Below, piece after piece: positions 1 through 42,694 of a stretch of DNA of 42,694 nucleotides (positions within the stretch are counted from its first letter, which is position 1; each line of letters begins with the position of its first letter). The stretch comes from Gemmatimonadota bacterium (GTDB lineage Bacteria; Gemmatimonadota; Gemmatimonadetes; Longimicrobiales; Gaopeijiaceae). Location of the stretch: NCBI GenBank assembly GCA_030550695.1, contig JAUQOX010000002.1:1-42694 (forward strand). The letters run 5' to 3'. A program made the translations under genes and the position numbers. The notes under the pieces are model-generated. The model saw only the letters and a program-made list of their open reading frames with translations, searched no databases and was not told the origin of the DNA.

Positions 1-2
1 TG

Positions 3-650
3 TTGGGGTCGAACCTTTCGGGCACGTTCCGTTCGGCGGAGGCGGCGGCCGGCCTCTTCCGGAAAGAAAGGGGGGTGGGGGGCGAGGCGGGGGACGGGGC
101 GCCGGGGAGCGCCGGCAAGATCCCGATCCACCTGGTGGATACCCTGGGTGCTTCGCTCCTTCAGGGCCTGCTGGTCCTGAAGGCGGCGGAACTGGCGGAG
201 GGGGGAATGCCGGCCCGGGAGATCGCAGAGGAACTCCGGCGCATCCGGGCCCGGTCCGGCATGCTCCTCACCCTGGAGTCCCTGGACCGGCTGGCGGCCT
301 CGGGGAGGGTCGGGTTGGTCCAGGCCCGCCTGGCCCGGATCCTGGGGATCCGCCCGATCCTGAAGATCACGGCTTCGAGCCCGCCGGTGGTGGCCGTGGG
401 GAAGGGTTGGGGGCGGAGGGCGAGGTGGGCCGCCTTCCTGAAGGCCCTGGGCCGGGAAATCCCCCCCGGGGCCCGCAGGCTCCGTTTCGGCATCGTCCAC
501 GTGGGTTGGCCGGACATCGTCCCCCGGCTTTCCGAGGCCCTCCGCCGCCGGTACGGCGAGGTGGAGATCCTTGAAGCCCCCGCCACCCCCGTCCTCGCCA
601 CCCATGTCGGGTCGGGCACCTTTGCGGTAGCCTATCTGGTGGAAGACTGA
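3..650 (+). CDS. DegV family protein (fatty-acid-binding fold), 5' truncated by window edge
   Basis: Frame open from the window edge. SNLSGTFRSA, LLTLESLDRLAASGRVG, IRPILKI and a C-terminal HVGSGTFAVAYLVED match the DegV C-terminal pattern. Confidence 0.75.
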   Translation: MGSNLSGTFRSAEAAAGLFRKERGVGGEAGDGAPGSAGKIPIHLVDTLGASLLQGLLVLKAAELAEGGMPAREIAEELRRIRARSGMLLTLESLDRLAASGRVGLVQARLARILGIRPILKITASSPPVVAVGKGWGRRARWAAFLKALGREIPPGARRLRFGIVHVGWPDIVPRLSEALRRRYGEVEILEAPATPVLATHVGSGTFAVAYLVED

Positions 651-777
651 CCGGGGTGTGGGAGGGGACGCGTCCCTCCGCCTCCCCCCTCGGCGGGGCT
701 TCCGGCCCGAATCCGATCCTGCGCACCCTCCACGCCGGATCGGGGCGCGGCATGATCCGTCCTCATGGAAAGGGCCC

Positions 778-2271
778 ATGACCGAGACTCTTCTCCCCAC
801 CACGGCAGTCGGCGGCGGAGCCGCCTTGGCGGCGTTCCTGGCCTATCTCCTCCTTCTCCTCCTCATCGGGGTCCTTTCGGCCCGGTTCTCTTCGGCGGGG
901 ATCCGGGAGTTCTTCGTGGGGGGACGGAGGATGAACCGTTTCGTGGTGGCGCTCTCCGCCGTGGTGTCGGGCAGGAGCGCCTGGCTGCTCTTGGGGGTCA
1001 CGGGCATGGCCTACACCATGGGGGTCTCGGCCTTTTGGGCGGTCTCGGGATACACGGCGGCGGAACTTGTCCTGTTCCTGACCTACGCCCGCAGGCTCAG
1101 GGAGTTCAGCGAAGCCCACGACTGCATTACCCTGCCGGACTTCTTTGCGGCCAGGGTGGGGGACCCGGCCGGCCGCCTGCGGCTCGTGCTGGCCGTGGTG
1201 ATCCTGGTCTTCATGGTGGTCTACGTGTCGGCCCAGTTCCTGGGGGGTGGAAAGGCCATGGCCGCCAGCTTCGGCCTGAGCCAGGAGGCGGGGGTGTTGG
1301 TGACGGCCCTCATCGTGTTGGCCTACACCATGATGGGCGGTTTTCTGGCGGTGAGCCTCACCGATACGTTGCAGGCCTTCCTCATGCTCTTGGGGCTGGT
1401 CGTCCTGCCCGTGGCGGTGGTCAGCCATGCCGGGGGGTGGGGGGCGGTGGCGGCCCAACTGGGGGCCTACGACCCCTCCTTTTTGGACCCTCTGGCTCTA
1501 GGCTTCGGGGCCTGGCTGGGCTTCGTGGGGATCGGCCTGGGTTCGCCGGGGAACCCCCACATTCTGGTCCGCTACATGTCCATCCGGGACCCGGGCCAGC
1601 TCCCCTGGGCAGCGGCGGTGGGTACCACCTGGAACGTCCTCATGGGGGCCGGGGCCGTCTTGGCGGGGTTGGTGGGGAGGATCTACTTCCCGGACCCCTC
1701 CCTCCTTCCCGGGGGAGATCCCGAGAACCTGTTCCCCACCCTGGCCCAGATGCACCTCCACCCCGTGCTGTTCGGGATGGTGGTGGCTGCCATCTTCGCG
1801 GCCATCATGTCCACGGCCGACTCTCAGCTCCTGGTGGCCGCTTCGGCGGTGGTGCGGGACGCCTACGAGAAGGTTCTCCGAAAGGGGCAAGGGATCCCTG
1901 CCCGGCGCCTGGTCCTCTATTCCCGTCTGGCCGTCGTCTTCCTGGTGGGGGTGGCCTTGGTGTTGGGCTGGGCGGCCCAGAGCCTGGTGTTTTGGCTGGT
2001 CCTCTTTGCCTGGGGGGGGTTGGGGGCGGCCTTGGGGCCCACTTCCATCCTGGCCCTCTACTGGCGGGGGGTGACCCGGCGAGGGATCCTGGCGGGGCTG
2101 GGGACCGGCACGGTGGTGACCTTCGTGTGGAACCTGACGCCGGCCCTGGATGCCCGCCTCTACGAGCTCATTCCGGCGTTCTTCCTGGCCCTGGCGGCCA
2201 CGGTGGGGGTGAGCCTGCTGGATCTCAGGCGGAAGCCCGGAGCCTGCCCTCCACCAGGAGCTCCCAGGTAG
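778..2271 (+). CDS. Sodium:solute symporter (SSS family, PutP-like)
   Basis: Multi-TM protein MTETLLPTT...; FFVGGRRMNRFVVALSAVVSGRSAWLLLGVTGMAY, AAIFAAIMSTADSQLLVAASAVVRDAYEK are typical of the SSS family. ATG at 778 preferred over the upstream ORF start. Confidence 0.9.
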   Translation: MTETLLPTTAVGGGAALAAFLAYLLLLLLIGVLSARFSSAGIREFFVGGRRMNRFVVALSAVVSGRSAWLLLGVTGMAYTMGVSAFWAVSGYTAAELVLFLTYARRLREFSEAHDCITLPDFFAARVGDPAGRLRLVLAVVILVFMVVYVSAQFLGGGKAMAASFGLSQEAGVLVTALIVLAYTMMGGFLAVSLTDTLQAFLMLLGLVVLPVAVVSHAGGWGAVAAQLGAYDPSFLDPLALGFGAWLGFVGIGLGSPGNPHILVRYMSIRDPGQLPWAAAVGTTWNVLMGAGAVLAGLVGRIYFPDPSLLPGGDPENLFPTLAQMHLHPVLFGMVVAAIFAAIMSTADSQLLVAASAVVRDAYEKVLRKGQGIPARRLVLYSRLAVVFLVGVALVLGWAAQSLVFWLVLFAWGGLGAALGPTSILALYWRGVTRRGILAGLGTGTVVTFVWNLTPALDARLYELIPAFFLALAATVGVSLLDLRRKPGACPPPGAPR

Positions 2272-2668
2272 CCCGCTGCGGGGGAGAAAGGGCGGGGGGG
2301 AGAAAAACGCCCACTGCACGACCCCCACCCTCCGGGAGGTGGATCACCAGGCAGTCCAGGGGGGTGGCGTCGTCCAGGGGCGAGGCCCGGCCCGAAGGGT
2401 CGATGGCCAGCGTCCGCCCGGGGGCCAGGAGTTCGGCCAGGAAGCGTCCGTACTGCCGCCACAGAAGAAGGGGGTCCGCCTCCCCCCGGGCCACCGCCGG
2501 AACCACCTCGGCCTCGTAATGGGCTACCGCCCGCTCGTAAGCTTCGGGGTCCCGCTCCCGGAGTTGCCGCAGGGTCTGACGGCAGAGTTGCCGGGGATCG
2601 GGCCCCCCCCACGACGCCAGGGAGTCCTCCAGGCGGCGGTCGGCCTCCTGCCGAAGTTTCGGATCCAT
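2225..2668 (-). CDS. Hypothetical protein (147 aa), convergent with and overlapping the symporter 3' end
   Basis: MDPKLRQEADRRLEDSLASWGGPDPRQLCRQTLRQLRERDPEAYERAVAHYEAEVVPAVARGEADPLLLWRQYGRFLAELLAPG... has balanced protein-like composition. Start chosen at 2668; the upstream part of the ORF is low quality. Confidence 0.65.
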   Translation of the reverse strand: MDPKLRQEADRRLEDSLASWGGPDPRQLCRQTLRQLRERDPEAYERAVAHYEAEVVPAVARGEADPLLLWRQYGRFLAELLAPGRTLAIDPSGRASPLDDATPLDCLVIHLPEGGGRAVGVFLPPALSPPQRATWELLVEGRLRASA

Positions 2669-2884
2669 GGCTGGAGGATGGAAGGCGGGGCGGAGGTCGT
2701 CAACCCTCGCCCCTTCGGCCGCCGGTGCCCCCTCCGTTCGCGTGGGGGGCAGCCGAGGGCACGGAAGACGAAGAGATCCAGGGGCCGTGGCGCCACCCCC
2801 GGTCGGCCTTCCGACGCCCCCCTCGTTGGCACCCTCTCCTCTTCTCCTTACTTTTGGATCCCCCTCTTTCGCTTGGAGACCGCC

Positions 2885-3427
2885 ATGACCAAGACCGAGG
2901 CCCTCGGCCCCCGATCCGATCCCATGGCCGCCGGGTACCTGGACCTTTCGTGGGAAATGTTCGGCGAGCTCTGTCGTTCCTTGGCCCTTCGGGTGGCCCG
3001 GGACTACGATCCGGACTTGGTGGTGGGGATCGCCCGGGCCGGCGTCATCCCCGGCGCGGTGGTGGCCACCATCCTCCGAAAGGACTTCTATTCCCTGACC
3101 ATTTCCCGAAGGGAAGGGGGTGAAGTGGTCCGGGAGCGGCCCGCCGTGCTCTCGGCGGCCCCCCTCCAGTGCTACGGCAAGCGCGTCTTGCTGGTGGACG
3201 AGATCACCTCGTCGGGAGATACCCTCCGGCTGGGCCTTGCGGCCCTGCGGGATGTCGGGGCCAAGGAAATCCGCACGGCCACCAGCTTCGCCCGTCCGAA
3301 GGGCTACCGCCCCCACTACGTGGCCTTGGAGACGGACGCCACCGTCATCTTTCCCTGGGATCGGAAGATCTACCTGGACAAGCAGCTGGTGGTGAACCCC
3401 CGCTACGCCGAGGTCTTGGAAGAGTAG
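2885..3427 (+). CDS. Phosphoribosyltransferase domain protein
   Basis: PDLVVGIARAGVIPGAVVATIL and the PRPP-binding loop RVLLVDEITSSGDTLRLGLAAL. Confidence 0.85.
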   Translation: MTKTEALGPRSDPMAAGYLDLSWEMFGELCRSLALRVARDYDPDLVVGIARAGVIPGAVVATILRKDFYSLTISRREGGEVVRERPAVLSAAPLQCYGKRVLLVDEITSSGDTLRLGLAALRDVGAKEIRTATSFARPKGYRPHYVALETDATVIFPWDRKIYLDKQLVVNPRYAEVLEE

Positions 3428-3439
3428 GCGGAGCCTGCC

Positions 3440-3470
3440 GGGGCCCCCGGGGCTGACCTCGGGGGTCCCC
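3440..3470. terminator. Stem-loop between convergent genes
   Basis: GGGGCCCCCG...CGGGGGtCCCC inverted repeat just after the PRTase stop and just before the rho stop (minus strand). No strong U-tract. Confidence 0.45.
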
Positions 3471-3476
3471 CCCTTC

Positions 3477-4730
3477 CTAGGTTCCCGAAGCCATGCTGTC
3501 CAGGAACTCCTGGTTCGTGCGGGTGCGCTTCATCCGGTCGATGAGGAACTCCACGGCTTCGGCAGGGGGCATGTCCGAAAGGAAATTGCGGAGAAGGTAG
3601 ACGCGGTTCAGCTCCTGCTCCGTAAGGAGGAGTTCTTCCCGCCGGGTGCCCGAGCGGTTGATGTCGATGGCGGGGAAGATGCGCTTGTCGGCGATGTGCC
3701 GGTCCAACACCAGCTCCATGTTCCCCGTCCCTTTGAACTCCTCGAAGATCACCTCGTCCATCCGGCTCCCCGTCTCGATGAGGGCCGTGGCGATGATGGA
3801 CAACGAGCCTCCTCCCTCGATGTTCCGGGCGGCCCCGAAGAACCGCTTCGGCTTGTGCAGGGCGTTGGCGTCCACACCCCCCGAGAGGATCTTCCCCGAG
3901 TGGGGAACCACCACGTTGTAGGCCCGGGCCAGCCGGGTGATGGAGTCCAGCAGGATCACCACGTCCCGGCCGTGCTCCACCAGCCGCTTGGCCTTCTCCA
4001 AGACCATCTCGGCCACCTGGGTGTGGCGGTCGGCGGGCTCGTCGAAGGTGGAGCTGATGACCTCGGCCTTCACGTGCTCCTCCATGTCCGTCACCTCTTC
4101 GGGCCGCTCGTCGATGAGCAGCACGATGAGATGCACCTCGGGGTGATTCTCGGCGATGGAGTTGGCGATTTTCTGGAGCAGGATCGTCTTGCCGGCCTTG
4201 GGGGGTGAGGTGATGAGACCCCGCTGCCCCTTACCCACCGGGGTAATGAGGTCCATGATCCGCATGGAAATGTCTCCGCTCTTGTTCTCGAGGCGGAGGC
4301 GCTCCTCGGGGAACCGGGGCTTCAGGTTGTCGAAGGCGATGCGGTGCTTGGCCTTTTCCGGCTCCTCGCCGTTCACCTTCTCCACTTTGAGGAGGGCCAG
4401 GTAGCGCTCGCCCTCTTTGGGAGGGCGGACCTGCCCCAGGATGGTGTCGCCGGTCCGCAGATCGAAGCGCTTGATCTGGGACGGGCTCACGTAGATGTCG
4501 TCGGGTCCGTAGAGGTAGTTCCAATCCTGGGACCGGAGAAAGCCATAGCCCTCCGGCAGGATTTCCAGAACCCCCTCGCCCCGCAGGATGACGTCGCTGT
4601 CCAGCAACGTCTGTTCGATGCGGAACAGGAGGTCCTGTTTTCGAAGGCCCGAGTAGTTGGCGATGTTGAGCTCTTCGGCGAGTTCGTGAAGCTCCGTAAT
4701 GCTTTTGCTCTTGAGTTCCGCAATGTCCAC
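3477..4730 (-). CDS. rho: Transcription termination factor Rho
   Basis: [104 protein letters not shown] are diagnostic. GTG start at 4730 gives 417 aa. Confidence 0.97.
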
Positions 4731-5074
4731 GGCTGAAACTCCAAGTTGGTCCGTAGGCCCTTCCCGGGCTGCGGCTGGAGGGGTGGGACGGGTGGAGAGG
4801 AATCGGATTCGTTGGCGAACTGGACGGAGTGACAGAATCTGCCGGCGGGTGGCCACCGCCGCCCATGAAAACCAAAATCTCGGAGAAAGAAAAAACCGGG
4901 CGTTGGCCGTCCTCGATGGAAGCGACGATATGTTAACGGGGTGGAAGAAGAGGGGCAAGACCCGCTCCCTTCCCGGCCGGTTCCGGCCCTGCCGGGGGCG
5001 GGGGCGGCGGTGGGGGTCGATGGGGGGACGGTGATTTTTTTCTTTTTCGCTGATCGGGGATCCGCTGAAGAATC

Positions 5075-5103
5075 TTGACGTAACTGTCAGAGAAGGAAAC
5101 ATT
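5075..5103 (+). promoter_or_regulatory. Putative sigma70-like promoter for the 5146 gene
   Basis: TTGACG - 17 bp - AACATT in a locally AT-rich stretch upstream of ATG 5146. Confidence 0.35.
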
Positions 5104-5145
5104 AGTTTTCAAAGATTCTACCCGGACGCCGGCAGGGGAGGAGGG

Positions 5146-5499
5146 ATGGCGAGGCACAATCGGGAAGGACAAGGAGCCGATCAGAAGGGCTACCAGTACA
5201 CCATCAGCTACCAGCCCGATTGGCTTCGTTTCGTGAAGGTCACCCGGGACCTGGAATCGGGTCGTCAGTCCACGAAAACCCTTTTCCGGAATCCGCTGGA
5301 CCGGCGGGAAGCCGAGCCGGGGGACCGGGTTCGCACCCGGGTGGTGTGCCGGGACCACCCTCTCGATTTCGAGGTGGTCCTTTCGGATCCCTACCGGGTG
5401 GTGACACGCCTGAGGGTCACCTGCCGCATACCCCGTCCGGACGGGTCGGGCGAAGAGGAGATCGAGTTCACCTTCGAAGACCGGCTGCCGGGTCCCTGA
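5146..5499 (+). CDS. Hypothetical protein (117 aa)
   Basis: MARHNREGQGADQKGYQYTISYQPDWLRFVKVTRDLESGRQSTKTLFRN...; good composition, preceded by a purine-rich GGGGAGGAGGG site. Confidence 0.7.
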   Translation: MARHNREGQGADQKGYQYTISYQPDWLRFVKVTRDLESGRQSTKTLFRNPLDRREAEPGDRVRTRVVCRDHPLDFEVVLSDPYRVVTRLRVTCRIPRPDGSGEEEIEFTFEDRLPGP

Positions 5500-5703
5500 C
5501 CGTCGGTTCTTGCCTGCCGTCCCGGCGGGGTGGCCCGCCCGCCAACCGGCCCGAAGGGGGCCTCCCGGGGGATCGCCCCTTCGGGGGGCGGTCCGCCTTC
5601 GGCGGCCTGGCCGGGGCGGTGGAGGGCCGGGGTGGCGTGGGCCGGCGGGAGGTCCAGGCCCCCGCCTGGTCATCCCCTTCCCCCTCGGGCTATACTTTTT
5701 CCG

Positions 5704-6504
5704 ATGAACACCCGGTTTCTCAACACCCGCTTTCTCCAAGATCCCCTGCAACTGGTGGGGCGGTCGGCCCTGGACACCACCGCCCAGATCGGCCGTTGGG
5801 GGGGGCTCATCACCGCGACCCTCAAGGCCTTGCCGAAGGTGGACATCTGGGGCCGTCTCCTGGTGGGGCAGTTGGCCCGCATCGGGGTGGATTCCATTCC
5901 CATCGCCCTCTTCATCGCCACCTTCACCGGGGTGGTGATGGCGCTGCAGGCCTCCTACACCTTCACCGGGGCCGTCCCCCTCTATTTCGTGGGTGCCCTG
6001 GTGGGGAAGACCATGATCCTGGAGCTGGGACCCGTACTCACCGGCCTGGCCTTGGCGGGGCGCGTCGGGGCCAATATTGCCGCGGAGCTGGGCACCATGA
6101 GGGTGACGGAACAGATCGACGCCCTGGAGACCTTGGCCTACGACCCTGTGGCCTACCTGGTGGTTCCCCGGATTCTGGCGGGCCTGGTCATGTTCCCCGT
6201 GGTGGTGGTCCTGGCCACCACCACGGGCATTGCGGCGGGCTGGCTTACGTCGCTCCAGCTCCTGGACCTCTCCACCCCGGCCTTCATGAAGGGGCTCCGG
6301 CTTTTCTTTCAGCCCTGGGACGTGCAGTTCGCCCTCATCAAGTCGGTGAGCTTCGGCCTCACGGTGACCTCCGTGGGGTGCTTCTTCGGCTTCACCACCC
6401 AGGGTGGGGCGGAGGGGGTGGGGCTGTCCGCCACCCGGGCGGTGGTGGTGAGCAGCATGGTGATCTTGGCGTTGGATGCGTTCTGGGCGGCGACGCTCCT
6501 ATGA
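5704..6504 (+). CDS. mlaE: MlaE-family ABC transporter permease
   Basis: TFTGVVMALQASYTF..., VLTGLALAGRVGANIAAELGTMRVTEQIDALETL and the C-terminal VGLSATRAVVVSSMVILALDAFWA are characteristic of MlaE. Confidence 0.92.
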   Translation: MNTRFLNTRFLQDPLQLVGRSALDTTAQIGRWGGLITATLKALPKVDIWGRLLVGQLARIGVDSIPIALFIATFTGVVMALQASYTFTGAVPLYFVGALVGKTMILELGPVLTGLALAGRVGANIAAELGTMRVTEQIDALETLAYDPVAYLVVPRILAGLVMFPVVVVLATTTGIAAGWLTSLQLLDLSTPAFMKGLRLFFQPWDVQFALIKSVSFGLTVTSVGCFFGFTTQGGAEGVGLSATRAVVVSSMVILALDAFWAATLL

Positions 6505-7250
6505 GCATCGTCCTCAAAGACGTGTACAAATCCTTCGGGCCGAACCCGGTCCTTCGGGGACTTTCCCTGGAAGTGCGGGACGGCGAGACGTTGGCCGTGG
6601 TGGGGCAGTCGGGTTCGGGGAAGTCGGTGGCTTTGAAGCACATGGTGGGACTCCTCAAGCCGGACCGGGGGGAAGTGTGGGTGGATGGGGTGAACCTGGC
6701 CCACCTGGATCAGGAGGGGCTGTACGAGGTGAGGAGGAAGGTGGGCTATGTGTTCCAGTTCGCGGCCCTCTTCGACTCCCTGACGGTGGAGGAAAACGTG
6801 GGCCTGGGGTTGCGCCGCCTTCGGGGCATGACGGAAGAGGCCATCCGCAAGCGGGTGGCGGAGTGCTTGCGGCTGGTGGACCTGGACGGGTACCAGGACC
6901 GCCTGCCCAGCCAGCTTTCCGGAGGGCAGCGCAAACGGGCGGGCTTGGCCCGGGCCATCGCCACCAACCCCCGTTATCTTCTGTACGACGAGCCCACCAC
7001 CGGGCTCGATCCCGTCACCACGACGGTGATTGACCGGCTCATCGTCCGGATGCGCGAGGAACTGGGGGTGACCTCCGTTCTCATCACCCACGACATGGGG
7101 AGCGCTTACCGGGTGGCCGACCGGATCGGGATGCTTTTCGAGGGTAGCCTTCGCTTCATCGGGACCCCTGAAGAGATTCGGGCCTGCCCCGATCCGGTGG
7201 TCCGTGGTTTCATCGAAGGCAAACCCGAGCTCCTGGAGGGGGCGGGATGA
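6501..7250 (+). CDS. mlaF: MlaF-like ABC transporter ATP-binding protein
   Basis: Walker A GQSGSGKSV, signature LSGGQRKRAGLARA, Walker B LLYDEPTTGLDP, H-loop ITHDM. ATGA overlap with mlaE. Confidence 0.93.
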   Translation: MSIVLKDVYKSFGPNPVLRGLSLEVRDGETLAVVGQSGSGKSVALKHMVGLLKPDRGEVWVDGVNLAHLDQEGLYEVRRKVGYVFQFAALFDSLTVEENVGLGLRRLRGMTEEAIRKRVAECLRLVDLDGYQDRLPSQLSGGQRKRAGLARAIATNPRYLLYDEPTTGLDPVTTTVIDRLIVRMREELGVTSVLITHDMGSAYRVADRIGMLFEGSLRFIGTPEEIRACPDPVVRGFIEGKPELLEGAG

Positions 7251-8236
7251 CACGTGGCAAGGAGATCCTGGTGGGGGTGGTCATCGTCCTGGGCGTGGCC
7301 GTCGCCCTGGTGGGCACCCTGTGGCTCCAGGACGCCAGCTTCGGGAGGGGAACCCGGGAGGTGGAAGCCCTCTTCTTGGAAGTGGGCCAGCTCATGAACG
7401 GGAACTCCGTCAAGTTGAGGGGGGTGACCATCGGGCGGGTGGTGGCGGTGACGGTGGAACCCGACGGGCGGGCGGTGCGGGTCCGGATGCGGATCCGCGA
7501 CGATGTCCAGCTTCCGGCGGACCCGGCGGTGCTGGTGGCCCCGGAATCCCTTTTCGGGGACTGGCAGGCGGAGATCGTCCCTCGTTCGGCTTACGCCCAA
7601 TTCGATTTCTATCCCGCAGGGGAGCCCGGGACCATGGCCGGCTATGCCCTCCCCGACATTTCCCGGCTCACGGCCTCCCTGGATCAGATCTCCAAGAACC
7701 TGGGATCCCTCACCAGCCGGGTGGAGGAGACCTTCACCGACGAGACCGCCAGGAACCTGGCCCGGGCCATCGACAACATCGAGGAGGTCAGCCATCGCCT
7801 CAGAGACCTGGTGGAGGTGCAGGCGGCGGCCTTCGCCAACCTGGCCACCGAGGTGGAGTCCGCCGCCGTGGAGTTGGGCGATGCCGCCCGGGCGGCCAAC
7901 GAGGCGTTCCAGCGGGCCGAAGGGATCCTGGGTTCCCCGGGCACCGATTCCCTCCTGGCCAACGCCCGGGTGGCCATGGCCAACCTCAGGGAGGTGTCGG
8001 AAGAGCTGGGGGCCACGAATCGGCAGGCCCGCAGCTTCCTGCTCCAGGCCGACTCCACCTTCGCGCGGCTCGCTCGCCTGACGTACCGGGTGGAGGCCGG
8101 CGAAGGGGCCCTGGGGGCCCTCATGGGGGACCAGATCATCGTGGCCCGCACCCGGGAAGTCTTGGATCAGCTCAACCTTTTGTTGAAGGACCTCAAGGAG
8201 AATCCCCAGCGCTATGTGCGGATCTCCATTTTCTGA
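7247..8236 (+). CDS. MCE/MlaD family protein
   Basis: N-terminal TM (ILVGVVIVLGVAVALVGTLWL) followed by an MCE domain (ALFLEVGQLMNGNSVKLRGVTIGRVVAV) and a helical C-terminus. ATGA overlap with mlaF. Confidence 0.88.
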   Translation: MTRGKEILVGVVIVLGVAVALVGTLWLQDASFGRGTREVEALFLEVGQLMNGNSVKLRGVTIGRVVAVTVEPDGRAVRVRMRIRDDVQLPADPAVLVAPESLFGDWQAEIVPRSAYAQFDFYPAGEPGTMAGYALPDISRLTASLDQISKNLGSLTSRVEETFTDETARNLARAIDNIEEVSHRLRDLVEVQAAAFANLATEVESAAVELGDAARAANEAFQRAEGILGSPGTDSLLANARVAMANLREVSEELGATNRQARSFLLQADSTFARLARLTYRVEAGEGALGALMGDQIIVARTREVLDQLNLLLKDLKENPQRYVRISIF

Positions 8237-8807
8237 GGCAACCAGGGGTCCGGAGCCCGCCGACGATCCGGGGGCGGGGGAAGGGGACGGGGGAGGGCCC
8301 GAAGCCGAAGGCGAAAGCTCCCTCTTGAGCGCCCGCAGCGGCGTGGGCTGGCAGCGGGGGCCTCGCCAGGAGCGGAGCGCCGGGGGGGTGGTGGTGCGGC
8401 GCATCGGGGGGGTCCTGCATCTGCTTCTCATCAAGGACCCCTACGGGCATTGGGGGCTCCCCAAGGGACACGTGGAGCCGGACGAAGGGCCCGCCGAGGC
8501 CGCCCTTCGCGAGGTGCGGGAAGAAACGGGGCTGGGCGACCTCGAGCTGGGCCCGGAACTTCGGACCATCGATTGGTACTTCCGGGTTCACGGCAAGCTG
8601 GTTCACAAACATTGCACCTTTTACCTGATGACGTCCCAAGACGGCGAGACCAGGCCCCAAAGGGAGGAGGGCATCAGCGCCTGCCGCTGGCTTCCCATGG
8701 CGGAAGCCTTGGAAAAGGTGGAATACGCCAATGCCCGGGAGGTGGTGAAGGACGCCATGCGGCTCCTCCTGGGAGAACCGGAGTCGGGTAGGGACGTCCA
8801 AGAGTGA
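8214..8807 (+). CDS. NUDIX hydrolase
   Basis: Nudix box GHVEPDEGPAEAALREVREETGLGD; starts inside the mlaD-like 3' end (23 nt overlap). Confidence 0.88.
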   Translation: MCGSPFSEATRGPEPADDPGAGEGDGGGPEAEGESSLLSARSGVGWQRGPRQERSAGGVVVRRIGGVLHLLLIKDPYGHWGLPKGHVEPDEGPAEAALREVREETGLGDLELGPELRTIDWYFRVHGKLVHKHCTFYLMTSQDGETRPQREEGISACRWLPMAEALEKVEYANAREVVKDAMRLLLGEPESGRDVQE

Positions 8808-8822
8808 ATTCGAGCCGGTGGC

Positions 8823-9842
8823 ATGACGGAAACGACCATTGCGGATATTACCATTCTGGGAGGGGGCCCCACCGGGCTCTACGCGGCCTTCTACGCCGGG
8901 ATGCGGCAGCGCTCGGTGCGGATCATCGACTCCTTGCCCGAGCTGGGCGGGCAACTCACCGCCCTCTACCCCGAGAAGTACATCTACGATGTAGGCGGAT
9001 TTCCAAAGGTTCTTGCCAGGGATCTGGGCAAAGCGCTGGTGGAACAGGCGCTCCAGTTCTCTCCCGAAGTGGTCCTGGGAGAAGAGATCTTAGGCCTTAC
9101 CCGCAACGGGGCGGGCTTTTGCTTGGAAGGACGGAGGGGCCGCTACCTTACCCGCGCTCTGATCCTGGCGGTGGGGAAGGGCGCCATGACGCCGGTGAAG
9201 CTGGAGTGCCCCGGCTATGAGGAGTTCCTGGGCCGAGGGGTGGACTATACCGTTCGCGATCTGGAGAGCTACCGGGGGAAGCGGGTGGTGGTGGTGGGGG
9301 GCGGGGACTCGGCGGTGGACTGGGCGCTGGCCCTCCACCCCCTGGCCAGCAGGGTGCTCTTGGTGCACCGCCGGGGCACCTTCCGGGCCCTGGAGCGATC
9401 GGTGGAACTGCTGCGGGAAGCCGAGGCCCGCGGGCAGGTCGAGATCCGCACGTTCCACGAAGTCCGGGAGATCCGCGGCCGGGAAAGGGTCGAGGCCGTG
9501 GCCCTCGTAGACAACCAGGGGGGGGAGGAATCCCTGGTGGAGGCGGATGCGGTGGTGGCCTGTTTGGGCTTCAAACCCGACCTGGGGCCCTTGCGGTCCT
9601 GGGGGATCCGCCTGGAAAGGAACCGGGTGGCGGTGAACCACCGCATGGAGACGAACCTGGAGGGGGTCTATGCCGCCGGCGACATCGTGGGCTACGAGGG
9701 CAAGCTGGACCTCATTGCCACCGGCTTTGCCGAGGCAGCCATCGCCGTGAACAACGCGGTCCACTTCCTGGACCCCACGGCCCGGGTGAACCCCGGCCAT
9801 TCCACGAACCTGAAGATCTTCCAAGAGCGGAAGGAAGCCTAG
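8823..9842 (+). CDS. Ferredoxin/flavodoxin-NADP+ reductase, thioredoxin-reductase-like type (no CxxC)
   Basis: [70 protein letters not shown]; YumC-like organisation lacking the TrxB CxxC. Confidence 0.85.
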
Positions 9843-9846
9843 CTCC

Positions 9847-10836
9847 ATGACTATGTCCAGCACCGAAGCAGGTGGAGAACGTCAAGTCGAGAAGGTGGTC
9901 ATCATCGGTTCGGGTCCGGCCGCCTGGACGGCGGCCATCTATGCGGCCCGGGCCAACCTGGCGCCGTTGGTGGTGGAAGGGCTTCCCAGTACGGAGATGA
10001 TCCCCGGCGGCCAGCTCATGTTCACGACCGAGGTGGAAAACTTCCCCGGCTTTCCCGAGCCGGTGGACGGACAAGAGCTGATGCACCGCATGAAGGCTCA
10101 AGCGGAACGCTACGGTACCCGTGTCCTGTCCGACGACGTGGTGGGGGTGGATTTCTCCTCGCAGCCCAAGCGCCTGAGTACGGCCTACAGCGGCGAGATT
10201 TGGGCCGAGGCGGTGATCGTGGCCACCGGGGCCCGGGCCAACTGGCTGGGGTTGCCCAACGAAACCCGCCTGGCCCGGAGCGGGGGCGGGGTGAGCGCCT
10301 GCGCCGTGTGCGACGGGGCCCTGCCGGCGTTCCGCAATCAGGTGCTGGTGGTGGTAGGGGGGGGGGATAGTGCCATGACCGAGGCGGAGCACCTGACCAA
10401 GTACGCCAGCCAGGTGGTCATTGTGCACCGGCGAGACCGTCTGCGGGCGTCGAAAATCCTGGCGGAGCGGGTCCTGGCCCACCCCAAGGTGCGGGTGGAA
10501 TGGAACAAGGTGGTGGTGGATATCCTGGGAGAGGACTTCGTGACGGGGGTCCGGCTGAAGGATACCCGCACGGGAGAGGAAAGCACCTTGGACTGCAAGG
10601 GGGTGTTCGTGGCCATCGGCCACACCCCCAACACCGCGTTCCTCAAGGGGGCCCTGGCCCTCAAGCCCAACGGTTACATCCAGGTGGAGCCCGGCACCAC
10701 CCGGACCAGCGTCCCCGGGGTGTTCGGCGCCGGAGACGTCATCGATGACCGTTACCGGCAGGCCGTCACCGCCGCCGCCACGGGCTGTATGGCGGCCTTG
10801 GATGCGGAGCAATGGCTGGCGGAGCACGGCCGATGA
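9847..10836 (+). CDS. trxB: Thioredoxin-disulfide reductase
   Basis: [26 protein letters not shown], redox motif [62 protein letters not shown]. Confidence 0.95.
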
Positions 10837-10903
10837 CCGCCGAGGGCCGGCGTCGGGCGCGGCCCGAAAGGGCCGCCCCCCTGGCGGCCGCCGAGGAGGG
10901 GCC

Positions 10904-11626
10904 ATGAGCCGGGACGGTCGGGTTGCCCTGGTCACGGGGGGATCCCGGGGGATCGGACGGGCCATCGCCGCCACCCTGCTGGGGGAGGGCTTCCGGGTCA
11001 GCCTTACGGCCCGGACCGCCTCTGCCGCCGAAGGGGCCGCCGGGGCCCTGGCGGACGAGGTGGGAGGGGAGGTGCTGGGCCTCGCCGGTGACGTTCGGGA
11101 TCCCGAGGCGTGCCGGAGGGTGGTGGAGGCCACCGTGGCGCGGTTCGGGGGGCTGGACGTGCTGGTGAACAACGCCGGGGTGGGGAAGTTCGCTTCCGTG
11201 GCGGAGATGTCCCTGGAGGACTGGCGGCTTCAGATCGGAACGAACCTGGACGGGGTGTTCTTCATGAGCCGGGCGGCCATCCCCCACCTCCTCCGGTCCC
11301 CCGACCCCTGGATCCTCAACATCGGCTCCCTGGCCGGCCGCAACCCCTTTGCCGGGGGGGCCGCCTACAACGCCAGCAAGTTCGGCCTGGTAGGGCTTTC
11401 CGAAGCCATGATGCTGGACCTCCGGCACCAGGGCATTCGGGTGAGCCTCATCATGCCGGGAAGTGTGGACACCCGTTTCGGGGACCGGCCGGAAGGGGAG
11501 AAGGCGGGCTGGGCCCTCCGGCCCGAAGACGTGGCTCGGGCCGTGGTGGATCTCCTGGGCTACCCCGCCCACGCCCACCCCAGCCGGGTGGAGCTCCGGC
11601 CCAGCCGGCCCCCGCGGAAAGGGTAG
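10904..11626 (+). CDS. Short-chain dehydrogenase/reductase
   Basis: [32 protein letters not shown] motifs. Confidence 0.9.
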
Positions 11627-11645
11627 CTCAGAAAGGGGGGGCGCC

Positions 11646-13106
11646 GTGGGCGAGGGCTTTCGCAGGGAACGGGATGCCTTGGGGGAGGTATGGGTGCCGG
11701 CCGCGGCCCTCTACGGGGCGCAGACCCAGCGGGCGGTGGAGAACTTTCCCATCAGCGGCCAGCGGTTCCCCCGGCGGTTCCTCCGGGCCCTGGGGTTGGT
11801 CAAGGAGGCCGCCGCCCGGACCAACGAAGAGCTGGGGCTTTTGGATTCCGAAAGGGCAGGGGCCATCGCCCAGGCGGCGCGGGAGGTGGCGGAAGGGAAG
11901 TGGGACGATCAGTTCGTGGTGGATGTGTACCAGACCGGCTCCGGCACCTCCACGAACATGAACGCCAACGAGGTCATCGCCCGCCGGGCCGCCCAGATCC
12001 TGGGGTGGGAGCCCTCCCGGATCCACCCCAACGATCACGTGAACTTCGGCCAATCCTCCAACGACGTCATCCCCACCGCCCTCCACCTGGCTGCCCGGGA
12101 GGCGGTGGAGAGGGATCTGATTCCGGCCTTGGCGGGCCTCCACAGCGCCTTGGCGGAAAAGGCGTCCGCCTTCGACTCCATCCTGAAATCGGGAAGGACT
12201 CACCTCATGGATGCGGCCCCCGTGCGCCTGGGGCAGGAGTTCGCCGGATATGCCCGCCAGGTGGAGTTGGGGATCGGCCGGGTTCGAAGGGCCTCGGAGG
12301 AATTGGCCGAACTGCCCTTGGGGGGGACGGCCACCGGCACCGGCTTGAACACCCACCCGGAGTTCGCCGCAAGGGCCATCCGCCGCCTTGGTGAGGCCAC
12401 CGGGCTGGAGTTCCGGGAGGCGGTGAGCCGTTTCGAGGCCCAAGGGGCCCGGGATGCCGCCGTGATGCTCTCCGGCGCCCTGAATACCGTGGCCGTTTCC
12501 CTGACCAAGATCGCCGAGGACATCCGCTGGATGGCTTCGGGTCCCACCTCGGGCTTGGCGGAGATCCGGCTGCCCGCCGTTCAGCCCGGAAGCTCCATCA
12601 TGCCCGGCAAGGTGAACCCGGTGATGGCTGAGGCCCTCCTCATGGTGGCGGCCCGGGTCATGGGAAACCACGTGACTGTCACGGTGGCCGGGAGCCGGGG
12701 CAACTTCGAGCTGAACGCCATGATCCCCGTTCTGGCCTACGCCCTTTTGGAATCCATCACCCTCCTGGCCGCGGGCTCGGAGGTCTTTACCGAGCGCTGT
12801 GTGAGGGGGATCGAGGCCCGCCCGGAGAGGTGCCGCGAGCTTCTGGAGCGGAATCCTGCCCTGGCCACGGTACTGAACCTCGCCTTGGGTTACGACAGGG
12901 CCGCGGAAGTGGCCAAGGAAGCCGCCCAGGAGGGGATCACGGTTCGGGAGGCGGTGTTGCGCCGGGGGCTGCTTCCTTCCGAAGAGCTGGATCGCCTCCT
13001 GGACGTCCGGGCTATGACGGAGGGGGGACTGGGGAATCCAGCTCCAGGATCGGGGTCTCCCCCGGGATCACCGCTTCCGCCAATGGAAGACCCCCCGCCG
13101 GGATGA
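11646..13106 (+). CDS. fumC: Class II fumarate hydratase
   Basis: [50 protein letters not shown], and the signature [15 protein letters not shown] start at 11646. Confidence 0.94.
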
Positions 13107-13470
13107 CCCTGGTGAACTCCCCCTCCAGGATGAGGGGGTAGGCCCAACCTTCCCAGACCACCACCTGGAGGATCTTGGCCTCCCCCTGGAGGGGGGGGTG
13201 GGCCACGGGGCGGGTGAGGGCCCGCCAGGCCTGGTCCACGAGGCCCATGCGCTCGTTTACCGACGCCGCCCAACTGGCCTTCCTCAGGAGGACGCATTCC
13301 CTTCGTCCCGGTGCCCTTACCACTTTTCGGTGACCGGGGAAGCTGTGGGAAAGGAGGAATGCCAGGGCCTCGCCCACGGGCAGGGGCTCGGTGGCGTCCT
13401 CGAAGTACCCCGGCGTCCGTACCCGCCGGGGATCCCGGAGGTCGATGTAGCCGTCAGTGCAAACCCTCAT
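13012..13470 (-). CDS. Hypothetical protein (152 aa), antisense overlap with the fumC 3' end
   Basis: [85 protein letters not shown]...; protein-like composition. Confidence 0.65.
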
Positions 13471-13574
13471 GGCCTCCTCCTTGGGTGGCTTCCTGAGTCC
13501 GGAAGGGAGGGCCTCAAGGGGCGTGCCCGAGGGGGAAGGGTGGGAGGGAGGGATCCGCGGCAAAGGCGTAAGGT

Positions 13575-14609
13575 ATGGAGAAAGCTGGACTTAGCTCTCA
13601 GACACCCCGACCGGTCGAGGCGGCAACGGCTTCCGGGAGGGCGAACCGTTTTTCCGGGTCCGGGAAGAGTGTGCAAGGGGAACGCCCCGGCCCACGGCGG
13701 GACCCCCCCCGGGCCGATCCCCGACCGGCCCGGGACCTGGCTCCCGAAACCGACGAGCTGGGAAGCCATGTCTCCACCGCCGGGGGCGTGGAGCTGGCTC
13801 CCCGGAGGGCCCGGGAGATCGGGGCCGTGTGCCTTCAGCTCTTCACCAAACCGCCCAACCGGTGGACCGAGCCCACCTGGGATCCCGACGTCCCCCTTCG
13901 GTTCGCCAGGGCGAAGGCGGAGGAGAAGATCCAAGTGGTGGGATCCCACGATTCGTACCTCATCAACCTGGCCTCTCCCGATCCCGCCCTCTGGCAACGG
14001 TCCGTGGAGGCGTTCCGGCGCGAGCTGGCCCGATGCGCGGCCCTGGAGCTGGATTTCTTGGTGACCCACCCGGGCAACGCCACGGACGGGGATGTGGAGG
14101 GGGGACGGGACCGGAACGCCGAGGGTCTGGCCAGGGCCCTGGCGGAGGTCCGGGGTGGGACCCGGGTTCTCCTGGAGCTCACCGCCGGGGGAGGATCCAC
14201 GCTGGGGGGGTCGTTTGAGGACCTGGCGGCCCTTCTGGCGCGGATCCCCCCTCCCTGGAGGGACCGGGTGGGGATCTGCTTCGACACGTGCCACGCCTTC
14301 GCGGCCGGTTACGACCTGGTGGGGGACTACGAAGGGGTGTGGGCGGCCTTCGAGGCCGCCCTGGGACTCGACCGGCTGGCCCTGTTCCATCTCAACGACT
14401 CCCGCTACCCCCTGGGATCGCGGCGGGACCGGCACGAGCATCTGGGCGAGGGAACTTTGGGGGTGGAGCCCTTCCGCAGGATCCTGCAAGACCCGCGTTT
14501 TTCGGCCATCCCCAAGATCCTGGAAACCCCCAAGGAGCCGGACCCCGTCGCCAACGACCGGAAGAACCTGGCCTTCCTTCGGGCCCTTCGCTGGGGGGGC
14601 GGAAGCTGA
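13575..14609 (+). CDS. nfo: Deoxyribonuclease IV (endonuclease IV family)
   Basis: GSHVSTAGGVELAPRRAREIGAVCLQLF, FLVTHPGNA, GICFDTCHAFAAGYDL, LFHLNDSRYPLGSRRDRHEHLGEGTLG, ILETPKEPD. The N-terminal ~55 aa look non-native, so the true start is probably internal. Confidence 0.9.
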   Translation: MEKAGLSSQTPRPVEAATASGRANRFSGSGKSVQGERPGPRRDPPRADPRPARDLAPETDELGSHVSTAGGVELAPRRAREIGAVCLQLFTKPPNRWTEPTWDPDVPLRFARAKAEEKIQVVGSHDSYLINLASPDPALWQRSVEAFRRELARCAALELDFLVTHPGNATDGDVEGGRDRNAEGLARALAEVRGGTRVLLELTAGGGSTLGGSFEDLAALLARIPPPWRDRVGICFDTCHAFAAGYDLVGDYEGVWAAFEAALGLDRLALFHLNDSRYPLGSRRDRHEHLGEGTLGVEPFRRILQDPRFSAIPKILETPKEPDPVANDRKNLAFLRALRWGGGS

Positions 14610-14774
14610 AGGCGGGGTTCCAGCGGTGGGCCGGCGAGTGGACCCGCCTCCCCTTCCTTCCCTTCGTCCGGGGGGAGGCTGAAAGGGGGGGCTGCAGGGT
14701 TTGGGACGCAGCCGCAGCGGGCCGATCCGCCCCCGGGCGACGCCAGGGGGGGCGATGGTGGAGATTCCGGGTTC

Positions 14775-14803
14775 TGGACGCCCGCGCCGCAGGAGGGTAT
14801 ATT
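14775..14803 (+). promoter_or_regulatory. Putative promoter driving the 14811-15000 RNA
   Basis: TATATT (14798-14803) in an otherwise very GC-rich region. The -35 is weak. Confidence 0.35.
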
Positions 14804-14810
14804 GCTTTCG

Positions 14811-15003
14811 GGTGGGGTCGGGAGGCTCCGTTACTGAGCCAACACTGAAGAAGCCGGGACTGTTTCCTTCGGCGGACGTCCTGCCCCCGCAGAGGGGACT
14901 TCGGAACCCGGAGGGAAGTCACCAAACGTGATGGCCCGGGCTTCAGCAACCCCCTCCCGATTCCTCCCTGGGGCCGGCATCTGCGGGATGCCGGCCCTTT
15001 GTT
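14811..15003 (+). ncRNA. Candidate structured non-coding RNA or folE leader, family unknown
   Basis: Nested complementary helices: 14817-14823/14855... outer partner 14955-14961; GGCTC 14824-14828 / GAGCC 14836-14840; CTGAAG 14845-14850 / CTTCAG 14941-14946; CTGC(CCCC)GCAG 14881-14892. A terminator hairpin follows. No convincing ORF. Confidence 0.45.
14971..15003 (+). terminator. Intrinsic-type terminator
   Basis: Perfect 11-bp stem GGGCCGGCATC (14971-14981) - TGCGG - GATGCCGGCCC (14987-14997), followed by TTTGTTCTT. Confidence 0.75.
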
Positions 15004-15170
15004 CTTCCCCGGGGGCCCTCCGGTCGGCGGGGCCGCAGGATCCCCCCCCACAGTCTTGGGAGGGGCAGGGTGGGGGATCCCTGTCCCCGCCCGGGGGTAG
15101 GGACCGAGACGCCGGTTCGAGGGCCGGCCCCCCCGTAGCTTTCTGAACGCCAACTCCGGAGCGACACGGC

Positions 15171-15800
15171 ATGGCCAAGACGGTACGGCCCGAGGCGGGC
15201 CCTGGGAGGCTCGATACCACGGACCTGTCCAAGGTCCCTTTCCGGGAGCTGGTCAGGGAGATGATCCGGCGCCTCGACCCCGACCCCGACAGGGAAGGCC
15301 TGGCCCGGACCCCCGAAAGGGTGGAGAGGGCTTTCGGGTTCCTGACCAAGGGGTACCGGATGACCCCCGCCGAGGCCATCGGGGATGGGATTTTCGAAGA
15401 ACACCATCACAACATGGTGCTGGTGAAGGACATCGAGCTCTACTCCCTTTGCGAGCACCATCTTCTGCCCTTCTTCGGCAAGGCCCACGTGGCCTACATC
15501 CCCGACGGGAAGATCATGGGCCTGAGCAAAGCGGCCCGTCTGGTGGAGATGTATGCCCGCCGCTTCCAGGTCCAGGAACGCCTGACGGAGCAGATTGCCC
15601 AGGCCATTTGGGACTCCATCCAGCCCCTGGGGGTCGGAGTGGTGGTGGAGGCCTACCACTTGTGCATGATGATGCGGGGGGTGGAGAAGCAGAACTCCAA
15701 GACCATCACCTCGGCCATGAGGGGCTCCTTCCTGCGGGATCAGAAAACCCGCGACGAGTTCCTGCGCCTTTCCATGGCCGGCCACGTGCTGTTGTCCTGA
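15171..15800 (+). CDS. folE: GTP cyclohydrolase I
   Basis: [97 protein letters not shown]. Confidence 0.97.
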
Positions 15801-15902
15801 AGCCTGCAAAACCGCGTCTTTCGGCGCCGCCGAAGACCGCCCTGGCCGGCTTCGCAACGACGAGTCTCGAAAACCCATCCAGGAGATTGCGGTTCCACGA
15901 GC

Positions 15903-16313
15903 ATGTACACCATTGCAGTTCAAGCGCACTACGATGCTGCGCATTACCTCCGGGATTACCAAGGCAAGTGTGCCCGTCTCCACGGTCATCGCTACGTGGT
16001 GGAGGTGGCCCTGCGGACGCGGGAAGTGGGGCCCAAGGGCATGGCCTGTGACTTCACCGACCTCAAGGCCTTGTTGAAGGAGCTTGCCGAGCGCTTCGAC
16101 CATCAGAACCTGAACGAGATTCCCCCCTTCGACGTGCTGGAAAGCACGGCGGAAAACCAGGCCCGCTATTTCTTCGACGAGATGAAGAAGCGCCTTCCGC
16201 CCCACCTGGCCGACGGGCTCCTGTATGCCCGGGTCATGGAAAGTCCCGGGCAATGGGCGCAGTACAGCCCCCTCCCCGACGGAGGGCCCATCCCCCCCTT
16301 CGGGGGGGCTTGA
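15903..16313 (+). CDS. queD: 6-carboxytetrahydropterin synthase / 6-pyruvoyl tetrahydropterin synthase family (QueD-like)
   Basis: YDAAHYL...KCARLHGHRYVVEVAL, DFTDLKALLKELAERFDHQNLNEI, ESTAENQARYFFDEM. Confidence 0.9.
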   Translation: MYTIAVQAHYDAAHYLRDYQGKCARLHGHRYVVEVALRTREVGPKGMACDFTDLKALLKELAERFDHQNLNEIPPFDVLESTAENQARYFFDEMKKRLPPHLADGLLYARVMESPGQWAQYSPLPDGGPIPPFGGA

Positions 16314-16326
16314 GGCTGCCTGTCCC

Positions 16327-16989
16327 GTGCATCTTCTCCTCACCGACCGACTGGTCTGTCCTCGGTGCGGGCCGCCCTTCGGGCTCATTCTCCTGGCCGA
16401 CGAAGTGCGGGAGCGCCGGATCCTCCGGGGGCGCTTCGGCTGTTCCAACTGTCGGGACGCCTTTCCGGTGGAGGGGGGGTTCGGAGACCTTCGTCCTCCC
16501 CCCCGCCGGCCCCTTCCCCCGCCGGAGGCCCCCCCTTCCCCTCCGGACCCCGAGGCTTCCCTCCGGTTGGCGGCCCTTCTGGGGGTTACCGGAGGGCCGG
16601 GGATGATCCTCATCCGGGGTCCGGCGGCGGAGGCAGGTCCTTGGCTGGCCTCCCGCCTTGCAGGGGTGGAGGTGGTGGTGGAGGATCCCTCCGTCCGGAG
16701 GCTCCACGAGGCCGAGGGGCTGAGCCGCATGGTGGCCGGCCTCCCCCTGCCCTTCTTCCCCGCAAGCTTCCGGGGAGTCGTGCTCTCGGGGTCGTACTCC
16801 CCAGAGGACCTGGCCGAGGCGGTGCGGGTGGTGGCTCCGGGAGCCAGGGTGGTCGCCCTCGGGGCCCCCGGGGGGACGGCGGAAAAGCTGGCCGAGTTGG
16901 GGGCGGAACTGTTGTGGGACGAGGGGGGGGTGGTGGTGGGCAGGGTAGGGCGCCCCCAGCCCCCGCTGGTCAGCTTGAAGCTCCGCTGA
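16327..16989 (+). CDS. Trm112-like zinc-ribbon protein with a degenerate Rossmann/methyltransferase-like C-terminus
   Basis: LLTDRLVCPRCGPPFGLILLADEVRERRILRGRFGCSNCRDAFPVEGGFGDL (two Cys pairs) followed by a MTase-like region ending in VVRVVAPGARVVALG. GTG start. Confidence 0.6.
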   Translation: MHLLLTDRLVCPRCGPPFGLILLADEVRERRILRGRFGCSNCRDAFPVEGGFGDLRPPPRRPLPPPEAPPSPPDPEASLRLAALLGVTGGPGMILIRGPAAEAGPWLASRLAGVEVVVEDPSVRRLHEAEGLSRMVAGLPLPFFPASFRGVVLSGSYSPEDLAEAVRVVAPGARVVALGAPGGTAEKLAELGAELLWDEGGVVVGRVGRPQPPLVSLKLR

Positions 16990-17113
16990 AAGACTCGGGG
17001 GCGTGGGCTTCCGGTTCCGGGGCGCTAGGCGCCGCATTGCAGCACCCTTGGGCCGGGAATAGCTTAACCCCGCGAAAGCCCATGGACCTTCGGTGACGAG
17101 GTAAGAACGCCCC

Positions 17114-17542
17114 ATGTCCTTCTGGAAGCACCTTTTCGGGGGAAGGCGGGGTCAGTCCCGGGTGGACTACTACGAGGAGGGGGTGGAACTCCTGGGAGAG
17201 GGCAAGTTCCACGAAGCCCTCACCTCCCTTCGGCTCGCCCTGAAGGAGAAGCCCGGCGATCCGGTGATCCTCCAGCAAATTGCCATCGCGTACACGCGGA
17301 TCGGCATGACGGACGAGGCGGCCAAGACGTACCGCCACGTTCTCCAGAAGGACCCGAAGGCCGTGGGGGCCCACTACGGTCTCGCCTTCCTGCTCCTCCG
17401 CTCCGGGCACCCCGACGAAGCCATCCCCCATCTCCGGGCCTTCCTGGCCGATCCACCTGCCGGGCCCGGGGCCGCCGAGCATGTGGCCCACGCCCGGGCT
17501 ACCCTGGCCCAGCTTACGGGAGAGGACCATGAGCAGCGTTGA
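17114..17542 (+). CDS. TPR-repeat protein
   Basis: YYEEGVELLGEGKFHEALTSLRLALKEKPGDPVILQQIAIAYTRIGMTDEAAKTYRHVLQKDPKAVGAHYGLAFLLL. Confidence 0.85.
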   Translation: MSFWKHLFGGRRGQSRVDYYEEGVELLGEGKFHEALTSLRLALKEKPGDPVILQQIAIAYTRIGMTDEAAKTYRHVLQKDPKAVGAHYGLAFLLLRSGHPDEAIPHLRAFLADPPAGPGAAEHVAHARATLAQLTGEDHEQR

Positions 17543-17963
17543 GTCGGTTCCTGTCCAAAAGAGGGTGAGCCTCACCTGGAGCGGCACCGGCATGGAGTAC
17601 CGAGGTCTCACGGAGGGTGGGGCCACGGCCCTCCTGGACGGTCAGGGGAAGGCGGGCCCTACCCCCATGGAGGCCTTGCTCCTGGCCCTGGCGGGGTGCA
17701 TGGCGGCGGATGTGCAGGTGATCCTGGAACGGTCTCGGGTCCCCTTCCGGGGCCTGGAGGTGGAGGTGGAGGGGGAGCGGGCCCCGGAGCATCCCAAGCG
17801 TTACACGCGGATCTCCCTGACCTACCGGGTGGCGGGTCCCGGCCCGGAGCACCAGGGCAAGCTGGAGCGGGCGGTGGAGCTGTCCCGGGAGAAGTTTTGC
17901 TCCGTGCTCCATTCTCTGCGGCCGGACATTCAGGTGGATGCCCGGATCCAGAGGGAACCGTGA
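17529..17963 (+). CDS. OsmC family protein
   Basis: GPTPMEALLLALAGCMAADVQVILE ... LSREKFCSVLHSL; conserved two-Cys OsmC/Ohr pattern. Overlaps the upstream TPR stop. Confidence 0.88.
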   Translation: MSSVESVPVQKRVSLTWSGTGMEYRGLTEGGATALLDGQGKAGPTPMEALLLALAGCMAADVQVILERSRVPFRGLEVEVEGERAPEHPKRYTRISLTYRVAGPGPEHQGKLERAVELSREKFCSVLHSLRPDIQVDARIQREP

Positions 17964-18037
17964 CCCGGCTTTCCCCGGGGGTTTGAGGCAAGGCGGGCCC
18001 TGTTCGACCCGCCCGATCCCTGGCCCATGAGGAGGGG

Positions 18038-18376
18038 GTGTCAGCGGTGTCCGGAGAGAGTCTGGTTCGCGTGGTGTTCGTGACGGTCCCGGACCGTGAG
18101 CAGGGGGTGGCCTTGGCCCGGAGGGTGGTGGAAGAAGGGCTGGCCGCCTGCGGAACCGTCTTGGGAGGAGGGGTCTCGGTGTACCGTTGGAAGGGGAGCG
18201 TCCAGGAGGACCCCGAGGCCCTGGTGGTGTTCAAGACGGCCGCCGCCCGGGTGGAGGAGCTGATGCGAAGGGTCGTGGAATGGCACCCCTACGAGGTGCC
18301 GGAGGTCCTGGCCTTGCCCGTGGAGGCGGGCCATCCCCCTTACCTGGCCTGGGTCCTGGGGGAAGAAGGGGGTTGA
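18038..18376 (+). CDS. cutA: Divalent-cation tolerance protein CutA
   Basis: VFVTVPDREQGVALARRVVEEGLAACGTVLGGGVSVYRWKGSVQEDPEALVVFKTA...HPYEVPEVLALPVEAG. GTG start. Confidence 0.92.
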   Translation: MSAVSGESLVRVVFVTVPDREQGVALARRVVEEGLAACGTVLGGGVSVYRWKGSVQEDPEALVVFKTAAARVEELMRRVVEWHPYEVPEVLALPVEAGHPPYLAWVLGEEGG

Positions 18377-18380
18377 GCCC

Positions 18381-19238
18381 ATGCCCGGAAAAGGAGGGGC
18401 GGGGCGGGGACGCAAACGGCCCTCGGCCCCCCCCGGCGGGGAGGTTCAGGAGCGTCTGCCGGGGTTGGGGGAGCCTGAGGGGGGAGGGGAGGAGGAAGGG
18501 GGGGAGGCCCCCGAGGGTGCGGCGCCCTCCGACGGCTTCGAAGGAGAGGTGGAGGTCCGGGAGGGAGGATGCCCGGCCGCTGGGGAAGCCGGAGGGGAGG
18601 GGGACCTGCCGGCGTGGGAGGAGCCGGTCCCGTGCGGGGGGAAGGACCTGCCGGCTCCCGGCCCCGGGGGGGAGCCGCCGGAGGCCGAGGAGGCCGCTCC
18701 GGAGCCTCCGCCCCCCCCGGACCCTCCCTCCCGCGTCTTCCTCCAGCGGGGGATTCGATTGGAGCAGGCCGGGGACCACGAAGGGGCCGTGGGGTGCTTC
18801 CGGGAGGCCTTGGCCCTGGACCCCGACTGCCCGGATTCGTGGACAGCCTTGGGGGGGGCGCTCACGGCCGTGGGGCGGTTCGCCGAGGCGGAGGAAGCTC
18901 TGCGGCACGCCCTCCGCCTGAAGCCGGAGGACCCCTCGGTCCGCTTCCGCCTGGGGATCCTCTCCTACCGGCGTGGCCTCTATGGGCAGGCGTCGGAAGA
19001 ACTGGGTCGGGCCTGCCGCCTGGCCCCCGAGGACGGATGGGCCCATTTTTACCGTGCTGAGGCGTTGAACCGATTGGACCGGGTGGAGGAGGCCTTGGAG
19101 GCGGCCTGGAAGGCCGTGGAACTTCTCCCGTCTCACCCCCGGGCCCACTACCTGCTGGGAATCCTCTTGGACAAGCAGAACCTTCCCCAGGAAGCCGCCC
19201 GGTGCTACCGGCGGGCCCGGGACCTGGGCGGATCATGA
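18381..19238 (+). CDS. TPR-repeat protein with a long low-complexity N-terminus
   Basis: C-terminal TPRs (LEQAGDHEGAVGCFREALALDPDCPDSWTALGGALTAVGRFAEAEEALRHALRLKPEDP). First ~115 aa are G/E/P-rich. Confidence 0.8.
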   Translation: MPGKGGAGRGRKRPSAPPGGEVQERLPGLGEPEGGGEEEGGEAPEGAAPSDGFEGEVEVREGGCPAAGEAGGEGDLPAWEEPVPCGGKDLPAPGPGGEPPEAEEAAPEPPPPPDPPSRVFLQRGIRLEQAGDHEGAVGCFREALALDPDCPDSWTALGGALTAVGRFAEAEEALRHALRLKPEDPSVRFRLGILSYRRGLYGQASEELGRACRLAPEDGWAHFYRAEALNRLDRVEEALEAAWKAVELLPSHPRAHYLLGILLDKQNLPQEAARCYRRARDLGGS

Positions 19239-19759
19239 TCCGGGTGGTCTTGTCGGAACTGGCGGACATGGAGTGCGAGGGAATCCTCCGGTCCGTAGCC
19301 GCCGACCTCTCCGCCGACACCCCCGTAAGCCGGTCGGTGGAACTCGGCGCCGGCACGGAGGTCATGGCTCGGCTCTACGCCATGGCCCCCCTTCCCGTGG
19401 GCGCGGCGGTGATCACCCCCGGGGGGGACCTCAAAGCAGGGTTCCTCATCCATGTGGTGCTCCGGTCCGCCGAGGAGCCGGTGCGCCCCGAGGGGGTCCG
19501 GGCCGCCCTCCTCAACGGCCTGCGGCGGGCCCACGAATGGGGGATGGCCAGCCTGGCCCTGCCCCCCTTGGGGGTAGGCGCCGGCAACCTTCTGGCGGAG
19601 GATTCCGCCGCCGTCATGGTTCCCCTTATCCAGGGCCATCAGCTCCAGCACGAGCACCCCTCCGAGGTGGTGATCGTGGCCTCCAGCGAGTACGAGCGGG
19701 ACGTGTTCGCCGTGGCGGTGGAAACCGCCCGACGCCGGGCGGCGGCTCGGGAGAACTGA
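19235..19759 (+). CDS. Macro-domain-like protein, divergent
   Basis: GGDLKAGFLIHVVLRS...VRAALLNGLRRAHEWGMASLALPPLGVGAGNLLAEDSAAVMVPLI resembles the macro-domain C-terminal half. ATGA overlap with the TPR gene. Confidence 0.7.
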   Translation: MIRVVLSELADMECEGILRSVAADLSADTPVSRSVELGAGTEVMARLYAMAPLPVGAAVITPGGDLKAGFLIHVVLRSAEEPVRPEGVRAALLNGLRRAHEWGMASLALPPLGVGAGNLLAEDSAAVMVPLIQGHQLQHEHPSEVVIVASSEYERDVFAVAVETARRRAAAREN

Positions 19760-19770
19760 GGGGGCCGAGG

Positions 19771-21351
19771 GTGAGGAAGCCGGGCCGGCGGGTTGTGGGG
19801 TGGAGCCTCCTGCTCCTCTGGGGGGTGGCGGTGGGGTGGCATGTGCGCCGGGAATACTTCGTTTCCGAAACGAAGCGCCTGGCGGAGGCGGCCCTGTCCC
19901 TTTCGCCGGGGATCAACTTCTACACCCTGCGCATGGGGGAGCGGGCTGTGGGCATGGCCACTTCCCGGCTGGACACGGTCCCCCAGGGCTTCGTCCTGGA
20001 GGACTTCCTCAGCCTCGAACTCCCCGCCCTGGGTCAGACGGGCCGGGCGGTGATGCGGACCCGGGTGGAGCTGGACCGGTCGTTGGGGATGAAGGCCTTT
20101 GCCTTTTCCCTGGACTCGGAGCTGGGGCGCTATGAAGCCCAGGGCACCGTGGAGGGCGATACCCTCCTGGTGGTGGCCCTCGAGTCCGCCGGGTCCGTGC
20201 AGAACGTCCGTTACCGCATGGCGGAGCGCCCGGTCTTTTCGGCGGTCCTTCCCATTCGGGTGGCCTTGGGGGAGGGGCTGGGGGTGGGGCGGCGCTTCAG
20301 GATCCCCGTGTTCGACCCCTCGACCCTCTCCACCCGGCACGTGGACATCCGGGTGGTGGCCCACGACACCCTGCTGATCCCCGACAGTGTGGAGGTGGAC
20401 CCCGCCACCGAGCGCTGGCGCCCCGCCCGGTTCGACACCGTGCCGGCCTGGAAGGTGGTGGAGACCTTCGGGGGGATCCAACTGGAAAGCTGGATGGACG
20501 AGGACGGGCGGATTCTCAAGGCCTCCACCCCCTTGGGGTTCTCCATGGAGAAGACGGAGTACGAGCTGGCGCGGCAGGCCCAGGAGGATTCCCGGCTGGC
20601 GGGGGGAGGCGGGAGGGGGGGAGACGTGATCCTGGCCACGGCCATCCAGAGCCAGGTGGACCTGGGGGAAACGGAAAACTACGATGAACTGTGGTTCGTC
20701 CTTTCCGGAGTGGATCTGGAGGGCTTTCGCCTGGAGGGGGGGCGCCAGAGCTTGCGGGGCGACACGTTGGTGGTTCGGCGCGAGGATTGGCCCAACCTCA
20801 ACCCCCCCTACGACCAGCTGCCGTATCCCCGCATGGATTTGGCCGAATATCTGCAACCTGAGCCCCTCATTCAGAGCGACGACGAGCGCATTGTCCGTGC
20901 GGCCGAGCAGATGGCCAACTTCAGGTTCATGTGGGACAAGAACCCCAAGCGCATCACCCGGGACCTGACCTTGGGGGTGAACCGGATGCTGACCAAGGAG
21001 GTCACCTTTTCCCTCCCCAATGCCGTGCAGGTGTTGGAAGGGCGCAAGGGCGATTGCAACGAGCACACGGTCCTTTTCGTGGCCATGGCCCGTGCCCTGG
21101 GGCTTCCGGCCCGGACGGCCGTGGGTCTCGTCTACGTGGACGGTGCGTTCTTCTATCATGCCTGGCCCGAAGTCTGGTTGGGGGAGTGGGTGGCGGTGGA
21201 TCCTACCTTCGGGCAGGTACCGGCCGATGCGGCTCACCTGCGCTTTGTGGTGGGCGGCCTGGCCAACCAGGTGGAGATCCTGCGGCTTATCGGCAACTTG
21301 CGGATCCAGGTGATCATCCCCCCCAAGGTCCGGGAGGACCGACCTTTATGA
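19771..21351 (+). CDS. Transglutaminase-like domain protein with one N-terminal TM
   Basis: GWSLLLLWGVAVGWHV TM; C-terminal Cys-His-Asp triad context GDCNEHTVLFVAMARALGLPARTAVGLVY...FYHAWPEVWLGEWVAVDPTFGQ. GTG start. Confidence 0.88.
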   Translation: MRKPGRRVVGWSLLLLWGVAVGWHVRREYFVSETKRLAEAALSLSPGINFYTLRMGERAVGMATSRLDTVPQGFVLEDFLSLELPALGQTGRAVMRTRVELDRSLGMKAFAFSLDSELGRYEAQGTVEGDTLLVVALESAGSVQNVRYRMAERPVFSAVLPIRVALGEGLGVGRRFRIPVFDPSTLSTRHVDIRVVAHDTLLIPDSVEVDPATERWRPARFDTVPAWKVVETFGGIQLESWMDEDGRILKASTPLGFSMEKTEYELARQAQEDSRLAGGGGRGGDVILATAIQSQVDLGETENYDELWFVLSGVDLEGFRLEGGRQSLRGDTLVVRREDWPNLNPPYDQLPYPRMDLAEYLQPEPLIQSDDERIVRAAEQMANFRFMWDKNPKRITRDLTLGVNRMLTKEVTFSLPNAVQVLEGRKGDCNEHTVLFVAMARALGLPARTAVGLVYVDGAFFYHAWPEVWLGEWVAVDPTFGQVPADAAHLRFVVGGLANQVEILRLIGNLRIQVIIPPKVREDRPL

Positions 21352-22208
21352 GCGGGGAATCTCCCCTTCGCCCTCTCCCCCAGCGCTTGCGGGAGCTCGC
21401 GCCTCACCTTCGCCCCCACCGGCCCTCGTCCACCCCTGAGGTTCTCAGGTTGGAGGGGGTGACCAAGTGCTACGGCTCCTTCCGGGCGGTGGACCGGGTG
21501 GAGTTGACGGTGCCCCGGGGGACCATCTTCGGTTTCTTGGGGCCCAACGGCGCGGGCAAGACCACCACGATCCGCATGATCGCCGGGGTGCTCAGGCCCA
21601 CCGAGGGCCGGATCGTCATCGGGGGCGACGATCTGGCCCTGAACCCCCAGCAGGCCAAAGCCAGGATCGGCTACATTCCCGACCGCCCCTACCTTTACGA
21701 AAAGCTTTCCGGCTCGGAGTTTCTCCGTTTCGTGGCAGGGCTGTGGGGTCGGGACGGCCGGGAGGCCGAGGAGCGGGCGGAACGATTCCTGGAACTCTTT
21801 GCCTTGTCGTCGTGGAAGCACGAGCTCATCGAGAGCTATTCCCACGGCATGCGCCAAAAGCTCCTCATCAGCTCGGCCCTTCTCCACCAGCCGGAACTCC
21901 TGGTGGTGGACGAGCCTCTGGTGGGGCTCGACCCCAAATCGGCCCGCATCCTGAAGGATCTCCTTCGCGTCTATGCTGCCGAGGGGGGCTCGGTGTTCCT
22001 GTCCTCCCACACCCTGGAAGTGGTGGAGGTCCTGTGCGACCGGCTGGCCATCATCCACGAGGGACGCCTCATTGCCCAAGGGACCATGGAGGAGCTCCGC
22101 CGCCAGGCAGGAGCCGGTGAAGCCCACCTGGAGGAGATCTTCCTCAAGGTGACGGGAGGCGACGAAGTGGAAGAACTCCTGGCGGGGATCCGGGGTGGGC
22201 AGGGGTAG
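21348..22208 (+). CDS. ABC transporter ATP-binding protein
   Basis: GPNGAGKTTT, YSHGMRQKLLISSALL, LLVVDEPLVGLDP, SSHTLE. ATGA overlap with the upstream gene. Confidence 0.94.
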   Translation: MSGESPLRPLPQRLRELAPHLRPHRPSSTPEVLRLEGVTKCYGSFRAVDRVELTVPRGTIFGFLGPNGAGKTTTIRMIAGVLRPTEGRIVIGGDDLALNPQQAKARIGYIPDRPYLYEKLSGSEFLRFVAGLWGRDGREAEERAERFLELFALSSWKHELIESYSHGMRQKLLISSALLHQPELLVVDEPLVGLDPKSARILKDLLRVYAAEGGSVFLSSHTLEVVEVLCDRLAIIHEGRLIAQGTMEELRRQAGAGEAHLEEIFLKVTGGDEVEELLAGIRGGQG

Positions 22209-22212
22209 CGGG

Positions 22213-23937
22213 ATGGTGGCCCCACCGGAAGGGAAGGCTTCCCGGGCCGGCCAGACCTCCCCGGGCCTCCTTCGCCTGCTGGGCCCCAAGATCCGGGGCC
22301 GGATCCACCGGGCCCGCAAGGACCAGGGGCGCTGGTTCAAGCTGTTGGTGCTGGGGTCGGTGGGGGCGATGTTCTGGTCCCTTCTCTTCGCCCTGATCTG
22401 GAGGATGCTCCTCTATTTTCGGAACACCCAGGGCATGGGCGAGCTGCTGGCCTCCAAGCTCCTGGGGATCGCCCTGCTCACCTTCCTGGGCATCCTGCTC
22501 CTCTCCAACGTCATCACCGCCCTCTCCACCTTCTTCCTGTCCCAGGACCTGGAACTTCTGGTGGCTGCCCCGGTGGATCCTCTCCACCTTTACGGGGCCC
22601 GGCTGGTGGAGACCGTGGTGAACTCCTCCTGGATGGTGGCCCTCTTGGCCGTTCCCCTCTTCCTGGCCTACGGGTTCACCTACCGGGCCGGGGTGGAGTT
22701 CTATCTGCTGGCGGCCGGGGTCATGCTCCCCTTCCTGGTCATCCCCGGGGTGTTGGGCTCGGCCTTCACCCTGCTCTTGGTGAACGTATTCCCTGCCCGG
22801 CGGACCCGGGACCTGCTGGCCCTGATCGCCCTGCTGGCCACCGCCGGCGTGGTGGCCCTCTTCCGGTTCCTCCGTCCGGAGCGCCTGGTGCGCCCCGAGG
22901 AGTTCAGGAACCTGGTGGATTTCCTCTCGGTTCTCCGGACACCCTCGTCGGTCTGGCTCCCCAGCGAATGGGCCACCGAGGCCCTCATGTCCCAGCTCCG
23001 GGGGTTCTTCGACCCCTTCCCTTTCCTCCTCCTCCTTTCCACGGGGGCCGCCCTGGTGGTCCTGGGCGCCTGGCTCCACGGCCGCTTCTTCCCCGCCGGT
23101 TTTTCCCGGGCCCAGGAGGGGGCCCCTCGTAGCAAGGAGGAACGCCGTCGGTCCCGCTGGGTGGAGCGCCTGCTCCTCGGCGCCGGACCCCGGACCCGGG
23201 AGCTGGTGGCCAAGGAGGTGCGGATCTTCTTCAGGGATTCCACCCAATGGTCCCAGTTGGTCCTCCTGGCGGTGTTGGTGGCCGTCTATGTCTACAACAT
23301 CCGGGTCCTTCCCCTGTACACGGGGGAAAGGGTTTCCTTTTTCCTGGTGAACGTGGTCTCCTTCCTCAACCTGGGGCTGGCAGGGTTCGTGGTGGCGGCC
23401 ATCGCCGCCCGCTTCGTCTTCCCTTCCATTTCCCTGGAGGGGAGGGCCCTGTGGCTCCTGCGCTCGGCCCCCCTCCGGGTGGAGTCCTTGTTCTGGACCA
23501 AGTATTGGGTGGGGACCGTCCCCCTGTTGTTGGTGGCCGTGCCGTTGATCGTCCTCACCAACCTCATCTTGCAGGTTTCGCCGTTCCTGTTCGTCCTTTC
23601 CACCGCCACCATGGTGGTCATGACCTTTGCCTTGGGGGCCCTGGCCCTGGGGTTCGGCGCCCTCTATCCGAACTTCGAGACCGAGAACGTGGCCGAGATT
23701 CCTACCTCTTTCGGGGGGCTCCTGTTCATGATGGCCGCCGTGGCCTACCTTGCCGGGATCGTGGTCTTGGAGGCGTGGCCCGTCTATCTGTACCTTTCGT
23801 CAGGGCTCCGGGGGAGCCGGGAGGTGCCGGCGATTCCCTTGGCGGTGGGGGTTGTGGGAGTCGTGCTCCTCACCGCCGCCGCTGTGGCCTTCCCCCTTCG
23901 GACGGGGGTGAAGAAGGTCCAAGAGCTGGAAGCCTGA
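22213..23937 (+). CDS. ABC transporter permease (large multi-TM)
   Basis: Multiple hydrophobic helices, e.g. LLASKLLGIALLTFLGILLLSNVITALSTFFLSQDLELLVAAPV; adjacent to the ATPase. Start at 22213 or 22195. Confidence 0.85.
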   Translation: MVAPPEGKASRAGQTSPGLLRLLGPKIRGRIHRARKDQGRWFKLLVLGSVGAMFWSLLFALIWRMLLYFRNTQGMGELLASKLLGIALLTFLGILLLSNVITALSTFFLSQDLELLVAAPVDPLHLYGARLVETVVNSSWMVALLAVPLFLAYGFTYRAGVEFYLLAAGVMLPFLVIPGVLGSAFTLLLVNVFPARRTRDLLALIALLATAGVVALFRFLRPERLVRPEEFRNLVDFLSVLRTPSSVWLPSEWATEALMSQLRGFFDPFPFLLLLSTGAALVVLGAWLHGRFFPAGFSRAQEGAPRSKEERRRSRWVERLLLGAGPRTRELVAKEVRIFFRDSTQWSQLVLLAVLVAVYVYNIRVLPLYTGERVSFFLVNVVSFLNLGLAGFVVAAIAARFVFPSISLEGRALWLLRSAPLRVESLFWTKYWVGTVPLLLVAVPLIVLTNLILQVSPFLFVLSTATMVVMTFALGALALGFGALYPNFETENVAEIPTSFGGLLFMMAAVAYLAGIVVLEAWPVYLYLSSGLRGSREVPAIPLAVGVVGVVLLTAAAVAFPLRTGVKKVQELEA

Positions 23938-23950
23938 GGAGGAGGGCCGA

Positions 23951-24451
23951 ATGCTGGAAACCCTTCGGGAGTTCTTCGCCAGGAAGATGGACGGGTCGGC
24001 TGCGGGGGGGGAGCTTCCGCCCCCGGAGAGCCTGCGTCTGGCGGCTTCGGCCCTCTTGCTGGAACTGGCCTATGCCGACGACGAGTTCTCCCCTCCCGAG
24101 CGGGCGCACCTGGAAAGGGCCGTTCGGCTTCAGTTCGGTTTGGACCGGGACGAAGCCCAGGAACTGGTCAGGCTGGCGGAACGGGAGCGGGCCCGGGGAA
24201 CAGACCTCTGGACCTTCACCAACCTGATCGCCGACCGCTTTACCCTGGGCCAGAAAATGGTTCTCGTCGAGGCCATGTGGGAGCTGGTCTTCTCCGACGG
24301 GGTGCTGGCCCGGAGGGAAGAGTACCTGCTGAAGAGGATCACCGGGCTCCTCCGTCTGGAAGCCGCGGACGTGGGCGAGGCCCGGGCCCAGGTGGAACGG
24401 CGTCGGAACCTGGGCAAGACGGGGGTCACGGGAACCAAGGAGGGGCCATGA
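23951..24451 (+). CDS. TerB-family (tellurite resistance TerB-like) protein
   Basis: LLLELAYADDEFSPPERAHLERAVRLQFGLD...KMVLVEAMWELVFSDGVLARREEYLLKRITGLL. Confidence 0.85.
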   Translation: MLETLREFFARKMDGSAAGGELPPPESLRLAASALLLELAYADDEFSPPERAHLERAVRLQFGLDRDEAQELVRLAERERARGTDLWTFTNLIADRFTLGQKMVLVEAMWELVFSDGVLARREEYLLKRITGLLRLEAADVGEARAQVERRRNLGKTGVTGTKEGP

Positions 24452-24597
24452 AGGATTGGGTACCGGGGGGGTATCTGTTCACGAACCTGGTGTTCTGGAC
24501 TGTGGTGGGGATGGTGTTGGTGGGAACCAACGCCGTGCCCATCGTGCTGACGGTGGGGCTCGTGCTCCTGGCCCTCGAGACGTTCCGCCGGTCGTGA
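24448..24597 (+). CDS. Small membrane protein (49 aa)
   Basis: MKDWVPGGYLFTNLVFWTVVGMVLVGTNAVPIVLTVGLVLLALETFRRS; ATGA overlap with the TerB gene stop. Confidence 0.6.
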   Translation: MKDWVPGGYLFTNLVFWTVVGMVLVGTNAVPIVLTVGLVLLALETFRRS

Positions 24598-24610
24598 GGG
24601 GGAAGCTGGG

Positions 24611-24856
24611 GTGGTCCTTTTTCTGAAAATCCTGGGCGCCTTGGCGGCGTTGGCTCTAGGGATCTACCTGGGTTGGGGAGGGCCCTACCGCCCCGACCCC
24701 GAACTCATCGAACGGGCCCTGGACGGTCACGGACAGCGGCGGAAGGTGAGGCGGCATTTTACCCCCCTGGGGTGGCTGCGGGGACGGCTCGAGCGTGCGT
24801 CCCGGGAGCGCCGGAGAAGCCGGGGGGGCCGCTCGGGTCCGTTTGCTCTTTCTTGA
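24611..24856 (+). CDS. Small membrane-anchored protein (81 aa)
   Basis: MVLFLKILGALAALALGIYLGWGGPYRPDPELIERAL plus a basic C-terminus. GTG start. Confidence 0.55.
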   Translation: MVLFLKILGALAALALGIYLGWGGPYRPDPELIERALDGHGQRRKVRRHFTPLGWLRGRLERASRERRRSRGGRSGPFALS

Positions 24857-24976
24857 GGGAAGGGCGGCCCTTCCCTTTTTGAGGGCGTCCGGGGCGGCGC
24901 CAGCCGTCGGCGGGGGCCCCAGGATCTTGTCGCCTCCCGACCCCCCGGCTTGGCCCTGGCGCGATCCGCCCGGCCC

Positions 24977-26545
24977 TCATCGCCACAGGGTGTTCACCAC
25001 CACCAGCACCAACCCCACGAAGGCCCCCAACAGGTAGCCCAGCCGGACGATGAGGCGGAGTTCCCGGTCCGTCACCCGCCGCACCAGCTCCTCCATCTTG
25101 GCCGGGGGGTAGTGGAGGACCTTCTCCTCGACCCGGCCCGCCACGTTCAGGCGATGGACCACGTCCGGCACTTGGGTCTGCAACCACTCCCACAAGGGAT
25201 CGCCCAGGGCTTGTTCCAGCCGCTGGGCGGTGTTGGGCGGAAGCCACCGGGCCGGCGTCCCCAGGGGCCGGTCCAGGAGCCCTGAGGCCAACCTCCGTGC
25301 CGTCCGACGGTAGAGCTGAAAGGCCGCCTCGCTCCGGGCCAGGCCCACCAGAGCGCGGGTGAGGGTCTCCGGGGGGAGACGCCCCAGGACCTCGCCCCAG
25401 GTGCGGGAACCGGCCCGCTCCAAGGCCTGCCCCATCTTCTCCACCAGGAAGTCCCGTGTGGCGGGATCCCGGGCCATGGCCACCGTCCATCCCGCCAGGG
25501 TGGCCCGGGCGTCCCGGACCTGGGGGTCGTCGGGCCCCCCCAGAACCGACGCCACGGGTTTGCGGAGGAAATCCACAATGGCGTCGTTCACCCCCCTGGC
25601 CATGGCCTCCTGCACCGTGGGCTCCCGGAGCATCTCGGACAATCGTTCCGCCCCCTCCCGTTCGATGGTGTCCAGAATCCGATCCAGGGTCTCTTCCGTG
25701 ACCAGAAGCCGGGCCACCACCCGCTGGTAGAAGTTGAGGTCCCGTAGGAAGCGGTGGAACAGTTCGTGGAGGGTGCGCTGGAAGCGGGAACGGGCCGCGG
25801 GGTCCTCCAAAAGGCGGCCCAAACGCTGGAGGGCCAGGGGGAGGTACGAGGCGATGGCTTTTTCCAGGGCCCCCACCAGGCCCAGGGGGAGCACCTCCTG
25901 GAAGGTCTTTCCCGGAGCCAGGAGGGAACCGGAAGCCCGGGCCAAGTAGTCCTCCACCGCCTCCTGAAACCCTTCGCTGTCCACGGCGTTTTCCAGCCAA
26001 TCCGCCACCGCGCCCTTGAGGACCTCCTCCCGGACCGGGGTCAGGAGTTCCGCCACGGGCTGGTCTCCCACCGCTTCCAGGAAGCTCCGGGTACGGGCCG
26101 CCACGAACGCCTCGAAGGCCTCCGAGGCCAGAAACTCCTGGAGCCGGGCCAACCCCAGCTCCAGGGCTTCGTCCAGGAGGACCTCCAGTTCTTTCACCAC
26201 CCCGGGAGGAAGGATTTCCCGCAACGATCCCCGCTCCCTCTGGAACAGCTCCTCCAGGAAGTGGGACAAGCGTTCATCGAAGGCTTGGCGGAACTCCCCC
26301 TGGGCCAGGGTGCGGGCCAGGTCCTCCTCGGTGAGGAGCCGGTTCCCCACCGTCCTGCCCACGGCAGCCGCCAGGCGGGCCTGGTTCTTGGGAATCGCCC
26401 CCTGGAGGAGGCGGAACGGCCGTCCGAACAGCTTGGGGGGCTCGTAGGGGTGGAAAAGCATCCAGATGGCCACGGAGTTCGTAAGGCCCCCGGCCAGGGC
26501 CCCGAAGGCGACGGTGACCAGAGCTTGGAGGACGGGATCGGCCAT
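24977..26545 (-). CDS. DUF445 family membrane protein
   Basis: FGALAGGLTNSVAIWMLFHPYEPPKLFGRPFRLLQGAIPKNQARLAAAVGRTVGNRLLTEEDL and a C-terminal TM (LLGAFVGLVLVVVNTLWR). Confidence 0.85.
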   Translation of the reverse strand: MADPVLQALVTVAFGALAGGLTNSVAIWMLFHPYEPPKLFGRPFRLLQGAIPKNQARLAAAVGRTVGNRLLTEEDLARTLAQGEFRQAFDERLSHFLEELFQRERGSLREILPPGVVKELEVLLDEALELGLARLQEFLASEAFEAFVAARTRSFLEAVGDQPVAELLTPVREEVLKGAVADWLENAVDSEGFQEAVEDYLARASGSLLAPGKTFQEVLPLGLVGALEKAIASYLPLALQRLGRLLEDPAARSRFQRTLHELFHRFLRDLNFYQRVVARLLVTEETLDRILDTIEREGAERLSEMLREPTVQEAMARGVNDAIVDFLRKPVASVLGGPDDPQVRDARATLAGWTVAMARDPATRDFLVEKMGQALERAGSRTWGEVLGRLPPETLTRALVGLARSEAAFQLYRRTARRLASGLLDRPLGTPARWLPPNTAQRLEQALGDPLWEWLQTQVPDVVHRLNVAGRVEEKVLHYPPAKMEELVRRVTDRELRLIVRLGYLLGAFVGLVLVVVNTLWR

Positions 26546-26548
26546 GGA

Positions 26549-27925
26549 TCACTGTTGGATGTGACGAAAGATCCCCCGAACGGGATAGCCTCGGCCGTCC
26601 ACGCTCACGGTTCCCCGAACCTGAAGGAGCCCCTCCACGGGCAGGATGGGCCCTTCCCCCTCACCGGCCTCCAGGAAGACCGCCTCCACCAGGAGATTCC
26701 CTCGGAGGCTCCGGCCGGGGTCCCGAAGGTCCCAGGCCGCGGGAATGTCCCGGCGGGCCGGCTCGAAACTGCGCCGCTGGGACCAGACCAGCCGGAGTCC
26801 TTCCCAGCGGCGGTCGCTGAACCCGACCCTGCCCCATACGGTGTAGCGGCCCCCGTCGGGGGTGTCGGCGGGGAGCTGGTTTTCCCACACCAACTGGAGG
26901 CTGTCGCCCGACGTCAGGAACCCCCACGGCCCCGGAGGGGGGTCTCCCGCCGCCCACGCCCGGCTGAGATCCAGGACAAGCCCGGGTAAGCTTCGGTCTC
27001 CCAGGGCCAGGGCTCCTTCATGGACCCGAAAATCCTGGGCTCTGGGGCCCGTCCATTCCGCCAACAGGGGGCCCAGGGCCACCTCGAGCCGCCGGGGCTC
27101 CGCCTGGAAGATCAGGACATCCAGGGCATCGTCCAGTCCCACCACCAGGCGGACCGGTCCCCTGGGGAGGATCCGCCAGGGTACGGCGGAGGGGGGAGTT
27201 TCCCAGCCCTCGTCCATGAAGCGATCCCAGACCCCCCCTCTGGCCAGCCAGGCTTGGATTTTCCGGTCCACGGCCCCCGGACGGGTGCGGGTCCGGAAGA
27301 TCCAGGGAACCAGGAACAGGCTGTCGCCGAGGGTCCCCACGTACACCACGCTCCTCTCGTACCGCCTGCCGAACTTGTTGGCCTCTGCGGCGGGATCTCG
27401 CTCGTCCTGGGAGGCCTCCCCCGGCTCCTGCCGGGGCGGAGTACAGGCGGGGGCGGCTCCCAGCAGGGACCACAGAACAAGGAGAAGAAGGGCCGGCAGG
27501 CCCTTGGGGGCGCTGGCCGAGGGGTCCACCACCGATCCCGGACCGGCCCCCAGGCGACGGTCCAGGGCTTGGAGGAAGCGGCGGATCCGGCGGCGGTGCC
27601 GTCCCCATGGGAGCCCCCCCCGCGGGGAAGCCGAGGCCACGTCCACCCGGGTCAGGGCGTTCTCGTCCAGGCGGACCCGGATCTCCACCCTGTCCACGGT
27701 ACGGAAGAGGGGCTGGGGAATCTCCGCTTCCACAACCCCCCGGTCTTCATCGGCGGCCGCAAGCCTCCAGCCCCTCATCCCCCCGGACGCCAGCTCCACC
27801 ACCCCCCGCCATACCCGGGCGTAGGGGATCACATAGGTGCGGCCCCGGAGCCGGGGGTCCGGGTGGTGGGGGTGGGTGGCGGCAGGTCCGGACCCCGGGC
27901 CGCCCCAGAGGTCCAGGGGGCTCAA
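26549..27925 (-). CDS. DUF1499-like domain fused to a lipoprotein-like hypothetical region
   Basis: N-term EAEIPQPLFRTVDRVEIRVRLDENALTRVDVASASPRGGLPWGRHRRRIRRFLQAL resembles DUF1499. An internal hydrophobic LPALLLLVLWSLLGAAPAC precedes ~280 aa. Putative TTG start overlaps the SIMPL stop. Confidence 0.6.
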   Translation of the reverse strand: MSPLDLWGGPGSGPAATHPHHPDPRLRGRTYVIPYARVWRGVVELASGGMRGWRLAAADEDRGVVEAEIPQPLFRTVDRVEIRVRLDENALTRVDVASASPRGGLPWGRHRRRIRRFLQALDRRLGAGPGSVVDPSASAPKGLPALLLLVLWSLLGAAPACTPPRQEPGEASQDERDPAAEANKFGRRYERSVVYVGTLGDSLFLVPWIFRTRTRPGAVDRKIQAWLARGGVWDRFMDEGWETPPSAVPWRILPRGPVRLVVGLDDALDVLIFQAEPRRLEVALGPLLAEWTGPRAQDFRVHEGALALGDRSLPGLVLDLSRAWAAGDPPPGPWGFLTSGDSLQLVWENQLPADTPDGGRYTVWGRVGFSDRRWEGLRLVWSQRRSFEPARRDIPAAWDLRDPGRSLRGNLLVEAVFLEAGEGEGPILPVEGLLQVRGTVSVDGRGYPVRGIFRHIQQ

Positions 27926-28686
27926 CGCCTGCGCTCCACGATGCGGTAGCTGATGCTCACGGAAGCCGACACCACCAGGTTGCCCCCCTCGATGGGCGTG
28001 GCGGGGGCTCCCTCGAAGGCGACCATCAACGGCTCCGCCCGGGCCAGGTCCAGGCTCCGGGGTAGGGGAACCGAAGCGCCCCCCTGGACCTCCACAGCCC
28101 CCCCCAAGGTCACTCCCATGGCCTGGGCAATGGTCTCGGCCTCTTCCCGGGCTCGGGCCACCGCCTGGCGAAGGGCCTCCAAGCGGGCCTGGCGGGTGTC
28201 GGAGGCCTCGAAGGAAAGGTTGGCAACCCGGTTGGCTCCCGCCCCCAGGGCCAGGTCCAGGATCCTTCCGGCGGCCGCCACATCGGGAATCCTGGCCCGG
28301 ACGTGGTTCACCGCCCGGTAGGCGACGATGCTCCGCGCCCCCGGATCCTGTGGGCCGGTCCGGTATTCCGGCCGGAGGGTGTAGCCGTAGGTCTCCAACT
28401 CCAAACCCGGGACCGAGGCGCCCCGGAGGGCCTGCAGCACGGCGTCCTTCCTGGCGGCATGGGACTGGGAGGCCTCCTGGGCCGAAGGGGCCTCGGTTTC
28501 CACGGCAAAGGCCACGGAGACCCTGTCGGCCGGGACCTCCACCGCGGCCTGTCCCGAAACCCGAAGGGTACCGGGCTGGAAGAGGCCTCCGGCCGCCTGG
28601 GGCGCGGCGGCCCCCGGGACGGCGGCCAGCCAGGCCAGGAGGGGCACGGTAACGAATGGGGCTCGACCTCGGACCTGTCCTTTCAT
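27922..28686 (-). CDS. SIMPL domain (DUF541) periplasmic protein
   Basis: Signal peptide, then LRVSGQAAVEVPADRVSVAFAVETEAPSAQEASQSHAARKDAVLQALR ... ISYRIV. Confidence 0.88.
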   Translation of the reverse strand: MKGQVRGRAPFVTVPLLAWLAAVPGAAAPQAAGGLFQPGTLRVSGQAAVEVPADRVSVAFAVETEAPSAQEASQSHAARKDAVLQALRGASVPGLELETYGYTLRPEYRTGPQDPGARSIVAYRAVNHVRARIPDVAAAGRILDLALGAGANRVANLSFEASDTRQARLEALRQAVARAREEAETIAQAMGVTLGGAVEVQGGASVPLPRSLDLARAEPLMVAFEGAPATPIEGGNLVVSASVSISYRIVERRR

Positions 28687-28949
28687 GATGTCGTCCTCCT
28701 CGGGCGGAATTCCGGCCGGGACTGCCGCCGTTCCCGTCCGACGCCGTGGCAGTCCGTCCTCCTGCCGGTCCCACCCTTGGGCAAGCCCCCCGGGGTGGGC
28801 CCGGGCAGGACAGAGGAATATACACCCATGCCCTCCTCCCTGGCCCCGCCTGGGGCCCTTTGCCCCCCTGCCCCCCTTCCTTACAATTGTCCCCGCAACT
28901 GGAGTCCCTCTTCCCTCCGCCTTCGGGCGGCCGCTTTCCGGAACCTGCC

Positions 28950-29945
28950 ATGAAAGCCGTGATCCCCCTTGCCGGAAAAGGCACCCGCCTCCGCCCCCAG
29001 ACCTACCACACCCCCAAACCCCTCCTGCGGGTGGGGGGTCGTCCGGTGATGAGCTACATCCTGGACGATCTCCGGGCCCTGGGGATCGAGGAGATCGTCT
29101 TCGTCATCGGTTACCTGGGGGAGGTAGTCAAGGAGTACATGGCCAAGGAATACCCGGACCTTCGCCCCCGCTACGTGGTCCAGGAGGTCCAGGACGGGAC
29201 CGCGGGGGCGGTGCACCTCACCCGCCCGTACGTGGACGAGGAGGTCCTCATCGTCTTCGTGGACACCCTCTTCGAGGCCGACCTGGGGCTCATCCGCACC
29301 CTCGGTCCGGAGTGGGCAGGGATCATCTGGGCCAAGGAAGTGGAGGACTACCAGCGTTTCGGGGTGGTGGTGACGGACGCCGGCCAGGCCATGGTGCGGA
29401 TCGTGGAGAAGCCCAAGGAGCCCATTTCGCGGCTGGCCAACATCGGGCTGTACTACATCCGGGATCACGACCTGCTGTTCCGGGGAATCGAACACACCCT
29501 GGCCCAGCCCCCCGGCCCCGGGGGGGAGTTCTTCCTTACCGATGCCTTCCAGTACATGGTGGACCACGGGGCCAGAATCCTCACCGCCCCCGTCCAGGGC
29601 TGGTACGATTGCGGGAAGCCGGAGACCCTGTTGGCCACCAACGAACATCTGCTCCGGAACGGACGCGGGGGGGTGGCCCCGTCGGCTTTCCTGGAGGGAG
29701 CCCGCCTCCACGAGCCGGTGCGGATCGAAGAGGGGGCCCGGGTGGAGGACAGCACCCTGGGGCCCAATGTGACGGTGGAGGCAGGCGCCCGCATCCGGGG
29801 TTCCTCCATCCGTAACAGCCTCATCGGGCCGGGGGCGGTGGTGGAGGGCTGCGTCCTCAGGGACTCCCTGGTGGGGGGGTCCGCCGTGGTGAGGACTTTC
29901 CACGGGAAGGTGAGCCTGGCCGACCACTCCTTGGTGGAGGGGTGA
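28950..29945 (+). CDS. Sugar-1-phosphate nucleotidyltransferase (glucose-1-phosphate thymidylyltransferase-like)
   Basis: MKAVIPLAGKGTRLRPQTYHTPKPLLRVGGRPVMSYILDDL and a C-terminal left-handed beta-helix-like repeat (ARVEDSTLGPNVTVEAGARIRGSSIRNSLIGPGAVV). Confidence 0.9.
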   Translation: MKAVIPLAGKGTRLRPQTYHTPKPLLRVGGRPVMSYILDDLRALGIEEIVFVIGYLGEVVKEYMAKEYPDLRPRYVVQEVQDGTAGAVHLTRPYVDEEVLIVFVDTLFEADLGLIRTLGPEWAGIIWAKEVEDYQRFGVVVTDAGQAMVRIVEKPKEPISRLANIGLYYIRDHDLLFRGIEHTLAQPPGPGGEFFLTDAFQYMVDHGARILTAPVQGWYDCGKPETLLATNEHLLRNGRGGVAPSAFLEGARLHEPVRIEEGARVEDSTLGPNVTVEAGARIRGSSIRNSLIGPGAVVEGCVLRDSLVGGSAVVRTFHGKVSLADHSLVEG

Positions 29946-29953
29946 GCCCCTCG

Positions 29954-29975
29954 TGTCACAGATGTGACATGGATC
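29954..29975 (+). promoter_or_regulatory. Pho-box-like operator upstream of phoB
   Basis: TGTCACAGATG|TGACATGGATC: tandem 11-mers (7/11 identical). GTGTCACAGATGTGACAT matches 12/18 positions of the E. coli Pho box CTGTCATAAAACTGTCAT. Confidence 0.5.
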
Positions 29976-29986
29976 TTCCGAATTCG

Positions 29987-30016
29987 TTACAAACGATCCC
30001 CCTGGGTTGTTACATT
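29987..30016 (+). promoter_or_regulatory. Putative phoB promoter
   Basis: TTACAA (29987-29992), 18 bp, TACATT (30011-30016) in an AT-rich island. Confidence 0.4.
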
Positions 30017-30099
30017 AGGCCTCGACTCTCAGAGGAGGCCCAAGGGAAAGGGGTCTCTTTTCTCGGCTCCACCCCTAGCCTGGACCTACGGGGGTCTTC

Positions 30100-30888
30100 A
30101 TGAGCACGGCATCCCATCCGACAGCTCCTCGCCCGGCTTCGGCGGTCTCTTCCCCCCCCCGCCCTTCTATCCGCGCGGCAGCGCGGGTCTTGGTGGTGGA
30201 AGACGAGCCGGACATCGCGGCCCTCATCGCCTACCAGCTGACCCGGGAGGGATACCGGGTGGAGACCGCCCATTCGGGCGTGGACGCCCTGGCGGCGGTC
30301 GCGAGGGAAATCCCCGATCTCGTGGTGCTGGACCGGATGCTCCCCGGGATCTCCGGCGACGAGGTCCTGCAGTCCCTCCGCAAGGACCCCGTCACCCGGT
30401 CCATTCCCATCCTCATCCTCACGGCCAAACGGGAGCAGGAGGAGCGGATCCGGGGTCTGGAGCTGGGGGCCGACGACTACCTCACCAAACCCTTCAGCCC
30501 CCGGGAGTTGGTCCTCCGGGTCCAGGCCATCCTTCGGCGGGTTCAGGAACCGGCTCCGGAGAGCGGGGGACGGTCCCTCCGGGCGGGGCCCCTTACGGTG
30601 GACCTGTCTTCCCACCGGGTTCTGCTGGACGGCGAGGAGATCCACCTGACCCCCACCGAGTTTCGCCTGCTGGAGCGGCTCCTGGAGCGGAGGGGAAGGA
30701 CCCAGAGCCGGAAACAGCTTTTGGAAAGGGTGTGGAGCCTCGATGCCCAGGTGGCCCAGCGGCTGCAGACCCGGACCGTGGACATGCACATCCGCCGGCT
30801 CCGGGCCAAGCTGGGACCTGTGGGGGAGTGGATCGAGACGGTGAGGGGGTTCGGCTACCGGTTCCGGGTCCCCGGCGAGGAGGTGTGA
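30100..30888 (+). CDS. phoB: PhoB-type response regulator
   Basis: VLVVEDEPDIAALIAYQLTREGY, VVLDRMLPGISGDEV, LGADDYLTKPFSPREL; OmpR/PhoB winged helix ending RGFGYRF. Confidence 0.93.
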   Translation: MSTASHPTAPRPASAVSSPPRPSIRAAARVLVVEDEPDIAALIAYQLTREGYRVETAHSGVDALAAVAREIPDLVVLDRMLPGISGDEVLQSLRKDPVTRSIPILILTAKREQEERIRGLELGADDYLTKPFSPRELVLRVQAILRRVQEPAPESGGRSLRAGPLTVDLSSHRVLLDGEEIHLTPTEFRLLERLLERRGRTQSRKQLLERVWSLDAQVAQRLQTRTVDMHIRRLRAKLGPVGEWIETVRGFGYRFRVPGEEV

Positions 30889-30925
30889 GGAGGGGCCCCT
30901 CGATGCAAGGGGAAGGGACGTTGGC

Positions 30926-32677
30926 GTGCGTCTTTCCCTGAGGTTCAGCCTTTTCGGAGCCTTCGCCCTGCTCGTCCTGGTTCTGGCGGGGTTCCAACTC
31001 TGGATCGGAAACGGAAGCCTCAGGGAAGAACTGGAGGCTCTGCTGGTCCGGGAACTCCGGAGGGAGCTGGAGCTGGCCCCGGCTCTCCTCGAGGAGGTCT
31101 CCGCCGTCCAGGGAGAGCTTGCCCCCGACTCCCTGGCCCGGGCCTTGTCCCTCCGGTTGGGCTACCCGGTGACCCTGTTCGATGCCGAAGGCCGGGTGGT
31201 GGGGGCGTCGGCCCATCTCCCGTTCCAGCTCAAGGGGTTGGCGGCGGGTTCCGACAGCCCCGAGGTGGAGGCCGCCCTGAAGGGCGGCATGGGGTTTTCC
31301 CGAAGGCGAGGCACAGGGGAAGTGGAACTTCGCCTCTTTGCCGCCTCCCCCGTGGAGTTTCCCTGGGGGCGGGGGGTCCTTCAGGTGGCAGCCCCTTTGG
31401 ATGAAATCAACCGGGCCGTCGGGCGCCACACCCAGCGCATCCTGGCCCTGACCCTGCTTTCCCTGCTCCTGGCCGCGGGGCTGACCTGGGCGATGGCGGG
31501 GGGTATCATCCGTCCCCTGCGGGTCATGGCCCGGCAAGCCCGGGGGGTGCTGGCGGGGAAGAGCCTGCGCCGACCGCCCCCTTCCGGCGGATTCTTGGAA
31601 TTGGAGGAGGTGGCGACCGCCTTCCACCGCCTCACCGAGGAACTCCAGGAGCGGAGCCGAGGCCTGGAGAAGGAGCGGGACGAAGTCCAATCCCTCATCG
31701 ACTGTATGGGCGAGGCGGTCCTGGCCCTCACTGCCGACCGCAAGGTGCTCCGGGCCAATCGGGCCGCCCTCGAACTCCTGGACATCGCGGGGCCGGTGAG
31801 CTTGGTCCCGGCGGGAGCCCTGGTCCGGCAGCCGGAACTGCGGAAGCTCCTGGAGGAGGCGGTGGAGCGGCCCTTCATGGCCCGCCAGGTGGCGGTGGGG
31901 GAGCGCCAGCTCCTGGTCTCGGCCCGGCCGGTGGAAGGGGGAGGGGCGGTGGTGACGCTCCTGGATGTGTCGGAACTCCGCCGACTGGAGGCGGTCCGCA
32001 AGGACTTCGTGGCCAACGCCTCCCACGAGTTGAAAACCCCTCTCACGGCCTTGCGGGGATACGCCGAGACCCTTCTGGAAGACGACGTCCCCGCCGACAT
32101 GCGCCTGAGCTTTCTCATCGCCATCCGCGACAACGCCCTCCGGCTTCAGCGTCTGGTGGATGACCTCCTGGACCTTTCCCGCCTGGAGTCCGGCGGGTGG
32201 GTGGCCCGCCCCGAGGAGGTGGAGGTGGAATCGGTGGTGGCCGAGCTGTTCGGACAGTTCTCGGCCCTGGCCCGGGAGCGGGGGGTGGCGTTGTCTGTGG
32301 AGGGGGAGGCCACGGTGCTGGCCGACCCCCAAGGGCTGGAGCAGATCCTCAAGAACCTTCTGGACAACGCCATCCGTTATACGCCCCGGGGGGGGCAGGT
32401 CGTGGTGGAGATCCGGAGGGCCGACGACCGGGCGGTGGTGGCCGTGAAGGATACCGGCATCGGGATCCCCTCGGCGTCTTTGCCCCGGATTTTCGAGCGG
32501 TTCTACCGGGTGGACCCGGCCCGCTCCCGGGCGGAGGGGGGAACCGGCTTGGGTTTGGCCATCGTCCGCCATCTGGTGACGGCCATGGGGGGCGAGGTGT
32601 GGGCCGAGAGCGAACTGGGGAAGGGGACCACCTTGACCTTTACCCTTCCCCTGGCACCGGCGGGGAGGGTGGGGTGA
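30926..32677 (+). CDS. phoR: PhoR-type sensor histidine kinase
   Basis: H-box VANASHELKTPLTALRGYAETLL, N-box NLLDNAIRYT, DTGIGIPSASLPRIFERFYRVD, GGTGLGLAIVRHLV; two TM segments. GTG start. Confidence 0.93.
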   Translation: MRLSLRFSLFGAFALLVLVLAGFQLWIGNGSLREELEALLVRELRRELELAPALLEEVSAVQGELAPDSLARALSLRLGYPVTLFDAEGRVVGASAHLPFQLKGLAAGSDSPEVEAALKGGMGFSRRRGTGEVELRLFAASPVEFPWGRGVLQVAAPLDEINRAVGRHTQRILALTLLSLLLAAGLTWAMAGGIIRPLRVMARQARGVLAGKSLRRPPPSGGFLELEEVATAFHRLTEELQERSRGLEKERDEVQSLIDCMGEAVLALTADRKVLRANRAALELLDIAGPVSLVPAGALVRQPELRKLLEEAVERPFMARQVAVGERQLLVSARPVEGGGAVVTLLDVSELRRLEAVRKDFVANASHELKTPLTALRGYAETLLEDDVPADMRLSFLIAIRDNALRLQRLVDDLLDLSRLESGGWVARPEEVEVESVVAELFGQFSALARERGVALSVEGEATVLADPQGLEQILKNLLDNAIRYTPRGGQVVVEIRRADDRAVVAVKDTGIGIPSASLPRIFERFYRVDPARSRAEGGTGLGLAIVRHLVTAMGGEVWAESELGKGTTLTFTLPLAPAGRVG

Positions 32678-33636
32678 GGCGGCCCGGAGCGGGGCGGAGG
32701 CTCCGGCGGTTGGCCTGGCTTGCCCTCGCCCCCTTGGCCGGCTGGGGCTGCGGGGAGGGGGCGTGGGGGCGGCCCCAACTGGTCCTGGACGGATCCTCCA
32801 CGGTCTATCCGTTGGCGGAGGCGGTGGCCGAGGAGTTCCAGCGGGAGAACCCCCGGGTCATGGTCACCCTGGGAAGGCGGGGCACCGGCGGGGGGATGGA
32901 ACAGTTCTGCCGAGGGCTCGCGGATGTGGTGACCGCGTCCCGGACCCTGCGGAGCACCGAGGTGGCATTCTGCCGGGAGCGGGGGGTGGAGTTCCTGGAG
33001 TTTCCCCTGGCCTTGGACGGCCTGGTGGTGGCGGTCCACCCCTCCAACGGGCTGGTGGATTGCCTTTCGGTGGAGGAGCTCCGGAAAATCTGGCGCCCCG
33101 GTAGTCCGGTGCGGACCTGGCGGGATGTGCGGCCGGAACTCCCCCCCCAGCCCATCCGCCTCTACGCCCCCGGCACCGACTCGGGAACCTTCGACTTCTT
33201 CACCGCCGCCGTGGTGGGCGCGGTGGGTGCCAGCCGCACCGACTATCAGGCCAGCGAGGACGACTACGTCCTGGCGCGGGGGGTGGCGGGAGATCCCTAC
33301 TCCCTGGGCTATTTCGGTCGGAGCTACCTGCGTGGGTTGGAGCCGAGGCTGAAACTCCTGGCGGTGGACGGCGGGGGCGGCTGCGTGTACCCTGAGCCTC
33401 CGGAGATCCGGGAAGGCCGTTACGCCCCTTTGGCCCGGACCCTGTACCTCTACGTGTCCAAATCAGCCCTCCGGCGGCGCGAGGTGGAAAGGTTCGTGGA
33501 TTTCTTCCTGCGGGAAGGACCTGAGTTGGCCCAGGAGGTGGGATTGGTTCCCCTTCCCGACTCGGCCTACGTCCTGGGCAGGCTGCGCCTCCAGCACGAG
33601 ACCTCCGGGTTCGGGGGCGGAGGAAGAGAGGAGTGA
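32674..33636 (+). CDS. pstS: Phosphate ABC transporter substrate-binding protein
   Basis: LVLDGSSTVYPLAEAVAEEFQRENPRV, RRGTGGGMEQFCRGLADVVTASR, YAPGTDSGTFDFFTAA. GTGA overlap with phoR. Confidence 0.92.
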   Translation: MRRPGAGRRLRRLAWLALAPLAGWGCGEGAWGRPQLVLDGSSTVYPLAEAVAEEFQRENPRVMVTLGRRGTGGGMEQFCRGLADVVTASRTLRSTEVAFCRERGVEFLEFPLALDGLVVAVHPSNGLVDCLSVEELRKIWRPGSPVRTWRDVRPELPPQPIRLYAPGTDSGTFDFFTAAVVGAVGASRTDYQASEDDYVLARGVAGDPYSLGYFGRSYLRGLEPRLKLLAVDGGGGCVYPEPPEIREGRYAPLARTLYLYVSKSALRRREVERFVDFFLREGPELAQEVGLVPLPDSAYVLGRLRLQHETSGFGGGGREE

Positions 33637-34535
33637 TGGTAGGGCCGGCGGGGCGGGGGAAGAGGAACCCGGCGAGGTGGACAGGGGTCCTCGGCAACCT
33701 CTGCGCGGCCACGTGGCTGTTGGTCCTAGGGGGGGTGATCGTGTTCCTGGGGGTGGGGGTCTGGCGGTTCTTCTCCCAGGTTCCCCTGTGGGAGTTCTTC
33801 TCCGAGACCCGATGGACCCCCCTGTTCGAAGAGAAGCGCTTCGGGGTCCTTCCCCTCCTGGCGGGTTCCGTTCTGGTGATGGCCGGGGCGGGACTCTTGG
33901 CCCTTCCGGTGGGGCTCCTGGCCGGTCTGTTCTGGGGCGAGCTGGCCCCCGACCGCCTGGCCCGGAAGCTCCGGATCGTCCTGCTCCTGGCGACCCAGAT
34001 CCCCGCGGTGGCCTACGGCTATTTCGCCCTCACCTTCCTCACCCCAATTCTCCGGAGCCTTTTTCCCGCAGCCGGGATCTACAACGGGGCCTCCGCCACC
34101 CTGGCGGTGGCCGCCATGATCCTGCCGTCGGTGTCTTTGTGGTGCGGAGAAGCCTTCCGGGGAGTTCCCCAGGAGGTGCGGCGGGCCGCTCAAGCCCTGG
34201 GGGCGCCCCGGGCAACCCTGGCCTTGCGGGTGGTTCTTCCCGCCGCCCGCAAGGGGGTGGCTGCGGCTTTCCTGTTGGCTCTGAGCAGGGCCTTCGGCGA
34301 GAGTATGGTGGTGGCCATGGCCGCAGGGGTGGCTCCCCGCCTGACCCTCAACCCCCTGGAACCCATCCAGACCCTTTCGGCCTACCTGGTCCAGGTGGGG
34401 CAGGGAGGGGTGGCGGCGGGCACGGTGGCCTACGACACCCTCGTACCGGTGGCTGTCCTCTTGGCCCTGGTGGGGGGCGCGGCAGGGTTTGCCGCGGGCC
34501 GCTGGAGGGGAGAGGAGATGGGAGGGAGGCGATGA
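33636..34535 (+). CDS. pstC: Phosphate ABC transporter permease PstC
   Basis: Binding-protein-dependent permease; IPAVAYGYFAL, ALSRAFGESMVVAMAAG in the pst cluster. Start 33633 (GTG) or 33636 (ATG). Confidence 0.9.
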   Translation: MVGPAGRGKRNPARWTGVLGNLCAATWLLVLGGVIVFLGVGVWRFFSQVPLWEFFSETRWTPLFEEKRFGVLPLLAGSVLVMAGAGLLALPVGLLAGLFWGELAPDRLARKLRIVLLLATQIPAVAYGYFALTFLTPILRSLFPAAGIYNGASATLAVAAMILPSVSLWCGEAFRGVPQEVRRAAQALGAPRATLALRVVLPAARKGVAAAFLLALSRAFGESMVVAMAAGVAPRLTLNPLEPIQTLSAYLVQVGQGGVAAGTVAYDTLVPVAVLLALVGGAAGFAAGRWRGEEMGGRR

Positions 34536-35440
34536 AAGCGGAGGACCGGACCTTGGTGCTCCTTTCGTCGGCGGCGTTCGTGCTGGTCCTGGTGGGCCCG
34601 GTCTTTCTGATCCTGGATGCGTGCCGCGACGCCCTGCCTCACCTGAAGGGCGCCTTTTTTGTCGAGTACGCCTCCCGCGTTCCCTCCCGGGCCGGAATCC
34701 GGGCGCCCCTCTTCGGCACGGTTTGGCTTTTGGTTCTCACGGCGCTGCTGTCGGTTCCCCTGGCCCTGGGAACGGCCCTCTGGCTGGAGGAGTCCACCCC
34801 CCGCCGCCGGACGGCCCGTTGGCTCCAAGGGGCCATCCGGGCCTTTTCGGGTTTTCCCTCCATCGTGTTCGGGGTGCTCGGCTTCGTCGTGTTCGCCCAG
34901 GAGATGAAGCTGGGTCGGAGCCTGGCTGCGGGGGTCCTCACCCTGACGCTTTTCGTGGCGCCGGCTCTGGTCATGGAGCTCCAGCGGGCCTTCGCCTCGG
35001 TGCCGCCGGGGGTCCGGGAACAGGCACGCCTCCTGGGAGCCGGTCCCTGGGAAAGGGTCCGGCGCGTGGTGTGGCCCTTGGCCTGGCGGAGGGCGACGGC
35101 GGCGGTCCTGCGGGTTTTCGGCCGGGCTGCCGGCGCGGCAGCCCCCCTGGTACTCCTGGGGGTGCTCACCTTCCTCGCCTTCACCCCCGAGACCCTGGGC
35201 GACCCCTTCACGGTCCTTCCCCTCCAGGTCTTTGCCTGGGCCACCCGGCCCCAGGACGAGTTCCGGGGGCTGGCGGCGGCGGCGGTCCTGGTCCTTATGG
35301 CGATTTCCCTGGGCCTCCAGGCCCTGGCCCTCTGGGTGGAGGGGGGGGAAGGGCCGGGTGGGGCGGACAAGGCAAGGGGCCGCTCCGGCGGCAAGGAGCG
35401 TTCCGGGGAACTCCCCGAAGGGAGGAGGTGGGGAGAATGA
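34532..35440 (+). CDS. pstA: Phosphate ABC transporter permease PstA
   Basis: AIRAFSGFPSIVFGVLGFVVF, FRGLAAAAVLVLMAISL; ATGA overlap with pstC and correct synteny. Confidence 0.9.
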   Translation: MKAEDRTLVLLSSAAFVLVLVGPVFLILDACRDALPHLKGAFFVEYASRVPSRAGIRAPLFGTVWLLVLTALLSVPLALGTALWLEESTPRRRTARWLQGAIRAFSGFPSIVFGVLGFVVFAQEMKLGRSLAAGVLTLTLFVAPALVMELQRAFASVPPGVREQARLLGAGPWERVRRVVWPLAWRRATAAVLRVFGRAAGAAAPLVLLGVLTFLAFTPETLGDPFTVLPLQVFAWATRPQDEFRGLAAAAVLVLMAISLGLQALALWVEGGEGPGGADKARGRSGGKERSGELPEGRRWGE

Positions 35441-36228
35441 CAGGCGCCGGACGGGAAACCTGGGCTTGGCCGGGCCCGGAGGGCCCTGCCCTGGAGATTC
35501 GGGGCCTCACCGTGCGCCACAGGGGCCGGGTGGTGGTCAGGAACCTCTCCCTGACCGTGCCGCGGGGGGCTGTCGTGGCCCTGGTGGGACCAAAGGGGTG
35601 TGGCAAGCGGATCCTCCTCAGGTCGTTGAATCGGATGGCGCAGGAGGAAGAGGGGGTCACGGTGTCGGGGGAGGTCCTGGTGGGCGGCCGCAATCTTTTG
35701 GATGCGGGCGTGGACCCCGCCGAGGCCCGGCGGACCCTGGGGTTGGTCCTCCCCCAGGCCCCGCCTCTGCCCGGGAGCATTCTGGCCAACCTGGCCTTCG
35801 GCCCCCTGGTCCACGGCTGGACAGAGGACCTGGACCGGCGGGTGGACGAAGCCCTCAAATCGGCGGATCTCTGGGAGGAGTTCGGAGAGCGGCTGGACAG
35901 CCCGGCGGCCCAACTGGACCGGTTGGGGTTGCAGAAATTGGCCTTGGCCCGGGCCTTGGCCCTGGACCCCGCCCTCCTTCTCCTGGAGGACCCTACCCTG
36001 GGTCTGGAACCGGACGAGGCCCGCATCCTGGAGGGGCTGCTCCGGGGACTGGTGCCTCCCCGGGCGGCCCTCCTGGCCACCTCGAGCCTGCAGCAGGCGG
36101 CGCGCCTGGGCGATTATGCGGCGTTTCTCCTGGAGGGGGAACTGGTGGAATTCGGTCCCACCCCGCAGGTGTTCACCCGGCCCCGGGACGCCCGCACCGA
36201 GGCGTTCCTGACGGGGAGGGACCTGTGA
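35437..36228 (+). CDS. PstB-derived ABC protein with degenerate nucleotide-binding motifs (predicted pseudo-ATPase)
   Basis: PstB backbone retained (SLNRMAQ, VDPAEARRTLGLVL, LQQAARLGDYAAFLLEGELVEFGPTPQVFTRPRDARTEAFLTGR) but Walker A GPKGCGKR, signature QLDRLGLQK, Walker B LLLLEDP, H-loop ATSSL. Confidence 0.85.
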   Translation: MTGAGRETWAWPGPEGPALEIRGLTVRHRGRVVVRNLSLTVPRGAVVALVGPKGCGKRILLRSLNRMAQEEEGVTVSGEVLVGGRNLLDAGVDPAEARRTLGLVLPQAPPLPGSILANLAFGPLVHGWTEDLDRRVDEALKSADLWEEFGERLDSPAAQLDRLGLQKLALARALALDPALLLLEDPTLGLEPDEARILEGLLRGLVPPRAALLATSSLQQAARLGDYAAFLLEGELVEFGPTPQVFTRPRDARTEAFLTGRDL

Positions 36229-36980
36229 GCCCCCTGCCCAAGCAACCCCGCCTCCAGGAGGAGCTGGAGATCCTTCAGGATCGGCTCCTGGCCATGGCCG
36301 GCATGGCAGAGGACCTGGTGCGACAAGGGGTGGAGGCCTTCCTGGAGAAGGACCCGGGGGCGCTGGCGGCGATGCGGGAGGCCGACGCCGTGGTGGACGA
36401 GCTGGAGATGGAGGTGGATCGGCGCTCCGTGGAACTGGTGGCCCTCCACCAGCCGGTAGCCACCGACCTCCGACGGGTGTTCGTAGCCCTGCGGGTGGCC
36501 AACGACCTGGAACGGATAGGGGACCATGCCCTGAACATCGCCAAGGCCGCCCGGCGTTTGGCGGGGCAGGGTCCCTTGCCGGAGTTTCCGGAAATGGCGG
36601 AACTGGCCCTTCTGGCGCGCCGGATGCTCCGGGACGCCCTGGGGGCCCTGGGGACGCGGGATGCGGCGAAGGCCCGGGAGGTATGTGCCCGGGACGACCG
36701 GGTGGACGAGATGCGGCGGGCGGTCTACGCCATCCTCACCGCCCGCATGCAGGCGGACCCTTCGGCCATTGCCGCCTCCATGGAGTTCCTGAGGGTGTCC
36801 CAACAATTGGAGCGCATCGGGGATCTCTCCACCAACATTGCCGAAGAGGTGGTCTTCCTGGTGGAGGGCAAGAGCATCAAGCACCGGGTGGAGCAGGGGG
36901 GGAAGGGGGGGAAACGGGCCGGGAAGGGGGGGGGACCGGCCGAAGGTGCCGACGGCGCCGTTCCCGGCACCGGCCGTTGA
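36225..36980 (+). CDS. phoU: Phosphate signaling complex protein PhoU
   Basis: LVALHQPVATDLRRVFVALRVANDLERIGDHALNIAK ... FLRVSQQLERIGDLSTNIAEEVVFLVEGKSIKH. GTG start overlapping the upstream stop. Confidence 0.93.
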   Translation: MSPLPKQPRLQEELEILQDRLLAMAGMAEDLVRQGVEAFLEKDPGALAAMREADAVVDELEMEVDRRSVELVALHQPVATDLRRVFVALRVANDLERIGDHALNIAKAARRLAGQGPLPEFPEMAELALLARRMLRDALGALGTRDAAKAREVCARDDRVDEMRRAVYAILTARMQADPSAIAASMEFLRVSQQLERIGDLSTNIAEEVVFLVEGKSIKHRVEQGGKGGKRAGKGGGPAEGADGAVPGTGR

Positions 36981-37280
36981 CGGAAGTGTTGCTCCGGGGC
37001 GGGGGTCGTGCGTACCCTATGGGAGCGATCTACCGCCGGAGCCTTCCGGTTCCCCAGGGCCTTCCGGGCCGCCTTCCCCCTGGCCCGGGAGGCCCGGAGT
37101 CGCCGAGGTCCGTTGCCCGTGAACCCCGACCCTCGAGAGCCCCCGTCTCCCTCGGCCTCGGGCCCCCACCCGGAACCCGTGGTGGGGGTGGTGCCTTGGA
37201 GGGAGGGGAGGGAAGCGAACGGTCTTCTGGAAGCCTTGGAGACCCGGACGGAGCCCGCACCGGCCCTGAGGGTGGGGGGG

Positions 37281-38033
37281 ATGAGGGGGAAGGTGGCCCT
37301 GGTGACCGGCGCCTCCCGGGGCTTGGGCCGGGCCATCGCCCTGGAGTTTGCCCGCGCGGGGGCCCAGGTGGCCTTCAACTTCTTGGACACCGGCCCGGAA
37401 TCCTTGGAAGAAGCCGAGGAGACGGCCCGGGATCTGGCGGCCGAGGGGGTCCGGGTCTTCTGGCGGGCCTGCGACGTGCGGAGTTCCGAGGAGGTCAACC
37501 GCTTCGTCCAGGGGGTGGTGGAGGAGCTGGGGGGGCTTCACTTCCTGGTGAACAACGCCGGGGTGGGACGGGACCGGGCCCTGTGGCGCATGTCGGACGG
37601 GGACTGGAACGCGGTTCTGGACACGAATCTGCGGGGGGCCTTCTATTTCCTTCGGGCGGCGGCCCCGGTGCTCCGGGCCCAGGAATGGGGAAAGATCGTC
37701 AACGTGGCGTCGGTCCATGGCCTGGGGGCGGAGTTCGGCCTGGCCAATTATTCGGCTTCCAAGGCGGGGCTCATTGCCTTGACCCGCACTGCCGCGGTGG
37801 AGCTGGGCCCGAAGAACATCAACGTCAATGCCGTGGCCCCCGGCTATATCCGCACCACCCGTCTCACCGAGCAGGTGCCGGCGGAGATCCTGGACCGGGC
37901 GCGGGAGCGCAGTGCCCTCAAGCGCCTGGGAGATCCCCGGGATGTGGCCCAGGTGGTCCTGTTTCTCTGCTCGGAGGCTGCTCGGCACATCACCGGGGCG
38001 GTGATTCCCATCGACGGGGGCTACCTGCTGTAG
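37281..38033 (+). CDS. fabG: 3-oxoacyl-ACP reductase-like SDR
   Basis: [70 protein letters not shown]. Confidence 0.87.
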   Translation: MRGKVALVTGASRGLGRAIALEFARAGAQVAFNFLDTGPESLEEAEETARDLAAEGVRVFWRACDVRSSEEVNRFVQGVVEELGGLHFLVNNAGVGRDRALWRMSDGDWNAVLDTNLRGAFYFLRAAAPVLRAQEWGKIVNVASVHGLGAEFGLANYSASKAGLIALTRTAAVELGPKNINVNAVAPGYIRTTRLTEQVPAEILDRARERSALKRLGDPRDVAQVVLFLCSEAARHITGAVIPIDGGYLL

Positions 38034-38069
38034 AGACCTGGCCTTCCCCTTTCGGTCCGAGGCAGATCC

Positions 38070-39818
38070 ATGCTGGCTGTACTGCTCCTTGGCGGGGTTG
38101 TTCTGTTCGTTCTGGCGTACCGCTTCTACGGGGGATGGATTGCGGCTAAGCTAGGCCTGGACGATCGCCGGGCCGTGCCGTCGGAGTATCTGTTCGACGG
38201 CATGGACTATGTTCCTGCCCGCACGGCGGTCCTGTTCGGCCACCATTTCAGCTCCATCGCCGGGGCGGGCCCCATCGTGGGTCCCATTCTGGCGGGGCTG
38301 TTCTTCGGCTGGGGCCCGGTGGTCCTCTGGATCGTCCTCGGCTCGATCCTGGTGGGGGGGGTTCACGACTTCGGTTCCATGGTGGCCTCCATCCGGCACA
38401 AGGCCCGCTCGGTGGCCGAGCTGGCCAGGGACTACATGAGCCCGGTGGCTTTCCGCCTGTTCCTGGCCTTCATCTGGCTCACCATGGTCTACATCATCGT
38501 CGTGTTCGTGGACCTTACGGCCACCAGCTTTCTGGACGCCCGGGACGCGGCGGGTCGGGAGACGGCCCAGGGGACGGGGGTGGCGGTGGCGGCGGGCCTC
38601 TTCCTGATCCTGGCCATCGTGCTGGGGGTGCTGAACGCCCGCACCCGCGTGCCCATCTGGGCGTCCACCCTGGTCTTGGTCCCTCTCCTCTTCGGGGCGG
38701 TGGCCTTCGCCTCCACCATCCATTCCGACGGGAGCTACATCCCCGCCTTCTTCGCCGACCCCAAGCATTTCTGGATCTGGATCCTGTTGGCCTACGCCCT
38801 GGTGGCCTCGGTGACCCCCGTGTGGATCCTCCTGCAGCCCCGGGACTATCTGTCATCGTTCCTCCTCTACGCCACGGTCCTGGGGGGCGGGTTGGGGATC
38901 CTGGTGGGGAGCGCCCAGGGTGGCCTCCAGGTGACGTGGCCGGCGGTGGTGAGCCCCTCCGATCCGGTGTTTCAGGAGGTGGCCCGACTGGGCCCCCTGT
39001 TCCCGGTTCTGTTCGTCACCGTAGCCTGCGGGGCCTGCAGTGGTTTCCATTCCATCGTTTCGTCGGGGACCACCGCCAAACAGCTCCGTTGCGAGACCGA
39101 CGCCCGGCGCATCGGGTACGGGGGGATGCTGGTGGAGGGGGTCGTGGCCCTCATCGCCCTGGCCACGGTCATGGGGCTGACCTTCGACGCCGCCACCCTG
39201 CGGCGGGATCCCGTGGGCCTCTATTCCATGGGAATCGGTCGGTTCATGAACGCTTGGGGACTTCCCTTGCGGCTCGGAACCATGCTGGGCCTCCTGGCCC
39301 TTTCCACGTTCCTTCTCACCACCCTGGATACCTGTACCCGCCTGGCCCGCTATGTCCTCCAGGAGTTCCTGGGCTGGGACAACCGCATCCCCCGGAACCG
39401 CTGGCTGGCTACCCTCCTGACCTTGGTGCTTCCGGCCATTCTGGTCTTCCTCACCTACACCACCCCCACAGGGCAGCGGATTCCTGTCTGGCGTGCGGTC
39501 TGGCCGGTCTTCGGAGCCACGAATCAGCTCTTGGCGGGACTGGCCCTGTTGGCTGTCACCGTATGGCTCAAACGTACGGGCCGTCCGTGGCTGTTCGTGG
39601 GCCTTCCCATGGTTTTCATGGTGAGCATGACCCTTTCGGCCACCTTCCTCTTCCTCCGCTCCCCGGCCACCGCCACCCCGGTTCGGGTCATCTCCACCCT
39701 TCTCTTCGCCCTGGGGATCCTCATGGTGGTGGAGGCGGTGCGGGCGCTCCGACACCCCAACGTTCCTCCCGAGCCGGCGGTCTGGAAGGAGGGGGTGGAG
39801 GCGCCGGCCCGGGCGTAA
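38070..39818 (+). CDS. cstA: Carbon starvation protein CstA family transporter
   Basis: YVPARTAVLFGHHFSSIAGAGPIVGPILAGLFFGWGPVVLWIVLGSILVGGVHDF and FHSIVSSGTTAKQL are diagnostic of CstA. Confidence 0.95.
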   Translation: MLAVLLLGGVVLFVLAYRFYGGWIAAKLGLDDRRAVPSEYLFDGMDYVPARTAVLFGHHFSSIAGAGPIVGPILAGLFFGWGPVVLWIVLGSILVGGVHDFGSMVASIRHKARSVAELARDYMSPVAFRLFLAFIWLTMVYIIVVFVDLTATSFLDARDAAGRETAQGTGVAVAAGLFLILAIVLGVLNARTRVPIWASTLVLVPLLFGAVAFASTIHSDGSYIPAFFADPKHFWIWILLAYALVASVTPVWILLQPRDYLSSFLLYATVLGGGLGILVGSAQGGLQVTWPAVVSPSDPVFQEVARLGPLFPVLFVTVACGACSGFHSIVSSGTTAKQLRCETDARRIGYGGMLVEGVVALIALATVMGLTFDAATLRRDPVGLYSMGIGRFMNAWGLPLRLGTMLGLLALSTFLLTTLDTCTRLARYVLQEFLGWDNRIPRNRWLATLLTLVLPAILVFLTYTTPTGQRIPVWRAVWPVFGATNQLLAGLALLAVTVWLKRTGRPWLFVGLPMVFMVSMTLSATFLFLRSPATATPVRVISTLLFALGILMVVEAVRALRHPNVPPEPAVWKEGVEAPARA

Positions 39819-39856
39819 GGGTTGGAGTCCGGCTGCAAGCGCTCGGAGCCGGAAGG

Positions 39857-39877
39857 CCGGACCCCGGCCGGGTCCGG
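39857..39877 (+). terminator. Stem-loop downstream of cstA
   Basis: Perfect CCGGACCC - CGGCC - GGGTCCGG. Only a short T-run (GTTT) follows. Confidence 0.4.
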
Positions 39878-40065
39878 AGGGTTTCCGTTCCGGAAGGTCC
39901 TCCGGAAAGGCGAGGCCCCGTCGGGCCGCCGGCAGAGGCCGACGCGGCCCTGAGCCTTGCCCTGGAGGGACGTCCCTTCTTTCTTTCTGGCGGCCCTTCG
40001 GGGCGGGCACGCCGGTGGGCCCGTCCGGACGGTACCGGTTCTTGGTGTTCGGTCAGGAGGAAACC

Positions 40066-41880
40066 GTGACAAGACAACCTCGGCCACCCTCGGGCGGACG
40101 GATCCGAATCGGGCGGAGACGGCTTTCCCCGGTCCTTCTCGGGGCCGGTTTGGGAGCCCTTCTCCTGGGAGGGGTCGCCTGTTCAGGCAACGCCGGAAAG
40201 CGCCCCGCCCTTCTGCCGGCGGCGATCCCCGAGGACCCGGAGGAGCCCCTGGGGGAGTTTCCCACCGAGCCGGTGCGGGCCCCCCACGCCATGGTGGTGT
40301 CGGCCAACGCCCTGGCCAGCCAGGTGGGGCTGGAGGTTCTGAAGGCCGGGGGAAACGCCGTGGACGCCGCCGTGGCCACCGCCTTCGCCCTGGCGGTGGT
40401 CCATCCCACGGCGGGCAACATCGGGGGGGGCGGGTTCATGCTGATCCGTTTCCCCGACGGCAACGCCACCACCATCGACTTCCGGGAGAAGGCCCCCCTG
40501 GCTGCCCATCCCGAGATGTTCCTGGACGAGAACGGGCGGTATTCCCCCGAGCGGCACCGCAACAGCCACCTGGCGGTGGGCGTTCCCGGAACGGTGGCGG
40601 GTCTGGCTTTGGCCCACCGCAAGTACGGGCGGACCCCGTGGGCAGAACTGGTGGACCCGTCCATCCGGCTGGCTGAGAACGGGTTCGTCCTCAGCGAGGC
40701 CCTGGCCCGCTCCCTGCGGAGCGTCCTCCGCTCCATGGAGCGGTATCCGGCCAGCCTGGCGGTGTTTTCCAAGAACGGGGTTCCGTACCAAGCCGGAGAG
40801 GTTTGGCGCCAGCCCGACCTGGCCCGCACCCTTCGGCGGATCCGGGACCACCAGGAGAGGGATTTCTACGCCGGGGAGACGGCCCGTCTGTTGGTGGCGG
40901 AAATGGAGCGGGGTGGTGGGCTCATCACCCTGGAGGACCTGGCCCGCTACGAGGCCGTAGAACGTCCGCCCATCGTGGGGAACTTCCGGGGATACGGCAT
41001 CATCAGCATGGGCCCGCCGAGTTCCGGCGGCATCACCCTGATCCAGATGCTGAACATCCTGGAGGGTTTCCTCCTCACCTACGGGCACAATCAACCCCAG
41101 ACGGTACACTTCATGGTGGAGGCCATGCGGCGGGCCTACCGGGATCGGGCCCGGTATCTGGCCGACACCGACCACTATCCCGTGCCGGTGGAACTCCTGG
41201 TGAGCAAGATCTACGGTGCCGATCTCCGGAGGGAGATCGATCCCGACCGAGCTTCGCCCTCGTCTCCGGAGGACGTGCGTCTTCCGGAAGAAAGCCCCGA
41301 AACCACCCATTTCTCCGTGGTGGACTCCGAGGGGATGGCGGTGGCGGTCACCTACACCCTGGAGGCGGGTTACGGATCGAAGATCGTAGTGCCCGGTGCC
41401 GGTTTCCTGCTGAACAACGAAATGGGGGACTTCAACCCGGCCCCGGGGATGACCGACGAGGAAGGCAACATCGGGACCGAGCCGAACCTGGCCCGACCGG
41501 GCCAGCGGATGCTCTCCAGCATGACCCCCACCATGGTCACCTGGGAAGGAAAGCTCTTGGCCGTCACGGGAAGCCCCGGGGGCAGGACCATCATCAACAC
41601 CGTCTTGCAGGTGATCCTGAACCTGGTGGATCACCGGATGAACGTTCAGCAAGCCGTGAATGCCCGGCGTTTCCACCACCAATGGCTGCCCGACGTGATT
41701 CAAGGGGAGGAGGGCGCCTTCACCCCCGAAACCGTGGCGGCTTTGGAAGCCATGGGACACCGGGTACGGATGCGGGGTACCCAAGGCAGGGCCCACACCA
41801 TCATGATTGACCCCCTCACCGGAGATCGGCTGGGGGCGCCGGATTACCGAGACCGGGATGCGGGGGCCCGAGGGTATTGA
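40066..41880 (+). CDS. ggt: Gamma-glutamyltransferase, predicted lipoprotein
   Basis: Lipobox-like [59 protein letters not shown], catalytic-Thr region [54 protein letters not shown] before GTG 40066. Confidence 0.94.
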
Positions 41881-42019
41881 ACACGGCGCCGGCGGGGAGG
41901 GGGGGCGGCGCGGGGTGGGGCGCCCTGGGGGTCCCACCCCCTCGAAGGCAGGCAAGGAACCAGGACAGGCGGGGGTGGGATCTGGACGAGGAACCCCCGC
42001 ACTTCGGGGAACCATAGGG

Positions 42020-42439
42020 ATGGCGAAGCATTCGGACGAGCACTGGAGACGGATCCTGACCCCCGAGCAGTATCGCATCACCCGGGAGAAGGGCACGGAA
42101 CGGGCCTTCACCGGCGAGTACTGGAACACGAAGGAGAAGGGTACCTACCGCTGTGTGTGCTGTGGGGCGGCGCTGTTCCGGTCCGAAGCCAAGTACGATT
42201 CGGGAACCGGTTGGCCGAGCTTCACCGCACCGGTGGCGCCCGAGGCGGTGCGGGAAGTCCCGGACGCCAGCTTGTTCCACCCCCCCTGGGGATTGACCCT
42301 GAGGACGGAGGTCATCTGCGCGGCCTGCGACGCCCACCTGGGGCACGTCTTTCCGGACGGGCCGCCCCCCACGGGATTGAGGTACTGCATCAACTCGGCG
42401 GCCCTGAGGCTGGAGCGGGACGCCCAGGAGGGGGGGTGA
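42020..42439 (+). CDS. msrB: Peptide-methionine (R)-S-oxide reductase
   Basis: [56 protein letters not shown] (zinc cysteines and catalytic Cys). Confidence 0.95.
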
Positions 42440-42694
42440 AGGGGCTTTCCTGCCGGCTCCTTCCGGCGGCCCCGGCGGCCGGCTGCGGGGCCGGAGGCCG
42501 GGCGGGGAGGCGAACCCTCCCCTTGGGGCCGGCCCTCCGGCGCGGGGTTTGCTTGGGTTTGGCGTTCTCGGGTGTTTTGGCCTGCTCGGCGAGGACGGCG
42601 CCGCCCGCTCCGGGACAAAGCCGCGGGACGGTGCCGGACCTCCGGGGGCGGAGCGTGCTCGTCCTTCCCATCCAGCGGCTTCCCGCCCTGTCTC

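Follow-up and report, generated by a model that had tools for sequence, protein, structure and literature searches.

A probable, highly diverged 6S RNA (SsrS) gene ahead of folE and queD in Gemmatimonadota

The regulatory cycle of 6S RNA has been described as one of mimicry and release: the RNA poses as an open promoter, holds the holoenzyme blocked, and comes free when pRNA synthesis unwinds helix P2 (PMC8876501). For B. subtilis and Aquifex, the next step was inferred to be pairing of the P2 3' strand with the distal 5' side of the bubble, giving the central bubble collapse helix (PMC8876501). Linkage of the 6S RNA gene to ygfA (fau) has been reported for Proteobacteria (PMC9130861). A literature search found no paper joining '6S RNA' with Gemmatimonadetes or Gemmatimonas, an earlier mention in subscription papers being possible.

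The window considered here is the whole stretch of DNA analysed, 42,694 nucleotides from contig JAUQOX010000002.1 of a Gemmatimonadota bacterium. The original prediction had described an unassigned, structured non-coding element between an endonuclease IV gene and folE, and had offered two readings of it, a terminator riboswitch responsive to pterins or 7-deazapurines and a free-standing sRNA. The analysis places this element as a new, diverged Gemmatimonadota member of the known 6S RNA family, unrecognised there by Rfam and occurring about once per genome.

The RNA gene and its covarying rod

Positions 14810-15007 read as an independent RNA gene, equipped with a promoter and a terminator of its own, transcription being predicted to start at about 14810. 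The gene and its neighbours are as follows.

13575-14609, forward strand: upstream gene of the endonuclease IV family (nfo; Pfam AP_endonuc_2, 2.5e-54)
14775-14803, forward strand: predicted sigma-70-type promoter, -35 TGGACG and -10 TATATT with a spacer of 17; the scanned 1 kb holds no other promoter-like site, and 0.0 are expected in shuffles
14810-14968, forward strand: predicted 6S RNA rod without terminator, ~159 nt, matched by covariance model R1 (see below) at 138.6 bits
14970-15007, forward strand: predicted intrinsic terminator, hairpin GGGGCCGGCATCTGCGGGATGCCGGCCCT (stem 14970-14998) and T-rich tail TTGTTCTT
15171-15800, forward strand: downstream gene folE, GTP cyclohydrolase I (Pfam GTP_cyclohydroI, 9.7e-74)
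15903-16313, forward strand: downstream gene queD/PTPS (Pfam PTPS, 2.6e-36)

The structured element, promoter box and terminator that had been claimed are thus all present. The folding energy of the element beats shuffled sequences (z = -3.6, with 1 of 200 shuffles equally good), and the terminator has a stem of 13 pairs with a loop of 3, being the sole terminator-like site in the 1 kb scanned, where the scan expects 1.2 by chance. The window's rod ends with P1 and is followed by the terminator alone, whose tail adds ~30 nt to the ~159 nt of the rod; an equivalent hairpin and U-tract occur in 78 of 100 loci. The -10 box is conserved at six of six positions, and at a similar distance, in 18 of 27 family-f1 loci. 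Of the two readings offered, the free-standing sRNA is the right one.

By DNA search alone, 20 of 38 related genomes proved to have one copy each. Correctly oriented, these relatives share TATATT, TTATTGAGCCAACAC, GAAGCCGGGACTGACTCC, GACGTCACGCCCC, GGGGAGGTCACC and GGGCTTCAATAA, and the shared motifs are flanked by a closing stem that is variable in sequence and complementary. Covariance model R1, built from the 20 relatives, matches 284 of 297 Gemmatimonadota genomes and 111 of 117 genera, nearly always in one copy; the single match in the window's own genome is the window element. Two matches each were seen in G024, G028, G032, G285, G299 (family f3) and G262, and the second copies are possibly 6S paralogues as in B. 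subtilis; L022:1479-1643 is an example from these genomes. Four hits in other phyla to a pattern with 5 spacer bases in place of the proper 4 are matched nowhere by R1 and were taken as chance.

The consensus architecture consists of a closing stem P1, a helix P2 (UGAGCC/GGCUUCA), a central bubble and an interrupted apical arm.

14814-14825, forward strand: closing stem P1, 5' strand, pairing with 14953-14964
14832-14840, forward strand: helix P2, 5' strand TACTGAGCC, also predicted pRNA template
14841-14857, forward strand: central bubble, 5' side (AACAC...GAAGCCGG)
14858-14920, forward strand: apical arm, with covariation-derived pairings 14858-14861/14917-14920, 14865-14873/14907-14915, 14877-14880/14900-14903 and 14884-14886/14895-14897
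14921-14938, forward strand: central bubble, 3' side (ACC...CCCG), unpaired in the consensus structure
14939-14948, forward strand: helix P2, 3' strand GGCTTCAGCA, with 14850-14855 as alternative partner
14953-14964, forward strand: closing stem P1, 3' strand, pairing with 14814-14825

This rod structure is backed by covariation. In a structure-free MAFFT alignment of the relatives, two-sided changes occur at 23 pairs against 11.9 in shuffled controls (0 of 500 reaching the observed value), and the covariation score is 0.375 against 0.194 shuffled, with slid-partner controls at or below 0.130; phylum-wide, such changes are seen at 36 of 41 pairs. Covariation among relatives, which the original prediction had proposed to check, is strong. 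For P1, two-sided changes were found in 9 of 12 pairs in the structure-free alignment and in all 12 phylum-wide. P2 pairs are 96.3% formed across 100 sequences, with two-sided changes in seven of nine, and constrained folds favour P2 in 17 of 20 sequences.

The helices drawn by eye fared unequally. P1 was correct and covaries, although it extends further than claimed. A proposed P2 of GGCTC with GAGCC is not a conserved pairing, the conserved helix being 14832-14840 with 14939-14948, and neither is the distal hairpin CTGC/GCAG; the hairpin TCAC-CAAAC-GTGA is locally possible and not more. The proposed P3 (CTGAAG..CCGGG with CCCGGGCTTCAG) corresponds approximately to the alternative helix of central bubble collapse and cannot coexist with the conserved P2. 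The set of 'compatible nested pairings' also lacked the conserved apical arm at 14858-14920, which was found by covariation.

Assignment to the 6S RNA family

Searched against Rfam at the gathering cut-off and at E = 10, the window gave chance matches only and hence no assignment, with no match to RF00013 (6S RNA) even at E = 10; its near relatives gave no convincing RF00013 match. Across the phylum, RF00013 matches occur in 35 of 297 genomes, mostly weakly, and exceed the gathering cut-off of 46.4 bits in three, one of which probably owes its match to a stray contig. The rescan with R1 covered 32 RF00013 loci, of which the phylum search had supplied 30 and the relatives search two. R1 matches coincide with 30 of the 32 on the same strand, namely L022 and 29 of L055-L084, the exceptions being L055 and L023. 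The co-located loci above the cut-off are L056 (56.6 bits) and L057 (53.3 bits). In the Rfam alignment of L056, the model segments CuGAgCCgA and GGuUCaAgg fall on UUGAGCCAA and GGGCGUCAAAA, that is, on helix P2. Because RF00013 loci coincide with R1 matches on the same strand, we regard the element as, with high probability, a highly diverged 6S RNA (SsrS) gene, so the label 'unassigned' no longer applies once relatives are used.

The assignment is transitive, running through other families of the phylum, and the window's own family is diverged beyond the Rfam model. The missing RF00013 match is a matter of detection threshold and no biological trait, since homologues elsewhere pass. Direct similarity to E. 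coli ssrS appears marginal and is too weak alone: the E. coli gene scores 4.7 bits with R1 and 9.8 bits (E 0.65) with R2, a second model of this analysis, and in a search of the 3 kb around it the sole match reported by R2 is ssrS itself, at the same E of 0.65. The window element has further features of 6S RNA genes, being a single gene in most genomes with its own promoter, and its rod of 159 nt plus terminator agrees with the 6S size of about 180-200 nt and has the 6S shape of closing stem, central bubble and interrupted apical arm. By homology, it would bind the holoenzyme of RNA polymerase with the housekeeping sigma factor.

The exceptional locus L055:1501-1694 (G289:C266) reaches 62.5 bits with RF00013 and belongs to a contig of 3.2 kb that R1 does not match, while the genome has a separate R1 copy; the contig is probably contamination in the G289 assembly. 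Other housekeeping RNAs were also considered. ARAGORN finds neither tRNA nor tmRNA in the window, and tmRNA sits elsewhere in the relatives and on another contig in the own genome. For SRP RNA, 13 of 19 genomes have a copy at another place, and none turned up in the window's own genome, which is incomplete. Across this genome and its near relatives, the bacterial small SRP RNA scores close to the Rfam cut-off or under it, 3 of 19 passing; that of the own genome may be diverged too, or absent from the incomplete assembly.

For the phylum as a whole, R1 fills a gap, with 284 genomes matched against the three in which RF00013 passes. Besides the covariance model, the work supplies a pRNA prediction and names cultured species for tests (Gemmatirosa, Gemmatimonas).

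Predicted pRNA and collapse of the central bubble

The register of the predicted pRNA was borrowed from E. coli 6S RNA (UGAGCCGAU, nt 36-44), in which we take U44 to be the start. The window has the same register as E. coli nt 36-44 (TGAGCCGAT).

14830-14843, forward strand: computed template of a predicted 14-nt pRNA, 5'-GUUGGCUCAGUAAC, with the start opposite C14843
14850-14858, forward strand: collapse-helix strand GAAGCCGGG, which can pair with CCC 14935-14937 and GGCTTC 14939-14944

The predicted pRNA starts with AUCGGCUCA in 20 loci, where the 9-mer ATCGGCTCA is the complement of E. coli 6S nt 36-44; in most other loci it is GUUGGCUCA, and in Gemmatirosa-like copies it starts with GUCGGGUCA. 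Few parts of the RNA are as well conserved as the start region beside P2, and the window RNA may be expected to template pRNA synthesis.

The potential for bubble collapse was assessed by computation. A GAAGCC(GGG)/(CCC)GGCTTC duplex beats shuffles in 26 of 27 tested family-f1 loci, which are related to one another (mean -16.1 vs -8.6 kcal/mol). Masking the 14-nt template raises the share of folds with the collapse helix from 6 of 27 (free folds) to 20 of 27. AACAC and GAAGCCGGG are almost invariant in the window's family, where, judged by sequence, the switch looks hard-wired; no compensatory changes were found in GAAGCC/GGCTTC. In other families, the helix seldom does better than shuffled sequences. 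Since the loci are related, compensatory changes are lacking and the effect is weak outside the window's family, the collapse step is put forward as a prediction.

A cycle can be proposed on these grounds. Transcription from its own promoter would give a rod of ~159 nt with a terminator tail of ~30 nt, in which P1, P2, the central bubble and the apical arm together would imitate an open promoter. By homology, the RNA would bind the holoenzyme of RNA polymerase and housekeeping sigma factor and block the enzyme in starved cells. When nucleotides return, polymerase would initiate 5'-GUUGGCUCAGUAAC in the 5' side of the bubble and P2 would be unwound. The freed 3' strand of P2 (GGCUUC) could now base-pair with GAAGCC on the distal 5' side of the bubble, a pairing whose potential was computed, and the RNA would be released.

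Gene neighbourhood, alternative readings and known systems

In 81 of 100 loci the RNA is followed, on its own strand, by a PTPS/QueD-type gene, by folE or by both, with a median gap of 115 nt from the RNA to the PTPS match; the weight that the original prediction gave to the neighbourhood was therefore fair. This queD/folE linkage is real and conserved, and the phylum is a second lineage with 6S RNA linked to folate-pathway genes. Gene order varies: PTPS comes first in many loci, whereas in the window folE precedes queD. The 19 of 100 loci with neither folE nor PTPS downstream keep the RNA, including zapA-RNA-rny and RNA-tRNA arrangements; the L022 copy (L022:1479-1643), for instance, lies directly 5' of a tRNA gene (1649-1722). 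The gene zapA is upstream in all four deep-branching loci sampled (families f8, f10 and f11). In f11, RNase Y (rny) comes next, and L058 and L062, from the deep-branching class of the phylum, have the order zapA - 6S RNA - rny; in E. coli the order is zapA-ssrS-fau.

Either genome history or coupling by read-through may lie behind the linkage. That the order 6S RNA - queD/PTPS - folE is itself functional seems rather unlikely; if it is, polymerase reading on from the 6S promoter, or set free from the RNA, would tie the synthesis of pterin/folate (or queuosine) to outgrowth after starvation, a parallel to the 6S-fau linkage of Proteobacteria.

The same neighbourhood had suggested a cis-acting riboswitch or attenuator for queD/folE, with a pterin, folate or 7-deazapurine ligand controlling the terminator, and a terminator does follow the rod in 78 of 100 loci. 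Such a device is unsupported because the RNA is mostly present in one copy per genome, persists where both genes are missing, and has terminator arms that pair with the rod like shuffled arms (5' arm -16.4 vs -16.5, 3' arm -17.0 vs -16.9 kcal/mol), a comparison in which no mutually exclusive antiterminator/terminator pairing for folE/queD was found. The element also has its own promoter, and RF00013 matches lie at the same places, leaving the riboswitch very improbable. Equally slight is the chance of an Ms1-like RNA, which would bind core RNA polymerase without sigma and template no pRNA. Ms1, a structural relative of 6S RNA, occurs in Actinobacteria, which lack 6S RNA, but it is ~300 nt long with two extra end hairpins (PMC9130861), against a rod of ~159 nt in the window; the coincidence of RF00013 loci with R1 matches and the conservation of the pRNA start region also speak against it. 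Convergence of an unrelated sRNA, specific to the phylum, on a 6S-like shape would agree with the window's own copy being unscored by RF00013, but is hardly credible given R1 homology that runs without a break between the window's family and loci passing the Rfam cut-off for 6S RNA, the motif UGAGCC at the same structural place and zapA synteny in deep branches.

Read as a 6S RNA, the element can be set beside the described systems. Like E. coli 6S/SsrS (RF00013), it is a rod with closing stem, P2, central bubble and apical arm, has UGAGCC beside the bubble, and shares with it the predicted pRNA AUCGGCUCA in many relatives and zapA upstream in deep branches; unlike it, the window copy and its family are unscored by RF00013, no long hairpin is conserved in the 3' side of the bubble, and the genes downstream of the window-type RNA are queD/folE instead of fau. 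As in 6S-1 of B. subtilis and the 6S RNA of A. aeolicus (PMC8876501), the 3' strand of P2 is predicted to be able to pair with the distal 5' bubble, whereas the collapse helix predicted for the window's family is distinct in reaching up to nine pairs and in being GC-rich and almost invariant. Ms1 of Actinobacteria (PMC9130861) has a similar 6S-like shape and an association with RNA polymerase that is presumed here, but differs in its length of ~300 nt, its extra 5' and 3' hairpins beside the central bubble and its binding of the core enzyme, and has no Rfam match here. With pterin, THF and preQ1 riboswitches the element shares its place ahead of folE/queD genes, and it differs from them in having no Rfam match and no antiterminator, in its independent promoter and in not being tied to folE/queD.
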